This document shows positions 1 through 64,000 of a DNA stretch of 64,000 nt, in pieces. The notes under the pieces are model-generated. The model had not been told where the DNA came from and searched no databases. It worked only from the letters and a program-made list of their open reading frames with translations. Position numbers and translations under genes: made by a program. Origin of the DNA: Kordiimonadales bacterium IMCC3096 (GTDB lineage: Bacteria > Pseudomonadota > Alphaproteobacteria > Minwuiales > Minwuiaceae); NCBI GenBank assembly GCA_016865035.1, contig CP018227.1:2881501-2945500 (forward strand). The letters are read 5' to 3'. Every line of letters starts with the position of its first letter. The first letter of the stretch is position 1.

Positions 1-1
1 C

Positions 2-838
2 TACGGTCGCCTTGGCATCTTCGACGTGGGACGTATCCGGGTTGCAAGTGTTCACTGTGACCCGATGCTCTGTACCAGACGCCGTACGCATACGGCCCGA
101 TCGGGCAGTGATTACTATTTCCTGCCAATTCCGCACGACGAGATGCTGGCCGTGACCCAGCGGAACGATGCCGCTGCCGAACTGTCGCCCGGAGACTTCT
201 CCGTGATCTCGACCTATCAGACCTATACCTACGAACAGCCGACGGAGAACCGTCTGATCTCCCTGCGGATCGAGGGGGATCAGTTGCGGCAACGCATTCC
301 GATGATCGACGATCTGCTGGGGCAGCATTTTTCCGGTCGCTTCCCGGCAGTGCGCATGTTCGTGGACATGGCGCGCTCCTTTGCCAGCAATGCCGCCGAT
401 CTCGACGCGGCGTCAGCCGGGCGGATGGCGCATAACCTGATCGACCTGCTGGCACTGTCGCTGGATGCGCCGGAGACGGCACACCTCAGCGGGGACAACT
501 CCGTCCGCGCGGCGCATCGCAGCCGTATCTTCAATGCCATCGAGCGACGGTTCACGGACCCGCAGCTGTCGTCTGGCCAGTTCGTCGACGATCTGGGACT
601 TTCGCTGCGGTACATCCAGAAACTGCTGGCCGAGCGCGGCGAAACCCTCTCCGACCTGATCCGTCAGCGACGGCTGGAGCAGGCACGCGCCTATCTCTCG
701 GACCCGACCAGGGCGAGCCAGTCCGTCGCAGCCATCGGGTTCGATGTCGGCTTCCTTGATGCGGGCTATTTCAGCCGGGTCTTTCGCGCGGAGTCGGGAC
801 TGTCGCCGAGCGCCTATCGCCAGCGCCATCTCCCGTGA
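2..838 (+). CDS. AraC family transcriptional regulator, 5' end outside the window
   Basis: The frame is open to the left window edge, so the true start is not visible; the first usable start inside is a GTG at 26. The N-terminal two thirds look like the AraC-type cupin-like ligand-binding region. The last ~100 residues form a two-helix-turn-helix DNA-binding domain ending in the family-typical FDVGFLDAGYFSRVFRAESG and SPSAYRQRH segments. It probably senses a small molecule and regulates nearby genes. The convergent SnoaL-like genes are candidate neighbours but need not be targets. The family call is secure; the ligand is unknown. Confidence 0.85.
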   Translation, partial: YGRLGIFDVGRIRVASVHCDPMLCTRRRTHTARSGSDYYFLPIPHDEMLAVTQRNDAAAELSPGDFSVISTYQTYTYEQPTENRLISLRIEGDQLRQRIPMIDDLLGQHFSGRFPAVRMFVDMARSFASNAADLDAASAGRMAHNLIDLLALSLDAPETAHLSGDNSVRAAHRSRIFNAIERRFTDPQLSSGQFVDDLGLSLRYIQKLLAERGETLSDLIRQRRLEQARAYLSDPTRASQSVAAIGFDVGFLDAGYFSRVFRAESGLSPSAYRQRHLP

Positions 839-890
839 GAGCCGGTCAGCGCGGCGGTACGGTCTGAAGCCGTCTCTGTGTCCGGCCGGT

Positions 891-1331
891 CTACCGCCGG
901 ATCACCGTCTGCCCGGCCCAGCCCTCGCCGAAGGGGATGTTGAAGTTGAAGAGGATGTCGAGCTTGCGGATCAGCCAGCGTCCGCCCTGGCGTGCATAGT
1001 CATCCCGGTAATCGATCAGGATATGACGGCTGACCTGTCTGCCCTCTTCCACGAAAGTGCCAAGCAGGATCGCGCGCCATATGCCGGTGGCTGTTGCGCC
1101 GTCCACCTCGATCACCGGATTCATGCCGAGGTGGGCGCAGAAGGGCAGGGCTTCCGAAGCACCGTTGAAGAAGTCCCGGATTGCCTCCCGCCCCTCGTAG
1201 TGACCCAGTTCCGCGTTCGTCCAGATGCCGTCTTCCGTGAACAGTTCCGCGATCCTGTCGCCCAGCAAACCGGTATCGTTGTAGTGCCAGTAGCGGTTCT
1301 TCAACTGGATGATCTCTTCGATATCCGACAT
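891..1331 (-). CDS. SnoaL-like (NTF2-fold) protein
   Basis: This 146-residue protein has the SnoaL/NTF2-like layout: an N-terminal helix with LKNRYWHYNDTG, then LFTEDGIW, a GREAIRDFF helix and C-terminal beta strands ending in IRKLDILFNFN. Members of this fold include small isomerases, dehydratases and non-catalytic binding proteins, often in catabolic or secondary metabolic clusters. A second SnoaL-like gene lies directly upstream on the same strand, so the two may be co-transcribed. No substrate can be read from the sequence. Confidence 0.75.
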   Translation of the reverse strand: MSDIEEIIQLKNRYWHYNDTGLLGDRIAELFTEDGIWTNAELGHYEGREAIRDFFNGASEALPFCAHLGMNPVIEVDGATATGIWRAILLGTFVEEGRQVSRHILIDYRDDYARQGGRWLIRKLDILFNFNIPFGEGWAGQTVIRR

Positions 1332-1392
1332 GGTCCCTGCTCCGTGTCTCAGGCTCGGTCGTGAAATTCAGTGCTCTGGATGGCCAGCGTTC

Positions 1393-1821
1393 CTAGCTGG
1401 GGGAGGCGCCGACGATCCGGCCCAGCAGTACGCTCTGGTGCCAGCAGACCAGCTTCCAGCCGTCATCGGACAGGTACCAGGTCAGGGTGAAGCCCATGAA
1501 ACGCTGGCGAAAGCCACAGTCGCGCGGCTTGCCGCGGAAGGTGGAGAAGCCGCTGACATGCCCGGTGGTGCCGAAGACCTTCACGTTCACCTCCCGCGGG
1601 ACCCACTGGAAGAACTCCCAGAGGCCCTGGCCGCCGCCGGCAGCATGGAAGTCGATGTGATCGATGATCTCGTCCTTGGTCATGCGCCAGGGATAGTCTT
1701 CGTCCAGCGTCTCCGACTCAGCGTCGAAATAGGACCAGAACCTGTCCAGATCGCCGTTGAGCGCCCTGGTCCAGTCCTCGAATACCTCGGTGAGACTTTG
1801 CGTGGTTGCCGCATGGGCCAT
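1393..1821 (-). CDS. SnoaL/ketosteroid isomerase-like protein
   Basis: This ~142-residue NTF2-fold protein begins MAHAATTQSLTEVFEDWTRA. The ATG at 1821 was chosen over an upstream in-frame one because a strong AGGAGG-type ribosome binding site lies just before it. Motifs include FWSYFDAESETLDEDYPW and a tryptophan-rich C-terminal strand (WYLSDDGWKLVCWHQS), typical of DUF4440/SnoaL-like proteins. It sits upstream of the other NTF2-fold gene in the same direction, and the two may act on related substrates. Function unknown. Confidence 0.7.
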   Translation of the reverse strand: MAHAATTQSLTEVFEDWTRALNGDLDRFWSYFDAESETLDEDYPWRMTKDEIIDHIDFHAAGGGQGLWEFFQWVPREVNVKVFGTTGHVSGFSTFRGKPRDCGFRQRFMGFTLTWYLSDDGWKLVCWHQSVLLGRIVGASPS

Positions 1822-1972
1822 GTGCCTGTCCTCCTGTCCGGTTGTGACAGGGAGGCTATGGCCGATTGCGCCGGGCACTTAGGAGAGAGGCGTCAGATCG
1901 CATGCAGAATCGCGGCTTCGTCTGCGGAATGGCCGCAGTCGATGCCATGAGACCATCGCCCGGCGGAAGTTG

Positions 1973-4708
1973 CTACTTCGCAACCCCGTGGCAGTGCTTG
2001 TACTTCTTGCCGGAGCCGCAGGGGCAGGGGGCGTTGCGGCCGACGCGGCCCCAGGTGGAGGGGTCGTCCTTGTCCAGGCCGTTGGCGCGGCGGTTGGCGA
2101 CCGGTTGCGGGCCCGCGGGTGCAGCAGGGGCGGCAGGCTCGGCACCACCCAGGGCAGAGGCGTCCTCGTGCACTTCCTGCAGGGCGTCGGGGTCGGGGCC
2201 GCTGGGCGGGGCGATGGCGGCTTCCGGGTCCTGCATGCGCAGTTCCAGATTGGCCAGCGCGCCGGTCACGGTCTCCCGCATCCGGTTCAGCATCGCCTCG
2301 AACATCTCGAAGGCTTCCGACTTGTACTCGTTCAGCGGGTCGCGCTGGGCGTAGGCGCGCAGGCCGATACCCTGGCGCAGGAAATCGAGCTGCTGCAGAT
2401 GCTCCTTCCACGTCTGGTCGAGAATCTGGAGCACCAGGCTCTTCTCCACCATCCGCATCACGTCCGGGGTATAGCGCGCGGCCTTTTCCGCCATGTGGCG
2501 GTCCAGGGCATCGTTCAGGCGATCGCGAATGCCTTCGTCGGCAATGCCTTCCTCCGCCGCCCATTCCCGGATCGGCAGGTCGAGCGCCAGAACGCGTTTC
2601 ACCTCTTCCTCCATCCCCTCCGAGTCCCACTGCTCGGGGTAGGCGTTGGCGGGAATGTGGCGGCTGACGATGACGTCCACGGTTTCGCGGCGCATGTCGA
2701 CCACGGTCTCCGACACGTCGTCGGTTTCCATCAGCTCGATGCGCTGTTCGTAGATCACCTTGCGCTGGTCGTTCATCACGTCGTCGAAGCGCAGCAGGTT
2801 CTTGCGGATGTCGTAGTTGCGCGCCTCCACCTTCTGCTGCGCCTTCTCGAGGGCCTTGTTGATCCAGGGGTGGACGATGGCCTCCCCCTCCTTCAGGCCC
2901 AGGCGACGCAGCATGCTGTCCATGCGCTCCGACCCGAAGATGCGCATCAGGTCATCGTCAAGGCTGAGGTAGAACCGCGACGTGCCGGGATCGCCCTGAC
3001 GGCCGGAACGGCCCCGCAACTGGTTGTCGATGCGGCGGCTCTCGTGGCGTTCGGTGCCGAGCACGAACAGGCCCCCCGCCGCCTTCACCTTGGCGCGTTC
3101 CTCAGCGACCTCGTCGCGGATGCGTTTCGCCAGTTCCTCGCGCTTCGATTCATCGCGCAGTTCGGCCAGTTCCTGTTCCAGCCGCATGTCGAGATTGCCG
3201 CCGAGCTGGATGTCGGTGCCGCGACCGGCCATGTTGGTGGCGATGGTTACCGCGCCCAGACGCCCGGCCTGGGAGATGATCTGCGCTTCCTGCTCGTGAT
3301 AGCGCGCGTTCAGCACGCTGTGCCTGATGTTGCGCTTCTTCAGCGCCTCCGACAGCAGTTCGGACTTGTCGATGGAGACGGTGCCGACCAGCACCGGCTG
3401 GCCCCGCTTCTGGCAGTCCTCCAGCGTATCGACGATGGCGGCGGTCTTCTCGGCGGCGGTGCGATAGACCTCGTCGTCCTGATCGTCGCGCTGGACCATC
3501 ACGTTGGTCGGGATCTCGACCACATCCAGCTTGTAGATCTGCTGGAACTCCTCGGCCTCGGTTGCCGCCGTGCCGGTCATGCCCGACAGGGTCGGATACA
3601 TGCGGAAATAGTTCTGGAAGGTGATGGAGGCGAGGGTCTGGTTCTCGGGCTGGATGGTGACGCCTTCCTTGGCCTCCAGCGCCTGATGCAGCCCCTCCGA
3701 ATAGCGCCGCCCCTCCATCATGCGCCCGGTGAACTCATCAATGATGATCACCTTGTCGTTGCGCACGATGTAGTCGGTGTCGCGCTGGAATACCTTGTGC
3801 GCCCGCACGGCCTGATTGATGTGGTGGACGATGGAGATGTTCTCCATGTCGTAGAGGCTGGGGGCATGCAGCATTTCCAGCTCGGCCAGCCGGGCCTCCA
3901 TATGCTCCTGGCCCTCTTCGGTCAGGGAGGCGCTGCGGGTCTTCTCGTCGACCTCGATATGTTCATCCGACAGTTCGGCGACCAGCGGATTGATGGTCGT
4001 GTAGAGGTCGGAGGAATCCTCGGCAGGGCCGGAGATGATCAGCGGCGTCCGCGCCTCGTCGACCAGGATGGAGTCGACCTCGTCGACGATGGCGAAGTTG
4101 AACGGGCGATGCACCATCTCGCCGCGTGTGAACTTCATGTTGTCGCGCAGATAGTCGAAGCCAAGCTCGTTGTTGGTGGCATAGGTGACGTCGCACAGAT
4201 AGGCGGCGCGGCGTTCCAGATCGGACATGCCATGCACGATGCAGCCGACGGTCAGCCCCAGGAACTGATAGATCTCCGCCATCCAGGCACTGTCGCGCTG
4301 GGCCAGGTAGTCGTTGACGGTGACGACATGCACGCCCTTGCCTGACAGGGCGTTCAGCACGACGGGCAGCGTTGCCACCAGCGTCTTGCCCTCGCCGGTC
4401 TTCATCTCGGCGATATTGCCTTCATGCAGCACCATGCCGCCGACCATCTGGACGTCGTAGTGGCGTTGCCCCAGGGTGCGTTTCGCCGCTTCGCGCACGA
4501 TGGCGAAGGTCTCGTTCATGACCGCATCCAGCGTCTTGCCGGCTGCGACCTCGGCCTTCAGTTCCGTGATCCGGGCGCGCATTTCATCGTCGCTCAGGGC
4601 CGCGATCTGCGGCTCCAGCGCGTTGATGGGTTCCACCCGTTTCAGGTACGTCTTCACCAGACGGTCGTTCGGGGTTCCGAATATCTTTCGGGCCAGGGCG
4701 CCGATCAT
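1973..4708 (-). CDS. secA: Preprotein translocase ATPase SecA
   Basis: SecA is the cytoplasmic ATPase that drives unfolded preproteins through SecYEG. The 911-residue product has the usual family length. It shows a Walker A ([12 protein letters not shown], near residue 105), a DEAD-like Walker B ([17 protein letters not shown], near 208), helicase motif [15 protein letters not shown] and [12 protein letters not shown] in the second nucleotide-binding fold. It ends in a zinc-binding [14 protein letters not shown] tail that contacts SecB and lipid. The ATG at 4708 gives the standard N-terminus [18 protein letters not shown] and has GAGGA upstream; a longer frame upstream has no family similarity. 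It is divergent from the isomerase gene. Confidence 0.97.
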
Positions 4709-4983
4709 GCGCTGGATCCTCATGCGAGAGAGTGTCCGCACGACCCCGCGCATGTGTCGCGACAGCGCGTGCGGCGGACCGGGAATTACCCGGGTGACAT
4801 AGGCGGGGCGCGTGGCACTGTCAACGCGGCGCAAGTGCGCTGCCCCCTGCAGTAACCGGACAGTGCACCGGATCGTGATCCAATCGCCTTGTGACTGCGG
4901 GCCTGCATCTTTATGTGAGAGGGCTGAAACCCGCTCCAACGGACGGCGAAGCGCCGTACGGATCATCGAGAAGGAACGCATTC

Positions 4984-5892
4984 ATGCTGATCAACCACCG
5001 TCATGGTCTGGCCCTCGTGCTCGGCCTGGCGCTCACCGCGCCTGCCGCCCTCGCCCAGACCACGACCGCGCCGACGCCCGCTGCGGAACCGACCGAGGCC
5101 GAGAAGGTGGAACAGAACCCGGTCGTGGCCCGTGTGAATGGTGAGGAGATCCGGCTGGAGGCCGTGATGTCGATGATCCAGGACCTGCCGCCGCAGTACC
5201 AGCAGGTGCCGATCTCGACGCTCTACCCGATGCTGGTGAAGCGTGCCGTCAACCACTCCCTGCTGCTTGATGCGGCGGAGGCTGCCGGCCTGCGGGGCAA
5301 CGAGAAACTGGAAGCCGAGGTCGAGGAGTTTCGCCAGAACAAGATGCGCGAATATCTGCTGCTCGGTCAGCTGGAGAAGGACGTGACGGAGGAGGCCCTG
5401 CGCGCCGCCTACGCGCGCTTCCTGGTCGACAATCCCGCGACCCAGGAGATCCGCGCCCGCCACATCCTGCTGAAGACCGAGGATGAGGCCAAGGCCGTGA
5501 TCGCCGAACTGCAGGGCGGTGCCGACTTTGCCGAACTCGCCAAGGCGAAGTCACAGGGACCGTCCGCACCCACCGGTGGCGACCTGGGCTTCTTCACGGC
5601 GGACAAGATGGTGAAGCCGTTCTCCGATGCCGCATATAAGATGGCGGAGCAGGAGATCAGCGCCGAGCCCGTCCAGACCCGCTTCGGCTGGCACGTGATC
5701 AAGGTCGAGGAACGCCGCGACCAGCCGCGCCCGACGTTCGAGGAAAAGCGTCAGGAACTGGAGCAGGAAATGACCGGTGAGATGATCGGCAACATCATCG
5801 CCGACCTGCGCAAGGACGCGAAGATCGAGGAGCTGAACCTCGACGGCTCCCCCCTGACCGAACCCGGCCAGCCCGCCGCACCGAAGGAATAG
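4984..5892 (+). CDS. Periplasmic parvulin-type peptidylprolyl isomerase
   Basis: This exported folding catalyst acts on prolyl bonds of envelope proteins. The ATG at 4984, preceded by AAGGA, gives a clean Sec signal peptide (residues 1-25, ending ALAQ). A SurA/PrsA-like N-terminal helical region (VVARVNGEEIRLEAV) comes next, followed by a rotamase domain at about residues 155-245 with RARHILLKTEDEA, GGDLGFF and RFGWHVIKVEERR. It lies divergent from secA, so secretion and folding functions are adjacent. The gene ends just before a strong hairpin that also served the phosphatase gene that once converged on it. Confidence 0.9.
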   Translation: MLINHRHGLALVLGLALTAPAALAQTTTAPTPAAEPTEAEKVEQNPVVARVNGEEIRLEAVMSMIQDLPPQYQQVPISTLYPMLVKRAVNHSLLLDAAEAAGLRGNEKLEAEVEEFRQNKMREYLLLGQLEKDVTEEALRAAYARFLVDNPATQEIRARHILLKTEDEAKAVIAELQGGADFAELAKAKSQGPSAPTGGDLGFFTADKMVKPFSDAAYKMAEQEISAEPVQTRFGWHVIKVEERRDQPRPTFEEKRQELEQEMTGEMIGNIIADLRKDAKIEELNLDGSPLTEPGQPAAPKE

Positions 5893-5900
5893 GCCTGACC

Positions 5901-5952
5901 GCAGCCCCGGACCTGTCGCCGAGTCATTTCGTCGGTGCCGGGCCGGGGCTGC
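5901..5952. terminator. Hairpin between the isomerase gene and the phosphatase remnant
   Basis: A perfect 10-bp inverted repeat (GCAGCCCCGG at 5901-5910 and its complement at 5943-5952) is extended inside by CGCCGA pairing with TCGGTG. It lies directly after the isomerase stop and after the stop of the phosphatase-tail remnant read from the other strand. A shared bidirectional terminator is the natural reading. There is no T tract, so efficiency is uncertain. Confidence 0.6.
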
Positions 5953-5986
5953 AGCGTTTCAGGATGCGGTCGCGGAGCCGGCGCGG
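5924..5986 (-). pseudogene. Displaced 3' end of the low-molecular-weight phosphatase gene
   Basis: Read on the minus strand, this stretch encodes a tail RLRDRILKRCSPGPAPTK followed by TGA. It is nearly identical to the last residues of the intact phosphatase encoded at 10830-11276 (LRDRILKRFSPGPAPTV). No start codon or upstream domain is present. It lies next to the hairpin expected at the end of that gene. The simplest reading is that this is the original 3' end, cut off when the 4.9-kb acylation islet arrived. Tandem duplication is the alternative. Confidence 0.7.
5930..5980. repeat. Left copy of 51-bp direct repeat flanking the acylation islet
   Basis: This stretch matches 10836-10886 in the same orientation at 47 of 51 positions (mismatches at 5936, 5952, 5975 and 5979). 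The repeat covers the coding 3' end of the phosphatase gene. The spacing between copies is 4,906 bp and everything between belongs to the acylation operon. It resembles the footprint of recombination at a gene's 3' end. Confidence 0.85.
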
Positions 5987-6007
5987 ATCAGAGCTGTCAT
6001 CAGGTTC

Positions 6008-6169
6008 TCAGCGCGATGACCCGACGTCGAAATACAGGATCTGGTCTCCTGCGTAGTACCCGAGCAAGGCGATCACCGCGAACAGCATGAAAGAGTAGAT
6101 GAGCACCAAGGCAGGTGCGACTAGCCATTGCGGCATTAGCCGACCGATGGATCTGGACCAGGGTGTCAT
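6008..6169 (-). CDS. DltX-like membrane microprotein
   Basis: This 53-residue protein starts at an ATG whose last two bases are shared with the MBOAT stop codon (ATGA), so translation is probably coupled. It has a short basic N-terminus, one hydrophobic helix (residues about 16-37) and a short C-terminal tail that would be extracytoplasmic, ending I44-L45-Y46-F47-D48-V49-GSSR. Gram-positive DltX is a one-helix microprotein whose C-terminal tyrosine motif accepts the acyl group from the MBOAT DltB and passes it to DltD. Tyr46 would be the equivalent residue. The role is inferred from size, topology and operon position. Confidence 0.65.
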   Translation of the reverse strand: MTPWSRSIGRLMPQWLVAPALVLIYSFMLFAVIALLGYYAGDQILYFDVGSSR

Positions 6170-7248
6170 GGGGACATGTACTCTGCCAGGCGGGACAGGA
6201 CCGGGTGTGTGGCACTGAGCCAAAGGGCGGCGAAGGCCATTCCGATCACGGATACCAGACTTGTCGGCAGATTACCGGTCGGTATGCGGAAGGCAAGCTG
6301 GGTGATGGTGATACCCAGTCCCTGCCACAGACCCCACCCGAGCCAGTACAATGAGGTTTCGTGCCAGAGACCCATGGCCAGCATGGCCGCAAGTACTCCG
6401 GGATAGGCTGATCTGGTTGCAGCGGATACGGGTCGGAAGACGTAGTCGCGGCAAAAGCCGGTCAGTGTCATGTGCCAGCGATTCCAGAACTCGACCAGGT
6501 TCCTGGCGCGCCAGGGGGCGTTGAAGTTCTCCTCGATCCTCAGCCCCGTCATCAGCGACAGCCCGATCGCCAGCGAACTGAACCCGGCGAACGTGAGATA
6601 GAGGCTGATCCAGTCGATCGCTCCGACAATCCAGTCGCTCAGGAACACGGGGAGCGGCTCGAGCAGGGAGCGACACTCTCGCTCGATGCGGGTCATCAGC
6701 CAGGTTCCGATCACAACCGCCTGAAACGCTCCCCACAACGCGCGCTCGGCGCCCGTGAAGAGTTCCGCGGCATTCTTCCGGCGACGGGAGAGCTCGCGCT
6801 GGAAGTTCTGGAACCGATGGATCGGGCCGGCTGCCAGTACCGGCAGGAACAACTGGTACCGCATGTAGTCCGTCAAGCCGGGCCGGGTCAGAGTCCCCAT
6901 CCACCAGTCCGACAGGACATGGACATGACGCAGGGTGAAATAGGCGGCTCCGATCCAGAGGTATCCGGGAAGGTCACGCAACCAGACGAGCGCCGCAACA
7001 TGCAGAAACACGGTCAGGCCGAAGAAGGCCCCCTTGCGACCGGACCGGTCACCCAGTTGCATCGACCAGATCGAGATGAGGGAGCCGGCCAGCAGCCAGA
7101 TGGCACTGCTCACGGAAAGGATGCACAGGCAGACAAGGGTCAGTACCGATATTGCCGACTGGACGTGCCGAGCGGGCAATGCCCAATAGCTGAGCACGCA
7201 CAGCAACGCGCCTGCGAGCAGTACGATGAATTCAGCGTTGGTCGGCAC
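6166..7248 (-). CDS. MBOAT family membrane-bound O-acyltransferase
   Basis: This polytopic membrane protein of 360 residues is somewhat shorter than typical DltB or AlgI. It has the MBOAT core: FWNRWHMTLTGFCRDYVFRP with His259, then GLWHETSLYWLGWGLWQG with His296 as the likely catalytic histidine. Upstream, AAGPIHRFQNF and ENFNAPWRARNLVEFW match the family's re-entrant regions. In dlt-type systems the MBOAT takes an acyl group from a carrier thioester in the cytoplasm and exports it. The start is GTG, overlapping the SGNH gene by 17 bp, and the stop overlaps the microprotein start. Base composition is lower in GC than neighbouring genes. Confidence 0.88.
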   Translation of the reverse strand: MPTNAEFIVLLAGALLCVLSYWALPARHVQSAISVLTLVCLCILSVSSAIWLLAGSLISIWSMQLGDRSGRKGAFFGLTVFLHVAALVWLRDLPGYLWIGAAYFTLRHVHVLSDWWMGTLTRPGLTDYMRYQLFLPVLAAGPIHRFQNFQRELSRRRKNAAELFTGAERALWGAFQAVVIGTWLMTRIERECRSLLEPLPVFLSDWIVGAIDWISLYLTFAGFSSLAIGLSLMTGLRIEENFNAPWRARNLVEFWNRWHMTLTGFCRDYVFRPVSAATRSAYPGVLAAMLAMGLWHETSLYWLGWGLWQGLGITITQLAFRIPTGNLPTSLVSVIGMAFAALWLSATHPVLSRLAEYMSP

Positions 7249-8068
7249 TTTGCCGCCAGTATCGTCGGAGTTCCGCCATGAACCTGGCTTGCCCAGAGAG
7301 GTTCAGGTGTCCTACTTCATCGGCAAACAGCGCGTCGGGCCACGCGGCATCTGCCAGCATTGCAGTGGCATCCGGTGGTACCACGTAAGACGTGAGGTAA
7401 TGGTGCAGGGGAATCCCCAGCTCCTGCGCGATTTCCTGCAGCCGTTGCCGATGCCGGGGCGGTTCGAAGAAGACCAGATCGATATTCTGCCTTGCCGCGA
7501 CTTCTGTCAGCGAGGCCAGGGCTTCCTTGTGCTCATTGCCCGAAGACCGGAGCGCCGTGTTCCTTTGCCAGCGCACGACGCCATCCCAGCTGCCCCGGAA
7601 TGCGGGATAATCGACGGAAGTCCCGTTGCCGTCCAATGCCACGGAGATCGCCTCGCGGAGATGCTCGGTGAATGCGTCGGACCAGTCACCAAGCGCGGCA
7701 ACCCAGCCCGGCAGATAGTCCGGACGGTTCACACGCGGCGGATCAGAATAGGCAAAGGCATTGAGTTCAATCAGGATGACCCTGGCACCCTCATCGATGG
7801 CTTTCTGGCTCAGGGCCATCGTTTCAGAAGCAGATATGGCCGGAACAAACCAGACGACATGACGGCGGTTGTCGCCCAGCAATCCCTCCTGCACCTGATC
7901 CTGCTGTATGGCGGCAGCACTGAGCGACGACCCGATCACGACGATCGGCGTTTCGGCCTCCAGAGCGTGCACCTCCGTAACGGGCTGCCAGTTCCAGATC
8001 ATCATGATCGACCCGACTGTCAGCAGGAGCACGACAGCCCATACTGATGCGAAGATGCGTGGCGTCAC
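7232..8068 (-). CDS. SGNH-like envelope acyltransferase (DltD/AlgJ type)
   Basis: The 278-residue product has an N-terminal signal anchor (about residues 8-26) and an extracytoplasmic domain. It shows a nucleophile motif GSSLS at 46-50 and a late D-E-V-G-H-L-N segment at 250-256 that could supply the acid and His254 of the triad. Proteins of this type receive the acyl group on serine and transfer it to a polymer (teichoic acid for DltD, alginate for AlgJ). The GTG start overlaps the ligase stop as GTGA. Its place between ligase and MBOAT supports a DltD-like role; the acceptor polymer is unknown. Confidence 0.75.
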   Translation of the reverse strand: MTPRIFASVWAVVLLLTVGSIMMIWNWQPVTEVHALEAETPIVVIGSSLSAAAIQQDQVQEGLLGDNRRHVVWFVPAISASETMALSQKAIDEGARVILIELNAFAYSDPPRVNRPDYLPGWVAALGDWSDAFTEHLREAISVALDGNGTSVDYPAFRGSWDGVVRWQRNTALRSSGNEHKEALASLTEVAARQNIDLVFFEPPRHRQRLQEIAQELGIPLHHYLTSYVVPPDATAMLADAAWPDALFADEVGHLNLSGQARFMAELRRYWRQSADQR

Positions 8069-9858
8069 CGCTGGGCTTCCTCAACAGTCCTGACCAGGCT
8101 GCCGATATCGCGGATCGCCGCGATCTGCGGGGTCGCGATCCGGACGTCCAGGGCGTCTTCGACGGCCAGGATCAGGTTGAGATGCGTGAAGCTGTCCCAT
8201 CCTTCAATGCTGTCGGGTGAGGATGCGTAGGTCAGCGACGTCCTGTCGACATGGAAGACACTGCTGGCGATTTCGATGATCCTTTCGCCCATCCCACTGT
8301 TGCCGGTGTTGGCGATCTTCGGTTCCTGAATCCGTTTCGTCAGGCAGGCAGCCAGAGCCTGTCGGTCGACCTTTCCGGACTGCGTGCGAGGCATCGTCTC
8401 GATCTGCATGATCCGCTTCGGCATCTTCAGCGGTTCCAGGTATCCACGGCAATGCGTGGTCAGGGAGGCCTTGCTGACCGGAACGTTCAGAACGACTGCG
8501 GAGACCGCAATCTGCTCGAATTCCGGATCAGGCAGCCCGACTGTAGCAGCTTCCAGCACCGCCGGATGACGGAGCAAGGCTTCGTCCACTTCGTCAGGCA
8601 GGATGGTCATGCCACCCTGATTGATGACGCTCTTCAGACGGCCCAGGAAATCGAAGGATCCGTCCGCCCGCCGACGAACCAGATCTCCCGTGCGCATCCA
8701 TCCGTCCTGCAGATGGGTCTCGCGGGTTCGTTCAGGGTTCCGCCAGTAGCCCTCGCAGATATTGGGACCCTTGAGCTGCAACTCGCCTTCGTCCGCCTCG
8801 GCATCCCCGAGCGGTTGACCATTGCCGTTGCCCAGCCGCGCTTCGCAATCCACGGGATGGCCGATCGACCCCCAGGCACCGAATGCTGCCCCCTTGCCGG
8901 CATAGAGGGCGTTGGCGACCGTCTCGGTCATCCCGTAGACGTTCCAGACGTTTGTGCCGAATCCGGTTTCGAATGCTTTCCAGACGGGTTCTGGCAGGAT
9001 TCCGCCGGTGGAAATCACGCCTCTGAATCCTGCTGAGTCGAAATAGTCCCGATGCTCTGCCAGGCGCTCGATCAGGGTCAGCATCGTGGGATTGCCGATC
9101 AGATGAGTTGCGCCGCTGGAGCGGATGAAATTCAGCCAGGGTTCCATATCGGAAATCTGGAACGGGCCCGGACGAACCAGCGCCGCACCACTCCAGGCAG
9201 CGAGCAGTGGGCCCTGAACCAGCCCGTCGGTATGGGCCAGGGGCGTGGCATTGAAGATGCGGCTCTGCGTGTCATATCCGAAAAGGCGACACAGGGTCTC
9301 CAGATGGCTGAACAGATTGCCATGGGTGATCTGGACGCCATTCGGTCGGTCCGTGGTGCCCGACGTGAAGAGGATATAGGCCAACTGGTCCGGCGCGTGG
9401 TCAGCACAATGCGGTGCTCGAACCCGGCTCGCGGGCGCCTTGCGGCGCAACAGTTTCCTGATCGTGCCGGCTTGCCCGCCACTGCCGGAGGGGGCGTCGA
9501 GAACATGCCGGGGGCAGTCATGACCACAGTCCACCGCGTCGTCGGAAATCAGCAGACTGGCTTCGGTGGACCTGGCAACGGCTTCGATGCGGGTGAGGCG
9601 ACTTTCCGGGGAAAGCATCACGGGCACGAGACCATCGAGCAAAGCTGCAAGAAAGCCGGCGCTGGCCGTGAAGTCGTCCTTCACAATGATCAGTACGCGG
9701 TCTCCTGACGTCAGACCGTATCCGTCGAAGATGCCGCAACAGGTCTCGATCATGGACATCAACTGACGACAGGACCTTGATCCGTCCCGAACGGCCAGGA
9801 AGTCGCCCCGGCCCTTGCGCTCCAGCTGGAGCCAGAGTTTCCGCAGGTCGTTGCTCAC
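8065..9858 (-). CDS. AMP-dependent acyl ligase fused to an acyl carrier domain (DltA-DltC-like)
   Basis: This 597-residue ANL-superfamily enzyme has the phosphate-binding loop LFTSGTTDRPNG, the GMTETVANALYAG segment, the TGDLVRR hinge region and the C-terminal PRTQSGKVDRQAL lysine motif. The last ~80 residues are a carrier domain with DSIEGWDSFTHLNLI, where Ser556 would carry phosphopantetheine. It should adenylate a carboxylic or amino acid and load it on its own carrier. The GTG at 9858 was chosen because it overlaps the upstream stop as GTGA and follows GAGGA; sequence further upstream in frame is not coding. A ligase–carrier fusion replaces the separate DltA and DltC proteins. Confidence 0.87.
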   Translation of the reverse strand: MSNDLRKLWLQLERKGRGDFLAVRDGSRSCRQLMSMIETCCGIFDGYGLTSGDRVLIIVKDDFTASAGFLAALLDGLVPVMLSPESRLTRIEAVARSTEASLLISDDAVDCGHDCPRHVLDAPSGSGGQAGTIRKLLRRKAPASRVRAPHCADHAPDQLAYILFTSGTTDRPNGVQITHGNLFSHLETLCRLFGYDTQSRIFNATPLAHTDGLVQGPLLAAWSGAALVRPGPFQISDMEPWLNFIRSSGATHLIGNPTMLTLIERLAEHRDYFDSAGFRGVISTGGILPEPVWKAFETGFGTNVWNVYGMTETVANALYAGKGAAFGAWGSIGHPVDCEARLGNGNGQPLGDAEADEGELQLKGPNICEGYWRNPERTRETHLQDGWMRTGDLVRRRADGSFDFLGRLKSVINQGGMTILPDEVDEALLRHPAVLEAATVGLPDPEFEQIAVSAVVLNVPVSKASLTTHCRGYLEPLKMPKRIMQIETMPRTQSGKVDRQALAACLTKRIQEPKIANTGNSGMGERIIEIASSVFHVDRTSLTYASSPDSIEGWDSFTHLNLILAVEDALDVRIATPQIAAIRDIGSLVRTVEEAQR

Positions 9859-10505
9859 TCGTCCTCGCCCCGGGAAATGGCCAGGGCACCCGATCCGCCC
9901 CTGATCGTGCGAGCCGGTGAACCGGCGGCGATGCTGCCCGCCGGCAAGGCGCGGCGGACAATCGCGCCGGCCGCGATGACACAGTTGTCGCCTATCCGGA
10001 CGTTCGGCAGGATCACTGCGCCGGCGCCGATGATCACGTCCTGCCCGACATGGACATTGCCCGCCAGCACGGCACCCGGGCCGATGCTCGTGTATTCGCC
10101 GATGATGCAGTGATGACCGACAGACGCTGAGCGGTTGATCAGCACACCCTCGCCGACCAGGGTCACAGCTCCAATGACGGCACCAGCATTGATGTAGCAC
10201 CCCGGATAGATGCGCGTGGTGCTGGCGACAATCGCCGAAGGATCGATCAGGGCATCAGCAAGCGTCAGGCCCATGGCCAGGGCAGATTGGGTCAGCGCGC
10301 GCCTGCGGCTCGGGGCGAAGGCGCAGGGTATGAACCTGTCGCCGTGTTCTTCCGCCAGATAGTCGTCCCTGGAAATGACACGGTCCCGGCGTGTCACCCG
10401 TGATGGCCCGCCGGTGTTCACTGCCGCACGGATTGTCAGTCCGGCGCGCAGACAGCTTTCTTCCAGCTCGACAACGATCGGAGATCTGACGCCAAAGAGA
10501 ATCAC
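9855..10505 (-). CDS. NeuD/PglD-like left-handed beta-helix acyltransferase
   Basis: The N-terminal ~85 residues form the small Rossmann-like part of the PglD/NeuD family. From about residue 88 on there are hexapeptide repeats (IDPSAIV, INAGAVIGA, IGEYTSIGPGAV, IGAGAVILPNV, IGDNCVIAAGAIV). The likely catalytic histidines are in SVGHHCIIG. Such enzymes acetylate amino or hydroxyl groups of sugars. The start overlaps the upstream 90-residue gene as ATGA and the stop overlaps the ligase start. It may modify a sugar or precursor used by the acylation pathway; that link is inferred from context only. Confidence 0.8.
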   Translation of the reverse strand: MILFGVRSPIVVELEESCLRAGLTIRAAVNTGGPSRVTRRDRVISRDDYLAEEHGDRFIPCAFAPSRRRALTQSALAMGLTLADALIDPSAIVASTTRIYPGCYINAGAVIGAVTLVGEGVLINRSASVGHHCIIGEYTSIGPGAVLAGNVHVGQDVIIGAGAVILPNVRIGDNCVIAAGAIVRRALPAGSIAAGSPARTIRGGSGALAISRGEDE

Positions 10506-10774
10506 AGGCTGCCCCTCAACAGACTGACTATGGTCGATGCAACCTCGGCCAAGTCGGCTTTCCCCAGATGATTCCTGCGTTCAACGCCGTTCATTGTCGA
10601 ACGGGCTTCGTCCCGGAGCCAGTGACTGTAGGGTCCGGCAGGCGACCGTACAAACGACCTGACGCTGTCGCGTTGCTGTTCCTGCCCGATTTTCTGCCAT
10701 CTTCGCAAGTCGCGATCAATCTTCAAGGAAACGGAATTCCAGATTCGCTTTCGGTCTTCGGGCGCGCCACTCAA
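10502..10774 (-). CDS. Small protein of unknown function opening the acylation operon
   Basis: I do not recognise this 90-residue, arginine-rich, soluble-looking protein (middle part WLRDEARSTMNGVERRNHLG, C-terminal ADLAEVASTIVSLLRGSL). The only upstream start is TTG at 10774, preceded by AGAGGGGG; a stop codon lies in frame 12 codons earlier. Its TGA overlaps the ATG of the PglD-like gene, which argues that it is translated. It could also be the shortened tail of a longer gene truncated when the islet formed. Base composition is lower in GC than the surrounding chromosome. Confidence 0.5.
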   Translation of the reverse strand: MSGAPEDRKRIWNSVSLKIDRDLRRWQKIGQEQQRDSVRSFVRSPAGPYSHWLRDEARSTMNGVERRNHLGKADLAEVASTIVSLLRGSL

Positions 10775-10813
10775 ACCCCCTCTGGTCCGATCGGTCAGCA
10801 GATCGCCTGTTCA

Positions 10814-10823
10814 TTTCCGGAAA
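10814..10823. promoter_or_regulatory. Palindrome TTTCCGGAAA ahead of the acylation operon
   Basis: A perfect 10-bp palindrome lies in the 55-bp gap between the phosphatase stop and the first gene of the islet operon, where a promoter or operator for that operon should be. I cannot define -10 and -35 boxes with confidence. Confidence 0.25.
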
Positions 10824-10829
10824 CGGGGG

Positions 10830-11276
10830 TCACACCGTCGGGGCCGGGCCGGGGCTGAAGCGTTTCAGGATGCGGTCGCGAAGCTGGTCGCGGACCTGGC
10901 GCCAGGATTCCAGGCGGCGTTCGCGGCTGCCTTCGGTCAGGGACGGGTCCATGGTGGGCCAGTATTCCACGTCGCAGGCCATGGTGCGGGTCAGCTCGAT
11001 GGCCTTGTGCTGTGCCTCCGGCGAGAGCGTGATGATGACGTCGAACGAGGAGTCCTCCAGGTCGTCGAAGCTCTTTGAATTGTGCCGGCTGACGTCGATC
11101 CCGAGTTCGTCCATGACGGTGATCGAGAAGCCGTCCACATCGCGGGACCGGACCCCGCAGGAATCCACATAGACCGCGTGACCCAGCAGCTGTTTCATCA
11201 GCCCCTCCGCCATCGGGGACCGGACACTGTTCTCGGTGCAGCAGAACAGCACAGCACCGGGAAGGTCACGTGGCAT
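10830..11276 (-). CDS. Low-molecular-weight phosphotyrosine phosphatase family protein
   Basis: This 148-residue protein has the C-x5-R loop CTENSVRS (Cys13, Arg19) near the N-terminus and a DP motif (MDPSLTEGS) near residue 110 for the general acid. The fold is shared by tyrosine phosphatases and arsenate reductases. Its location after UPF0262 and hisD is conserved in alphaproteobacteria, where it is usually annotated as a small phosphatase. It starts 4 bp after UPF0262. Its last ~17 codons lie in the direct repeat duplicated at 5930-5980, so the current 3' end may have been supplied by the incoming islet. Confidence 0.88.
   Translation of the reverse strand: MPRDLPGAVLFCCTENSVRSPMAEGLMKQLLGHAVYVDSCGVRSRDVDGFSITVMDELGIDVSRHNSKSFDDLEDSSFDVIITLSPEAQHKAIELTRTMACDVEYWPTMDPSLTEGSRERRLESWRQVRDQLRDRILKRFSPGPAPTV
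10836..10886. repeat. Right copy of 51-bp direct repeat flanking the acylation islet
   Basis: This is the same sequence as 5930-5980 with four substitutions, in direct orientation. Here it forms the functional 3' end of the phosphatase gene. Unlike the left copy it has no hairpin partner downstream, suggesting that this copy is the newer end. Confidence 0.85.
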
Positions 11277-11280
11277 GTGC

Positions 11281-11760
11281 TCAGGCCCTGATGTGCAGTA
11301 CGCAGATCAGCGTGAACAGCCGCCGTGCCGTGTCGAAATCCATGTCGATCTTGCCATCCAGCCGCTCCTGCAGGACTTCGGAGCCTTCGTTGTGGATGCC
11401 GCGTCGTCCCATGTCGATGGCCTCGATCTGGGAAGGGGTCGAGGTCTTGATGGCGCTGAAGTAGCTCTCGCAGACCTTGAAGTAGTCCCGCACGATCCGC
11501 CGGAACGGTGACAGGGCCAGCACGATGCGGCCCTGCGGTGTGTGATCCTGCCCGCGGATGTCGATGACAAGACGGTTGTCCTCGATCAGCAGATGCACCG
11601 CGAAGGGACCGCTGAATTCATCCCCCAAAGGCTTGAAGTTGTTGGCCTCGATCAGGTCGAAGATCGCCACGCGCCGTTCGTGGTCCACATCCGGACCCCA
11701 GCTCTTGATGGAGCTGTCATCCAGCGTGATCTCGACAATCCTGTCCGCGTGGTCGGCCAT
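11281..11760 (-). CDS. UPF0262 family protein
   Basis: This 159-residue cytoplasmic protein matches the alphaproteobacterial UPF0262 family in length and sequence character, with FSGPFAVHLLIEDNRLVIDI, ALSPFRRIVRDYFKVCESY and DFDTARRLFTLICVLHIRA. The function is unknown. The ATG at 11760 was chosen over an in-frame start at 11799, which lies inside hisD, because it gives the family-typical length and N-terminus (MADHADRIVEITLDD). It sits 4 bp after hisD and 4 bp before the phosphatase gene, so all three are one transcript. Confidence 0.85.
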   Translation of the reverse strand: MADHADRIVEITLDDSSIKSWGPDVDHERRVAIFDLIEANNFKPLGDEFSGPFAVHLLIEDNRLVIDIRGQDHTPQGRIVLALSPFRRIVRDYFKVCESYFSAIKTSTPSQIEAIDMGRRGIHNEGSEVLQERLDGKIDMDFDTARRLFTLICVLHIRA

Positions 11761-11764
11761 GCTT

Positions 11765-13060
11765 TCACCCGTTGTTTCGGATGCGGACGGACAGCGCATG
11801 GGCGGTCAGCCCCTCCGCGTCCGCCAGCGTTGCGGCTGCGGGGCCGATCCGGCGCAGGCTGTCGGCATCACAGCCCACGAAGGTGGTGCGCTTCATGAAG
11901 TCCAGCAGGTTGAGGCCGGAGGAAAAACGGGCACTGCGCGCGGTGGGCAGGACATGGTTCGGCCCGGCCACATAGTCGCCAATGGCCTCCGGCGTATAGC
12001 GGCCCAGGAAGATTGCACCGGCATTGCGAACCCGGGCCATCAGGGCCTCCGGGTCGCTGACGGCCAGTTCCAGGTGCTCCGGTGCCAGGCGGTCCACCAG
12101 GGCAGGGGCGTCATCCAGGTCGCCGACCAGAATGATCGCGCCGTGACTCTCCCAGCTCTGCCGCGCCATGCCGGAGCGGTCGAGGGACTGCAGATGGCTC
12201 TCGACCGCTTCCGCCACCCGATCCGCGAACAGGGGATCGTTGGTGATCAGGATCGCCTGGGCCGAGACATCATGTTCCGACTGGGACAGCAGGTCGGCGG
12301 CGATCCAGGCCGGATCATTTTCCCCGTCAGCGACGACGAGGATCTCTGACGGTCCCGCGATCATGTCGATGCCGACCTGCCCGAAGACCCGACGCTTGGC
12401 AGCCGCGACCCAGGCATTGCCGGGGCCGACGATCTTGTCGACCGGGGCTATGCTGGGGGTGCCATAGGCCAGTGCCGCGACGGCCTGCGCGCCGCCGAGA
12501 CGGTAGATCTCGCTGACACCCGCGCGGCGCGCGGCGGCGATCACCAGCGGGTTGATGACACCGTCCGGTGTCGGCACCACCATGGCCACCCGCTCCACCC
12601 CCGCGACCCGCGCCGGGATGGCGTTCATCAGCACGGAGGAGGGATAGGAGGCGGTGCCGCCGGGGACATAGAGCCCGACCGCACCGATCGCGGTCCAGCG
12701 CGCGCCGAGCACGACACCCTCCTCGTCGGTGAAACGGTCATCGGCGGGGCGCTGGCGGGCGTGAAACGCTTCGATACGGCCTGCGGCGATGTCCAGCGCG
12801 GCCAGTGTCTCCGGCGCGCATTGCCCTTCCGCAGCGGCGATCTCTTCGTCCGTGAAACGAAGGTCCTCGGGACTGGTCAGATCCATCCGGTCAAAGCGGC
12901 GGGTATATTCGATCAGGGCCGCGTCGCCATCCCGCCTGACCGTGGCGATGATGTCCGTGACGGTGGCGTCGACATCCTCCGATGTCTCCCGCTTGTCATT
13001 CAGCAGCGCCTCGAAGTCGGCGTCGAAGGATGGCGCGGAACGATCAAGCCGCTTCAGCAT
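11765..13060 (-). CDS. hisD: Histidinol dehydrogenase
   Basis: HisD carries out the last two steps of histidine synthesis, oxidising histidinol to histidine with two NAD. The 431-residue length is typical. The signature [16 protein letters not shown] is present, along with the NAD-binding segment [22 protein letters not shown] and the C-terminal [18 protein letters not shown] with zinc/catalytic histidines. It overlaps hisG by 17 bp. Only these two his genes are here; the rest of the pathway lies elsewhere, as is common in alphaproteobacteria. Confidence 0.96.
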
Positions 13061-13712
13061 CGACCGCCCTCCGGAACTGCTCGATCCAGCCCTGAATCTC
13101 CACGGGCCGGGTCTTCAGCGCGGTACGGTTGACGATCAGGCGGCTGGTGATGTCGGCAATGTGCTCCACTTCCACCAGCCCGTTGGCCTTCAGCGTGGAA
13201 CCGGTGGAGACCAGATCGACGATGCGGCGGCACAGGCCCAGTGTCGGCGCCAGTTCCATGGCACCATTCAGCTTGATGCACTCTGCCTGCACACCACGCT
13301 TGGCGAAGTGGGTGGCGGTGATGTGCGGGTACTTGGTCGCAACACGGACGTGCGACCAGCGGGACGGGTCGTCGGTGCGTGACAGTTCGGCCGGTTCGGC
13401 CACGGCCAGGCGGCAGAAGCCGATGCCCAGGTCCAGCGGCGCGTAGATGTCCGAATAGTCGAATTCCATCAGCACGTCATGACCGGCAATGCCGAGCTGC
13501 GCCGCGCCGAAGGCGACGAAGGTGGCCACGTCGAAGGACCGGACCCGGATGATCTCCACCCCCGGATGGTTGGTGGCAAACCGCAGCTGGCGCGACTTCG
13601 GATCATCGAAGGCAGCCTCCGGCTCGATCCCCGCAGCGCGGACAAGCGGCATGGCTTCCTTGAGAATGCGGCCCTTCGGCAGGGCGATGACAAGCGGTTC
13701 GGTCGTGGTCAT
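13044..13712 (-). CDS. hisG: ATP phosphoribosyltransferase, short form
   Basis: HisG commits ATP and PRPP to histidine synthesis. The ATG at 13712 gives 222 residues, the short form (HisGS) that lacks the C-terminal regulatory domain and normally needs the paralogue HisZ. Seen motifs include [14 protein letters not shown] at the start and the PRPP-binding [14 protein letters not shown] near residue 170. An upstream in-frame start would overlap DUF2948. hisZ is not in this window, so it must be encoded elsewhere if the enzyme is active. Confidence 0.94.
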
Positions 13713-13717
13713 GGGGT

Positions 13718-14206
13718 TCAGCTTTCGCTGTTGTGCTGCTCCGGATCGTCCAGCCCGTGGTCGGGCTGGTTGGGCGTATACCAAGGCCGCCCCATATCGT
13801 CCATCAGCACGTCGATGCAGTCCACGTCCAGCAGCATGGTCATTCCACCGGCAAAGTTCAGGGTCAGTTCCGCAGCTGGGGCGTCGAGCGGCCTCTGGCT
13901 GATGGAAAGCAGTTCCAGCACCGTCTCCCCCTCCAGCGTTGCCATGCCCTGCGTCCTCACCCGGATCACGTCGTTGATCTGCACACCGGCACGGATGCGG
14001 CTGCCGCCCATGCCGTCCAGCCGCTCATCCTCCCAGCGGAACCGGTTGCCGACGAAGGCCAGCCGCCGCCGCGCCTTCTGCAGGGCGAGATCGGCGCGCT
14101 TCACGGTCATGCTGACCAGTGCGGCGCTCAATATCTCCAGATCATCTGCATTGACTGCGTGAAGATGCAGCCGTGGCAGCGGTTCGCCCTGACCCCCTCG
14201 CTCCAT
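13718..14206 (-). CDS. DUF2948 family protein
   Basis: This 162-residue protein of the alphaproteobacterial DUF2948 family is identified by [20 protein letters not shown] near the start, [17 protein letters not shown] and [21 protein letters not shown] near the end. The function is unknown. Its place between murA and hisG is conserved across the class. It starts 4 bp after murA and ends 5 bp before hisG, so it belongs to the same transcript. Confidence 0.85.
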
Positions 14207-14209
14207 CGA

Positions 14210-15472
14210 CTATTCCCTGACCCTCTCCACATCCGCGCCACAGGCCACCAGCTTGGCCTCCAGCCGTTCGTATCCCCGGTCCAGATGATAGACGCGATTG
14301 ACGACGGTTTCACCTTCTGCGGCCAGACCGGCCAGCACCAGCGAGACAGAGGCGCGCAGATCGGTCGCCATGACCGGCGCACCCTTCAGCCCCGGCACCC
14401 CCCGGACGAGGGCGGAGCCGCCGTGAACCGTGATGTTCGCGCCCATGCGACCAAGCTCCGGCACATGCATGAAACGGTTCTCGAAGATCGTTTCCGTGAT
14501 CATCGCCGCGCCGTGACTGACCGACATCAGCGCCATGATCTGCGCCTGCATGTCTGTCGGGAAGCCGGGATAGGGCTGGGTCATGACGTCGACGCCCAGG
14601 ATACCGGCCCCGTTGCGGCGGACCCGGATTCCCTCCGGCAGGTCGTCGATGGTGGCCCCGGCGCGGGAGATCGGTTCCATGATGGCCTCGACGATCTCGG
14701 GATCAGCCCCGGCCAGCAGGATATCGCCCCCCGTGATGGCCGCAGCCACCGCAAAGGTGCCGGTCTCGATCCGGTCCGGCAGCACCCGGTGCGCAGCGCC
14801 GTGCAGCCGGTCCTTGCCATGAACGGTCAGGCGGTCGGTGCCGCGTCCCTCGATCTCCGCGCCCATGGCGACCAGCAGGTCGATCAGGTCGGCGATCTCC
14901 GGCTCCCGTGCCGCATTCTCCAGCACCGTGGTGCCGTCGGCCAGCACAGCGGCGGTCAGCAGGTTCTCCGTCGCGCCGACGGAGACATTCGACATGGTGA
15001 TGCGCGCGCCCCGCAGCCCTTGCGGCGCGCGGGCCTTCATGTAGCCGCCCTCGATCTCGATCTCGGCACCCATGGCGACCAGGCCGTCGATGTGGATGTT
15101 CACGGGTCGGGTGCCGATGGCGCAGCCGCCGGGCAGGGACACCGTCGCCTGACGCTCCCGTGCCAGCAGGGGGCCGAGCACCAGCACGCTCGCACGCATC
15201 TTGCGCACGATGTCATAGGGGGCGGTGGTGCTGGTGATGTCGGGCGTATGCAGGTGCCAGGTGCCGCCGTCCCTGTCCTCGGCAATGGTCCCGTGTCCGC
15301 GCAGCAGGGCGGCCATGGTCGCGATGTCCATCAGGTCGGGGACATTGGTCAGCGTGACGGGTTCATCGGTCAGCAGGGTCGCGACCATCAGCGGCAGGGC
15401 GGCGTTCTTGGCTCCACTGATGGCAATGGTCCCGTTCAGCGGCTTGCCGCCCCGAATGACAATGCTGTCCAT
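14210..15472 (-). CDS. murA: UDP-N-acetylglucosamine 1-carboxyvinyltransferase
   Basis: MurA transfers enolpyruvate from PEP to UDP-GlcNAc, the first committed step of peptidoglycan synthesis in the cytoplasm. The 420-residue length is standard. Lys22 in [11 protein letters not shown] and the cysteine in the [18 protein letters not shown] loop (near residue 118, the fosfomycin target) are both present. It is the head of the murA–DUF2948–hisG–hisD–UPF0262–phosphatase run, preceded on the same strand by a small basic protein gene. Confidence 0.97.
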
Positions 15473-15573
15473 GTCGTTCCTGTCTGTCTGATCACGATTC
15501 GGGGTGGTTGCGATTCACCCTGCAGCCTGAAGTCCCGCACAAATCAGGCGATTCCGCGGCAGGTCAATGCTTT

Positions 15574-15747
15574 TCAGTGCTTTTCGGTGTTCTTGATGGC
15601 TCCCGCCGGGCGCTCACCTGTCTTGCGCGGCGCGCGGCGGCGTTTCAGGTTCTCCCGCAGCCGTGCGGCCAGCCGTGCCTGCTTCTCCGCCTCGGCGGCA
15701 GCCTTGCCAGCCCGCCGGTCCTTGTCCTCGCCATCACCTGTGGCCAT
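15574..15747 (-). CDS. Small basic protein of unknown function upstream of murA
   Basis: This 57-residue, highly charged protein rich in Ala, Arg and Lys has a helical core (KAAAEAEKQARLAARLRENL) followed by KRRRAPRK. The ATG at 15747 follows a good GGAGAG ribosome binding site. Small helical proteins ending in a RLRENLKRR-like segment are common near murA in alphaproteobacteria, but I cannot assign a family or function with confidence. The gene lies about 100 bp upstream of murA on the same strand and may be co-transcribed. Confidence 0.6.
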   Translation of the reverse strand: MATGDGEDKDRRAGKAAAEAEKQARLAARLRENLKRRRAPRKTGERPAGAIKNTEKH

Positions 15748-15864
15748 TGCCCGTCTCTCCGCTCAGGGTCGTGTGGTTCTAGGCGGCGGTGCGATGTGCC
15801 GCAAGCTTGACGATGCCGCACCGGCTGTGCCCGATTGAGGGCGTATCGACCGGGAGAGTGGCTG

Positions 15865-16365
15865 ATGACGACTGCGGCGGAGATCAGGCGGATGCTGGAC
15901 ATGCAACCGCATCCGGAAGGGGGCTGGTTCGCGGAGATCCATCGCGCGCCGGAGCAACTGGCCGCCGAGGCGCTGCCCGCAGGCTACGACGGCCCCCGAT
16001 CCGTCTCGACCGCGATCTATTACATGCTGGAGGCGGCGGCGATCTCCACCCTGCACCGGCTGCGCTCCGACGAGATCTTCCACTTCTATCTGGGCGACCC
16101 GGTGGAGCAGCTCTGGCTGATGCCGGACGGCGGCCACCGGCTTGTCACCATCGGCAACGATCTGGCGGCGGGCCAGCGCCCTCAGGTGGTGGTGCCGCGC
16201 AACGTGTGGCAGGGTGCACGTGTGCGGGGCGGGCAGGGGTTTGCCCTGCTGGGCACGACGGTAGCCCCCGGTTTCGACTTCGCGGATTTCGAGATCGGTC
16301 AGCGCGACGCGCTGCTGGCAGGCTGGCCGGACGCCGCGCCCCTGATCCGCGATCTGACACACTGA
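15865..16365 (+). CDS. Cupin superfamily protein (DUF985)
   Basis: This 166-residue protein matches the DUF985/cupin_5 family: LDMQPHPEGGWFAEIHR at the start, the STAIYYML strand, LHRLRSDEIFHFYLGDPVEQLWL in the cupin core, and GFALLGTTVAPGFDFADFE near the end. Relatives are predicted metal-binding or sugar-binding cupins of uncertain activity. The ATG at 15865 was chosen because GGGAGAG lies just upstream. The pterin dehydratase gene follows after 15 bp. Confidence 0.85.
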   Translation: MTTAAEIRRMLDMQPHPEGGWFAEIHRAPEQLAAEALPAGYDGPRSVSTAIYYMLEAAAISTLHRLRSDEIFHFYLGDPVEQLWLMPDGGHRLVTIGNDLAAGQRPQVVVPRNVWQGARVRGGQGFALLGTTVAPGFDFADFEIGQRDALLAGWPDAAPLIRDLTH

Positions 16366-16380
16366 ACGGGAGAGCTTCCA

Positions 16381-16671
16381 ATGGCGACGAAACTGACAGA
16401 AAGCGAACGTGGTGAAGCCCTGGCCAGCATCAGCGACTGGTCGCTGGTGGACGGGCGTGATGCCATCACCCGCACGTTCCAGTTCAAGGACTTCAACGCC
16501 GCCTTCGGCTTCATGAGCCGCGTGGCCCTGAAGGCGGAGAAGATGGATCACCATCCGGAATGGTTCAACGTCTACAACAAGGTGGAAGTCACGCTCTCCA
16601 CCCATGATGCCGGTGGCCTGACCGAACTGGACATCAAGCTGGCCCGGTTCATGGACAAGGCTGCCGTCTAG
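16381..16671 (+). CDS. phhB: 4a-hydroxytetrahydrobiopterin dehydratase
   Basis: This 96-residue pterin-4a-carbinolamine dehydratase regenerates the quinonoid pterin after aromatic amino-acid hydroxylation, and related proteins act in molybdopterin contexts. The family motif is clear: [34 protein letters not shown], with the paired histidines and the H-P-E-W of the active site. The start follows GGGAGAG. It ends before the AT-rich gap. No aromatic hydroxylase gene is nearby, so the partner enzyme is unknown. Confidence 0.93.
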
Positions 16672-16728
16672 TGACGCCAGCCTGAAGGTTTGACATTCAA
16701 CCCTGCGCCAATGCTCGGTCGTTCATAT

Positions 16729-16745
16729 CCTCATCTCTGATGAGG
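16729..16745. terminator. Small hairpin after the pterin dehydratase gene
   Basis: A perfect 7-bp stem (CCTCATC/GATGAGG) with a 3-base loop lies 57 bp past the stop codon. No T tract follows, so a terminator role is only possible. Confidence 0.3.
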
Positions 16746-16863
16746 CTGTCATTCCTGAATATTCGCCGTCAAACACGCCTACCGCGCCAGTTTTCTCCAC
16801 AAAATCAAATCAATATTCAATTGAGTGTGGTGCATGAGAAAGTTGTCAACAAAAATTACATTG

Positions 16864-17301
16864 TCAGCGAAAAAAGGCCACTCCAATCGCCCACGAAAAC
16901 ATAGTAGGTAATATTAAAAATGAAATCATATTCAAAGCAATTATTATCGAAAATATGATACGAGATCTACGCAATGGATCATCTTTTTTCTGTTTGACGG
17001 CTACAAAAAGACATGTCGATTTGATGTGATATAGTTCTCAAATACTCCTTAGTTCTAAAAAAATCTGAGATTTCTCAATTTTCTTTGTCAGAAAGACAGA
17101 AATAAGAACATATATCATTTGAACCAGAAACCAGAGCCATTCTGGCGCACCATTCATTTCTCGAAATTTTTTGCTCTCCTGGTTTAGTGCCAAGAAAAAA
17201 TAATAAGCATCAGACAAATTTCAAATAATATAAAATTGTGAATAATTTAATATTTTATTATCATTATTTTCATGCATATTGGTTGAGAGCCAGTCAAGCA
17301 T
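16864..17301 (-). pseudogene. Decayed membrane-protein gene with two in-frame TGA codons
   Basis: Read from an ATG at 17301, the frame runs 146 codons to a TGA at 16864-16866 and is broken only by TGA at 17221-17223 and 17038-17040. No TAA or TAG occurs, although the DNA is about 30% GC, where they should be frequent. The conceptual product begins MLDWLSTNMHENND and has hydrophobic segments PEWLWFLVQMIYVLISVFLT and RIIFSIIIALNMISFLILP that look like membrane helices. I recognise no family. No clear ribosome binding site precedes the ATG. A recently inactivated imported gene is the simplest reading; origin in an element that reads TGA as tryptophan is an alternative. Confidence 0.5.
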
Positions 17302-17374
17302 TTAATGATAATTTCAACCATGAATACGCATCGTTTCTGTCAATGTAAAATGCAAGTCAATGGAATTAGTCTGC

Positions 17375-17408
17375 CCTACCTGTTCAAAATATTAAGCCTA
17401 CCTGTTCA
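17375..17408. repeat. Two 12-bp direct repeats, 22-bp period
   Basis: CCTACCTGTTCA occurs at 17375-17386 and again at 17397-17408, just downstream of the exporter stop codon and at the edge of the AT-rich gap. It may be a duplication scar at the junction or a protein-binding pair. Nothing else supports a function. Confidence 0.45.
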
Positions 17409-17424
17409 TGGGCATCACTGTCGA

Positions 17425-18315
17425 TCAGCCTCGTCTGATCTCCGCGCTGATTGCGATGCCGATGCCGGACAGGATGAGGATGCCCGCGCCGAACGCCGCC
17501 ATGGAAACCGCCTCGCCCAGATAGAGCCAGCCGAGCAACGCGCCCAGCACCGGTTCCCCCAGCAGGCAGATGGCGACGAAGGCCGGGGGCAGGGTGGCGA
17601 GGGTCCAGTTGTAGCTGGTGTGGCCGATCACCTGGCTGACCAGACCCAGCGCCAGCAGCGCGGTCCAGGTCGGCCAGCCGTAGCCGGTGACCTCCACGTC
17701 GAGGGCGCCTACGGCAGCGCCCAGCAGCAGGGCTGCGGTGCCATAGCAGAGCGTGGCATAGGACGAAGTCTGCAGCACGGCGCGCGCCCGCCGCCCGCTG
17801 ATCAGGTAGAGCGCCATGAACAGTCCGCCCGCCACCGCCAGCAGCAGGCCGGCCGGATCCCCGTCGAGACGCTGCACGCCGTCGAGGGCAAGCACCAGGG
17901 TTCCCGTCAGGCAGAGTGCGATGGCCAGCAGCAGGCGCCGGTTCGGCATGCCCCGCCCTGTCGCCACGTCGATCAGGGCAACCCAGACAGGGGTCAGGCT
18001 GACCAGGATCGTCGATTCCGCAATCGAGATCCGCTCCAGCGAGGTGATCCAGCTTGCGAAATGCAGGGCGAGGAACAGCCCGCCGAGCAGGGACGCGACG
18101 ACAGCGCGGCGCATCGCGCCAGCGGGCAGTTCGGCGCGGGCGGACAGGGCAAGCAGGCCAAACGGCGCCATCACGGCGGTCGCGATGGCGACCCGGGCGA
18201 GCGCGATGAGCAGCGCCGGAGCGTCCCCCGCCAGCCGGATGAAGATCACGCCATGGCTGACCGCAAACAGGCCGACCAGAGCGACGATCAGCGCTGTCCT
18301 GCGGTTCAGCGACAT
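17425..18315 (-). CDS. EamA/DMT-family transporter
   Basis: This 296-residue membrane protein has about ten predicted helices arranged as two EamA repeats, the usual layout of drug/metabolite exporters. Typical segments are SHGVIFIRLAGDAPALLIALARV, STILVSLTPVWVALIDV at the end of repeat one, and LGEPVLGALLGWLYLGEAVS in repeat two. The substrate cannot be predicted. It starts 17 bp after the GST gene and probably shares its transcript. It is the last intact gene before the AT-rich gap. Confidence 0.88.
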   Translation of the reverse strand: MSLNRRTALIVALVGLFAVSHGVIFIRLAGDAPALLIALARVAIATAVMAPFGLLALSARAELPAGAMRRAVVASLLGGLFLALHFASWITSLERISIAESTILVSLTPVWVALIDVATGRGMPNRRLLLAIALCLTGTLVLALDGVQRLDGDPAGLLLAVAGGLFMALYLISGRRARAVLQTSSYATLCYGTAALLLGAAVGALDVEVTGYGWPTWTALLALGLVSQVIGHTSYNWTLATLPPAFVAICLLGEPVLGALLGWLYLGEAVSMAAFGAGILILSGIGIAISAEIRRG

Positions 18316-18332
18316 GGCCCGTGTCGTTCGGG

Positions 18333-18956
18333 TCAGCCCTTCTGCGGCATCAGTTCATAGGGGCCGACCCAGCCCTTCATGCCCTGCACCTGCTCCGTCC
18401 AGCGCCTGATGTTGGGGAAGTCCGGCCAGCCGGTCATGTGGAATTCGTCCGGGTAGTAGAGGTACCCGAGCAGGGAGAAGTCGGCGATGGTCATGCGGTC
18501 GCCCAGCAGGAATTCGTTCTGTGCCAGCCGCCGTTCCACCACCTTCAGCGCCTGCATCATCCGGCCCTTCAGGAATTCGTGCACCGCCGGGTCACCGACC
18601 TTGGCCAGCACGGCCATGAAGCGGTAGGTGGCGATGTTGGAGGTGAACTTGTGGTTGTCGAACAGCATCCAGCGCAGGATCTCGCGTTCCTCGTCCTTGT
18701 TCTGCGGGCCGAACTGGCCGATCTGTTCCGCCAGATAGTTCAGGATCACGCCGGACTGGCTGAGCGCGACATCGCCGTGCCGCAGCACGGGAACCTCTCC
18801 CATTTCGTTGATGGCGAGATACTCGGGCGAGCGGTGCTCCCCGTTGAAGAAATCGACGAAGCGCGGCTGCCAGTCCGCGCCGGACATGTTCAGCATCAGT
18901 GCCGCCTTGTAGGCATTGCCCGACTGCGCGAAGCAGAACAGTTCGAATTCGGCCAT
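18333..18956 (-). CDS. Glutathione S-transferase family protein
   Basis: This 207-residue protein has a thioredoxin-like N-terminal domain (FELFCFAQSGNAYKAALML, NEMGEVPVLRHGD, LSQSGVILNYLAE) and an all-helical C-terminal domain with the N-capping box MTIADFSLLGYLY. The ATG at 18956 follows GGAGAG and gives the standard GST N-terminus. Such enzymes conjugate glutathione to electrophiles or act as peroxidases. The downstream exporter could remove conjugates, but that link is only contextual. Confidence 0.9.
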   Translation of the reverse strand: MAEFELFCFAQSGNAYKAALMLNMSGADWQPRFVDFFNGEHRSPEYLAINEMGEVPVLRHGDVALSQSGVILNYLAEQIGQFGPQNKDEEREILRWMLFDNHKFTSNIATYRFMAVLAKVGDPAVHEFLKGRMMQALKVVERRLAQNEFLLGDRMTIADFSLLGYLYYPDEFHMTGWPDFPNIRRWTEQVQGMKGWVGPYELMPQKG

Positions 18957-19103
18957 CTCCGGTCTCTCCTCATGAATTTGCTCCCTCACAGGATGGTGCA
19001 CCCCACTGAAACGTCAATCGCAGGCAGTAGGCGTTGCCGACCAAGGGGGGCTGGCACTATGATTGTCGGCGAGGGGCGATCTGCAGGACGGGAACACTGC
19101 AAA

Positions 19104-19481
19104 ATGAAGGTGACAACGGCGACCTATGGCGACGCGATTGTCGTCCGGGCTGAGGGCAGGATTGATCAGTCGTCAGCCGGCGATTTCCAGAAGGAACTCT
19201 CCGGGCTGGTGGATGCGGCGGTCGGAACCGAGAAGCAGATCGTGGTCGATCTGTCTAAGGTCGATTACATCTCCAGTGTTGGTCTCCGGGCGCTGATGGT
19301 GGCCAACAAGCAGGCCAAGCCGAAGGGTGTGACGATCCGCATTGCCTCCATGCAGGAGGTGGTGAAGGAGGTCTTCACGATCAGTCACTTCGACAAGGTC
19401 TTCCCGACGTTCGACGAAATGCCGAAGGCGCTGCAGGCGGTGTCGGCACTGGCCGCAGCGGCGTACACGGACGAGGACTGA
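19104..19481 (+). CDS. STAS-domain anti-sigma factor antagonist
   Basis: This 125-residue single-domain STAS protein of the SpoIIAA/RsbV type has the phosphorylatable serine in SKVDYISSVGLRALM. In partner switching, the unphosphorylated form binds a kinase/anti-sigma protein and a SpoIIE-type phosphatase restores it. Such a phosphatase is encoded two genes downstream, after the metallo-hydrolase, with gaps of only 6 and 16 bp. No kinase gene lies in the window. The ATG at 19104 is used because the domain begins at once (MKVTTATYGDAIVVRAEGRI). Confidence 0.88.
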   Translation: MKVTTATYGDAIVVRAEGRIDQSSAGDFQKELSGLVDAAVGTEKQIVVDLSKVDYISSVGLRALMVANKQAKPKGVTIRIASMQEVVKEVFTISHFDKVFPTFDEMPKALQAVSALAAAAYTDED

Positions 19482-19487
19482 AGCACC

Positions 19488-20435
19488 ATGCGGATCCGTT
19501 TCTGGGGGACTCGCGGTTCCATTCCGACCTCGATGAATGCGGATCACCTGCGGGAGAAGATCGGTGCAGCGGTCAAGGCGGTGATCGAGGCCGGGGGTGA
19601 CCCGGACAGCGCCATCGATGCCCTGCCCTTCAACATGCGCGGGACCTATGGCGGCGAGAGCTCCTGCGTCCAGATCGAGACCGGGGGCGACGAATATGTC
19701 GTCTGCGACATGGGGTCGGGTGCGCGCAGGCTTGCGCTGCATGCGCTGGGCAAGCACGGGCCGGGCGCGCCGCAGGTCTACAACATCTTCCAGAGCCATG
19801 TGCACTGGGACCACATCATGGGGTTCCCCTTCTTCATTCCCGCCTTCATTCCGGGCAACGTGATCCGCATCCATGGCTGCCACGACGTGCTGGAGATGGC
19901 CTACCGCCGCCAGCAGGACAATCCGAGCTTTCCCGTGCCGTTCGATTTTCTCGGTGCGACCATCGAGTTCGTGCCGCTCGAACCGGACCAGACCTACGAG
20001 ATCGCGGGCATGACGGTGACGCCGTTCCGCCAGTTGCACGCCGGAGACTCCTATGGCTACCGGTTCGAGAAGGACGGCAAGGTTGCGGTCTATTCGACGG
20101 ACTCGGAGCACAAGCTGGAGGATCAGGAGGAGACGGACTACTTCATCCGCTACTTCCGGGATGCCGACGCCGTGGTCTTCGATTCCATGTATTCCCTCGC
20201 CGACGCAACCTCGCTGAAGGAGGACTGGGGCCATTCCTCCAACATGGTCGGGGTCGAACTCTGTCAGATGGCGGGTGTGAAGATGCTGTGCATGTTCCAT
20301 CATGAACCGGTCTACAGCGACGCGCAGATCGATCAGGTGCTGGCCGAGACCCGGCGGTTCGAGGAGATCTCGCGTGGTGACGGCCCGCCGCTGACCGTCA
20401 TTGCCTCCTATGACGGGCTAGAAATCGACCTTTGA
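19488..20435 (+). CDS. MBL-fold metallo-hydrolase
   Basis: This 315-residue metallo-beta-lactamase-fold protein begins MRIRFWGTRGSIPTS, as in the subgroup often linked to signalling genes. The metal site includes SHVHWDHIMGFPFF, the later YSTDSEH strand and MFHHEP near the C-terminus. Relatives include cyclic-nucleotide phosphodiesterase-like and tRNase Z-like enzymes, so a nucleotide substrate is possible but not shown. It sits between the STAS protein and the CHASE2 phosphatase, suggesting a role in the same pathway. Confidence 0.85.
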   Translation: MRIRFWGTRGSIPTSMNADHLREKIGAAVKAVIEAGGDPDSAIDALPFNMRGTYGGESSCVQIETGGDEYVVCDMGSGARRLALHALGKHGPGAPQVYNIFQSHVHWDHIMGFPFFIPAFIPGNVIRIHGCHDVLEMAYRRQQDNPSFPVPFDFLGATIEFVPLEPDQTYEIAGMTVTPFRQLHAGDSYGYRFEKDGKVAVYSTDSEHKLEDQEETDYFIRYFRDADAVVFDSMYSLADATSLKEDWGHSSNMVGVELCQMAGVKMLCMFHHEPVYSDAQIDQVLAETRRFEEISRGDGPPLTVIASYDGLEIDL

Positions 20436-20451
20436 AAGGCGGACCGGGGGC

Positions 20452-22626
20452 ATGACTGACAGCGCAGCAGTCTCAGGCCCGCAATCCGCAATGGCAGACG
20501 GTTCCGACGACGTTCGCGCGGAGATGGACGGGCTGCGCGGCCTTGTCACTGTCTGGCGCGGTCGGGTGCTGGGGCTTGTGGTGCTGGCGCTGTGCCTGCT
20601 GGCGGATGTGACCTTCCTGGCCGACAACCCGCTCCGGCGCGAATTCTACGACCTGTCGCAGCAGCTGATGCCGCGTCCGGTGGAAAGCAACCTGCCGGTG
20701 ATCGTCGCGGTGGACGAGCGCAGCATCGCCGAGATCGGCCAGTGGCCCTGGCCGCGTACCGTGGTCGCCGACCTGATCGACCGGATGGGGCAGGGCGGCG
20801 CGCTGGCCATCGGGGTCGATGTGCTGTTTCTCGACCCGGACCGGCAATCCCCCCGGCATCTGGCTGACCGCATGACCGATGCGCCGCCGGATGTGCTTGG
20901 CTATGTCAGGACCCTGCCGGACTACGATGCCATTCTCGCGGAAGTCGTCGGTGCCTGGCCTGTCGTCCTGGGCCTTGGGGGGACCCGCACCCGCACGGGC
21001 GTCAACGGCCCCGTGCGAACCGTGCCCGTGGCGCTCACCGATCCGGCACTGAAGCAGGTGCTGCCGACATTCCCCGGTGCGGACCAGTCGGTCGCGGACG
21101 TCTCGGCCGCTGCCGCCGGGCAGGGACTGCTGAACGCCATCGAGGACCCGGATGCGATCATCCGCAGACTCCCGGCTGTGGCGATGATCGACGGGCGCCC
21201 CGTGCCGTCCTTCGCCATGGAGATGCTGCGGGTCGCGCTCGGGGGGCTGATCACGGTCAGGGGCGCGGACGGGCGGGTCGATGGTCTGCAGATCGGTGAC
21301 TGGTTCATCCCGACGGAGGCGGATGGCACCATCTACGTGCCCTTCTCGCCGCCGTTCGCCAGCCGCTATGTCTCGGCTGTAGACGTGCTGCGCGACGACG
21401 AGGTGGCGCTGTCGCTGGAGGGGGCGATCGCCATGATCGGCCTGACCGGACAGGGGCTGGTCGACCTGCAGACATCCCCGCTGCGTTATCGCGCGCCGGG
21501 TATCGATGTGCATGCGCAGATGATCGAAGCCGTGGACGAGGAATATTTCATCTCCCGGCCGGGCTGGACCCGCTGGCTGGAACTGGCGGTGCTGGTCGCT
21601 GTCGGCCTGCTGGTCGTCTTTGTCGTGCCCGTCCTGCGTCTGCGCTTCGGCATTCCGCTGATCCTGCTGGTCCTGGCCCTGACGGTTGCCGGCGGCCTGC
21701 TGGCCTATGCGACGGAGCGGGTCTTCGTCGATACCATGGGGGCCACCCTGACCGGGGTTGTCACGGGTATTGCCATGCTCAGCATGACCCTGATGATCGC
21801 GAATGCGCACCGCCGGGCCCTGGGGCGTCACCTCCAGTTGCAGCGGGAGGAACGGGCGCGGCTGCAGGGTGAACTGGACGCCGCACGGGAGATCCAGCTT
21901 GGCCTGCTGCCGGGCCTGGACAGCCTGCCCGACATCAGCAGCCAGCTCTCCCTTGCCGCCATGCTGGAACCGGCACGCGACGTTGGCGGCGACCTCTACG
22001 ACTTCTTCATGATCGACGACGACAGGCTGTTCCTGTCGGTCGGCGACGTCTCCGGCAAGGGCGTTCCGGCCAGCCTGTTCATGGCCATTTCCAAGGCCCT
22101 CTACAAATCGGCCGTACTGCGTGACCGCCAGCAGATCGACGACATCATGACCGCCGCGAACGAGGAGATCAGTCGGGAAAATCCGAACATGCTGTTCGTG
22201 ACCCTGTTCGCGGGCATTCTCGACCTGCGGACGGGTCATCTGGACTATTGCAACGCGGGCCATGAACCGCCGCTGATCTTCACGCCGGGAACCGAGGGGA
22301 TCCGGGTGCTGGATGGCGGGGGTGGCCCGCCGGTCTGTGTCCTTGATGATTTCATGTACATGGCCGACAGCGTCGATCTGGCACCGGGGGAGATGATGCT
22401 CATCACCTCCGACGGGATCGGGGAGGCGATGAACGACGGCGGCGAGCTCTACGGCAACGACCGCCTGCACGAACTGATCGCCCGCCTGCAGCCGGGGGCG
22501 GTGTCGGAGGACCTCAGCCTGACGCTCTACGAAGACGTGAAACGTCATGCTGACGGGGCGCCTGCGTCCGATGACATCACCATCATGGCGCTGCGCTGGA
22601 TGCCGCCCCGCGTTCAGCAGGCTTGA
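20452..22626 (+). CDS. CHASE2 sensor with SpoIIE-type PP2C phosphatase domain
   Basis: This 724-residue membrane signalling protein has TM1 at about 38-58, an extracytoplasmic CHASE2 domain at about 60-370 (IVAVDERSIAEIGQWPWPR, GVDVLFLDPDR), three membrane helices at about 375-455, a short coiled-coil linker, and a cytoplasmic PP2C/SpoIIE domain from about 505. The metal-binding motif VGGDLYDFF and LSVGDVSGKGVPASLFM are present. It should dephosphorylate the STAS protein encoded two genes upstream in response to an envelope signal. Family assignment is firm; signal and target are inferred. Confidence 0.92.
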   Translation: MTDSAAVSGPQSAMADGSDDVRAEMDGLRGLVTVWRGRVLGLVVLALCLLADVTFLADNPLRREFYDLSQQLMPRPVESNLPVIVAVDERSIAEIGQWPWPRTVVADLIDRMGQGGALAIGVDVLFLDPDRQSPRHLADRMTDAPPDVLGYVRTLPDYDAILAEVVGAWPVVLGLGGTRTRTGVNGPVRTVPVALTDPALKQVLPTFPGADQSVADVSAAAAGQGLLNAIEDPDAIIRRLPAVAMIDGRPVPSFAMEMLRVALGGLITVRGADGRVDGLQIGDWFIPTEADGTIYVPFSPPFASRYVSAVDVLRDDEVALSLEGAIAMIGLTGQGLVDLQTSPLRYRAPGIDVHAQMIEAVDEEYFISRPGWTRWLELAVLVAVGLLVVFVVPVLRLRFGIPLILLVLALTVAGGLLAYATERVFVDTMGATLTGVVTGIAMLSMTLMIANAHRRALGRHLQLQREERARLQGELDAAREIQLGLLPGLDSLPDISSQLSLAAMLEPARDVGGDLYDFFMIDDDRLFLSVGDVSGKGVPASLFMAISKALYKSAVLRDRQQIDDIMTAANEEISRENPNMLFVTLFAGILDLRTGHLDYCNAGHEPPLIFTPGTEGIRVLDGGGGPPVCVLDDFMYMADSVDLAPGEMMLITSDGIGEAMNDGGELYGNDRLHELIARLQPGAVSEDLSLTLYEDVKRHADGAPASDDITIMALRWMPPRVQQA

Positions 22627-22697
22627 GGCTTCCGGTCCAGACCTGTCACACTGTCCGCCGACACGTCGTCATGACATGAAGTCCGGGGGGGAAGCCC

Positions 22698-23720
22698 ATG
22701 CCAACGACACGACAGGTAACACTTGCCAGCCGACCGCAGACGGTTGTGGTGCCAGAGAATTTCGCGATGCAGGAAGCGGTCACGCCCGACCTGGGGGAGG
22801 GGGATGTGCTGGTCCGGCACATCTACATGTCCGTTGATCCCTACATGCGCGGCCTGATGGGGGGCGGCGTGGCCTATGCCGCGGGGTTCGAGATCGGTCA
22901 GCCGCTGTTCGGCCGGGTCATCGGTGAAGTGGCGCAGAGCCGCAACGCCGACTTCCGGGAAGGCGATTTCGTCTATGGCATGCTCGACTGGGCCGACTGG
23001 TCCGTGGCGAAGGGCGGGGAGAGCCTGCGCCGCGTCGATTCCGCGCGTGCGCCACTTTCCTACTACCTGGGCACGCTGGGTTTTCCCGGCCTCACCGCCT
23101 ATGTCGGCATGATGCTGATAGGGGAGCCGAAGCCGGGGGAGACCGTCTTCGTCTCCGCCGCGTCCGGGGCCGTCGGGCAGGTCGCGGGACAGTTGGCACG
23201 GATTGCCGGAGCCCGCGTCGTGGGCAGCGCCGGCAGTGACGAGAAGGTGCGCTTCATCACCGGGGAATGCGGCTTCCACGACGGTTTCAACTATCGCATC
23301 GCGCCCAGCGTGCTGGAGGCGCTGCGGCTGCACTGTGCCGATGGCATCGATGTGGATTTCGAGAATGTGGGCGGGGAGACGCTGGATGCGGTTCTGGCCC
23401 ATGCCAATCCCTTCGCCCGGATCGCGGTCTGCGGCATGATCAGCCAGTACAATCTGGCCGAGCCCTATCATCTGAAGCATGTGAACGAGGTCGTCTCGAA
23501 ACGCCTCAACATGCGTGGCTTCGTGGTGCGGGATCATGCGCACCTGATCGAGCAGTTCATTGACGAGACCGCCGGACATATTGCCGATGGCACCATGGCG
23601 GTGGCCGAGGACATGATGTTCGGACTGGAGAATGCGCCTGCCGCCTTCATCGGCATGCTGGCGGGCGAGAACTTCGGCAAGCGCGTGATCAAGGTCGGTG
23701 ACGACCCCAATTGGAACTGA
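22698..23720 (+). CDS. NADP-dependent oxidoreductase, MDR family (leukotriene B4 dehydrogenase-like)
   Basis: This 340-residue zinc-free medium-chain reductase has a GroES-like N-terminus (MSVDPYMRGLM), TAYVGMMLIGEPKPGETVFVSAASGAVGQVAGQLARIAG forming the nucleotide-binding fold, and DVDFENVGGETLDAVL. Relatives reduce alpha,beta-unsaturated ketones with NADPH (prostaglandin/curcumin reductase type). The start lies after a GGGGGAAG stretch. proC follows after 18 bp and may be co-transcribed, though no metabolic link is evident. Confidence 0.9.
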   Translation: MPTTRQVTLASRPQTVVVPENFAMQEAVTPDLGEGDVLVRHIYMSVDPYMRGLMGGGVAYAAGFEIGQPLFGRVIGEVAQSRNADFREGDFVYGMLDWADWSVAKGGESLRRVDSARAPLSYYLGTLGFPGLTAYVGMMLIGEPKPGETVFVSAASGAVGQVAGQLARIAGARVVGSAGSDEKVRFITGECGFHDGFNYRIAPSVLEALRLHCADGIDVDFENVGGETLDAVLAHANPFARIAVCGMISQYNLAEPYHLKHVNEVVSKRLNMRGFVVRDHAHLIEQFIDETAGHIADGTMAVAEDMMFGLENAPAAFIGMLAGENFGKRVIKVGDDPNWN

Positions 23721-23738
23721 ACCTGCGGGAGACTCCAC

Positions 23739-24551
23739 ATGGCGAAGGGATTGTTGCTGGTCGGTTGCGGCAAGATGGGCGGCGCAATGCTGTCCGGCTG
23801 GCTGGATGAAGGCACGGATCCGGGAACCGTATTCGTCATCGAACCGGCCGAGGCCCTGCGCGCACCGCTGCGCGCGCGCGGCGTCAATGCGGTCGCTGCC
23901 GCTGCCGACCTGCCTGACGGTTTCTGGCCGGATTGCGTGGTTCTGGCGGTCAAGCCCCAGATGATGGCGGACGTGACGGGGGAGTTTGCGCGTTTCGTGG
24001 GGCCGGACACCCAGTTCCTGTCCATCGCCGCAGGCACCACCATCGGCTTCTTCGAGGGGGTGCTGGGGGAGGCGGCGGCCATCGTCCGCACCATGCCGAA
24101 CACGCCGGCCGCCGTGGGCAAGGGCATGCTGGTCGCCTGTCCCAATGCCCATGTCACGGAGGCCATGCGGGCGCGTGCCGATGCATTGCTGTCTGCCGTC
24201 GGTGCAGTCGCCTGGATCGACGACGAGAGCCTGATGGACGCGGTGACGGCCGTGTCCGGTTCGGGGCCGGCCTATGTGTTTCACATGATCGAATGCATGA
24301 CGGCGGCGGGTATCGACGCTGGTCTGCCGGAGGATCTGGCGGCGCAACTGGCGTCCCAGACCGTCTATGGCGCGGGTGCGCTGGCCCATGCCGCGTCGGA
24401 GGATCCGGGAACCTTGCGCAAGAATGTCACCAGCCCCGGCGGTACCACGCAGGCGGCGCTGGAAGTGCTGATGGCCGACGACGGACTGGCCCCCCTGATA
24501 CGCCGTGCCGTTGAGGCGGCGGCGAAGCGCAGTCGCGAACTGGGGGGCTGA
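23739..24551 (+). CDS. proC: Pyrroline-5-carboxylate reductase
   Basis: ProC makes proline from pyrroline-5-carboxylate with NAD(P)H. The 270-residue product has the N-terminal Rossmann motif VGCGKMGGAMLSGW, the VRTMPNTPAAVGKGM segment, and the C-terminal signature VSGSGPAYVFHMIECM with NVTSPGGTTQAALEVL. proA and proB, which make the precursor, are encoded about 30 kb away. The start follows GGGAGA. It converges on the aminotransferase gene with a 15-bp gap. Confidence 0.95.
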   Translation: MAKGLLLVGCGKMGGAMLSGWLDEGTDPGTVFVIEPAEALRAPLRARGVNAVAAAADLPDGFWPDCVVLAVKPQMMADVTGEFARFVGPDTQFLSIAAGTTIGFFEGVLGEAAAIVRTMPNTPAAVGKGMLVACPNAHVTEAMRARADALLSAVGAVAWIDDESLMDAVTAVSGSGPAYVFHMIECMTAAGIDAGLPEDLAAQLASQTVYGAGALAHAASEDPGTLRKNVTSPGGTTQAALEVLMADDGLAPLIRRAVEAAAKRSRELGG

Positions 24552-24566
24552 GGGCGCGGCGACGTC

Positions 24567-25781
24567 TCAGACGATACGTCTGGTATCCCGGTTCTCCAGC
24601 ACCGGTGCGGTGGTGGAGAGGTGTTCTGTGGCCGCCCTGAGTCCGCTTTCGTGCGGCACGTTGCATTGCATCAGGGCGGCCTCGATCCCGGCGAGGGAAC
24701 CCAGGATCATGGGGTCGTTCAGGTCGCCCATGTGTCCGATGCGAAACACCAGCCCGGCCAGGTGCGACAGCCCGCCACCCACGGCAACGTCGAAAGTTTC
24801 CCGCGCGGTCTGGCGGATTTCGTCGGCGTCACCGCCATCGGTCCGCCGCACCACGGTCAGGGACGATGCCCGCTGTTCCGGGTGCAGCGCGTTGAATTCC
24901 AGCGCGCCACCGCGGCACCACTCGGCCACCGCGGCCCGGACAGCACCGGCCAGGCGCTCGTGGCGGGCGAAGACGGCATCCAAACCCCATTCGTTCAGCA
25001 TGGTGATGGATTCCCGCAGGCCGAAGATCAGATGCTCCGGTGCCGTGCCGCAGAACCGGCGGTACTGCTCCATCCCCAGCCGCGCGTCCCATGACCAGTA
25101 GTCGCGCAGGGTGCCGACACGCCGCGTCGCCGCAAGGGCCTTCGGTCCGGCGGCGGTGAAGGACAGGCCGGGCGGCATCATCAGCCCCTTCTGGCAGGCC
25201 GCGATCACCACATCGATACCCCATTCATCCATCGGCAGGGGTGTGGTCATGAAGGACGCGATGGCATCGATGACCAGCAGGGCCGGATGACCGGCGGCAT
25301 TGATGGCGGTGCGCATGGCCCGCACATCGGAGGTGACGCCGGTCGCGGTCTCCGTATGCACGGCCAGCACGGCCTTGATCCGGTGATCGGTGTCGCGGCG
25401 CAGGATATCCTCCAGCGCGTCGACATCGATGGCGGTGCGCCAGTCGTTCGGAATGGTCTCGATCTTCAGGCCGAAGGAACTCGCCATCTCGCCCCAGGTC
25501 AGGGAGAAGCGGCCCGTCTCCGGCATCAGGATGGTGTCGCCCGTTTCGAACAGGTTGACGAAGGCGGCTTCCCAGGCGCCGTGACCGGAGGCGGTGTAGA
25601 AGAAGACTTCCCCGTCCGTGCCGAACAGCGGCTTCACCCTCTCGAAGCAGTCGATGGCGATGTCCATGAAGCCGGGGCTGGCGAAATCCAGCGCCGGACG
25701 ATGCATGGCGTTCAGGATGCGGTCGGGAATGTTCGTCGGGCCGGGAACCTGAAGGAACTGGCGTCCGGGGCGTAGGGTCAT
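24567..25781 (-). CDS. Class V PLP aminotransferase (serine/alanine–glyoxylate type)
   Basis: This 404-residue fold-type I enzyme starts PGRQFLQVPGPTNIPDRIL, a hallmark of alanine- or serine-glyoxylate aminotransferases, and shows TASGHGAWEAAFVNL, VHTETATGV, LLVIDAIASF and the PLP lysine in AACQKGLMMPPG. It may act in glyoxylate, serine or photorespiration-like metabolism. 2-aminoethylphosphonate-type enzymes share the fold but have other signatures. Substrate preference cannot be settled from the sequence. Confidence 0.87.
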   Translation of the reverse strand: MTLRPGRQFLQVPGPTNIPDRILNAMHRPALDFASPGFMDIAIDCFERVKPLFGTDGEVFFYTASGHGAWEAAFVNLFETGDTILMPETGRFSLTWGEMASSFGLKIETIPNDWRTAIDVDALEDILRRDTDHRIKAVLAVHTETATGVTSDVRAMRTAINAAGHPALLVIDAIASFMTTPLPMDEWGIDVVIAACQKGLMMPPGLSFTAAGPKALAATRRVGTLRDYWSWDARLGMEQYRRFCGTAPEHLIFGLRESITMLNEWGLDAVFARHERLAGAVRAAVAEWCRGGALEFNALHPEQRASSLTVVRRTDGGDADEIRQTARETFDVAVGGGLSHLAGLVFRIGHMGDLNDPMILGSLAGIEAALMQCNVPHESGLRAATEHLSTTAPVLENRDTRRIV

Positions 25782-25928
25782 GGGAGGCTTCCGTCTGAGG
25801 CAGGATCTTCCGGCAGACTAGCCAAGCGGTACCGCCTGTCACCTGAGAAATACAACCGGTATGCTACAGTATAGCTCAACCGGCGCACCGCTGGCCGGGC
25901 AGGGTTCGTGTGTGGCAAAAGGAATATT

Positions 25929-26528
25929 GTGCACAAGGCGACTCACAAGACAGCTTTTCGCAGCCCCCGTTGCCAGGCGCTGAGTGACTACTGGTGGAAC
26001 CTGCGTGCGGAGACTCCTGACGGCGTCCCGACCAGGGCAATGATCGATCCCGGGCAGATCAAGCCCCTGTTGCCCTATCTGCTGATCCATGATCTGGCGA
26101 CACTAGGCAAATCCATTCTGCGTCTGGTCGGTACTGCAATCGCGGAGCGGTTCGGGCTGGATCCTACGGGGCGCGATTACCTGGATTTCGTCAGCCCCGA
26201 GCGCAAGGCGGACGCCTACCATCACCTCCATTGCACCGCGAACCATCCCTGCGGCATGCGTGTCATCAACCGGGCGCACTATCTGTCCGGCAAGCGGACA
26301 GTGGCTGAAGCCGTGGGCTTTCCGCTGCGCCATCACAACAGCGGGGCCCCCTTGATGCTGTTCCTCGACGATCTGGTCGAGGCGCCGCAATACGACCTGA
26401 ATCCGCGGGAACGCCCGGTCGAACTGTTCCATGTCCCGGAGCGGGATTATCTGGACGTGGGCTTTGGAGTTCCGAATCCCCGCGAACAGGCCGATGATGC
26501 GAACCCGATCACCCGAAACGAGTCCTGA
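25929..26528 (+). CDS. PAS-domain protein (alphaproteobacterial PAS_5-like)
   Basis: This ~199-residue stand-alone PAS-like protein has the family pattern QALSDYWWNLRAETPDGVPTRAMIDPGQIKPLLPYLLIHDL, then ILRLVGTAIAERFGLDPTGRDYLDFV. There is no kinase, cyclase or HTH output domain. Relatives are abundant in Rhodospirillales and their role is unknown. The GTG at 25929 is preferred because AAGGA lies five bases upstream; a GTG at 25908 would lengthen the protein by seven residues. rmuC follows after 3 bp. Confidence 0.75.
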   Translation: MHKATHKTAFRSPRCQALSDYWWNLRAETPDGVPTRAMIDPGQIKPLLPYLLIHDLATLGKSILRLVGTAIAERFGLDPTGRDYLDFVSPERKADAYHHLHCTANHPCGMRVINRAHYLSGKRTVAEAVGFPLRHHNSGAPLMLFLDDLVEAPQYDLNPRERPVELFHVPERDYLDVGFGVPNPREQADDANPITRNES

Positions 26529-26531
26529 TCC

Positions 26532-27992
26532 ATGGAACCAGCCCTGTTGGTTGCGGTTGCCCTGGGCGGCGCGGTTCTTGTCGCCGTCGCAGCCTTCATT
26601 GCGATCCGCCGCAGCACCGGCCAGCAGGACCCGGACGCGGCCATCGTTGCCGCGCGGGACCAGGCGGAAGCTGCCTTGCAGCAGGCCCGGTCCGAGAATG
26701 CGGAGAAGGACCGGCGCATTGCCACGCTGGAGGCGGACAGCGCCAATGCCGCGAAACGCCTCGCCGAACGGGATGAGATGCTGGAGCGGCTGCGCGCGGA
26801 CCTACAGCGCGAGACCGCCGCGCTGGGTGACCTGAAGGTCGAGCATGCAAGCCTGAAGCAGGCGCAGGAGAAGGATCAGGCGCGGGCGGAGGAACGCCTG
26901 AAGGAACTGACCGACGCGCGCGAGCGGATGACGAAGGAGTTCAGGGAACTGGCCGACACGGTGCTGAAGGGCCATGCCACGACCTTCAAGGAACAGAACC
27001 GGGAACAGCTTGACGGGCTGCTGAACCCGCTGCGCCAGAAGATCGTGGAGTTCCAGACCGGCATGACCGATGCCCAGCGGCAGGCGGCGGCAGGGCAGGC
27101 GGCCCTGAAACAGCAGATCGAGTCCCTGCAGAAGCACAGCACGCAGATGACCCAGGAGACCCTGAACCTGACCCGCGCGCTGAAGGGCAAGACCCAGACC
27201 CAGGGGGCCTGGGGCGAGATGATCCTGGCCACGATCCTGGAGAAGTCGGGCCTGCGGGAGGGGGAGGAGTTCTCCACCCAGCAGAGTGAAACCCTCGACA
27301 GCGGAGAGCGGCTGCGTCCCGACGTGGTGGTCAACCTGCCGAACGAGCACAAGATCATCATCGATTCCAAGGTCTCGCTGGTGGCGTTCGAGGCCTATGT
27401 CAATGCGGAGACGGAGGCGGAGCAGGCGGCGGCGCTGAAACGCCATGTCGAATCCCTGCGCCAGCATATCCGCGGCCTGTCATCGAAGGACTATTCCCGG
27501 ATCACCGGGGCGACCACCGACTACGTGATAATGTTCGTGCCCATTGAAGGGGCCTTTGCCGCCGCGCTGCAGGAAAGCCCGGACCTGACCGGATTCGCCA
27601 TCGGCCTGAACATCACCATGGCGACGCCGACCACGCTGATCACCCTGCTGCGCACCGTCGGCAGCCTGTGGCAGGTGGAGCGCCAGCAGAAGAACGCGGA
27701 AGACATCGCCAACCGCGCCGGCCTGCTCTACGACAAGTTCGCGGGCTTCGTTGACGACGTGACCGACATCGGCCGCCACCTGGACCGTGCCGCCAAGTCC
27801 CAGCAGGCGGCGGTCAGCAAGCTGGTCGAAGGCAATGGCAACCTGATCACCCAGGCCACCCAGCTCAAGACCCTCGGCGCCAAGGCGAAGAAGGAATTGC
27901 CGCAGGCGATGGTGGAGGCGGCGGGCGCGACAGCGATAGAGGGGCCGGACGGGAAAGCGGCCGGGCCAGATGCGACTGGCGATCAGGCGTGA
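26532..27992 (+). CDS. rmuC: RmuC-family DNA recombination limiting protein
   Basis: This 486-residue protein has an N-terminal membrane anchor (residues about 4-24), a long coiled coil to about residue 160, and the RmuC nuclease-like domain with GAWGEMILATILEKSGLREG, RPDVVVNLPNEHKIIIDSKVSLVAFEAY and DYVIMFVPIEGAFAAAL. RmuC limits inversion at short repeats and is a predicted PD-(D/E)XK-type nuclease. The gene's TGA overlaps the GTG of the next gene. Confidence 0.92.
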   Translation: MEPALLVAVALGGAVLVAVAAFIAIRRSTGQQDPDAAIVAARDQAEAALQQARSENAEKDRRIATLEADSANAAKRLAERDEMLERLRADLQRETAALGDLKVEHASLKQAQEKDQARAEERLKELTDARERMTKEFRELADTVLKGHATTFKEQNREQLDGLLNPLRQKIVEFQTGMTDAQRQAAAGQAALKQQIESLQKHSTQMTQETLNLTRALKGKTQTQGAWGEMILATILEKSGLREGEEFSTQQSETLDSGERLRPDVVVNLPNEHKIIIDSKVSLVAFEAYVNAETEAEQAAALKRHVESLRQHIRGLSSKDYSRITGATTDYVIMFVPIEGAFAAALQESPDLTGFAIGLNITMATPTTLITLLRTVGSLWQVERQQKNAEDIANRAGLLYDKFAGFVDDVTDIGRHLDRAAKSQQAAVSKLVEGNGNLITQATQLKTLGAKAKKELPQAMVEAAGATAIEGPDGKAAGPDATGDQA

Positions 27993-29065
27993 CCGTCCCG
28001 ACGGTGATGAGCGGCATGGTGCTGACCGGCCATGGCGGGCCGGAGCGGCTGGAATGGCGCGATGACCTGCCCGTGCCGGCACCGGGCGAGGGGGAAGTGC
28101 TGGTGCAGGTGGGCGCATCCTCCGTCAACAATACCGACATCAACCTGCGCGTTGGCTGGTACTCGAAGAGCGTCCGGGGGGACACGGCGGCGGGCACCGC
28201 CGATGGCTTCGGGGCAGACGTGGATGCAGATGGCGGCTGGTCGGGCGAGGCACTGGTCTTTCCGCACATCCAGGGCGCCGACTGCTGCGGGCGGATCGTT
28301 GCTGCGGGACCCGGGGTGGACGCGGGACGTATCGGTCAGCGGGTATTGGTGCGGGCGCTGCAGTCACCCCCGTCGCCGGATGCACAGGTGGCGGTCACGA
28401 CGCTCGGCACGGACTATGACGGAGCCTTCGCGGAATACACCAAGGTCCGCTCAAGTGACGCGATCCTGATCAATTCGCCTCTCTCCGACACCGACCTGGC
28501 TTCCTTCCCCTGCGCCTTCTCCACTGCGGAGGGGATGATCCAGCGGGTGAGCCTCGGGGCGGAACGGGTGCTGATCACCGGCGCGTCGGGCGGTGTCGGA
28601 TCGGCGGCGGTACAGCTCGCCAAACGGCGTGGGGCGCATGTCACGGCGCTGACCAGTGCGGCCAAGGCCGATGACCTGCGGGGGCTGGGGGCCGACGAGA
28701 CCCTGGACCGGGATGCCGACCTGCCCGAAGGCGCATTCGATGTGGTGATCGACCTGGTCGGCGGTCCACGCTGGCCGGAACTGCTGGAGACCCTGCGCAG
28801 CGGCGGGCGGTATGTCACCGCGGGCGCCATCGCCGGACCCATCGTCGAACTGGACCTGCGCACCCTCTACCTGCGCGACCTGACCCTTTTCGGCTGTACC
28901 CATCAACCTGACAGTGTCTTCACCGACCTGGTCCGCTACATCGAAGCCGGGGAGGTCAGCCCCCTGGTCGCCGCGACCTATCCCTTGCGCGAACTGCACG
29001 CCGCGCAGGAAGCCTTCCTGGGCAAGTCCCACATCGGCAAGATCGCGATCCGGGTCGGCGGCTGA
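27989..29065 (+). CDS. Zinc-type alcohol dehydrogenase-like oxidoreductase
   Basis: This 358-residue medium-chain dehydrogenase has a GroES-like domain (PGEGEVLVQVGASSVNNTDINLRVGWYSK, QGADCCGRIVAAGPGVD) and a Rossmann domain with ITGASGGVGSAAVQLAKRRG. The NN-TD catalytic region and an insertion after GWYSK resemble the quinone reductase/crotonyl-CoA reductase side of the superfamily rather than classical zinc alcohol dehydrogenases. Substrate unknown. The GTG start overlaps the rmuC stop as GTGA, so translation may be coupled. Confidence 0.85.
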   Translation: MTVPTVMSGMVLTGHGGPERLEWRDDLPVPAPGEGEVLVQVGASSVNNTDINLRVGWYSKSVRGDTAAGTADGFGADVDADGGWSGEALVFPHIQGADCCGRIVAAGPGVDAGRIGQRVLVRALQSPPSPDAQVAVTTLGTDYDGAFAEYTKVRSSDAILINSPLSDTDLASFPCAFSTAEGMIQRVSLGAERVLITGASGGVGSAAVQLAKRRGAHVTALTSAAKADDLRGLGADETLDRDADLPEGAFDVVIDLVGGPRWPELLETLRSGGRYVTAGAIAGPIVELDLRTLYLRDLTLFGCTHQPDSVFTDLVRYIEAGEVSPLVAATYPLRELHAAQEAFLGKSHIGKIAIRVGG

Positions 29066-29088
29066 TCCTTCCGAACACCAAGAAAAAG

Positions 29089-29116
29089 GGGCCGGTACCT
29101 TGTGGGGTACCGGCCC
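29089..29116 (-). terminator. Rho-independent terminator of the flgFGAH operon
   Basis: A perfect 11-bp stem (29089-29099 with 29106-29116) and a 6-base loop are followed on the minus strand by TTTTT. It lies about 90 bp past the flgH stop. On the plus strand no T tract follows, so it is mainly a terminator for flgH. Confidence 0.85.
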
Positions 29117-29203
29117 TAGTTCCCTGTCTTCAGATCCTTTGGGGGATGGTCTGGACGGAGGGATTGGTGTGTTTCTGTGTGTCCTTGTGGTCTGCGATCC
29201 CGG

Positions 29204-29953
29204 TCAGAAAGGCAGGATCACGTCGAGCAGCTGCTGGCCGTAGCGGGGCTGCTGCACGTCGGTGAGCTGGCCGCGGCCGCCGTAGGCGATGCGCGCTTCG
29301 GCGATCTGGCTGTGGCTGACCGTGTTGGTGGCGGTGATGTCCTGCGGGCGGACGACGCCGGAGATCAGCAGTTCGCGCACCTCGAAGTTCACCCGGACTT
29401 CCTGGCGACCGGCGATGACCAGGTTGCCGTTGGGCAGGCGGTCCACGATCAGGGCCGCGACCTCCAGGTTCACGGTCTCGTCACGGTCGACGGTGCCGGT
29501 GCCGGTGTGGTTGCTGGTATTGCCGACGCTGACGAGGCTGGTCGGGTCAACCGCGTCCGGCAGGAAGTTGGCGAAGTTGCTCTGGAAACCGAGCAGCGAG
29601 GTGGCATCGGTATCCTCCGAGGCGGCGCGGGCGCGGGAGGTCGAGTTGTTGAGCTGCGCCTGATCGTTGATCTGCACCTGCACCGTCAGGATGTCGCCGA
29701 TCTGGGAGGCGCGCTGGTCCTTGAAGAAGGCGCGGGCACCGGGACGCCAGAGCGAGTTGGCCTGGCGGATCGTCGGCTCCGGGCGCGGCATCGGCAGGCT
29801 GACGGTGCGATAGCTGCTCTCCGACCGCGGGTCCTTGATCTCGGTGAGGTCCGGTGCCTTGCCGATGTTCTCGATGCGGTCGACGGCGGAGCAGGCCGTG
29901 AGGGCGGCTGCGGCGGCGAGGATGGCCAGACTGCGGATCAGGGAGCTTCTCAT
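29204..29953 (-). CDS. flgH: Flagellar L-ring lipoprotein FlgH
   Basis: FlgH forms the outer-membrane L ring around the flagellar rod. The 249-residue precursor has a lipoprotein signal with lipobox LTAC (Cys21). The core motif NSLWRPGARAFFKDQRASQIGDILTVQV and the C-terminal VSHSQIAEARIAYGGRGQLTDVQQPRYGQQ are typical of the family. It is the last gene of the flgF-flgG-flgA-flgH run and is followed by a strong terminator. Confidence 0.96.
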   Translation of the reverse strand: MRSSLIRSLAILAAAAALTACSAVDRIENIGKAPDLTEIKDPRSESSYRTVSLPMPRPEPTIRQANSLWRPGARAFFKDQRASQIGDILTVQVQINDQAQLNNSTSRARAASEDTDATSLLGFQSNFANFLPDAVDPTSLVSVGNTSNHTGTGTVDRDETVNLEVAALIVDRLPNGNLVIAGRQEVRVNFEVRELLISGVVRPQDITATNTVSHSQIAEARIAYGGRGQLTDVQQPRYGQQLLDVILPF

Positions 29954-30024
29954 GACATTTTGTCCTTCAGGGAGCGGAGGTTTCCGCGGCAGTTTCTGCC
30001 GGGTGGGGAGCTTCAGGTTCGGGT

Positions 30025-31005
30025 TCAGCGGGTAAGCTGCGACAGGCGGGTGCTGGCCGGGATCACGTTGACCTGGCCCGGGGCGGCCACGCGGGCCTCG
30101 ATGGTCAGTCGGCTGCGGTCGTTCATGACGCGGATGACGTCGTTGCGGCCGCCATTCTCCATCGCGCGGCCCGATGCGGTCAGCAGCAGCCCGCCATGGC
30201 GGTAGACCATGGTGACCGCCGCGCCCTTCGAGACCATCACCGGGGTCTGCAGGTCGGAGACGCGGATCAGGCGGTTGGCGGCGATGTGGCGCTTTGGGCT
30301 CATGCCCACCAGTTCGTTGACATTGACCACGGTCTGGCGGCGGACATGGTCCTGGCGCACCCGCTGCCAGCTGATGTCGTCGTGAGAGATCTCGTCGCCC
30401 GGACGCACCGGGTGGGTCAGCACCGGCACTTCGGTCATGACCCAGGCGCGGCCATGCAGGCGTTCGCGCTTTGCCAACGGGTCTCCGGCGGGGGAGGAGA
30501 CAATGGCAGTGAAACGGCCGGTGCGCGGTGCATAGTCCAGGCTGATGACCTCGACGGTCGGCAGCTTGTCGGTGGCGACATGCAGGGTGGACCGGTGTCC
30601 GGCCAGCTCGATCTGCAGATCCTCGCCGTTGGTCTGGGTGCTCAGGGCCAGTTCGACCTCGGCCATGATGTCGGCCATCGGCACGATGTGGCTGGCGCGG
30701 GTCACGGTGATGCGGTGCATCCCGGCGGGGGGCATCCAGTGCACGCCGCGGCTGGCGGCGATGCGGGCGATTGCGATGGGGTTCAGGGCCAGACGCTCGC
30801 CGGGTGCCGGGGCATGGGCAACCACCAGGTCGCCAGCCTGCTCCGCGCCATCCAGCAGATCGGTCAGCGTGATCACCGGGCGGTCGATGATGATGCCCTG
30901 CTTCAGGGTCGCCATCATCGGCTCCGCGGCGAGGGCGGCGGTGGACAGCGCCATGCCGGCCACGAAGGCTCCGGCGGCGATCAGTCTTGCAAGCACGCGG
31001 TTCAT
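30025..31005 (-). CDS. flgA: Flagellar P-ring assembly chaperone FlgA
   Basis: This exported protein helps FlgI assemble the periplasmic P ring. It has a Sec signal peptide (ending ALAAEP) and, in the C-terminal half, the SAF domain (VLTHPVRPGDEISHDDISWQRV, AANRLIRVSDLQTPVMVSKGAAVTMVYRHGGLLLTASGRAMENG). The ATG at 31005 is used because GAGGTG lies eight bases upstream; a GTG at 31014 would overlap the flgG stop. At 326 residues it is on the long side, as in other alphaproteobacteria. No flgI gene is in the window. Confidence 0.92.
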   Translation of the reverse strand: MNRVLARLIAAGAFVAGMALSTAALAAEPMMATLKQGIIIDRPVITLTDLLDGAEQAGDLVVAHAPAPGERLALNPIAIARIAASRGVHWMPPAGMHRITVTRASHIVPMADIMAEVELALSTQTNGEDLQIELAGHRSTLHVATDKLPTVEVISLDYAPRTGRFTAIVSSPAGDPLAKRERLHGRAWVMTEVPVLTHPVRPGDEISHDDISWQRVRQDHVRRQTVVNVNELVGMSPKRHIAANRLIRVSDLQTPVMVSKGAAVTMVYRHGGLLLTASGRAMENGGRNDVIRVMNDRSRLTIEARVAAPGQVNVIPASTRLSQLTR

Positions 31006-31010
31006 GGCGA

Positions 31011-31796
31011 TCACCTCAGGGTGTTGATTGCGGCCATCATCTCGTCGGATGCGGTGATGACCTTGGAGTTCATTTCATAGGCACGCTGCGCGGTGATCAG
31101 ATCCGTGATCTCCTGCACCGGGTTCACGTTGGAGGTTTCCAGGAACCCCTGCTGGATCGACCCGAAACCGGCCTGACCGGGAATGCCGGTCGTCGCGGCG
31201 CCGGATGCCGGGCTTTCCAGGAACAGGTTGTCACCCACCGCCTCCAGGCCGGCGTCGTTGAAGAAGGTCACCAGTTCGAACTGGCCCAGGTTCTGGAACG
31301 CGGTCTGCCCGGCAATCTTTGCCAGCACCTCGCCGTTCGCGTTGATCGACAGGTCCTGTGCGTTGTTCGGCACGGTGATGCCGGGTGCCACCACGAAGCC
31401 GTCCTGGGTCACCAGCTGGCCATCGGCGCCGACCGAGAAGTTGCCGGAGCGGGTGTAGGCGTCTTCCCCCGTCGGCAGGGTCACGCGGAAGAAGCCGCGA
31501 CCGTTGATGGCCAGATCCAGCGGGTTGTCGGTGATGGCGATGTCACCCTGTTCGGTGATGCGATAGACGGAGCCCGCCTTGACGCCGACACCGATCTGCA
31601 CGCCGGAGGGAACGATGGTCCCGGCGTCGGAGGAGCTGGAGCCGACGCGGCGGACGTTCTGGTACAGCAGATCCTGGAACGCGGCCCGCTGACGCTTGAA
31701 CCCCGTGGTGTTCATGTTGGCGATGTTGTTCGAGATGACTTCGACATTCAGCTGCTGCGCCAGCATGCCGGTGGAAGCGATGGAAAGACTACGCAT
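31011..31796 (-). CDS. flgG: Flagellar distal rod protein FlgG
   Basis: FlgG builds the distal rod that passes through the P and L rings. The 261 residues and sequence are typical: N-terminal MRSLSIASTGMLAQQLNVEVISNNIANMNTTGFKRQRA, the central GRGFFRVTLPTGEDAYTRSGNF and a C-terminal heptad region SNVNPVQEITDLITAQRAYEMNSKVI. It lies 24 bp after flgF on the same strand. Confidence 0.97.
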   Translation of the reverse strand: MRSLSIASTGMLAQQLNVEVISNNIANMNTTGFKRQRAAFQDLLYQNVRRVGSSSSDAGTIVPSGVQIGVGVKAGSVYRITEQGDIAITDNPLDLAINGRGFFRVTLPTGEDAYTRSGNFSVGADGQLVTQDGFVVAPGITVPNNAQDLSINANGEVLAKIAGQTAFQNLGQFELVTFFNDAGLEAVGDNLFLESPASGAATTGIPGQAGFGSIQQGFLETSNVNPVQEITDLITAQRAYEMNSKVITASDEMMAAINTLR

Positions 31797-31820
31797 GGCT
31801 CAATACTCCTCGGGGACTGC

Positions 31821-32546
31821 TCAGGTGACCTGGCCAAGACGGCCGATGGCGTCCCGCTGAATGTCGTGGTCGGACTTCACCATCTGCTGCATGGCCTCGT
31901 AGGCCCGCTGCACGGCGATCATCCGGGTCATTTCGGTGATGGAATTGACGTTGCTGGACTCCAGCATGCCCTGCAGGATCTGCGGGTCCTCGATCTCGAA
32001 CGGGGCCTGATCGGTCTCGTAGAGGCCGCCTTCGGCCTTCTCTAGGTCCTGCTCGTTGTCGAAGCCGACAAGCTGCAGGCGGAAGGTCTCGCCGTCGGCG
32101 GCGGTGATCGTGCCGTCGCGGGCGATATCGACGGCGACGGTCGGGTCGGCGAACTCGATCTCCTTGCCCTCGATGTCCAGCAGGGGGGCGCCGTCCATGG
32201 TCACCAGCCGCCCCTGGTCATCCAGGCGCAGGTGACCGTTGCGGGTATATTTCTCGCCGTCCTGGGTCTGCACGACCAGGTATCCCTTGCCGGACACGGC
32301 CACATCCAGCGGGTTGGAGGTGGACTGCAGCGGTCCGTCGGACACGTCCATGGCGACGCCGTAATCCTGCACGTAGGAGATGCTGTCGCCTTCCTTGGTG
32401 TCCACCAGGAACTCGCGGAACATGACCTGCTCGGCCCGGAAGCCGACGGTGTTCATGTTGGCGATGTTGTTGGCGACGATGTCCATCTGGCGGCTGAGAG
32501 CCACCTGACGGGAAAGGCCGACCAGAATTGCGTTTTCGATACCCAT
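31821..32546 (-). CDS. flgF: Flagellar proximal rod protein FlgF
   Basis: This 241-residue rod protein is homologous to FlgG, with MGIENAILVGLSRQVALSRQMDIVANNIANMNTVGF, GKGYLVVQTQDGEKYTRNGH and the C-terminal SNVNSITEMTRMIAVQRAYEAMQQ. It heads the rod/ring operon. A sigma-54-type promoter match lies about 45 bp upstream of the start codon, consistent with class II flagellar control. Confidence 0.96.
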   Translation of the reverse strand: MGIENAILVGLSRQVALSRQMDIVANNIANMNTVGFRAEQVMFREFLVDTKEGDSISYVQDYGVAMDVSDGPLQSTSNPLDVAVSGKGYLVVQTQDGEKYTRNGHLRLDDQGRLVTMDGAPLLDIEGKEIEFADPTVAVDIARDGTITAADGETFRLQLVGFDNEQDLEKAEGGLYETDQAPFEIEDPQILQGMLESSNVNSITEMTRMIAVQRAYEAMQQMVKSDHDIQRDAIGRLGQVT

Positions 32547-32589
32547 GGCGTTTGCCGAAAGCTCCTGAGACGTTGCTGGTCAGGGGCAA

Positions 32590-32605
32590 TGCATCCGGTG
32601 TGCCA
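32590..32605 (-). promoter_or_regulatory. Sigma-54-type promoter for flgFGAH
   Basis: On the minus strand the sequence TGGCACACCGGATGCA has the GG-N10-GC spacing of RpoN promoters and differs from the consensus TGGCACRNNNNTTGCW at one position. Its -12 element lies about 45 bp upstream of the flgF start. RpoN control of rod and ring genes is well known in polar flagellates. Confidence 0.65.
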
Positions 32606-32703
32606 GAATTAAGTTATTGAAATTGTTGAGTTCCATTATTGGCTCGACTGGAGGGCGGCAAGAAGGGGAGGGTTGGTGGGCAAGTCCTGCCGGTTCGTGA
32701 TGT

Positions 32704-32761
32704 GTTAACGGCGATCCCAACACTTTGTTAACCGAGACAGCCTACCTTCACGCCAGTTAAC
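32704..32761. promoter_or_regulatory. Three GTTAAC sites upstream of fliL
   Basis: GTTAAC occurs at 32704-32709, 32727-32732 and 32756-32761, ending 24 bp before the fliL start. TTAAC is the core of the CtrA half-site in alphaproteobacteria, and CtrA often controls flagellar genes. The spacing is not the TTAA-N7-TTAA arrangement of full CtrA sites, so the assignment is tentative. Confidence 0.35.
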
Positions 32762-32784
32762 TGAACCCGCGCGAGGTCCGCATC

Positions 32785-33444
32785 ATGGCTGAAGAGATGG
32801 AAGAAGCTGCTGTCGCCGAAGGCGCAGAAGGGGCTGCCGACGATCAGCCGAAGAAGCGCAGACTGAGCGGCAAGGTGCTTGTGCTGTTCGTGGCGCTGCC
32901 CGTTCTGGTGCTGCTGGGCGGCGGCGGCGCGGCCTTCATGATGCTGGGCGGTGGCTCCAATGGCGAGGCGCAGGCCGCCAGCTCCAGCCATGGTGCCGAG
33001 GAAGACGACGGGCATGGCGGCGGTCATGGTAAGGCTGAGGCCGATGACAGCGGTGGCCACGGCGGTGGCGGACACGGCGGCGGCGGACATGGCGGCGGCG
33101 GGTCGGAAGGCTACGGCAAGGTGACCTACGCCGGCAGTGACCTGATCTTCTATGAGCTGCCCGACATGCTGGTGAACCTGAATACCGACGGGCGCCAGCC
33201 GCGCTATCTGAAGATCCGCGTGGCGCTGGAGTTCGGCGACCGCAGCATCGTGCAGCGTATCGAGAAGGTGATGCCGCGCATCGTCGATCATTTCCAGGTC
33301 TACCTGCGCGAACTGCGCCGGGAAGACCTGCAGGGCTCCGCCGGGGTCTATCGTCTGAAGGAAGAGCTGATGATCCGCGTCAACCAGTCGGTGCGCCCGG
33401 CACGGGTGCGCGACGTCCTGTTCAAGGAAATGCTGATCCAGTGA
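32785..33444 (+). CDS. fliL: Flagellar basal body-associated protein FliL
   Basis: FliL is an inner-membrane protein that surrounds stator units and supports torque. It has one membrane helix (about residues 29-53) and a periplasmic stomatin-like C-terminal domain (LPDMLVNLNTDGRQPRYLKIRVALEF, LKEELMIRVNQSVRPARVRDVLFKEMLIQ). Between them is a long insertion made mostly of histidine and glycine, with three near-tandem GGHGGGG units. This linker is longer and more histidine-rich than usual. The gene opens the fliL–fliM–DUF6468–motE run. Confidence 0.94.
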   Translation: MAEEMEEAAVAEGAEGAADDQPKKRRLSGKVLVLFVALPVLVLLGGGGAAFMMLGGGSNGEAQAASSSHGAEEDDGHGGGHGKAEADDSGGHGGGGHGGGGHGGGGSEGYGKVTYAGSDLIFYELPDMLVNLNTDGRQPRYLKIRVALEFGDRSIVQRIEKVMPRIVDHFQVYLRELRREDLQGSAGVYRLKEELMIRVNQSVRPARVRDVLFKEMLIQ

Positions 33445-33495
33445 TGGATCGGGGCGCGGAAGTTCGTAACCACAAAATGCAGAAAGCGTTTTTGA

Positions 33496-34557
33496 ATGGC
33501 TGAAGAAGACATGGCCGATGCGGTTGAACCCCAGGCAAGTGACAGCGAGTTGATGCTGGGCGATGATCCGGAAAGTTCCTTCGGGGCAAACAACCGGATC
33601 CTGAACCAGGACGAGATCGACAGCCTGCTCGGCTTTGATGCCGATGGCGACGATGACGGCGAGAAGTCCGGCATCAAGGCGATCATCAACTCCGCGCTGG
33701 TCAACTACGAACGCCTGCCGATGCTGGAGGTCGTGTTCGACAGGCTGGTCCGCATGATGACCACCAGCCTGCGCAACTTCACGTCCGACAATGTCGAGGT
33801 GGCGCTGGACAACATCACCTCCGTCAGGTTCGGCGACTATCTGAATTCCATCCCGCTGCCCGCGATCCTGTCGGTGTTTCGCGCGGTTGAATGGGACAAC
33901 TACGGCCTGATCACCGTCGACTCCTCCCTGATCTACTCCATCGTCGATGTGCTGCTGGGCGGTCGCCGCGGCACTGCCGCCATGCGGATCGAGGGGCGGC
34001 CCTATACCACCATCGAACGCAACCTGGTGGAGCGAATGGTGGCGGTGGTGCTGGCTGACATGTCCGCCGCGTTCGAGCCGCTGTCGCCGGTCGCCTTCAA
34101 CTTCGACCGGGTCGAGACCAACCCCCGTTTCGCCACGATCGCCCGTCCTGCCAATGCGGCCATCGTCATCAAGCTGCGGATCGACATGGAAGACCGTGGC
34201 GGGCGGCTGGATGTGCTGCTGCCCTATGCCACGCTGGAGCCCATTCGCGAACTGCTGCTGCAGATGTTCATGGGCGAGAAGTTCGGTCGTGACTCGATCT
34301 GGGAGAACCATCTGGCCACCGAACTCTGGAAGACCGATGTCGACCTGGTGGCGGTACTGGATGAGCAGACCCTGCCGCTGTCGAAGGTCATGCGCATGAA
34401 GGTGGGCGACACGATGATGCTCAATGCCTCGCCGGACAGCGCGATCCGCCTCAACTGCGGTGGCATTCCGATGGCCGCGGGCAACATGGGCCGTCGGGGA
34501 CAGAACATCTCGGTGAAGATTGATCGGGCCTACCGCAAACAGGGAGACGGATCATGA
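33496..34557 (+). CDS. fliM: Flagellar motor switch protein FliM
   Basis: FliM forms the cytoplasmic C ring and binds phospho-CheY to reverse the motor. The 353 residues include RILNQDEIDSLLGFDAD (the EIDSLL motif) near residue 35, the CheC-like middle domain with SLIYSIVDVLLGG, and a C-terminal SpoA domain (LSKVMRMKVGDTMMLNA). Its stop overlaps the start of the DUF6468 gene as ATGA. The FliN partner is not encoded here. Confidence 0.96.
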   Translation: MAEEDMADAVEPQASDSELMLGDDPESSFGANNRILNQDEIDSLLGFDADGDDDGEKSGIKAIINSALVNYERLPMLEVVFDRLVRMMTTSLRNFTSDNVEVALDNITSVRFGDYLNSIPLPAILSVFRAVEWDNYGLITVDSSLIYSIVDVLLGGRRGTAAMRIEGRPYTTIERNLVERMVAVVLADMSAAFEPLSPVAFNFDRVETNPRFATIARPANAAIVIKLRIDMEDRGGRLDVLLPYATLEPIRELLLQMFMGEKFGRDSIWENHLATELWKTDVDLVAVLDEQTLPLSKVMRMKVGDTMMLNASPDSAIRLNCGGIPMAAGNMGRRGQNISVKIDRAYRKQGDGS

Positions 34558-35009
34558 CCATGGACATGAACCTGCTGCTGGATGTGCTGCTGGTCGTGCT
34601 GCTGACCGCCACCGTGATCTATTGCTTCAGGCTGAACCGCCGTATTGGCCAGTTGCGCAACGCGCAGGGCGACATGGCTGCCCTGGTGCAGTCCTTCGAC
34701 CAGTCGACCGAGCGCGCGCGGTCCAGCATCGATGAACTGAAGAATACTGCCGGTGCCGTGGGCCTGGAACTGGAAGCCAGGGTGGCCAAGGCACGCGACA
34801 TGCTGGACGAACTGCAGCTTGTGACCACGTCGGGCGAACGTGTGGCCGACCGGATCGAAAAGGGCGTGGACAGCCGCAAGAGTTCCGCGACCGCTGCACC
34901 GGTGCGTCCTGCGGAAGTATCCGCCGCCGCTGCGCCGGCCCGCGCCGAGCGCGATGGCCGTGGCGATGCGGAATCGAAACTCCTCAAGGCACTGAGACAG
35001 GTTAGGTAA
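34554..35009 (+). CDS. DUF6468 flagellar-locus protein
   Basis: This 151-residue protein has one N-terminal membrane helix (about residues 6-25), followed by RRIGQLRNAQGDMAALVQSFDQSTERARSSIDELK and a helical, probably coiled-coil region. It matches the DUF6468 family found next to fliM and motE in alphaproteobacteria. A role in stator or C-ring assembly is likely from context but not proven. The start overlaps fliM by 4 bp. Confidence 0.8.
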   Translation: MTMDMNLLLDVLLVVLLTATVIYCFRLNRRIGQLRNAQGDMAALVQSFDQSTERARSSIDELKNTAGAVGLELEARVAKARDMLDELQLVTTSGERVADRIEKGVDSRKSSATAAPVRPAEVSAAAAPARAERDGRGDAESKLLKALRQVR

Positions 35010-35013
35010 TCCC

Positions 35014-35703
35014 ATGCGACTTCCCGGCGTTCGAATTCTGCCTGTCACCCTGGTTGCAGCCACTCTGGTGCTCGGCCTTAAGGTCACCTATCTGGTGGAC
35101 AGCGAGGGCGTGGTGTCGCCCGTGATCGGACTGCCGCAGGCTGTCGCCGCCGATGATCCCGCCCCGGAGATGGAAACCAGGCTGGCGGCGGCAACGACCG
35201 GTGACGAGGTGGCGGGTGAAGAGTCCGAGAAGGCTTCGCCGTACCCGCCGGACAGCCTGGCCAATCGTGACCCCTCCACCTTCTCCCCCGCCGAGATTGC
35301 CTTGCTGGAGAATCTCGCGCGTCGGCGTGACGAGATCGAGCAACGGGCGCGCGGCCTGGATGTGCGCGAGAACCTGCTGGAGGCGACCGAGCAGCGGATC
35401 GACGAGAAGATCGAGACCCTGCAGGCGCTGGAGACCCGGATAGAGACATTTGTCGAGCGCCATGACGCCGCCGAGACGGAGCAGATGCGCAGGCTGGTGA
35501 AGGTCTACGAAAGCATGAAGCCGAAGGATGCCGCCCGCATCTTCGAGGAGATCGACATGGAAGTGCTGCTGGAGGTCGCGGGCGGCATGAAGGAAAACAA
35601 GATCGCCGCGATCATGGCCAACATGACCCCGCGCCGGGCGCAGGAACTGACGATCGAACTCGCGGACCGGAAGGCCATCGAGAGCGTGATCAAGCAGAAC
35701 TGA
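35014..35703 (+). CDS. motE: MotE-like flagellar motor protein
   Basis: This 229-residue protein has an N-terminal signal or anchor (residues about 8-30), an acidic linker, a coiled coil, and a C-terminal MgtE-N-like domain (LVKVYESMKPKDAARIFEEIDMEVLLEVAGGMKENKIAAIMANMTPRRAQELT). In rhizobia MotE is a periplasmic chaperone needed for motor rotation. The position after fliM and DUF6468 supports the same role. The symbol rests on domain layout and context. Confidence 0.8.
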   Translation: MRLPGVRILPVTLVAATLVLGLKVTYLVDSEGVVSPVIGLPQAVAADDPAPEMETRLAAATTGDEVAGEESEKASPYPPDSLANRDPSTFSPAEIALLENLARRRDEIEQRARGLDVRENLLEATEQRIDEKIETLQALETRIETFVERHDAAETEQMRRLVKVYESMKPKDAARIFEEIDMEVLLEVAGGMKENKIAAIMANMTPRRAQELTIELADRKAIESVIKQN

Positions 35704-35726
35704 ACGCGCTTCACCGCTTCTTAACC

Positions 35727-36491
35727 ATGACCGCCGATGATGTGGCTCTACCCTTTTCTGGAAGGCCGGGCATAGCCATGGTGCGCGCGAGCGACAGCAG
35801 GACACGACAGAACGCGGAAGCCCCGGACGATGATCCGGAAGTGCCCGAGCCAGTGCCGCAATGGGTGCCGGACCCGCAAGTGGGTATCGTCTCCATCACG
35901 GACCCGGTGGAACGGCGCGTGATGGGCAACAACATCCTCTTCCTGTCGCTCTACCTGATCCTGTTCGCCTTCTTCATCGTCCTGAACGCCAGGGCCGAGA
36001 TCTCGACCGCCAGGACGGAGGCGGTGCTGGCCGGTCTCGGCCTGCCCGTTCAGCCACGCCCGGCTGTGGTTCAGCGACCGATGGTGCTGGTCGCGGACGA
36101 GCTGGAGCAACGCCTGAGCGATGTGTTCCCGCGGGAGCTGGCGCCCGACCTGAGCATTGTCGCCGCCTCCGATGGCGGCCTGGTGGTCAGCCTGCCGCTG
36201 CGCCGCGTCTTCCAGGATGACACTGCAGTGCTCCGTACCCAGCGTCTGTCCGTGATGCGACGCATGGCGGAGGTGCTGGCCGGTTTCGGGCGGACAGACG
36301 GTCTCTCGCTCACCCTGGTGGTTCCCCCCGGGGAATCGTCCGATCTCGCGATCCGCCGGGCTGCGGCCCTGGGCCGTGATCTGGTTCGCGCGGGGGTCGA
36401 CGCCTCTGCGTTTGCCATTCGGATCGAGGATCAGGGTGCCGCAGCCGATCTGAGACTTGTGCTGACCCGGAACGGGGAGGGGGCCACATGA
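35727..36491 (+). CDS. MotB-like membrane protein lacking the proton-channel aspartate
   Basis: This 254-residue protein has a proline-rich N-terminus, one hydrophobic helix (about residues 70-90, ILFLSLYLILFAFFIVLNA) and a periplasmic domain with weak OmpA-like character (SDLAIRRAAALGRDLVRAG). The helix resembles MotB but has no aspartate, so it is unlikely to conduct ions by itself. An ATG at 35778 with GGAAGG upstream is an alternative start. Its stop overlaps the next MotB-like gene as ATGA, suggesting equal amounts of the two proteins. Confidence 0.7.
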   Translation: MTADDVALPFSGRPGIAMVRASDSRTRQNAEAPDDDPEVPEPVPQWVPDPQVGIVSITDPVERRVMGNNILFLSLYLILFAFFIVLNARAEISTARTEAVLAGLGLPVQPRPAVVQRPMVLVADELEQRLSDVFPRELAPDLSIVAASDGGLVVSLPLRRVFQDDTAVLRTQRLSVMRRMAEVLAGFGRTDGLSLTLVVPPGESSDLAIRRAAALGRDLVRAGVDASAFAIRIEDQGAAADLRLVLTRNGEGAT

Positions 36492-37087
36492 GCCGATCTT
36501 CCTGGCTGATCGCCTTCGCGGACCTGGCCGCGGTCCTGACCGGTTTCTTCGTGCTGATGCTGTCCATGTCCGAATTCGACACGCCGCGCGTGGAGGACCT
36601 GCTGGACGATCTCAGCAAGGCAAGGGGGGCATGGAGCCTGGTTCAGGCGGAACCGCCGGTGCCCGCCACCGGTGTGCTGCGGGACCTTCAGGACCTGCCG
36701 GACAATGTCCATTATCTCGCAACGGTCATCCGGGCGGAGGCCCAGGCGGGCAACTGGCCCCTGAATGTCCGTTCCAACGATCAGGGCGTGCTGCTGCGTC
36801 CGACGGTGACCGATGAACAGGCCGCGGACTTCCTGCCGATGCTGGGCGACTATCTTGCCGGCTCCGGACTGGATGTTTCCGTCAGGGCGATGTTCCCGGC
36901 CGAGGCCGAAGCCCGCGCCTCGGGTTTCGGGGTCTATGACGTCGGACTGGCCCGTGCGCAGGCGGCTGCCCGTGCATTGGGGGCCGGACCGGACGGGGCC
37001 GTTCCGATCGAGACCCGCATCGATGCCGGGCTGGATACCTTCCGACTTGAGATTGCGGTGCGACAGCCGCAGGAGCCGAAGACATGA
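36488..37087 (+). CDS. MotB-like stator protein with conserved aspartate
   Basis: This 199-residue protein begins almost directly with a MotB-type helix, WLIAFADLAAVLTGFFVLML. Asp12 stands where MotB has its proton-binding aspartate. The rest is a periplasmic domain with a degenerate OmpA-like end (DVGLARAQAAARALG). It is coupled to the preceding aspartate-less paralogue. No motA gene is in the window. It may be part of the stator or of an accessory complex peculiar to this group. Confidence 0.7.
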   Translation: MSRSSWLIAFADLAAVLTGFFVLMLSMSEFDTPRVEDLLDDLSKARGAWSLVQAEPPVPATGVLRDLQDLPDNVHYLATVIRAEAQAGNWPLNVRSNDQGVLLRPTVTDEQAADFLPMLGDYLAGSGLDVSVRAMFPAEAEARASGFGVYDVGLARAQAAARALGAGPDGAVPIETRIDAGLDTFRLEIAVRQPQEPKT

Positions 37088-40020
37088 CCAACAGAGTGCT
37101 GCGTTTCCTTCCGTTCGTGATCATGATCGGGCTGACCGCGCTGGCAGGTCTGGCCCAGGCCGCAGACAATGTGCGCGTCCGTTTCGGTGATCATCCGGGT
37201 TTCAGCCGTGTGGTGTTCGACTGGCCCGAGGCCGCGGCCTACGAGATCTCGGCCAGCGGGGATGCCATCGATGTCACATTTGCCCGCGCGGCGGACTTCG
37301 ACCTCTCCGCCTTCCGCACCATTGGTGCCCGGGCCATCCGCTCGGTCGCGGCGCTGGACGATGGTCGCACGGTGCGGCTGGTCCTGAAGGGCGGCAGCCT
37401 CGGCAAGCACTTCAAGGCAGGCGGCAAGGTGGTGCTCGATGTTTCCGAGAAGGCGGGGGGCGCCACTGTGGCAGACAAGGCCACGCCGAAGCGCCCGACC
37501 GCCAGACCCCAGCCCACCACGGCACCGGCACCGGCCAGGACCAGAACAGAGTCGGCAGCGGCACCGAAGGTCAGCCCGCGACCGACGTTCCGTGAACCGG
37601 TCGCTGCGCCGGAGGCCGTCGCTGTCGATCCCGATGCCGTGCAGGTGAACTATGACCTGCGTCCCGGACGCACGATCCTGCGTTTCCAGTGGCCGGAGCG
37701 GGTGGCCGCCGTGGCGGTGCATCGCGGCGAGCATGTCTGGCTGGCATTCGACAAGGACAGGAAGATCGAGCCTGGCCCGCAGGGTGCCGTTGCCCAGGGG
37801 CCGGTCGAGCGTGTGGTGACGGAACCGTCTGCCAGCGGATCAGTGGTTCGCATCGACGTTGCCGCAGGGGCGGCGCTGTCGGTCACCGTCGATGGCAACG
37901 ACTGGGTCGTGGACATTGGTGGTGGCCGGGGCCGCGCGGAGACGGCGATCCGCCTGGAGGCACAGGCCGACGCGCCCTCCGGACCGCGCATCTTTGCGCC
38001 CATTGCCGATGCGGGAACGCCGATCCTGATCGATGACCCGATCGTTGGCGACAGGCTGGCCCTGGTCCCGGTGCTGGAGGCTGGTCTGGGTGTCCATCCG
38101 GCGAGACGTTACGTCCTGTTCGACCTGCCACCAACCCAGCAGGGCATCGCGATCCGGTTCCATGCCGAGGCCCTGAACATTGATACCACCGAGCGTGGAC
38201 TCTCGATCGGTGGCCGCGAGACCCTGTTTCTCGCCGAGGAGAGCGAGAAGGTGGCGCGATCCGCGGCCGGGCAGCCCCCGGGCATCACGGGCGAGAAGGG
38301 CAACACGGGCCCGAAGAGTGTCTTCGATCTGACGGCCTGGCAGGGCGACTACGACATCGACGAGAAGCGCCAGGAACTGATGTACCGGATCGCGGTCGCA
38401 ACTCCGGCGGCACGGAACGGGGAGCGGCTGGCTCTGGCCCGTTTCCTTGTCGGACACCGTCTGGCACAGGAAGCGCTGGGCGTGATGGACCGGATCGAGG
38501 ATGAGGACAAGTACGCCGACACGGACCCTTCCTATCGTGCCCTGCGCGGTGTAGCCCGGCTGTTTGCCGGCAAGTACGGCGAAGCTGCAGGTGACCTGCG
38601 CCATCCGAAATTGCAGAATGCGCAGGACGTTGCCCTGTTTCGTGGCCTTCTGGCCGCCAAGCGGCGCGAGTTCTCGGAAGCGCGGCGGGAATTCCGGGGC
38701 GGCATGCCGGTCATGTCCAAGATGCCGGAGGAGATGCAGCCGGAACTGCGCCTCGCCTTCGCCGAGACCGCGCTCGCCCTGAACGACCCGAAACTCGCCG
38801 GGGAACAGGTCTCCGCGCTGCTGCTCCATTCCGGCACGGAGTCGCGACGGGAGGAGGCAAAACTACTCGCTGCCCGCATTCACGCGATGACCGGTGACAT
38901 GGAAGATGCCGGTGCGCTCTATACCGAACTGGCCCAGAGCCCCTACCGACCGGTTCGCGCGCGGGCCATCTATGCCGAGACCAATCTGCTGCTGGACGAA
39001 GAACGCATCGACATGGCGGAGGCGATCGACCGGCTGGAACGCCTGCGGTTCTCCTGGCGCGGTGACGTGTTCGAGTTCGAGCTGATGCAGCGGCTGGCGG
39101 ACCTGTATGTGCAGGACGGGCAGTTCCGCAAGGGCCTGATGGCCATGCGCCAGACGGTCGAACAGTTTCCGGACATGCCTGAAGCGCAGGCCCTGGCCGG
39201 TGAGATGAAGGAAGTCTTCGCCGGACTGTTCGAGCGCGGGGAGGGGGCGGAAATGTCCCCTGTCACCGCCATGGCGCTCTACTACGAATTCCGCGAGCTG
39301 ACGCCGGATGGCGAACGCGGTGACCGGATGATCCGCCGACTGGCGGACCGGCTGGCCGCCGTGGAGCTGCTGGGCGAGGCGTCGAAACTGCTGGAACATC
39401 AGATCATGCACCGTCTGGGCGGGGACGAGAAGGCTCGGGTCGGGACCCGGCTTGCCGTGCTGAACCTGCTCGACGGGCGCCCCAAGGACGCGATCGAGGC
39501 GCTGCGGACCACGCGGAACCTGTCGATAAGCGAGAGCATGCGGCGCGAACGCCTGCTGCTGGAAGCCCGGGCGCTTACCGAGATAGGGAACTATGACAGG
39601 GCCCTCGTCCTGCTGGCCGGCCTGTCGGGCGATGACGTCGACAATGTCCGCACCGAGATCCTCTGGCGGGGCCGCAAGTGGGCGCGTGCCGCCGTTTCCC
39701 TGGCGCCCAAGCTTGCGTCGCTCAGGGAGGGGGATCAGCCGCTCGACAAGGACTCCCGACGGGACATCCTGCGCTTTGCCATCGCCAGTTCCCTGGCGGG
39801 GGACCGTACCGCGCTGGCCGAGTTGCGCCGGTCGTTCGGAGAACGGATGCAGGGACAGCCGGAATGGCCGTCGTTCCAGGTGGTCACTGCCGAAGACCGT
39901 CGTGACAGCGCCGAGTTTCGCAATCTGGCCGCCGAGATTGCCCAGGTCGACCAGTTCGAGGCTTTCATGACCTCATATCGAGACAGATTGCGCGACAGGC
40001 CGCTCAGCGCCATCAACTGA
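37084..40020 (+). CDS. Large exported AMIN/TPR-type protein of the flagellar locus
   Basis: This 978-residue protein has a signal peptide (ending LAQAADN). An AMIN-like beta domain follows (VRVRFGDHPGFSRVVFDWPEAAAYEIS), with what looks like a second copy near residue 180-250 (LRPGRTILRFQWPERVAAVAVHRGE). From about residue 430 on there is a long helical repeat region in TPR style, with AREF-, ARAIYAE- and LLDGRPKDAIEAL-type helices. AMIN domains bind periplasmic or envelope targets, so a scaffold near the motor is possible. The start overlaps the upstream gene as ATGA. Exact function unknown. Confidence 0.75.
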   Translation: MTNRVLRFLPFVIMIGLTALAGLAQAADNVRVRFGDHPGFSRVVFDWPEAAAYEISASGDAIDVTFARAADFDLSAFRTIGARAIRSVAALDDGRTVRLVLKGGSLGKHFKAGGKVVLDVSEKAGGATVADKATPKRPTARPQPTTAPAPARTRTESAAAPKVSPRPTFREPVAAPEAVAVDPDAVQVNYDLRPGRTILRFQWPERVAAVAVHRGEHVWLAFDKDRKIEPGPQGAVAQGPVERVVTEPSASGSVVRIDVAAGAALSVTVDGNDWVVDIGGGRGRAETAIRLEAQADAPSGPRIFAPIADAGTPILIDDPIVGDRLALVPVLEAGLGVHPARRYVLFDLPPTQQGIAIRFHAEALNIDTTERGLSIGGRETLFLAEESEKVARSAAGQPPGITGEKGNTGPKSVFDLTAWQGDYDIDEKRQELMYRIAVATPAARNGERLALARFLVGHRLAQEALGVMDRIEDEDKYADTDPSYRALRGVARLFAGKYGEAAGDLRHPKLQNAQDVALFRGLLAAKRREFSEARREFRGGMPVMSKMPEEMQPELRLAFAETALALNDPKLAGEQVSALLLHSGTESRREEAKLLAARIHAMTGDMEDAGALYTELAQSPYRPVRARAIYAETNLLLDEERIDMAEAIDRLERLRFSWRGDVFEFELMQRLADLYVQDGQFRKGLMAMRQTVEQFPDMPEAQALAGEMKEVFAGLFERGEGAEMSPVTAMALYYEFRELTPDGERGDRMIRRLADRLAAVELLGEASKLLEHQIMHRLGGDEKARVGTRLAVLNLLDGRPKDAIEALRTTRNLSISESMRRERLLLEARALTEIGNYDRALVLLAGLSGDDVDNVRTEILWRGRKWARAAVSLAPKLASLREGDQPLDKDSRRDILRFAIASSLAGDRTALAELRRSFGERMQGQPEWPSFQVVTAEDRRDSAEFRNLAAEIAQVDQFEAFMTSYRDRLRDRPLSAIN

Positions 40021-40416
40021 TCCGCAGCCGGTCTTTCGGCCAGGTGTCCGGCTTTCGGCCCGTTCAACCTGCGAACTGTCCGGAATCGGGACGGCTCAGT
40101 GCGCCCTGTCACACTGTCTTGCCGCTTTTTGCCGGTGTTTCAGCCCGTTTTGCCGAGTCTGGCATAACGGTTGCTTAATACTTCGCAAAGGCATCGGATC
40201 AGGCACGGTATCTGGTGTGGCGGCGTTCCCGCGTAGCTACATGTTGTGTGAGATTGGTAACGAGCTGCAAATTGCAAACTTCTCGGTAACGTAGTCTTGC
40301 GCTCAGATATCAGAATGATCCGGTAAGGTTCTGAAGGAATTGTGAATTCAGGTCTATGATCGTAGTTTGTGATTCGTTTTCAGGCCGGACTCGTGGAACC
40401 GAGACGGACAGGCAAT
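40021..40416. other. Intergenic region upstream of the BY-kinase gene
   Basis: This 396-bp gap has lower GC than the flanking genes. It contains a weak hairpin (AGCCGG at 40026-40031 with CCGGCT at 40048-40053) that might end the flagellar transcript, and the sigma-54-like site listed separately. CGGTAAC-like motifs recur near 40255 and 40285. I see no further gene. Confidence 0.5.
40160..40175 (+). promoter_or_regulatory. Sigma-54-type promoter candidate upstream of the BY-kinase gene
   Basis: TGGCATAACGGTTGCT has the GG-N10-GC spacing and matches the RpoN consensus at all but one position, including the TTGC core. It would give a leader of roughly 230 bases before the kinase start. RpoN control would tie polysaccharide synthesis to the flagellar programme. 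Confidence 0.55.
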
Positions 40417-42753
40417 ATGGCAAGCGTGAGTTTTCTGCAGCAGGCACAGCACATGGATGATTCCTCGGAACTGCCGCCCTTCATGGCGCAGTCGCAGGGC
40501 GATCAGTCGCTGATCAGCTTTCGCCATGTGTTTGGTGTGGTCTGGCGGCGGAAGCTGATCATCCTCGCCATCGTGCTGTTCGTGACGGCCCTCGCATATT
40601 ACTGGGTCAAGACCCGCACCCCGCTGTATGTCGCCACCGCCGAGGTCGAGATCGGCATCCAGGACCAGCGCGTCGTCAACATTCAGGACGTTTTGCAGCA
40701 GGGGCAGCAGGACTTCTATTTCAACGAGACCCAGGCGGCGATCATCTCCTCCACCTTCGCGGCGGAGGAAGTCGCCAAGCGCATGGGGCTGTTCGAGGAT
40801 CCCTCGGCGCTCTGGTGGGGTGACCAGGACAAGGCTTCCCTGTTCGACGGCGTCAAGGCTGCCGTGAAGAGTGTTCTGCCCGACCCGGTGGTCGAAGGCG
40901 TGCGCGGTGCGCTGAACACCCTGCGCGGCGGTTCTCAGGAGAGCCCGCAACTCTCGGTTCTGGAGAGCATGACGCCGGAGGAGCGCGCGACGTTCGAGAA
41001 GCAGGCGGTGCTGAAGGGTCTGCTCGGCAACCTGGGCGTTGATCCGTCGGAGCGCGCACGCACCATCTCCATCAGTTTCGTGTCCGACAAGCCGGGATTT
41101 GCCCGCGAGATCGCCAATGCCTTCGCGCAGGTCTATGTCGACTCGACCCGGACCGAGAAGAGCGAAGCGACGTCGAATGCATCCAGTTTTCTCGGCAATG
41201 AGGCCGAGCGCCTGAAGGCGGACTATCTGGACTCCGAACAGGCACTGGAGAAGTTCCGCCGCGACCATGGCGTTGTCGATTATCGCAATCAGACCACGCT
41301 GTTGCAGGAACAGCTCGCGGAACTGAACCGCCAGCGTGTCGGTGCACGGGAACTTCAGGCCGAGGCGGAAGCACGTGTTGCCCAGGTCAAGCGGCTGCTG
41401 AACGAAGGTTCCGACGGCATCGAAAGCGTGACCGCAGTGCTGGACTCGACCCTGATCGTTCGTCTGCGGGAGCAGGAGGCGGAGGTGCTGCGCGAGATCG
41501 CGGAACTGCGCACCCAGCTTCGTGACCAGCATCCCCGGCTGCAGCTCAAGCGCGCCGAACTGGCTGACCTGCAGGTCGCCATCCGCTCCGAGATCACCAA
41601 GATCGTCATCGCTCTGGACAACAAGCTGGAGCTTTCGCGGGTGAAGGTGGAGAACCTGAACACGGAGATCGAGGCGCTGGCCTTCCAGGTCGCCGAACAG
41701 ACGGACTCCGAAGTGACCCTGCGGTCGCTGGAATCGGAGCGCAATGCAGCCAAGCAGCTCTATGACACCATCCTCAGCCGCTTCAAGGAAGTCGACCTGC
41801 AGGAGCGCAGCCCCCAGCAGGCGAGTGCCCGCGTGATCAACAGCGCCGGCACCCCGCTGGAGCCGAGCTTCCCGCGCCGCAACCTGACGATCGCCGCCGC
41901 TCTGGTCGGATCGGCCATCCTGGGTGTGCTGGTGGTCTTCCTGATCGAATACATGGATACCGGCTTCCGCTCCCTGCAGCAGTTGCAGCAGCTCGCCTAT
42001 GTCCCGGCCCTGGGTCTGGTGCCGCGCCTGTCGATGCTCGACAGCCGCCGCTCGACGCCGGAGGATTTCGTGATCGACGAGCCGAATTCGCTCTATTCGG
42101 AAGCGATACGAACGATCCGAACGTCGCTGATGCTGTCCAGCATCGACCAGCGTCCGCGCTCCGTCATGTTCACCTCTTCCGTACCGGCGGAGGGCAAGAC
42201 CGCCACCGCGGTGTCCGTTGCCCGGGCGTCGGCGAAGGCGGGGCAGCGCACCATCCTGATCGACTGCGACCTGCGCAAGCCGTCAGTGAATGAGTCGCTT
42301 GGTGTGCCGAACGGCAAGGGTGTGGCCGAGATCCTGACCGGCGCGGCGGAGATCGACGACGCGGTCGAGATCGATCTGAAATCTGGCCTGCACTACATCA
42401 CCGCCGGTGCCAAGGTTCCGAACCCGCCGGACGCCCTCGGTTCCAATGCCATGCGTCAGCTGATCGAGGAACTGAGCCGTCGCTATGACCTGGTCATCCT
42501 CGATACTCCTCCGGTGCTGCCGGTCTCCGACGCTCTTGTCCTGCTCCGTCATGTCGACAAGTCGGTCTTCCTCGTCCGCTGGGGCTCGACCCGGCGGGAG
42601 GCCGTGCTGGCCGGTATTCGTCAGGTGCAGGAAGCCAATGGCGATCTCGCCGGCGTTGCCATGACGCGGGTCGATATTCGCCGCCATCAGAAGTACAACT
42701 ACAGTGACTCCTATTATTACTACCGGGGTTACGGAAAGTACTATGGCACGTAA
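40417..42753 (+). CDS. Wzz-type polysaccharide co-polymerase/BY-kinase
   Basis: This ~778-residue inner-membrane protein controls exopolysaccharide export. The Wzz part has a first membrane helix (about 43-65), a long periplasmic coiled coil and a PxxP-containing second helix near residue 490. The cytoplasmic bacterial tyrosine kinase domain has Walker A (SSVPAEGKTATAVSVA), Walker A' (TILIDCDLRKPSV) and Walker B (LVILDTPPVLPVSDAL). The C-terminus is tyrosine-rich (YNYSDSYYYYRGYGKYYGT), the usual autophosphorylation cluster. The start is uncertain; 40417 gives MASVSFLQQ. No glycosyltransferase or polymerase genes adjoin it. Confidence 0.88.
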   Translation: MASVSFLQQAQHMDDSSELPPFMAQSQGDQSLISFRHVFGVVWRRKLIILAIVLFVTALAYYWVKTRTPLYVATAEVEIGIQDQRVVNIQDVLQQGQQDFYFNETQAAIISSTFAAEEVAKRMGLFEDPSALWWGDQDKASLFDGVKAAVKSVLPDPVVEGVRGALNTLRGGSQESPQLSVLESMTPEERATFEKQAVLKGLLGNLGVDPSERARTISISFVSDKPGFAREIANAFAQVYVDSTRTEKSEATSNASSFLGNEAERLKADYLDSEQALEKFRRDHGVVDYRNQTTLLQEQLAELNRQRVGARELQAEAEARVAQVKRLLNEGSDGIESVTAVLDSTLIVRLREQEAEVLREIAELRTQLRDQHPRLQLKRAELADLQVAIRSEITKIVIALDNKLELSRVKVENLNTEIEALAFQVAEQTDSEVTLRSLESERNAAKQLYDTILSRFKEVDLQERSPQQASARVINSAGTPLEPSFPRRNLTIAAALVGSAILGVLVVFLIEYMDTGFRSLQQLQQLAYVPALGLVPRLSMLDSRRSTPEDFVIDEPNSLYSEAIRTIRTSLMLSSIDQRPRSVMFTSSVPAEGKTATAVSVARASAKAGQRTILIDCDLRKPSVNESLGVPNGKGVAEILTGAAEIDDAVEIDLKSGLHYITAGAKVPNPPDALGSNAMRQLIEELSRRYDLVILDTPPVLPVSDALVLLRHVDKSVFLVRWGSTRREAVLAGIRQVQEANGDLAGVAMTRVDIRRHQKYNYSDSYYYYRGYGKYYGT

Positions 42754-43486
42754 GCGCCGCAGGCGCTCAGGCGGCATACCCTTTGGAGCTTCCACCGGCG
42801 GCCTGCTGATTGCGGCGGCCGGTGTGCTGCTTGTGGTGATGAGCGGCCCGCGTCTGATCGGTGCCGTGAACGCCACAGCTGGTGAACCCGCCATCGAGAA
42901 GCTGAGACGCGGGGAGAAGATCGGCGAGCCAGCCATCGAGCGTGCACGCAAGGCCTTCGCGACCGCGGCCAGATCCATCCCGCGCGACTATCGGGCGTAT
43001 CGCGATCTGGCGTTGATCGAGATGGTTGCCGCGCGCATGCTGCCTGTCGGTTCCGATGAATGGATGGATGCGGTCAACCGGGCCATTGGCGCCGGGCGCA
43101 TGTCGCTCGGCAACAATCCGGCCCAGCCTTACGTCTGGCTGCGTCTGGCGCAGTCGGAACTGATGCAGGATGGTGTCGGTGCACGCTCGGCCTTCGCCTT
43201 CGCCATGTCACTGGAGACGGGCCCGCAGGTAATCGGCCTGATGAAGCCCAGGGTCATCCTGGGACTCATCCTGTGGCCCGTACTCGATGAAAGGCAGCAG
43301 GACCGGGTCCTCGCCCAGATCAGGGGGCTTGCCCGCTACAATCCCCGCATCCTGGCAGAGACCGTGCTGCACCGTGCGGCCCTGCCGTTGGTCCAGCAGG
43401 CGCTGGCCGACGACCCGGAACTGATGCGTGCCTTCCTTGATGTCTACCTGCAGCGCCGCACGCCGGGTTACCGGCCCCCGCTGTAA
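42743..43486 (+). CDS. Single-pass membrane protein coupled to the BY-kinase
   Basis: This ~247-residue protein has a very basic N-terminus (MARKRRRRSGG), one membrane helix (about 15-35) and a helical, TPR-like periplasmic part (ARKAFATAARSIPRDYRAYRDLALIEM, QPYVWLRLAQSELM). The ATG at 42743 lies inside the end of the kinase gene (11-bp overlap) after GGAAAG, so the two are translationally linked. It probably belongs to the same polysaccharide system. I recognise no named family. Confidence 0.7.
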   Translation: MARKRRRRSGGIPFGASTGGLLIAAAGVLLVVMSGPRLIGAVNATAGEPAIEKLRRGEKIGEPAIERARKAFATAARSIPRDYRAYRDLALIEMVAARMLPVGSDEWMDAVNRAIGAGRMSLGNNPAQPYVWLRLAQSELMQDGVGARSAFAFAMSLETGPQVIGLMKPRVILGLILWPVLDERQQDRVLAQIRGLARYNPRILAETVLHRAALPLVQQALADDPELMRAFLDVYLQRRTPGYRPPL

Positions 43487-43499
43487 GCGCGCCCCGTTC

Positions 43500-44252
43500 C
43501 TATCCCCGTCCGACGAAGGGCATGTTGGTGGCCATGACGGTCATGAACAGCACGTTCGCATCCAGTGGCAGGTTGGCCATGTGCAGCACTGCGTCCGCGA
43601 CGTGCTGCACGTCCATCACCGGTTCCGGCGCCATGGAGCCGTCCGCCTGCGGGACGCCCAGCGGCATGCGGGCGGTCATCGGGGTTTCGGCATTGCCGAT
43701 GTCGATCTGGCTGCAGGCGATGCCATAGGCCCGGCCATCCAGCGATGTGGATTTCGTCAGGCCCGTCATCGCGTGCTTGGTCGAGGTATAGGGGGCCGAG
43801 AACGGACGCGGCGTATGGGCGGAGATGGAGCCATTGTTGATGATGCGCCCGCCCTGCGGTGACTGCGCCTTCATCATCCGGAAGGCCTGCTGGGTGCAGT
43901 AGAACGCGCCCGAGAGGTTGGCATTGACCACCGCCTGCCAGCTCTCCACCGGAATATCCTCCAGCGGCATCGGCGGTGTGCCGGACCCGGCATTGTTGAA
44001 CAGCACATCCAGCCGCCCGAAGCGCGCGCTGGTGCTGTCGAAGAGGGCCTTCACCGCTTCAGGGTCGCCGACATCGCACTGCACTGTCAGAACATCATCG
44101 GCGGCGGCCTTCGACAGCTCCGCCGTCTCCTGCAGTGCCTCGGCCCGGCGACCGGCCAGTGCGACCCTGTATCCGGCACCCAGCAGGGTCAGGGCAACTG
44201 CCCGCCCGACCCCGGAACCCGCGCCCGTGATGATTGCAACCCTGTCTGTCAT
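43500..44252 (-). CDS. Short-chain dehydrogenase/reductase
   Basis: This 250-residue classical SDR has the cofactor loop TGAGSGVG at residues 10-17, NNAG near 90, the catalytic Ser in NNGSISAHT and the YxxxK pair in YTSTK. It would oxidise or reduce an alcohol/ketone with NAD(P). The substrate is unknown. It is the last gene of the long minus-strand run that includes rppH, the deacetylase and ctpA. Confidence 0.9.
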
Positions 44253-44285
44253 GTCATCCCCCCAGGAAGTCTTTCTGCCGTTAGT

Positions 44286-44762
44286 TCATCTGTCCTGAAA
44301 CAGGTGAGCGAATGCCGCCATCACCTGCTGATAGCTCTCGCGCTTGAACGGGATCACCAGATCGGCCAGATCGGCGAAGGATGCCCAGCGCCAGGCATCG
44401 AATTCCGGATGTTCCGTCGCGATATCGATCTCGCTGTCATCACCGTTGAACCGCAGCAGGAACCATTTCTGCGTCTGGCCGCGATACCGGCCCTTCCAGA
44501 CCTTCCCGACCAGATCATCGGGCAGGTCGTAGTTGATCCAGCCTTCGCTGACCGCGAGGATCTCGGCGTTGTCGGTGCCGATCTCTTCCTTCATCTCCCG
44601 GAAGACCGCCGTCTCCGGATCTTCACCGGCATCGATGCCGCCCTGCGGCATCTGCCAGGCCTCGACCTGCTGGTCGATGCGGCGGGCGACGAACACCTGA
44701 TTGTCGGCGTTCACCAGCATGATGCCGACACACGGGCGATAGGGCAGATCGGACTTGTTCAT
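44286..44762 (-). CDS. rppH: RNA pyrophosphohydrolase (Nudix)
   Basis: RppH removes pyrophosphate from the 5' end of mRNAs and starts their decay; related enzymes cleave dinucleoside polyphosphates. The 158-residue protein has the Nudix box GGIDAGEDPETAVFREMKEEIG and family segments RPCVGIMLVNADNQVFVARR, AWQMPQGG and FDAWRWASFADL. The gene order ctpA–deacetylase–rppH is conserved in alphaproteobacteria. It begins 9 bp after the deacetylase gene. Confidence 0.93.
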   Translation of the reverse strand: MNKSDLPYRPCVGIMLVNADNQVFVARRIDQQVEAWQMPQGGIDAGEDPETAVFREMKEEIGTDNAEILAVSEGWINYDLPDDLVGKVWKGRYRGQTQKWFLLRFNGDDSEIDIATEHPEFDAWRWASFADLADLVIPFKRESYQQVMAAFAHLFQDR

Positions 44763-44771
44763 GCTGTCGGC

Positions 44772-46244
44772 CTATTCAGGGTTCGCGGTGCGCACGACGG
44801 CGGAGACGGGTGCGAGGACAAAGCCCCTGTCCTTCAGACCGGCGATCCAGAACCGCAGCCGCTCGATGGCGACGGGATAATCGGCGGCAAAGCCCACCGC
44901 GCTGCCCCTGCTCAGGGCAAGCTGTTCCAGCTGGGCAAGGCGGGTGTCGATGGGGCCCCGTGCAGCCTCGGCGTCAATGAAACGATCGTTGGTGGCCGCA
45001 GGCAGACCCATCTCGACAGCCAGCTTTCCGGCGATCGAGGCCGGGCTTTCCCGTGAATCGATGTAGAGCAGGCCGCGCTGGTCCATGGCCACCAGAACGG
45101 GCTGCATGTCCCTTGGCGAGACCGTGAAACGTGATCCCATCAGGTTGGTCAGGCCGACATAGCCTTCAGCCCGGCTCAACACCCATTCCATGCGGTCGAG
45201 GTTGACCTCGGGGGAGTTGGCGGTCAGCAGCGCCTTGTTGCCGGGGTCGTTGAACTCCGTGCTGCGGGGCTCCATGGGCAGTTGCAGCAGCACCTCGTGT
45301 CCGGCGGCGCGGGCGGCCGGGACCCATTCCGCCAGTCGGTTCGAATAGGGACTGAAGGCAAGCGTGACCTCCCCCGGCAGGTCCTGGATCGCGGCCAGCG
45401 TCGGCTGTTCGGCCAGTCCCATGTTGGTCACGACGATGGCGATGCGCGGAATACCCGTCGCCGCGTCGAAGGGGCGGGCATAGACCTTCCAGGGCAGCTT
45501 GCCCTCGGCGGAGCGGATCGGCAGCGGGCCATAGCGCCCTTCGCTGGTGATCGCGGGGTCCGGTGCAGGTGCCAGTGGCACGCGATTGGGGGACACCACC
45601 ACGGGCGGTGCCTCCGGCGCGGAACCGACGTTCGGGACGGCGGCAGGCGCCATGGCCACCCGCGGTGTCTCGGCGGCGGCGGGCGACTGGTGGTGGTCCG
45701 TCGGCGCGGAGCCATGCGCTGTGTCTGTGCCGTGGTCGGAGTCCCGATGCGATGCGGCGTCATGGTCGGCTGTCGCCGGCGCGTGTCCGTCGGTTCGTGC
45801 GGCATGGCTGTCCGTGGCCGGGGACTCATGCTGGTCCGATTCGGTCTTGCCGTGGGCCTGATCATGCGCGGATTCCTCATGCGCCGATGCATGCGCATCT
45901 CCGCTGGCGTGGCCGCTGTCCGAACCGTGTGCCGAACTCTCCCCACGGGCGGCGGTACCGGCGTGATCCCCCTGGCCGGAACCGTGCCCGGATTCGGCCT
46001 GGCCGGAATCACCATGATCGGCACTTCCATGGCCGGCTTCCGCATGACCGTTGTCCGAATGACCGGTCTCGCCATGCTCGGCGGCGGCCTGGTCGGTTGC
46101 TGCGGGCATGGCATTTCCGCCCGGGTCCGTCAGGGCCAGCCAACCGGCCGTACCGCCGACAACACCCAGGAAGATCGCGGTCGCAGCGAACAGCCCGATC
46201 TGTGCCAGAGGCATTCGGCCCGTTCCTGCTGCTCGGTCAGCCAT
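44772..46244 (-). CDS. Divergent polysaccharide deacetylase with histidine-rich linker
   Basis: This 490-residue protein has an N-terminal membrane anchor (about 14-36) and a low-complexity segment (about 50-200) dominated by His, Ser, Asp, Gly and Ala. The C-terminal divergent polysaccharide deacetylase domain (DUF610 type) has RIAIVVTNMGLAEQPTLAAI, LPGEVTLAFSPYSNRLAEWV and HEVLLQLPMEP. It likely acts in the periplasm on a glycan, next to peptidoglycan enzymes EnvC and CtpA. The long histidine-rich stretch is unusual and could bind metal. Confidence 0.85.
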   Translation of the reverse strand: MADRAAGTGRMPLAQIGLFAATAIFLGVVGGTAGWLALTDPGGNAMPAATDQAAAEHGETGHSDNGHAEAGHGSADHGDSGQAESGHGSGQGDHAGTAARGESSAHGSDSGHASGDAHASAHEESAHDQAHGKTESDQHESPATDSHAARTDGHAPATADHDAASHRDSDHGTDTAHGSAPTDHHQSPAAAETPRVAMAPAAVPNVGSAPEAPPVVVSPNRVPLAPAPDPAITSEGRYGPLPIRSAEGKLPWKVYARPFDAATGIPRIAIVVTNMGLAEQPTLAAIQDLPGEVTLAFSPYSNRLAEWVPAARAAGHEVLLQLPMEPRSTEFNDPGNKALLTANSPEVNLDRMEWVLSRAEGYVGLTNLMGSRFTVSPRDMQPVLVAMDQRGLLYIDSRESPASIAGKLAVEMGLPAATNDRFIDAEAARGPIDTRLAQLEQLALSRGSAVGFAADYPVAIERLRFWIAGLKDRGFVLAPVSAVVRTANPE

Positions 46245-46265
46245 CTGGAAAGTCGCCCCGCCGGT

Positions 46266-47546
46266 CTATTTCAGACTGGCGCGCGCGATGGTGATGGTGT
46301 GGATGGCGTCGAGTGCACGCTGCAGCTGATAGTCCGTCCGCTGCTCGGGCTCGGCCACGGTGTCACCCTCACTGCTGTTCGCGTCGGTATCATTGTCGAG
46401 ACGGTTGCGCAGGTCCGCTTCCGACCTCTGGCTGGTTTCGAGCAGTTCCAGCCGTGCCTGCGGCACGTCAATGTCCGGGACGATGCCCTTGGCCTGGATC
46501 GAGTTGCCGGACGGCGTGTAGTAGCGCGCCGTCGTCAGCTTGAGCTGATTGCCGCCGCCAAGCTGCATGATCGACTGGACGGAGCCCTTGCCGAAGCTCT
46601 TGGTGCCCATCAGGATCGCACGCTTGTGGTCCTGCAGGGCGCCGGCCACGATCTCCGACGCACTGGCCGAACCGCCGTTGATCAGCACGATGACCGGCAG
46701 GCCGCTGGCCAGATCGCCCGGCTTGGCGTTGTAGCGTTCGATGGCCGAAACGTCGCGTGCCCGGGTGGAGACGATCTCGCCCCGATCCAGGAACGCATCC
46801 GAAACGGCAATGGCCTGATCCAGCAGACCGCCGGGATTGTTCCGCAGGTCGAGAATCACGCCCTCGATATTGTCGCCGAGCTCTTCCTTCAGCTTCCGCA
46901 TCGAACTGCGCAGGCCGGATTCGGTCTGCTCGGAGAAGCTGGATATGCGGATGTAGGCGACATTGCCTTCAGCGCGCGCACGCACGGACTGCACCTTGAT
47001 GACCGCCCGGGTGATGGTGATCTCGAAAGGCTCGGCCACACCGCTGCGGTTGACCATCAGCAGGATGTCCGTGCCCACCGCGCCGCGCATCTTCTTCACC
47101 GCCTCGGTCAGGCTGAGGCCCAGCACCGCTTCCCCGTCGATATGGGTGATCAGGTCGTTGGGCTGCACGCCTGCGCGGGCCGCAGGCGTATCGTCGATGG
47201 GGGTGACGACCTTGACGTAGCCGTCCTCCATCGTGACTTCGATACCCAGGCCGCCGAACTCGCCCTTGATGCTGACCTGCATCTGCTTGACCTGCTCCGG
47301 CGGCAGGAAGGCGGAGTGCGGGTCGAGGGACTTGAGCATCCCGTTGACCGCAGCCTCGATCAGCTTGGCGTCATCCACGGGTTCGACGTAGCTGTCGCGA
47401 ATCTTGGCAATCGCATCGCCCAGCAGGGTCAGCAGGTCGTAGTCATAGGCTTTCGTCTGCTGTGCCTGTGCCGTCGTGGTCATGAGGCCCACAGGCCCCG
47501 CCAACAGCGCGGACACCAGTGCCACGCGAATAATCCGCTTCATCAT
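46266..47546 (-). CDS. ctpA: C-terminal processing peptidase, S41 family
   Basis: This periplasmic serine protease of 426 residues has a signal peptide (ending AQAQQ), a PDZ domain (FGGLGIEVTMEDGYVKVVTPIDDTPAARAGVQPNDLI) and the S41 catalytic region with Ser in NGGSASASEIVAGAL and Lys in GTKSFGKGSVQS. Such peptidases often trim or degrade peptidoglycan hydrolases, and EnvC is encoded just upstream. The start ATG overlaps the envC stop as TGATG, so translation is coupled. Confidence 0.94.
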   Translation of the reverse strand: MMKRIIRVALVSALLAGPVGLMTTTAQAQQTKAYDYDLLTLLGDAIAKIRDSYVEPVDDAKLIEAAVNGMLKSLDPHSAFLPPEQVKQMQVSIKGEFGGLGIEVTMEDGYVKVVTPIDDTPAARAGVQPNDLITHIDGEAVLGLSLTEAVKKMRGAVGTDILLMVNRSGVAEPFEITITRAVIKVQSVRARAEGNVAYIRISSFSEQTESGLRSSMRKLKEELGDNIEGVILDLRNNPGGLLDQAIAVSDAFLDRGEIVSTRARDVSAIERYNAKPGDLASGLPVIVLINGGSASASEIVAGALQDHKRAILMGTKSFGKGSVQSIMQLGGGNQLKLTTARYYTPSGNSIQAKGIVPDIDVPQARLELLETSQRSEADLRNRLDNDTDANSSEGDTVAEPEQRTDYQLQRALDAIHTITIARASLK

Positions 47547-48757
47547 CAGCCGCTGCTCTTTCCCTTGCTCGGCGCCATCCATGGCAAAGGATCGACAGGC
47601 GATCCGTTGCGACGCAGTTCCAGATAAAGTTCGGGTCGCTTTCCGTCCGTAGTCCGCGTCATGCTGCCGATCGGCTCACCGGCGAGCAACCATTGACCCA
47701 CAGTCACGTCGCTCTGCGCCAGCCCGGCGATCAGCAGATGATAGCCGTCGCCCAGATCCATGATCAACAACCGTCCATAGGATCGGAACGGCCCTGCAAA
47801 GCTTACCGTACCATCATGCGGTGCGGTGACCAAAGCACTGGAACGTGTCGAAATTGTGAGGCCTTGCACTTCTCCGGGCGCACCGGGGCGGTGATCGCCG
47901 AAGTGATGCACGACAGTCCCCTCCGCCGGGAAGGGCAGACGCCCCTTCAGGGCCTCGATCCCTACGCGCCTCGCGGGTTTCGCGGGTATCGCCGCCAGGG
48001 TGGTGACGGGAGCCAGCCGGTCCATCAGGCTGTTGAGGTCGCGTGCCCGGGCGGCCAGCCGTGCCAGGCGCGTGCTCTCGATCTCGCGGGCGATGCTGAG
48101 CGCACCGAGCTGGTCCCTGCGCTGGCGCAGCAGCAGCTCCAGTTCATCGCGCTCCGACTGGAGACGCGCGATTGTCCGGGTGGCGTGCTGGCGCGCGGTG
48201 ACCTGGCGTTCCTTGAGTTGCTCAAGCGCCAGAAGCGCCTGCTGCAACCCGGCCACCCGGCCCTGCAGCACCGGCGTGATCCCTGCGAGCGCGGAGGCGG
48301 TCATCGCGTTCTCGGCGACCTGCCCCGGCTGGGCGACCACGGCCAGCGTCGGCATCCGGGCCAGGCCGAGCAGGGCCGAGAGGGTTGCCGCCAGTTCCCT
48401 GCGGCGCTGGGTCAGGGCGACGGTCCGTGCCTGAATCTGCGAATCGAGGTCCGCGACAGTCGTTTCCGCGCCGCTGCTCTCCCGCTCCGCCTGCCGAACC
48501 GCTTCGGCCGCTGCTGCCAGCTTCTCCGAGAGTTCCCTGTTCTCCTCCGCGAACCGCTTCGCGTCGCGTTGCAGACCCTGCAGCCGTGCTTCCGTCTCTT
48601 CGCGGGTCTGTTCCAGCACTTTCAGCTGCGCATCCGGATCCAGCGTCTTCTCCTGGGCCAGCGCGGGCAGCGACAGGGGCATGACCAGCGCCAGGGGCAG
48701 GAGCAGTCGGGTGCGCGATGCCTTCAGGAACGACAGGACCGGCTCAACTTGCCACAC
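47546..48757 (-). CDS. envC: EnvC-like murein hydrolase activator
   Basis: This 403-residue exported protein has a signal peptide (ending ALAQE), a long coiled coil (about 40-260) and a C-terminal LytM/M23 fold. The zinc ligands of active M23 peptidases are missing: the HxGxD position reads VQGLTI and the HxH position reads LYLEL. It is therefore expected to activate amidases at the division septum rather than cut peptidoglycan. The GTG start at 48757 overlaps the end of gpmI by 14 bp and is needed to keep the signal peptide. Confidence 0.88.
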   Translation of the reverse strand: MWQVEPVLSFLKASRTRLLLPLALVMPLSLPALAQEKTLDPDAQLKVLEQTREETEARLQGLQRDAKRFAEENRELSEKLAAAAEAVRQAERESSGAETTVADLDSQIQARTVALTQRRRELAATLSALLGLARMPTLAVVAQPGQVAENAMTASALAGITPVLQGRVAGLQQALLALEQLKERQVTARQHATRTIARLQSERDELELLLRQRRDQLGALSIAREIESTRLARLAARARDLNSLMDRLAPVTTLAAIPAKPARRVGIEALKGRLPFPAEGTVVHHFGDHRPGAPGEVQGLTISTRSSALVTAPHDGTVSFAGPFRSYGRLLIMDLGDGYHLLIAGLAQSDVTVGQWLLAGEPIGSMTRTTDGKRPELYLELRRNGSPVDPLPWMAPSKGKSSG

Positions 48758-50309
48758 GGTGTTCCGTTTCCAGGGCGCCGGCAGGGGTCAGCAGGCACTT
48801 GCCGGTCATGGCTGCCGGCTGCGGCAGACCCATCAGATTCAGCACGGTCGGTGCAAGGTCCGCCAGGCGGCCCGGCTCCAGCGCCATGCCGTCCGGCCCG
48901 TTGACCATGGTCAGGGGTACCGGGTTGGTGGTGTGCGCGGTATGCGGCTGCCCCGTTTCCGGGTCGCTCATCATCTCCAGATTGCCGTGATCCGCCGTGA
49001 TCAGCAGCGTGCCATCCGCTTTCCTGATGGCGTCGGCGAGCCGACCGAGGCAGGTATCGATGGTCTCCACGGCCCGGATCGCCGCCGCGAGATCGCCGGT
49101 GTGTCCGACCATGTCCGGATTGGCGAAGTTCACCACGATCAGGTCCGTCTGGCCGTCAGCGATCCGCTCCACCAGCCGGTCCGTGACTTCCCCGGCGGAC
49201 ATTTCCGGCTGCAGGTCATAGGTCGCGACGTCGGGGGAGGGGATCAGGATCCTGTCCTCGCCCTCGTACTGCTGCTCCTGTCCGCCATTGAGGAAGAACG
49301 TGACGTGGGCGTATTTCTCGGTTTCGGAGATCCGGAGCTGCCTGCGGCCGGACCGGGCAACGACCTCGCCCAGCGTGTCCGGCATATCCTCCGACGGGAA
49401 CAGGGCCTGCAGAAACGGATTGAGCGCCTCGGAATATTCCGTCATGCCGATGGCTCCACCGAACCGCATCGTTCGGTCGCGCCGGTAGCCATCGAAATGC
49501 GGGTCCAGCAAGGCCGTCAGGATCTCGCGTGCGCGGTCGGCCCTGAAGTTCGCCATCACCAGCCCGTCGCCGTCCGCCATGCCGTCGAAGCCGGAAATGC
49601 GGCGCGGCTTGACGAACTCGTCGGTTTCATCGGCGCTGTAGGCGTCTTCCAGAGCGGTCTTCCAGTCCGGGAACGCGGTGGCGACGCCATTGACCAGCGC
49701 ATTGCAGGCAATCTCGACCCGGTCCCAGCGCTTGTCGCGGTCCATGGCCCAGTAGCGTCCGATCAGGGTCGCGATCCGCGCGCCGTGCGGCAGTGCGCGA
49801 TCAACCGCATCCAGATATTCCGCGGCGCTCTTCGGCGGGGTGTCACGCCCATCCAGAATGGCGTGGACCAGTACCTCTGCCCCGCCATCGACAAGGGCCT
49901 GCGCCAGCGCCACGACATGGCCCTGATGCGCGTGGACGCCGCCCGGTGAGAGCAGCCCCAGAATGTGAACGGTGGGGCAGGTGGCGGCCATCTGCTTCAG
50001 CCGGGCATCCTTCTGCAGGCTGCCATCCTGGATCGCGGCATCGATGCGCGGCAGGTCCTGCATCACCACCCGGCCTGCACCGATGTTCATGTGGCCCACT
50101 TCGGAATTGCCCATCTGTCCGTCAGGCAGACCGACGGCGAGGCCGGATGTCTCGATCAGGCTCTGGGGGCACGTGCGGCTGAGTTCACGCCAGTTGGGTG
50201 CTTTGGCCAGCGCAATGGCGTTGTCCGTCGGATCTTCGCGATGGCCCCAGCCGTCCAGGATGCACAGGACAACGGGTCCGGTCGTTTCAGTCTTCGTGTC
50301 TTTGCTCAT
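48744..50309 (-). CDS. gpmI: 2,3-bisphosphoglycerate-independent phosphoglycerate mutase
   Basis: GpmI interconverts 3- and 2-phosphoglycerate in glycolysis and uses two Mn ions. The ATG at 50309 gives 521 residues, near the family length. The active-site serine lies in GQMGNSEVGHMNIGAGR, and metal-binding residues in LDGWGHREDPTDNAI, VVNFANPDMVGHTGD and LLITADHGNLEMM. In-frame sequence upstream has no family match. The gene overlaps envC and follows the SHMT-like gene after 77 bp. Confidence 0.95.
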   Translation of the reverse strand: MSKDTKTETTGPVVLCILDGWGHREDPTDNAIALAKAPNWRELSRTCPQSLIETSGLAVGLPDGQMGNSEVGHMNIGAGRVVMQDLPRIDAAIQDGSLQKDARLKQMAATCPTVHILGLLSPGGVHAHQGHVVALAQALVDGGAEVLVHAILDGRDTPPKSAAEYLDAVDRALPHGARIATLIGRYWAMDRDKRWDRVEIACNALVNGVATAFPDWKTALEDAYSADETDEFVKPRRISGFDGMADGDGLVMANFRADRAREILTALLDPHFDGYRRDRTMRFGGAIGMTEYSEALNPFLQALFPSEDMPDTLGEVVARSGRRQLRISETEKYAHVTFFLNGGQEQQYEGEDRILIPSPDVATYDLQPEMSAGEVTDRLVERIADGQTDLIVVNFANPDMVGHTGDLAAAIRAVETIDTCLGRLADAIRKADGTLLITADHGNLEMMSDPETGQPHTAHTTNPVPLTMVNGPDGMALEPGRLADLAPTVLNLMGLPQPAAMTGKCLLTPAGALETEHRVAS

Positions 50310-50386
50310 GGTGCTGCTTCTACCTGATCCGCGCAGGGTACTCCAGCCGGTTGGTCCGCCGGGCCTGCCAGACTTCAGGTCAGCAC

Positions 50387-51703
50387 TCAATGCATGAAAT
50401 GCAACCGGTCGAAGGTCTGCCGGAAGGCGGAGACGCGTGGCAGCACGGTCTCCGGCGCGTTGCTCCGCAAGGCTTCGACGATCAGGTCCGCAAGCGGTTC
50501 GACATGCTCCGGTCCTGTGCCCCAGCGTACCAGTTCCGGCGTACCGATGCGCAAGCCGTTCATGTCGCCCGCCACGTCCGGCAGGGGCAGACCGATGCCG
50601 CAGGCTAGGAACCCGGCCTGGCGCAGCTTCCGCGATGCCGCCTGACCACCACCGAGCGGGGCCGCCTCCACCGCGAACTGGTGCGACTGCGTGTGGCCCT
50701 GATCGGCGGCGAAGACCTTCAGTCCGCGCGTCGCCAGCGCGCGCGCCAGCCCGACGGAGGTTTCGATCATGCGCCTGGCATAGGCCTCGCCGAAGTCCCG
50801 CCAGTCCAGCATGGTAACGGCGAGTGCGGCCGACTTGGCGGCATCGAAGTTGGCGGTCATGCCGGGGAAGGCAATGGCGTCCAGCCGCTCCGCGATCCAG
50901 GCATCATCGGAAACGATCAGGCCGCCGGCGGGACCACCCAGGCTCTTGTAGGTGCTCATGGTCATGAAATGCGCCCCTTCCTTCAGGGGGTTCTTCCATG
51001 CCTTGCCCGCGATGATGCCGCACTGGTGTGCCGCATCGAACATCACCCTTGCCCCGATCCCGTCGGCGATCTCCCGGATCGCCCGCACCGGATGCTCGAA
51101 CAGGTTCAGGCTGCTGCCGACGGTGATCAGCCTTGGCCGCTCCCGGTCGGCGAGATCAGCCAGCGCGGCCACATCGACCGTGTAGCCGTCCGCATCAACC
51201 GGCGCAGGAACAGTGCGCAGACCGTAGAGTCCCGCGCAGCCAGCCAGATGATGGGTGACGTGACCGCCAATGGACGGCGGCGGGGCGATGATGGTGTCGC
51301 CCGGCTGGCAGGTCGCCATGAAGCCGAACAGATTGGCGATGGCGCCTGACGGCACCCGGATCTCGGCATGCGCCGCGTCGAAGACCTCCGCGCAGAGTGT
51401 CGCGCAGATGACCTCGATCTCCTCGATCGCTTCCAGCCCCATCTCGTACTTGTCGCCGGGATAGCCGAGTGACGGGCGGGAGCCGATGCCGGATGCCAGC
51501 AGCGCCTCCGCCTTCGGGTTCATGACGTTGGTGGCCGGATTGAGGTTGAAACATTCCCTCTCGTGGATGTCCCGGTTCCTGTCCGCCAGCGCTTCGATGC
51601 GATCCAGTATGGTCGCGGAAGCGGAATCCGATGTTTCTCTGGCAATCGCCTGGACAAGGCTCTCGCTGGTCTCCGGCACCCATTCCCGCTTTGCGATGGT
51701 CAT
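50387..51703 (-). CDS. Divergent serine hydroxymethyltransferase-like PLP enzyme
   Basis: This ~438-residue fold-type I enzyme resembles glycine/serine hydroxymethyltransferase: ECFNLNPATNVMNPKAEALLASGIGSRPSLGYPGDKYEMG, VPSGAIANLFGFMA, ARVMFDAAHQCGIIAG and the PLP-lysine region MSTYKSLGGPAGGLIVSD. The usual SHMT signature around the lysine (THKTLRGPRGG) is changed to TYKSLGGPAGG and other parts diverge. It may act on another amino acid, as alpha-methylserine or threonine-type enzymes do. The ATG at 51703 has GGGAG at good spacing. It is divergent from a LysR regulator. Confidence 0.8.
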   Translation of the reverse strand: MTIAKREWVPETSESLVQAIARETSDSASATILDRIEALADRNRDIHERECFNLNPATNVMNPKAEALLASGIGSRPSLGYPGDKYEMGLEAIEEIEVICATLCAEVFDAAHAEIRVPSGAIANLFGFMATCQPGDTIIAPPPSIGGHVTHHLAGCAGLYGLRTVPAPVDADGYTVDVAALADLADRERPRLITVGSSLNLFEHPVRAIREIADGIGARVMFDAAHQCGIIAGKAWKNPLKEGAHFMTMSTYKSLGGPAGGLIVSDDAWIAERLDAIAFPGMTANFDAAKSAALAVTMLDWRDFGEAYARRMIETSVGLARALATRGLKVFAADQGHTQSHQFAVEAAPLGGGQAASRKLRQAGFLACGIGLPLPDVAGDMNGLRIGTPELVRWGTGPEHVEPLADLIVEALRSNAPETVLPRVSAFRQTFDRLHFMH

Positions 51704-51802
51704 CATGCTCTCCCGTCTGGATGACCGAATGCTGCCATCAGGGGATTGATCGGGCAAAGCAGCTTTCGTAAAAATCGCCGTAGAAATTCTAAGGGTCATG
51801 CC

Positions 51803-52696
51803 ATGGCAGTTGCACCTCCCCGCCCGAAAGGACCCCCGCTGAACGCCCTGCGTGCGTTCGAGGCGGCGTCACGCCTTGGCGGGATCGCGCAGGCGGCGGA
51901 GGAACTGTGCGTCACACCGGGGGCGGTGTCGCAGCACATCAAGGCACTGGAGGCGTGGGCAGGTGTCGCCCTGTTCGAACGCCGTTCCCAGGGCGTCCGT
52001 CTGACAGCGGCGGGCGCGGAACTGGCTCCGGGCTTCACTGCGGCCTTCGATCAGCTCGGTGAAGCGGTTGGCAGGCTGCGGGCGGCGCGCGGGATGCGCA
52101 GCATCAATGTTGCGGCAATGCCCAGCGTTGCATTGCTCTGGCTTTCGCCACGGCTGGCCGGATTGCGCGCTGCGATTGCGCCGGCGGAAGTCGCAGTCTT
52201 CGCGCTTGAAGCTCCGCCGGGCATGACGCGGGAGCCATTTGACCTTTCACTGTTCATGCGTCCTGAAGACGATTGTCCGACAGGCATCCCGCTGTCCGAT
52301 GGGCACATGTTCCCGGTTTGCGCACCAGCCATGGCTGCGGACCTGCATGGACCGGAAGACGTGCGGCAGATGACCCTGCTGCACGATCAGACCTGGGCCA
52401 CGGACTGGCAGGACTGGGCGCGGGCCTGCGGAGTCACCTTGCCGACCGGGCGCAGGGGATTGAGCTATTCGCTCTACAGTCTGGCACTTTCGGAGGCGAA
52501 GGCTGGCGCCGGTATTCTGATGGGCCACGACTGTCTCGTCGAGGATGCGCTGGCGGCTGGCGAACTGGTTGCGCCATTCGGCGCAAGGGTAGCGTCAGGG
52601 CGAAAGCTCATGCTGGAGACCTCCATGACCCTGCAGCGGTCGGGTCAGGTCCAGGCGATCGTCGGGGCATTGTCCGGGGAAGATCAGTCCCGGTGA
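51803..52696 (+). CDS. LysR family transcriptional regulator (GcvA-like)
   Basis: This ~297-residue LysR-type regulator has an N-terminal winged HTH with PPLNALRAFEAASRLGGIAQAAEELCVTPGAVSQHIKALE, as in GcvA-type activators, and a periplasmic-binding-like effector domain. The ATG at 51803 follows AAGGG. It is divergent from the SHMT-like gene across about 100 bp, the usual layout for a LysR protein and its target. Glycine- or serine-related control is plausible but unproven. Confidence 0.88.
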   Translation: MAVAPPRPKGPPLNALRAFEAASRLGGIAQAAEELCVTPGAVSQHIKALEAWAGVALFERRSQGVRLTAAGAELAPGFTAAFDQLGEAVGRLRAARGMRSINVAAMPSVALLWLSPRLAGLRAAIAPAEVAVFALEAPPGMTREPFDLSLFMRPEDDCPTGIPLSDGHMFPVCAPAMAADLHGPEDVRQMTLLHDQTWATDWQDWARACGVTLPTGRRGLSYSLYSLALSEAKAGAGILMGHDCLVEDALAAGELVAPFGARVASGRKLMLETSMTLQRSGQVQAIVGALSGEDQSR

Positions 52697-53145
52697 TAGG
52701 GGTGACCGGACAGGATCGTCTGGGCGCGATAGAGCTGCTCCGCCAGCATGGCGCGGACCATCAGGTGCGGCCAGGTCAGCCGTCCGAGGCTGAGGGACAG
52801 GCTGGCGGTCGCGCGCGTCGCCTTTTCCAGCCCGTCGGCGCCGCCGATCAGGACCGCGATGTCCCGGCGGCCGTCGTCGGCCAGGCTCTGCAGGCGCGCG
52901 GCAAAGCCCCGGCTGTCGAGCAGTTCGCCACCTTCGTCCAGGGCGATGATGGCCTGGGCACCCGCCGAGCGGTCCCGCAGCATCTGGTTCTCGCGGGCAT
53001 TGCGTTCCGCGTCGGAACCGCCCTTGCGATCCTCGATCTCCTGCAGGTCCAGCGGCCAGGAAAGGCGCTTTGCATAGGTGTCGAACAGATCCCGCTCCGG
53101 CCCGCGTCCGAAGCGCCCGACGCTGAGCAGCGTGACCTTCAGCAC
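52684..53145 (-). CDS. rlmH: 23S rRNA pseudouridine-1915 N3-methyltransferase
   Basis: RlmH methylates pseudouridine 1915 in helix 69 of 23S rRNA. The 153-residue SPOUT protein has [23 protein letters not shown] at the start, [29 protein letters not shown] and a C-terminal [26 protein letters not shown] knot. The GTG at 53145 gives the family-typical N-terminus; sequence upstream in frame is not RlmH. It follows rsfS by 7 bp and converges on the LysR gene with a 13-bp overlap. Confidence 0.94.
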   Translation of the reverse strand: [153 protein letters not shown]

Positions 53146-53152
53146 CGCGAGG

Positions 53153-54148
53153 TCAGGACGCTGCCTGCTCTCCGGCGGTACCCAGATCCACCGCCCACAT
53201 CTTCTCCAGATTGTAGAATTCCCGCACTTCGGGGCGGAAGACGTGAACGATGATGTCGCCCGCATCGACCAGCACCCAGTCGCAGGTGGGCATGCCCTCC
53301 ACCTTCGGGCGTCCGTGGCCGGATGCCTTCAGCTTCTCGACAATGTGGTCGGCGATTGCGGCGACATGCCGTGAGGACCGACCTGATGCAACAAGCATGT
53401 AGTCGGCGATCTCTGTCTTGCCCTGCAGATCGATGCGTACGATCTGCTCGGCCTGGTCGTCATCGAGTGACGTTTCAATCAGATCCAGCAAGTTCCTGTC
53501 CGGTCCCTTTGTGCCAGTGACGATATCCATTCTCCTGATTCGCGGGCCTTGCGCCAGCCCGTTGTCTGTCATCGTTCCGTCGCGAATGGCTGTGGCGGAA
53601 AGTGCGCTCCGGCGCATCCGGATGAAGGTCAGCGCCGGCGGTGTCTTCCGCCAGAGGTCGCGCGCCCGGTCCTGCGGCAGCAAGGCACGGCGGTATCGGG
53701 TCGCCGCCTGTCCCGACAGGGCGTTGTGAGAATAGGGCGCACGGTCGAACACGGCAACGGGTACACTCTCTACCAGTTCCGGCCAGCGGGCCCAGCGTGG
53801 CAATTGCGCCAGATTGTCGGCCCCCATCAGCCAGACGAAGTGGTGGTCGGCAAACCGCTTCTGCAGGACCCGGACCGTGTCGCGTGTGTAACGGGTCCCC
53901 AGGTGCCGTTCGATGTCCGTCACCCGGATGCGCGGATGGGCGGACACGGCGATGGCCCCGTACATGCGCGATGCCAGTGGTGCCATGCCCTGCTCGCTCT
54001 TCAGGGGGTTCTGTGGCGAGACCAGCCACCAGACCTCGTCCAGTCCCAGCCGTTTCAGGGCCGTCAGGCTGATATGGCGATGGCCCTCATGGGCGGGATT
54101 GAAGGATCCCCCCAGCAGACCGATCCGCAGGCCCCGAACGTGTCTCAT
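53153..54148 (-). CDS. nadD-rsfS: NadD–RsfS reading-frame fusion
   Basis: One uninterrupted frame of 331 residues encodes two proteins that are normally separate. Residues 1-192 or so are nicotinate-nucleotide adenylyltransferase (RIGLLGGSFNPAHEGHRHIS, FVWLMGADNLAQLPRW, RRSALSATAIRDG). From about residue 207 it is the ribosome silencing factor RsfS (LLDLIETSLDDDQAEQIVRIDL, IADYMLVASGRSSRHVAAIADHI, CDWVLVDAGDIIVHVFRPEVREFYNLEKMW). There is no stop between them. An internal ATG at 53530 directly preceded by AGGAG could still start RsfS alone. The start at 54148 follows proA by 4 bp. Confidence 0.85.
   Translation of the reverse strand: MRHVRGLRIGLLGGSFNPAHEGHRHISLTALKRLGLDEVWWLVSPQNPLKSEQGMAPLASRMYGAIAVSAHPRIRVTDIERHLGTRYTRDTVRVLQKRFADHHFVWLMGADNLAQLPRWARWPELVESVPVAVFDRAPYSHNALSGQAATRYRRALLPQDRARDLWRKTPPALTFIRMRRSALSATAIRDGTMTDNGLAQGPRIRRMDIVTGTKGPDRNLLDLIETSLDDDQAEQIVRIDLQGKTEIADYMLVASGRSSRHVAAIADHIVEKLKASGHGRPKVEGMPTCDWVLVDAGDIIVHVFRPEVREFYNLEKMWAVDLGTAGEQAAS
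53528..53540 (-). promoter_or_regulatory. Possible internal start of RsfS
   Basis: On the minus strand an AGGAG sequence immediately precedes ATG at 53530 inside the fused frame. Initiation there would give a 125-residue RsfS beginning MDIVTGTKG, a normal length. The spacing is very short, and an ATG at 53572 is another option, so separate translation is only possible. Confidence 0.4.
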
Positions 54149-54152
54149 GCCA

Positions 54153-55442
54153 TCACGGACGTGCCTGCCCGGAGCCATGGACGAGGTACTTGAAGCTGCA
54201 GAGCTGCTCCACGCCGACGGGACCGCGGGCGTGCATCTTGCCGGTGGCGATCCCGATCTCCGCACCCATGCCGAACTCGCCGCCATCGGCGAACTGGGTG
54301 GAGGCATTGTGCATGACGATGGCCGAATTGACCTCCGCCATGAACCTGGCCGCCGCCGCATCATCTTCGGTGATGATGCTGTCGGTGTGCTCGGAACCAT
54401 GATCACGGATGTGCGCGATGGCCTGGTCCAGCCCGTCAACGATACGCGCGGAAATGGTGGGGCCGAGCCACTCGGTATCCCAGTCGGCATCCGCCGCTCC
54501 CTGGACACGGGGGTCCAGCGCCTGCGTTTCCGTATCTCCCTTGACCGCACATCCGGCGGCGAACAGGTCTTCCAGGATGGGCTTCATCAGACTCTGCGCC
54601 GCCGAACGGTCCACCAGCAGGGTCTCCGCCGCGCCACAGATGGAAGTGCGGCGCATCTTGGCGTTGACCGCGATCTCCCGCGCCATGGCAGGGTCGGCGG
54701 CGGCATGGACATAGACGGTGCAGCGGCCTTCCAGATGGGCGAAGACGGGCATCCGTGCCTCGTCCTGTACCCGCGCGATCAGCGACTTGCCACCACGCGG
54801 GACAATGACGTCGATCAGTCCGGCGCTGCGCAGCATCAGGCCGACGGCTTCCCGGTCGGTGGTGGGGATGAGCTGGATCGCGGCTTCCGGCAGGCCCGCG
54901 GATTTCAGGCCCTGAACCATGGCGGCATGCAGGGCGCGGTTGGTGCTGATGGCTTCCCGCCCGCCACGCAGGATCACGGCATTGCCCGCCTTCAGGCAGA
55001 GACCGCCTGCGTCACAGGTGACATTGGGACGGCTTTCGTAGATCACGCCGACAACGCCCAGGGGGGTGCGGACCCGCTGGATACGCAGGCCGTTGGGGCG
55101 GGTCCATTCGGCGATGGTGCTGCCGACAGGATCGTCCAGCGCCGCGATGTCCTCCAGCCCCTTCGCCACGGCTTCCAGCCTGTCGTTGTCCAACCGGGCA
55201 CGATCGATCAGGGGCGCGGCCAGCCCGGCGGCCTCCGCCGTCGCCACATCCTGCGCATTGGCATCCAGAATGGCGGTGGCGTCGGCGCGGATCGCCGCTG
55301 CGGCGGCGCGCAGGGCGCTGTTCTTCTGCTCGGCGGTGGCTGTTGCCAGAGACTGCGCGGCGGCGCGCGCGGCCAGGCCCATCTGCTCGATCAGCGCCGG
55401 CAGGTCCCGTGCGTCCCCAAATTCGGCTTCAACGACACTCAT
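54153..55442 (-). CDS. proA: Gamma-glutamyl phosphate reductase
   Basis: ProA reduces gamma-glutamyl phosphate to the semialdehyde in proline synthesis. The 429-residue enzyme has the aldehyde dehydrogenase-like fold with [10 protein letters not shown]-type region [57 protein letters not shown] and the catalytic-cysteine region [12 protein letters not shown]. The start overlaps proB as ATGA. The third enzyme of the pathway, ProC, is encoded near 24 kb. Confidence 0.96.
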
Positions 55443-56605
55443 GGTGCTGCGTCCTCCTTCACGGGCGCGTGCTGCGTCTCCAGCACAAGATCGTCGCGAT
55501 GGATCATCTCATCACGACCACGGTAACCGAGCAGTTTCTCGATATCACGGCTGTTGTGCCCAGCGATGCGGCGCGCGTTCTCGGCGGAATAGGCGGACAG
55601 CCCACGCGCCAGGGTCACGCCCGCCGGGTTGCGGACCCAGACCGCATCACCGCGGTCGAACTCGCCTTCCACGCCGCGGACGCCTGCGGGCAGCAGGCTG
55701 CGCCCGGACTTCAGCGCACGGGCGGCGCCATCGTCAACCACCAGCGATCCGGCGGGTTTCAGGGCGCTGGCGATCCACTGCTTGCGTGCTGTGCGCGGTG
55801 TCGCGGCGGCGGTGAACCAGGTGCAGGCTCCGCCCTCGGCCAGATGCTGCAGCGGATGCTGGATGCGGCCATCGCAGATCGCCATGTTGCATCCGGCGGC
55901 CATGGCAATCTCGGCGGCCAGGAGCTTGGTGGACATGCCGCCGACACCCAGGCCGCTGCGACTCTCCCCGGCCAGCGCCATGATTCCGGCATCCAGTTGC
56001 CGCACTTCCGGGATCAGGACGGCTTCCGCATCAACGGTCGGGTCGGCGGTGAACAGTCCGGCGACATCGGAGAACAGCACAAGGCAGTCCGCCGAGATCA
56101 TCTGGGCCACGCGCGCGGCCAGCCGGTCGTTGTCGCCGTAGCGGATTTCCCGCGTCGCCACCGTGTCATTCTCGTTGATCACGGGCACTGCGCCCATGTG
56201 GAACAGGGTCTCCAGCGTCGAGCGGGCGTTGAGATACTGGCGCCGGTTCTCCGTCGCGCCGAAGGTGACGAGAATCTGGCCACAGGTGAGGCCATGCGCC
56301 TCCAGAACCTCCTGCCAGGCGCGGGCCAGCTGGATCTGGCCAATGGCGGCTGCGGCCTGGCTTTCCTCCAGCTTCGGGCGGGCACGGCGCAGCCCGACCT
56401 GGTGGCGTCCCAGCGCGATGGAGCCGGAGGAGACGATGGCCACGTCCTGGCCGCGTTGCCGTGCCGCCGCGATGTCGGCGGCAAGCGCGCGCAACCAGTC
56501 ATCGCGCACCCGGCCGGTCGCCGGATTGACGAGCAGGGAGGAGCCGATCTTGATCACCAGGCGGCGGGCGCCGAGCAGGCGGTTGTCTTCGGTCAGGGTT
56601 GCCAC
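55439..56605 (-). CDS. proB: Glutamate 5-kinase with PUA domain
   Basis: ProB phosphorylates glutamate in the first, feedback-controlled step of proline synthesis. The 388 residues comprise an amino-acid kinase domain ([68 protein letters not shown]) and a C-terminal PUA domain ([22 protein letters not shown]). It starts with GTG, overlaps obgE by 13 bp and proA by 4 bp, so the three genes are one transcript. Confidence 0.96.
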
Positions 56606-57630
56606 GGCTGAACCTCCGACGGTTGCGGAGCCTCCGCCGTCTTGTCACGGTCGATTGCCCGGCGCAGGCCACGCAATGCGTCCTCGATTCCCAGCCCGGC
56701 AACGCCGGAGAGCAGCAGGGGGTCGCGACCGGCAGCTTCGGCCAGTGCGGCGCGCCGCTCCGCGATCAGTTCCTCGTTCAGGGAATCGCACTTGTTCAGG
56801 GCAACGATCTCGGTCTTCTCGATCAGACCGCCGCCATAGGCCTCAAGCTCGGCACGGACAGTATGATAGGCTTCCGCCACATCTTCCTGCGTGCCATCGA
56901 CCAGGTGCAGCAGCACCCGGCAGCGTTCCACGTGACCCAGGAAACGCGTGCCCAGGCCGACGCCTTCGTGCGCGCCCTCGATCAGGCCGGGAATATCGGC
57001 GATGACGAAGCTGGTGTCGTCGGAGACCACCACGCCCAGATTGGGATGCAGGGTGGTGAAGGGATAGTCCGCGATCTTCGGCGTGGCCTTGCTGACGGCG
57101 GCGAGGAAGGTCGACTTGCCGGCATTGGGCAGGCCGACCAGCCCGGCGTCGGCAATCAGCTTCAGGCGCAGGACAACCGCCGACTCGGCACCGGGACGAC
57201 CGGCGTCGGCGCGGCGCGGTGCGCGGTTGGTTGATGACTTGTAATGGGCATTACCGAAGCCGCCGTCGCCGCCATGCAGCAGCACGATGCGCTGATCGAC
57301 CTCGGTCAGGTCGGCGAGCAGGACCTCGCCCTCCTCGTCGAACACCTGGGTGCCGACCGGAACCTTCAGGATGGAATCCGCGCCATCCGCGCCGGTGCGG
57401 TTGCTGCCTTCGCCGGGGCGTCCGTTCTGGGCCTTGAAATGCTGCTGGTAGCGGAAGTCGATGAGCGTGTTGAGGCCTTCGACCGCGACCACGATGACAT
57501 CGCCACCGCGACCGCCGTCGCCGCCGTTCGGGCCGCCATACTCGATGAACTTCTCGCGCCGGAACGACAGGCAGCCGGGGCCGCCGTTGCCGGACTTGAT
57601 GAAGACCCGAGCCTGATCCTGGAATTTCAT
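56593..57630 (-). CDS. obgE: Obg-family GTPase
   Basis: This essential GTPase binds the 50S subunit and links ribosome assembly to cell-cycle and stress control. The 345-residue protein has the glycine-rich Obg domain ([47 protein letters not shown]) and a G domain with [39 protein letters not shown] and NKCD. It lacks a long C-terminal extension. It follows rpmA, as in most bacteria. Confidence 0.96.
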
Positions 57631-57676
57631 TTGCCGCTCCGCCTGACTGGGAACGGTCTGGCGGGCGCTTGTGTCA

Positions 57677-57700
57677 CCCGCCTGTCCATTCTGGGGCGGG
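57677..57700. terminator. GC-rich hairpin between rpmA and obgE
   Basis: CCCGCC at 57677-57682 pairs with GGCGGG at 57695-57700 across a 12-base loop, directly past the rpmA stop. There is no T tract. It could attenuate transcription from the ribosomal protein genes into obgE. Confidence 0.25.
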
Positions 57701-57702
57701 CC

Positions 57703-57972
57703 TTACTCTGCAGCTTCCGCCGTCGGGACCACGACGTTGATCGTGTTCCGCCGTCCGCCGGCGATGAAGAGCACTTCGCCCTCCGCCTTGGCAAACAGGG
57801 TGTGGTCCTTGCCCATGCCGACATTCTCGCCGGGATACCACTTCGTGCCGCGCTGACGCAGCAGGATGTTGCCGGGGATCACATGCTCCCCGCCGTACTT
57901 CTTCACACCAAGCCGACGACCGGCTGAGTCGCGACCGTTGCGGGATGAGCCGCCTGCCTTTTTATGTGCCAT
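57703..57972 (-). CDS. rpmA: 50S ribosomal protein L27
   Basis: The 89-residue protein starts [29 protein letters not shown], the diagnostic N-terminus that reaches the peptidyl transferase centre, and continues [30 protein letters not shown]. It lies 57 bp after rplU and upstream of obgE, the standard order. Confidence 0.97.
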
Positions 57973-58029
57973 ACCGGAAGTCTCCGCTGCTGCGCTGTTT
58001 CATGCCGGGCTGCTGACAGCCCGGGGGCC

Positions 58030-58344
58030 TCAGCCCGCTTCGATGCCCGTCACACGGACAACCGTCAGATACTGGCGGTGGCCGTTGCGGCGGCGATAGT
58101 TGTGCCGACGCTTCTTCTTGAAGATGATGATCTTGTCGCCGCGGGTCTGATCCACGACTTCCGCCTTGACGGACGCGCCATCGACGACCGGCGCACCGAT
58201 CTTCATGTCTGCGCCATCGCCAACGGCAAGGACTTCATCGAAGGAAATGGCGTCGCCCGGTGCGCCTTCGAGCTTCTCGAGCTCCAGCACATCGCCCTCG
58301 GCAACGCGATACTGTTTTCCGCCGGTCTTGATGACTGCGTGCAT
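58030..58344 (-). CDS. rplU: 50S ribosomal protein L21
   Basis: This 104-residue r-protein binds 23S rRNA. It begins [25 protein letters not shown] and ends with the basic [30 protein letters not shown], both typical. It is the first gene of the rplU–rpmA–obgE run. The 128 bp between it and the thioesterase gene should hold the promoter and leader, but I see no clear regulatory structure. Confidence 0.97.
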
Positions 58345-58472
58345 GACTTTGTATCCGGTCTTCTCAAGCGTGACACCGGATCAGCCTGTCCATGGAAGGA
58401 TACTGGTCCGGCAAACGATAATCTGGACGCGTCAGGGCCGCCCGTGGAACTTCCCCGGGACGCGAGCGGCGC

Positions 58473-58940
58473 TTAATAGCCCCCGCCCCCCGTCGTGTCA
58501 ACCGCTGCGGCGAGATCGCGATGCAATGCAGCGCGGAATTCCGCAGGCGGCGGCATGCTCTTTCCGTCCTTCGCGTGGACCAGCACTGTACGCGCGGTGG
58601 CGACGCATGTCTCGCCCACAAACAGTCCCGAGACAACGATCCATGACGTATTGCCCACGGCAACCGTCCTGGTGCCGGTCACGACGGTGGACGGAAAGTG
58701 CAGCTCGTGCAGGTAATCGACCTCCAGCCGGGCAACGACCCAGTACTGGATGGCGTCCGATCCCGGCTCCAGCGTCTCGATCAGGGACACCCGTCCGACC
58801 TCTATGAACTGCGGCAGCACGGTATTGTTCACATGCCCCAGCCTGTCGGTATCGCTGAAGCGGACCGTGCTGGTAACGCGATGGGGGTAGGTCGCGAGGT
58901 CGCGCAGTCTGGCGCGATCCGGCGTGGCATCTGATGTCAT
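58473..58940 (-). CDS. 4HBT-type acyl-CoA thioesterase family protein
   Basis: This 155-residue hot-dog-fold protein has the 4-hydroxybenzoyl-CoA thioesterase signature VRFSDTDRLGHVNNTVLPQFIEVGR, with the catalytic aspartate in SDTD, and strand ARLEVDYLHELHFPSTV. It should hydrolyse an acyl-CoA; the substrate is unknown. Its start overlaps the stop of the cyclase gene as ATGA, so the two are translated together. Confidence 0.85.
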   Translation of the reverse strand: MTSDATPDRARLRDLATYPHRVTSTVRFSDTDRLGHVNNTVLPQFIEVGRVSLIETLEPGSDAIQYWVVARLEVDYLHELHFPSTVVTGTRTVAVGNTSWIVVSGLFVGETCVATARTVLVHAKDGKSMPPPAEFRAALHRDLAAAVDTTGGGGY

Positions 58941-60637
58941 TTCTTCTTTCCATCGCTGCGGTTCTGGTCGGGGATCGGTGGCAGGGCGCGGGCGTCATTC
59001 AGCACATGGGCCTGCACCGTGCGCGTATCGCCCCGGATGCTGACCGGACGGGAAGGGGAGAGGCTCATGTCCAGCCCGGCCGCTTCCGCCACCGCCGCAG
59101 AGAATATGAGCTGGCTGCCATGTTCCTTGTTCGCGTCTTCCAGTCGGCTTGCCACATTCACGGGCGCACCGATCGCGGTGACGGACATGACGTTGCGGTA
59201 TCCCATCTCCCCGACAACAACATCCCCGATCTCGATGCCGATACCTATCCGCAGGGGCTGGCCCAGTTCGGCGCGCAGGGTCTCGTTCATCTCGTCCAGT
59301 GCCACGGACATGGCGCGCGCGGCGGACAGCGCCTGCCTGGCACCCTGCTCCGGCGTCGTGCCCACACCGAACAGGGCCATGACACCGTCGCCGATGAACT
59401 TGTCGAGGATGCCGCCGTTCTTCTCCACGGCTTCCCCCATGTAGCGGAAGTACTGGTTGATCAGGAAGACGACGTCATAGGGCAGCTTCTGGCGGGAGAA
59501 CTCGGTGAAGCCGCGGATGTCGGCAAACAGGATGGCAATGCACTCCTCCGCCCCGCGCGCCGCGCCACCGCCACTGGTGTAGGGCGCATGCGACGGTGCC
59601 GGGGCGGGCAGCAGGGGATAGACCCGGACGTCGCCGGTCGGGCGCAGCTGGCAGGCCAGTCGGACACCGGGGGCGGCGGACAGGCGCCGCAGCACCCGGG
59701 CTTCGATCTCCTCCGGCTCGGGGCAGTTCTCCAGGCCCTCCAGCACCTTGACCCGGCAGGTGGAGCAGCGCCCGCGCCCGCCACAGATGCTGGCATGGGA
59801 GACACCGGCACGCCGACTGGTCTCCAGCACCGTGACGCCGGGCAGCACGGTCGCCTTCTCACCCTCCGGATAGGCAATGGTGATGCGCTTGCGCTGGCGT
59901 TCCACCAGCAGGTGCACACCCCGCACGACACCGATCAGCGCGACCGCGCCAATCATGCCGTTCCAGGCAATGTCGCGGGTCTCGTAGACCCAGGCCGCTG
60001 CCCCCGCAGGCAGTTGGGTATTCAGCAGATAGGCGCTGCGCCAGACGGGATCGCCCCAGAGGGTCACGACCTCCTGCCCGCCATTGACGAAGCCGACCAG
60101 TGACAGGATCACGGTCAGCAGTGCGGCGGTATAGAGGCTGGGGATACAGGGCTGGTACCACTTCTTCAGCCGCAACCAGAGATGAATGCCGGTGCAGCCA
60201 TGGGTCCATGCCAGGATCGCGACAACGGCCTGCTGCACGCCCTGGACCGGATCGAGGTGCCAGAGTGCCATCAGGACCCAGGCGTAGGTGTCGTCCAGCC
60301 CGTAGACCTCATGCAGGCCACGGTTGGCCAGCAGATGCAGCACCAGCAGGGGAGGCAGCGCGAAACCGGTGACGATCTGCACGATCTCGGCGACGGAGAT
60401 GCCTTCCCAGATGCGGCGCCGATAGACCGCGACAACGGCAAGCAGCATGTGGGCTGCCGTTGCGCCAATGACGAGGACCGTGCCGACCGGCGAGCGCCAG
60501 AGGAACAGGAAGACCTCCCGCCCCATCTCCATTGCGGGCAGGGAGATGATGCCCAGTGCGTGATTCAGCAGATGCGTGGTGACGAAGGCAAACAGGACCA
60601 GCCCGGAGATCAGTCTGATCCTGCTGATTGTCTGCAT
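58937..60637 (-). CDS. Membrane 2Fe-2S adenylate cyclase
   Basis: This 566-residue protein joins three modules. Residues about 1-285 form several membrane helices with many histidines (THLLNHALG, HMLLAV, LHLLANRGLHEV, THGCTGIHLWLRL), similar to succinate dehydrogenase-type cytochrome b. Residues about 250-345 are a 2Fe-2S ferredoxin domain with cysteines in CGGRGRCSTC and RLACQLRP. From about 365 comes a class III nucleotide cyclase domain (IAILFADIRGFTEFSRQ, FIGDGVMALFG, RIGIGIEIGDVVVGEMG). It likely makes cAMP in response to redox state. Confidence 0.88.
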   Translation of the reverse strand: MQTISRIRLISGLVLFAFVTTHLLNHALGIISLPAMEMGREVFLFLWRSPVGTVLVIGATAAHMLLAVVAVYRRRIWEGISVAEIVQIVTGFALPPLLVLHLLANRGLHEVYGLDDTYAWVLMALWHLDPVQGVQQAVVAILAWTHGCTGIHLWLRLKKWYQPCIPSLYTAALLTVILSLVGFVNGGQEVVTLWGDPVWRSAYLLNTQLPAGAAAWVYETRDIAWNGMIGAVALIGVVRGVHLLVERQRKRITIAYPEGEKATVLPGVTVLETSRRAGVSHASICGGRGRCSTCRVKVLEGLENCPEPEEIEARVLRRLSAAPGVRLACQLRPTGDVRVYPLLPAPAPSHAPYTSGGGAARGAEECIAILFADIRGFTEFSRQKLPYDVVFLINQYFRYMGEAVEKNGGILDKFIGDGVMALFGVGTTPEQGARQALSAARAMSVALDEMNETLRAELGQPLRIGIGIEIGDVVVGEMGYRNVMSVTAIGAPVNVASRLEDANKEHGSQLIFSAAVAEAAGLDMSLSPSRPVSIRGDTRTVQAHVLNDARALPPIPDQNRSDGKKK

Positions 60638-60668
60638 GCCCGTTTCTACCGTCCGGTCAGATCGTCTG

Positions 60669-61655
60669 TCAGATTCCGGTCACGAGCTGCTTCAGGTCAG
60701 CCTCCGGCCGGGCACCATAGTGGCTGATGATCTCGGCTGCCGCCACGGCACCGATCCGTCCGGCATCGACCAGGCCACGACCGGACGTGATGCCCCGCAG
60801 GAAACCGGCCGCGAACAGGTCACCGGCGCCGGTCGTGTCCACCAGTGCGGTCGGCGGGCTGGCGGGCACTTCATGCACCCCGTCCGGCGCAACGATGACG
60901 CAGCCCTTCTCGCTGCGGGTCAGGACGGCAAGCTGGACCTTGCCACGGACGGCGTCGAGCGCGGTTTCGAAGCTGTCTGTCTGATAGAGCGACATGATCT
61001 CCGCCTCATTGGCGAAGACGATGTCCAGCGGGCCTTCCACCAGGTCGCGGAACTCGTCGCGGTGCCGGTCGACGCAGAAGGCGTCCGACAGGCTCATGGC
61101 CACCTGACGTCCCGCGTCCCGGGCAACGTCGGCGGCGCGGCGCATGGCCTGCTTGGCCAGCGGCTGGTCCCAGAGGTAGCCCTCCAGATAGGTGATTCGT
61201 CCGCTCGCCACCAGGTCGGCATCCACGTCGTCGGGGCCGATCTCTGCACTCGCGCCCAGGAACGTGTTCATGGTGCGCTGCGCATCGGGCGTCACCAGGA
61301 TCAGGCAGCGGGCCGTGCCGAGACCGGGCTTCGCCGCCGGGGCCGAATAGGTGACGCCTGCTGCGCGAATGTCATGCGCGAAGACCTCGCCCAACTGATC
61401 GTCCTGCACCCGGCCGATGAAGGCGGAACGACCGCCCAGCGCGGCGACGCCAACTGCCGTGTTGGCGGCGGACCCACCTGAATGCTCCACCCCCGGCCCC
61501 ATCGCGTTGTAGAGGTTGGTCGCCTGATCCTGATCGATCAGCTGCATGCCACCCTTGGCCAGGTTGCGTTCGGCCAGAAAGGCGTCGTCCGCGTTGCTCA
61601 GGACATCCACGATGGCGTTGCCCAGTGCCACCACATCCAGGGTCGGTTCGGTCAT
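60669..61655 (-). CDS. PfkB-family sugar/nucleoside kinase (adenosine kinase-like)
   Basis: This 328-residue ribokinase-fold enzyme has the N-terminal pattern DVVALGNAIVDVL, HSGGSAANTAVGVAALGG and the C-terminal PfkB signature VDTTGAGDLFAAGFLRG with the catalytic aspartate. The N-terminal GNAIVDVL and SLSDAFCVDRHRDEF segments resemble alphaproteobacterial proteins annotated as adenosine kinases. Substrate not provable here. GGAGA lies upstream of the start. It is followed by the cyclase gene 31 bp downstream. Confidence 0.88.
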   Translation of the reverse strand: MTEPTLDVVALGNAIVDVLSNADDAFLAERNLAKGGMQLIDQDQATNLYNAMGPGVEHSGGSAANTAVGVAALGGRSAFIGRVQDDQLGEVFAHDIRAAGVTYSAPAAKPGLGTARCLILVTPDAQRTMNTFLGASAEIGPDDVDADLVASGRITYLEGYLWDQPLAKQAMRRAADVARDAGRQVAMSLSDAFCVDRHRDEFRDLVEGPLDIVFANEAEIMSLYQTDSFETALDAVRGKVQLAVLTRSEKGCVIVAPDGVHEVPASPPTALVDTTGAGDLFAAGFLRGITSGRGLVDAGRIGAVAAAEIISHYGARPEADLKQLVTGI

Positions 61656-61738
61656 CCCGATGTTCTCCGCTCGTCATTGTTCAGCCAGTTCCAGGGCCGG
61701 TTTACACGGTTCGGGGGCTGACGCAAACTGATCGAATC

Positions 61739-63154
61739 ATGACCGATTACCATCGCTGGACTGCTGTGGAGGCGGTGCGTCGCCTGCGGAACGGCGATGT
61801 CACGCCCCTGGAACTGATCGACGCTGCGGCGGCGCGCATCGCGGCCGTGGAGCCATCCGTCAATGCGCTGCCGACACTCTGTCTTGACCGTGCGCGGGAG
61901 CGCGCGCTGAACCTGCCGCGTCCCGTTGGCGACGATCCCGGCCACCTGTTCGGGCTGCCCGTCGTCATCAAGGACCTGACGGCGGTGGCAGGGGTGCGCA
62001 CGACCTTCGGGTCTTCTGTCTTCACCGACCATGTGCCGCAGGCCAGTGACATGCTGGTCACCCGGCTGGAGGATCGGGCCGCGTCGATCATCGCCAAGTC
62101 GAACACGCCCGAGTTCGGGGCGGGTGCCCAGACCTTCAACGATGTCTTCGGCATCACGCGCAATCCCTGGAACACGGCACTGACGCCCGGTGGCTCATCG
62201 GGCGGATCGGCGGTGGCGGTCACGACGGGGGAAGCCTGGCTGGCCCATGGTGGCGATCTGGGCGGGTCGCTGCGCATTCCGGCAAGCTTCTGTGGCTGTG
62301 TCGGTCTGCGCCCCAGTCCGGGGCGGGTGCCGCGCGGACCGGTGCCGCTGCCCTTCAACCCGAACTGGGTCGACGGGCCGATTGCACGCACTGTCGGGGA
62401 TGTTGCGCTGTTCCTCGATGCCCTGGGAGGTATCCATGACCGTGACCCGATTTCGCTTCCGCGCCCGTCGCGCAGTTTCCAGTCCGCCCTTGGCAGTGTC
62501 CGGCCCCCGCGCCGTATCGCGTTCTCCATGGATCTCGGGGCATCCCCCGTCCACCCGGCAGTTCGCTCAGGAATCCAGGCCGCACTGAAGGTCTTCGCGG
62601 ACATGGGCACGGAGATCGTGCCGCTGGACATGGAATTCGCCGACGCAGAGCCCATGTTCCAGACAGTGCGGGCGGCGCAGTTTGCAGGTGACCACGCCGA
62701 GACGCTTGCCCGGCACCGCGAGAAGCTGAAGCCGGAAGTGGTCTGGAACATCGAGAAGGGCATGGCACTGACAGCGGACGACATCGGTCAGGCAGAACGG
62801 GCGCGGGGTGACCTCTACCAGCGGTTCGTGCGGCAGTTCGACACTGTGGACCTGATCGTCCTGCCGACCGTGAACACACCGCCTTTCCCCGTGGAGGTGC
62901 GGTATCTGGAGGAACTGGATGGGCAGACGTTCGACAGTTATGTCTCCTGGCTGCTGATGACATTCGCCATCAGCCTGACGACCTGTCCCGCGATCTCGGT
63001 TCCCTGCGGCTTCACCGACGACGGACTGCCGCTTGGACTTCAGCTTGTGGCGGGTCCCAGGGATGAGGCAAACCTGCTCGGCATGGCGCGCCACTTCGAA
63101 GATGCCGCCGGCCTGCGTGACCGTCTGCCGATTGATCCGATTGTGAGGCACTGA
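61739..63154 (+). CDS. Amidase signature family enzyme
   Basis: This 471-residue amidase has the Ser-cisSer-Lys triad: Lys in GLPVVIKDLTAVAGVRTTFGS, and the glycine/serine-rich TPGGSSGGSAVAV followed by HGGDLGGSLRIPASFCGCVGLRPSPGRVP. It hydrolyses amide bonds of unknown substrates. GatA is unlikely because gatB and gatC are absent. The ATG at 61739 gives a normal N-terminus; no clear ribosome site is visible. The next gene starts inside its stop codon (TGATG). Confidence 0.9.
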   Translation: MTDYHRWTAVEAVRRLRNGDVTPLELIDAAAARIAAVEPSVNALPTLCLDRARERALNLPRPVGDDPGHLFGLPVVIKDLTAVAGVRTTFGSSVFTDHVPQASDMLVTRLEDRAASIIAKSNTPEFGAGAQTFNDVFGITRNPWNTALTPGGSSGGSAVAVTTGEAWLAHGGDLGGSLRIPASFCGCVGLRPSPGRVPRGPVPLPFNPNWVDGPIARTVGDVALFLDALGGIHDRDPISLPRPSRSFQSALGSVRPPRRIAFSMDLGASPVHPAVRSGIQAALKVFADMGTEIVPLDMEFADAEPMFQTVRAAQFAGDHAETLARHREKLKPEVVWNIEKGMALTADDIGQAERARGDLYQRFVRQFDTVDLIVLPTVNTPPFPVEVRYLEELDGQTFDSYVSWLLMTFAISLTTCPAISVPCGFTDDGLPLGLQLVAGPRDEANLLGMARHFEDAAGLRDRLPIDPIVRH

Positions 63155-63903
63155 TGCTTGGAACCATCATTTCCGGCGGCCTGAAGGGGCTGACCCAGAT
63201 CCTGGCCGACCCGGCATTGCGCCGCATCTTCTGGCGGACGCTGCTGCTGGCGCTCGTCGCCTATGCGATCGCGGGCGGCCTGGCCTGGCTGGTTGTCGAC
63301 TACTTCCTCAATTTCGATGTTTCCTGGCTTCCGGACTTCGTCGTGAGCTGGCTGCGGGGATTCCTGGAGGCCAGCGTCATGCTGGGCGTGATCGGGCTGA
63401 TGTGGGCGATCTTTCCGGCGGTCTTCACCGGGCTGTCCTCCATCTTCCTTGATGAGGCCGCGCTGGCGGTGGAGAAGCGCCACTATCCGATGGACGCACC
63501 GGGGACGGAACCTGCCTTCTGGCCGTCGATGCGGCGGACACTGCAGTTCACGCTGCTGGTGGTCTTCATCAATATCCTGCTGATGCCGCTCTATCTGGTC
63601 GGCCTGTTTCTGCCGCCGCTGAACCTGATCCTCTACTACGGCGTGAACGGTTACTTCCTGGGGCGGGAATATTTCGAGCTGGTGGGGTACCGGCACCTGG
63701 ACGAGGGCGCGGTCTTCACCACACGCAGACGCAACGGCACCGTGTGCATGCTTGCGGGCGCCCTGATCGCGTTCGCGCTCACAATTCCGTTTCTCAACCT
63801 GCTCGTACCGGTAGCGGCTGCGGCGATGATGGTGCATGTTTACAAGGAATTGGGTCGTCGGGGGCGAATCGTCACTGCTCGGGACAGCACGCCTGTCCGC
63901 TGA
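63154..63903 (+). CDS. EI24/CysZ-like membrane protein
   Basis: This 249-residue integral membrane protein has about six helices and EI24-domain character: GLSSIFLDEAALAVEKRHYP after helix two, LLVVFINILLMPLYLVGLFLPPLNLILYYGVNGYFLGREYFELVGYRHLD, and a final hydrophobic pair before a basic tail. The family includes the sulfate permease CysZ, but most alphaproteobacterial members are uncharacterised. It is coupled to the amidase gene by a 1-bp overlap. Confidence 0.82.
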   Translation: MLGTIISGGLKGLTQILADPALRRIFWRTLLLALVAYAIAGGLAWLVVDYFLNFDVSWLPDFVVSWLRGFLEASVMLGVIGLMWAIFPAVFTGLSSIFLDEAALAVEKRHYPMDAPGTEPAFWPSMRRTLQFTLLVVFINILLMPLYLVGLFLPPLNLILYYGVNGYFLGREYFELVGYRHLDEGAVFTTRRRNGTVCMLAGALIAFALTIPFLNLLVPVAAAAMMVHVYKELGRRGRIVTARDSTPVR

Positions 63904-63930
63904 TGCAGGGACTGAAGAACAGGGAATGCT

Positions 63931-64000
63931 GTGTTCAGGAACCGCAACGAGACGCCGGAGAGATCCGGTGACGAAAAGGCCGATACCGGGTTGCCGAAGC
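63931..64000 (+). CDS. Start of a further gene cut by the right window edge
   Basis: A GTG at 63931 preceded by AGGGA opens a frame reading VFRNRNETPERSGDEKADTG that is still open at the window end. The codon pattern is coding-like and it follows the EI24-like gene by 27 bp. Too little is visible to name it; an ATG at 63927 in another frame is less convincing. Confidence 0.4.
   Translation, partial: MFRNRNETPERSGDEKADTGLPK

Follow-up and report, generated by a model that had tools for sequence, protein, structure and literature searches.

Five overlapping genes in a 64,000-nucleotide stretch of the genome (G000) of Kordiimonadales bacterium IMCC3096 (contig CP018227.1, positions 2,881,501 to 2,945,500; hereafter the window) are best read, with a probability of roughly two in three, as a horizontally acquired envelope-acylation cassette that is Dlt-like in its working and has its own activating enzyme. 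A preliminary description had reported six minus-strand genes overlapping by 4-17 bp at this site, and our check of the ORFs in the window finds all of them, with successive overlaps of 4, 4, 4, 17, and 4 nt. The features of the locus are as follows.

10830-11276, minus strand: LMW phosphatase/ArsC-like gene, flanking and outside the pathway, the 3' end of which is the insertion site
10829-10887, no strand: right copy of the 59-nt flanking direct repeat, equal to the 3' end of the LMW phosphatase/ArsC-like gene
10502-10774, minus strand: 90-residue ORF with a TTG start, outside the conserved cassette
9855-10505, minus strand: NeuD/PglD-type hexapeptide-repeat acyltransferase, GTG start, 216 residues
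8065-9858, minus strand: AMP-forming ligase fused to a C-terminal carrier domain, GTG start, 597 residues, with the predicted Ppant serine of the carrier (Ser556) in GWDSF
7232-8068, minus strand: SGNH-like, membrane-anchored putative acyltransferase, GTG start, 278 residues, with putative Ser48, Asn103, Asp250, and His254
6166-7248, minus strand: short DltB-like MBOAT, GTG start, 360 residues, with invariant His259 and His296 and no C-terminal FXYXXF
6008-6169, minus strand: DltX-like one-helix microprotein, ATG start, 53 residues, C-terminus ILYFDVGSSR
5923-5981, no strand: left copy of the 59-nt flanking direct repeat, reproducing in part the 3' end of the LMW phosphatase gene

The longest ORF in the ligase-carrier frame extends upstream of the GTG start assigned at 9858. 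Rfam gave nothing at the gathering threshold within the window, and a defence role for the cassette was rejected, PADLOC matching none of the six proteins.

The cassette is an insertion into the 3' end of the LMW phosphatase/ArsC-like gene. The two copies of the 59-nt direct repeat at its ends, which the preliminary description had overlooked, are 88% identical, and a genome of the same genus (G001) has an empty site with a single repeat copy. At 0.617, the GC content of the cassette is on the low side without being extreme, other 4.8-kb stretches of the window going down to 0.601, and this counts against a foreign origin. No glycan cluster surrounds the cassette; about 30 kb separate it from the nearest glycan-export gene recognised in the window, which encodes a Wzz-type co-polymerase. 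A phage origin was considered and rejected: 25 phage records match the ligase, and the 10 listed matches show 24-29% identity, two being annotated fadD_4 and the others carrying no annotation.

The block of ligase-carrier, SGNH-like, MBOAT, and microprotein genes keeps its order at four sites, namely the window, another sampled genome of the same class (G068), a plasmid of Sulfitobacter pontiacus, and a genome of another class (G407). The NeuD-type gene is joined to the block in the first three of these, so that the six-gene order put forward in the preliminary description recurs as five genes in G068 and the plasmid and as four in G407, and the 90-residue gene is not part of what recurs. In G407, a second ligase takes the place of NeuD upstream of the block, and a radical SAM/SPASM protein adjoins. 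The S. pontiacus plasmid also bears surface-polysaccharide genes (glycosyltransferases, sulfotransferases, TviB, and a flippase), and it holds the one relative obtained when 72,556 plasmids were searched with the ligase alone. MBOAT and SGNH partners are present there too; relatives of the ligase-carrier protein lying mainly apart from such partners, which the preliminary description had named as evidence against its proposal, is not what this search returned. Moreover, a sister system in G001 and G002, which are of the same genus, combines a fused ligase-carrier of the same clade with an SGNH protein, a short MBOAT, and a microprotein ending in FIYAGF. This system differs from the window cassette in its gene order and in having an extra sulfotransferase, no NeuD is seen within either cluster in the ORF lists, and in G001 it occupies another locus, adjoining a UvrB-like gene.

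Some of these counts depend on how the genomes were reached. Among the six fused ligases, those of G068, G001, G002, and G407 were obtained through SGNH or MBOAT searches, so that the linkage of these four to such partners is ascertained, and the six amount to about five independent cases because G001 and G002 are near-identical. The A2 query alignment consists of G000, G068, and G002, and the same three genomes score far above the rest in its search; G407, G456, and Sulfitobacter are newly found, lying outside the query alignments. A search of 152 genomes of the class with ligase profile A11, of which G000 and G068 are already members, found no fused ligase beyond these two among the best eight candidates per genome. 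G002 also carries a fused ligase but is absent from the matches, so it presumably was not in the sample.

The fused ligases lie in a clade of their own, away from DltA, and seem to be without its Asp197 and Cys269, so that the acyl group is probably not D-alanine. In the ligase tree (36 of 37 rows, the 857-residue L118 being excluded) the fused enzymes group with support of 100/100, and DltA and the G456 ligase are placed separately (98/87). HxDGxxxGP is present in all six fused ligases and in 0 of 29 paralogs examined, these being the ones with loci given among the 38 found in the genome. When aligned with MAFFT, the six fused ligases have T, G, A, S, S, and N in the column of Asp197 and T or V in that of Cys269, the residue numbers being taken from the available portion of PMC11253843 and mapped here onto the DltA of L. 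helsingborgensis. A phmmer alignment with a gramicidin-synthetase A domain differs, however, in that Asp211 rather than Thr210 faces the Asp that binds the amino group. Among solved structures, phmmer places oxalate-CoA ligase best and gramicidin-synthetase adenylation domains second, with malonyl-CoA synthetase in the best ten. The window protein matches PF00501 (4e-50) and PF13193 (3e-14), and its carrier domain lies below the PF00550 threshold (E 0.089, 13.5 of 20.8 bits). At E up to 1, PF00550 is matched by five of the six rows of alignment A5, which comprises five fused ligases plus a single DltA whose row is without carrier columns; the best value is 4e-6, and residues G553-W554-D555-S556 are invariant in the six fused ligases. 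A ligase search of the genome contigs gave two matches, which cover the carrier part only.

The MBOAT of the window matches PF03062 (3e-15) and the DltB family TIGR04091 (6e-42, with 144.3 of the 375 bits required), and DltB is the sole match of the MBOAT profile to solved structures at E up to 1 (best 1e-42). His259 and His296 are invariant in 5/5 aligned MBOATs, one of which is DltB. In a tree of 10 short MBOATs and 14 of 42 long ones (every third, L019 excluded), the window protein falls outside the DltB clade. The available text of PMC12148441 presents FXYXXF as an acyl-shuttle motif, the acyl-tyrosine shuttle being experimentally shown for PatA and described for DltX. This motif is found at the C-terminus of 40 of 43 long MBOATs (distinct best ORFs from 44 loci, with the incomplete L019 counted among the three misses), of none of seven short proteobacterial MBOATs, and of none of three DltB proteins; the window MBOAT ends in SRLAEYMSP. 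On the other hand, the gene clusters of all seven short MBOATs, including that of G456, in which ligase and carrier are separate, contain a microprotein of 47-54 residues with a tyrosine near its C-terminus, the transmembrane helix before this tyrosine having been judged by eye from the sequence. For these short MBOATs, the microprotein of the same cluster is predicted to supply the shuttle tyrosine. The microprotein C-termini read ILYFDVGSSR (window), NPYLDLHRTK, IIYIDLQEAQ, FIYWDN, FIYAGF (G001 and G002), and FRYAGF (G456). Exact FXYXXF is thus present in the microproteins of G001, G002, and G456, whereas that of the window keeps the tyrosine and its hydrophobic neighbours, has lost both phenylalanines, and continues for four residues beyond the motif.

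The product of 7232-8068 is assigned as a putative SGNH protein on the basis of motifs and weak matches. It has no significant family match, two of its homologs match PF13472 (GDSL), both below the cut-off, and Ser48, Asn103, Asp250, and His254 are invariant in the three aligned proteins. No SGNH protein is present among the PDB matches of its profile, hhalign gives a probability of 0.4% for its relation to the G001 SGNH protein, and single-sequence AlphaFold modeling yields a pLDDT of 40. Searches with SGNH profile A1 returned nothing beyond G000 in 398 genomes of a phylum sample and nothing beyond G068 in 61 genomes around it, both of these genomes being themselves in the profile; borderline matches in G353, G121, and G282 (E 0.006-0.01) were taken as chance, there being no MBOAT at E 1e-3 within 9-17 kb. 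The NeuD/PglD-type protein matches PF00132 above the cut-off (6e-24) and TIGR03570 below it (1.8e-40, 138.7 of 160.8 bits, residues 43-199 only). This enzyme is conserved in all three of the closest cassettes, with His131 and His132 invariant.

We propose that the ligase half, whose domains are recognised, would adenylate a small carboxylic acid, which is unlikely to be a free alpha-amino acid, before loading it onto the Ppant arm of the carrier domain in the same protein. The carrier would then dock on the short DltB-like MBOAT, which, by analogy with DltX and PatA, may pass the acyl group across the membrane to the C-terminal tyrosine of the microprotein. The SGNH-like protein, if folded and acting as such enzymes do, would accept the acyl group on Ser48, a residue of its conserved motif, and transfer it to a hydroxyl of what may be a periplasmic or surface glycan. 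Earlier, in the cytoplasm, the NeuD-type enzyme might acylate either the exported acid or the sugar precursor of the acceptor, although this role is a guess.

This scheme shares with the Dlt pathway (dltXABCD, teichoic acid D-alanylation) an AMP ligase, a carrier, a short MBOAT of the DltB kind, a one-helix microprotein with a C-terminal tyrosine, and a putative extracytoplasmic SGNH-like protein. The Dlt-like route suggested in the preliminary description is thus upheld by the block found in four places and by the microprotein tyrosine, as is the union of ligase and carrier in one protein, but the ligase is of another clade than DltA. The cassette differs further from Dlt in lacking a stand-alone DltC, in apparently not keeping Asp197 and Cys269 (one pairwise alignment disagreeing on the Asp), in an MBOAT that scores under the DltB cut-off and falls beyond the DltB clade, in its derived shuttle motif, in the added NeuD-type enzyme, and in a host where teichoic acid is not expected. 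A plain Dlt operon was rejected on ligase clade, motif, and family cut-offs. It is unlikely, though the best placed of the alternatives, that the locus is a diverged Dlt operon putting D-alanine or glycine on a surface polymer and conferring resistance to cationic peptides. Gram-negative precedents exist in Dickeya dltBAC (PMC3544676) and the Bordetella dra locus (PMC4448142, PMC9410548), which the available parts of these papers describe as D-alanine systems; their hosts, like that of the cassette, are without teichoic acid, and the Dickeya table gives DltA and DltC as separate genes, whereas the cassette ligase is fused and not of the DltA type. The proteobacterial system of G456, in which a DltA-type ligase with SFD at A4 is accompanied by an unfused carrier and an enzyme of the PLP decarboxylase family, also favours alpha-amino-acylation, as does invariant Asp211, which could bind an amino group according to the phmmer alignment. 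Against this stand the separate clade, the replacement of both DltA positions in all six fused ligases, and the oxalate- and malonyl-activating structure matches.

Somewhat less probable still is that the ligase-carrier feeds the NeuD-type enzyme, giving a cytoplasmic N- or O-acylated sugar nucleotide, with the MBOAT, SGNH-like protein, and microprotein using another donor. LpxA and LpxD, left-handed beta-helix enzymes with acyl-ACP as acyl donor, offer a parallel, and NeuD is linked to the ligase in each of the closest cassettes; the G407 block, however, has its second ligase instead, and the G001 and G002 clusters show no NeuD. We consider it quite improbable that the genes belong to a secondary-metabolite or lipid pathway, with the MBOAT and SGNH proteins modifying a small molecule instead of an envelope polymer. 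Biosynthetic clusters often hold ligase-carrier fusions, and the radical SAM/SPASM protein and second ligase of G407 would fit such a role, but inspection by eye of the neighbourhood ORF lists, a minority of whose ORFs were family-searched, and of the annotated plasmid stretch brought up neither a polyketide synthase nor a condensation enzyme, and the Sulfitobacter context is one of glycan synthesis, export, and sulfation.

Envelope acylation by such a cassette would bear on the acyl-tyrosine shuttle, a general route for acyl groups across bacterial membranes. According to the available parts of PMC12148441, the 2025 PatAB paper, MBOAT-SGNH pathways other than Dlt are without a carrier and a DltX-like microprotein, and the PatA/PatB, AlgIJ, and WssHI pairs have the motif fused to the MBOAT and evidently use acyl-CoA as donor. 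These pairs resemble our proposal in MBOAT- and SGNH-dependent acyl transfer via tyrosine onto an envelope polymer, although FXYXXF lies on the MBOAT itself in the PatA/AlgI type. The cassette and its relatives are carrier-plus-microprotein versions in Proteobacteria, and because they use a ligase of another clade, an exchange on the donor side of the shuttle seems to have taken place during evolution. More tentatively, and at slightly under even odds, the cassette may represent a Gram-negative carrier-plus-microprotein pathway that spreads horizontally as a unit and places a non-amino acyl group (a hydroxy acid, for example) on a surface polysaccharide. Its ligase would then have been recruited separately from DltA, its tyrosine shuttle would be a derived YxD form, and the published rule would be broken. 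A new carrier-borne acyl modification of Gram-negative surface glycans is accordingly predicted, and the cassette and its relatives provide natural variants of the shuttle motif.

The 90-residue protein, previously counted as part of the operon, was rejected as a cassette member since it is not conserved beside the other five genes in related loci: no counterpart is found upstream of NeuD in G068 or in the Sulfitobacter cassette, and the plasmid search gave no match. In 60 genomes it has four faint matches (E 0.001-0.008), one of them to an ORF that immediately precedes a PIN-domain ORF.

The six overlapping minus-strand ORFs claimed in the preliminary description are present, with successive overlaps of 4, 4, 4, 17, and 4 nt. 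Pfam and NCBIfam searches identify a hexapeptide NeuD-type enzyme, an AMP-binding ligase, and an MBOAT among the cassette proteins, the sole NCBIfam match of the MBOAT being DltB (144 bits versus a cut-off of 375). The same searches return no significant match for the 90-residue ORF, the SGNH-like protein, or the microprotein. Residues Ser-48, Asn-103, Asp-250, and His-254 are invariant in three aligned SGNH-like sequences, the other two of which are 29% and 20% identical to that of the window. Homologs from G068 (another genome of the class) and G407 (from the phylum sample) match PF13472 with E-values of 6e-4 and 3e-3, both under cut-off. No SGNH protein is among the six PDB matches obtained with E up to 10, and an AlphaFold model of the SGNH-like protein built from a single sequence has a pLDDT of 40. 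The putative SGNH identity is the weakest of the assignments. The 90-residue ORF (10502-10774) has a faint likeness, 34% over 68 amino acids, to an ORF of genome G033 (region L125 1438-2216) that sits immediately upstream of a PIN-domain ORF. The window ORF may be an orphan antitoxin relic.

A 59-nt direct repeat, the copies of which are 88% identical, lies at both ends of the cassette. On the right, the repeat forms the 3' end of an LMW phosphatase/ArsC-like gene, and the left copy duplicates part of that end. In the same-genus genome G001, the alignments to the two sides of the cassette overlap by about 60 nt, leaving one repeat copy and no cassette; this locus is an empty insertion site. 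In G002, a sister species of the same genus, the place of the window's cassette (5923-10887) is taken by genes for a C5-methylase and an NgoMIV-type restriction enzyme (L082 7307-9147), and the point after the LMW phosphatase gene is an insertion hotspot. Third-position GC is 0.67-0.79 in the six cassette ORFs versus 0.82-0.88 in the flanking secA, prsA, phosphatase, UPF0262, and hisD genes. The overall GC content of the cassette (0.617) is low, yet other stretches of the window are lower, and no integrase is recognised within the cassette. Most likely, the cassette was gained by acquisition.

A search of 385 class genomes with the SGNH-like protein gives a single convincing relative (G068, E = 2e-16), and three further matches (E = 0.006-0.01) have no MBOAT close by. 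A profile built from three short MBOATs (those of the window, G068, and G002) detects no further member in these 385 genomes; its own three score 1e-165 or better and the next protein 1e-49. In 398 phylum genomes, a four-member MBOAT profile yields two new systems, G407 (1e-102) and G456 (1e-64), besides the window's own genome, and a search of 100 genomes around G407 recovers only G407, at 1e-55. Because G068, G001, G002, and G407 were found through SGNH or MBOAT searches, ligase-first searches carry weight. Among the best 25 of 728 records obtained with the window ligase from 72,556 plasmids, there is one full-length relative (Sulfitobacter pontiacus S1704, NZ_CP049347; 40.7% identity over 99%), and an MBOAT gene adjoins it. 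The G001 ligase retrieves this record alone at 1e-50, and it is the sole full-length match of nine for the G407 ligase at 1e-40. When 152 class genomes are searched with a profile of the six fused ligases, the best eight candidates being scored in each, the profile members G068 and the window's genome score 1e-275 or better and no other match comes close, the next being 1e-86. Relatives of the ligase-carrier protein occurring mainly without MBOAT or SGNH partners, which had been anticipated as a possible objection, were not seen in these searches; the Sulfitobacter system, found through its ligase, has the full set. The distribution of the system is rare and patchy. Dlt-type genes are already known in Gram-negative bacteria, as reported for Dickeya (PMC3544676) and, in citing papers, for the Bordetella dra genes. 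Among the matches listed in a full-text literature search, no title or abstract opening describes a proteobacterial system in which a fused ligase-carrier of non-DltA type accompanies an MBOAT, an SGNH protein, and a microprotein, and the primary Dlt mechanism paper (reference 25 of PMC12148441) may mention such systems.

The window, G068, and Sulfitobacter share the order NeuD, ligase-carrier, SGNH-like protein, MBOAT, microprotein. The last four genes follow the same order in G407, with another ligase before them and a radical SAM/SPASM protein after; this second AMP ligase (L090 4246-5613) has no recognised carrier, and the SPASM protein lies at 9615-10568. The sister system of G001 and G002 (L031 and L032) begins with the SGNH protein and the microprotein, after which a sulfotransferase stands between the ligase-carrier and the MBOAT. 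G456 has carrier, PLP-dependent enzyme of the Orn/DAP/Arg decarboxylase family, sulfotransferase, ligase, SGNH protein, microprotein, MBOAT. With its separate carrier and DltA-type ligase, this locus (L091 9937-16412) is a second type of Dlt-like cluster in Proteobacteria.

According to PMC12148441, PatA acetylates the tyrosine of its own C-terminal FXYXXF motif, DltX provides this motif for DltB, and MBOAT-SGNH pathways besides Dlt have neither carrier nor microprotein. FXYXXF forms the C-terminal end of 40 of 43 distinct long MBOATs in the sampled genomes, the exceptions being L019 (truncated), L040 (NLYFQF), and L046. None of seven short proteobacterial MBOATs and none of three DltB proteins ends in this way, and each of the seven short MBOATs is accompanied in its gene cluster by a microprotein 47-54 residues long.

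Putative shuttle motifs of the microproteins
G001 and G002: FIYAGF
G456: FRYAGF
G407: FIYWDN
Sulfitobacter: IIYIDLQEAQ (derived)
G068: NPYLDLHRTK (derived)
Window: ILYFDVGSSR (derived)

Of FXYXXF, the tyrosine alone is kept in all seven. The Sulfitobacter, G068, and window microproteins have in common an N-terminal MTP and a YxD close to the end. Three long MBOATs (L014, L020, and L021) end in FIYFDF or FLYWDF, so that Asp also occurs two residues after the shuttle Tyr within the canonical motif. An MBOAT tree of 24 rows resolves long, DltB, and proteobacterial microprotein-associated groups, the last with support of 85/81 (97/95 for its six members without G456).

In the ligase tree (36/37 rows, carrier domains removed), the six fused ligases group together as a single clade (100/100), and L. 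helsingborgensis DltA groups with the G456 ligase apart from them (98/87). Motif A4 reads HxDGxxxGP in all six fused ligases, in none of the 29 paralogs examined (38 were found in the window's genome), and in neither DltA-type ligase. MAFFT alignments place T, G, A, S, S, and N in the column of DltA Asp-197 and T or V in that of Cys-269, residues whose roles are taken from the review PMC11253843. According to that review, hydroxy-acid A domains have a small aliphatic residue in place of this Asp. A phmmer alignment with a gramicidin-synthetase domain, contrary to MAFFT, sets Asp-211 opposite the amino-group Asp, and ordinary acyl-CoA-ligase-like paralogs likewise have no Asp at the Asp-197 column. 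Given these two observations, the residues count more against D-Ala than in favour of a particular acid. A phmmer search of solved structures ranks oxalate-CoA ligase first, ahead of gramicidin synthetase, oxalyl-CoA synthetase, and malonyl-CoA synthetase. The microprotein on the Sulfitobacter plasmid, an ORF absent from the plasmid gene table, is followed directly at its stop by a ketopantoate-reductase-like gene (PF02558, E = 8e-6; L067 17712-18815), which starts at 17,712 as the longest ORF and at 17,718 as annotated. This gene is a possible hint of a hydroxy acid, perhaps made for the ligase.

The likeliest acceptor would be a surface, perhaps sulfated, polysaccharide. The 35.7 kb of the Sulfitobacter plasmid that were read encode glycosyltransferases, sulfotransferases, TviB, GDP-mannose 4,6-dehydratase, and a flippase, and sulfotransferases lie within the G001, G002, and G456 clusters. 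The nearest glycan-export gene recognised in the window, for a Wzz/GNVR/AAA_31 polysaccharide co-polymerase-like protein (40369-42753), is about 30 kb from the cassette. Sulfotransferases accompany four of the six other systems (G001, G002, G456, and Sulfitobacter), the neighbourhoods of the remaining two having been read by eye only.
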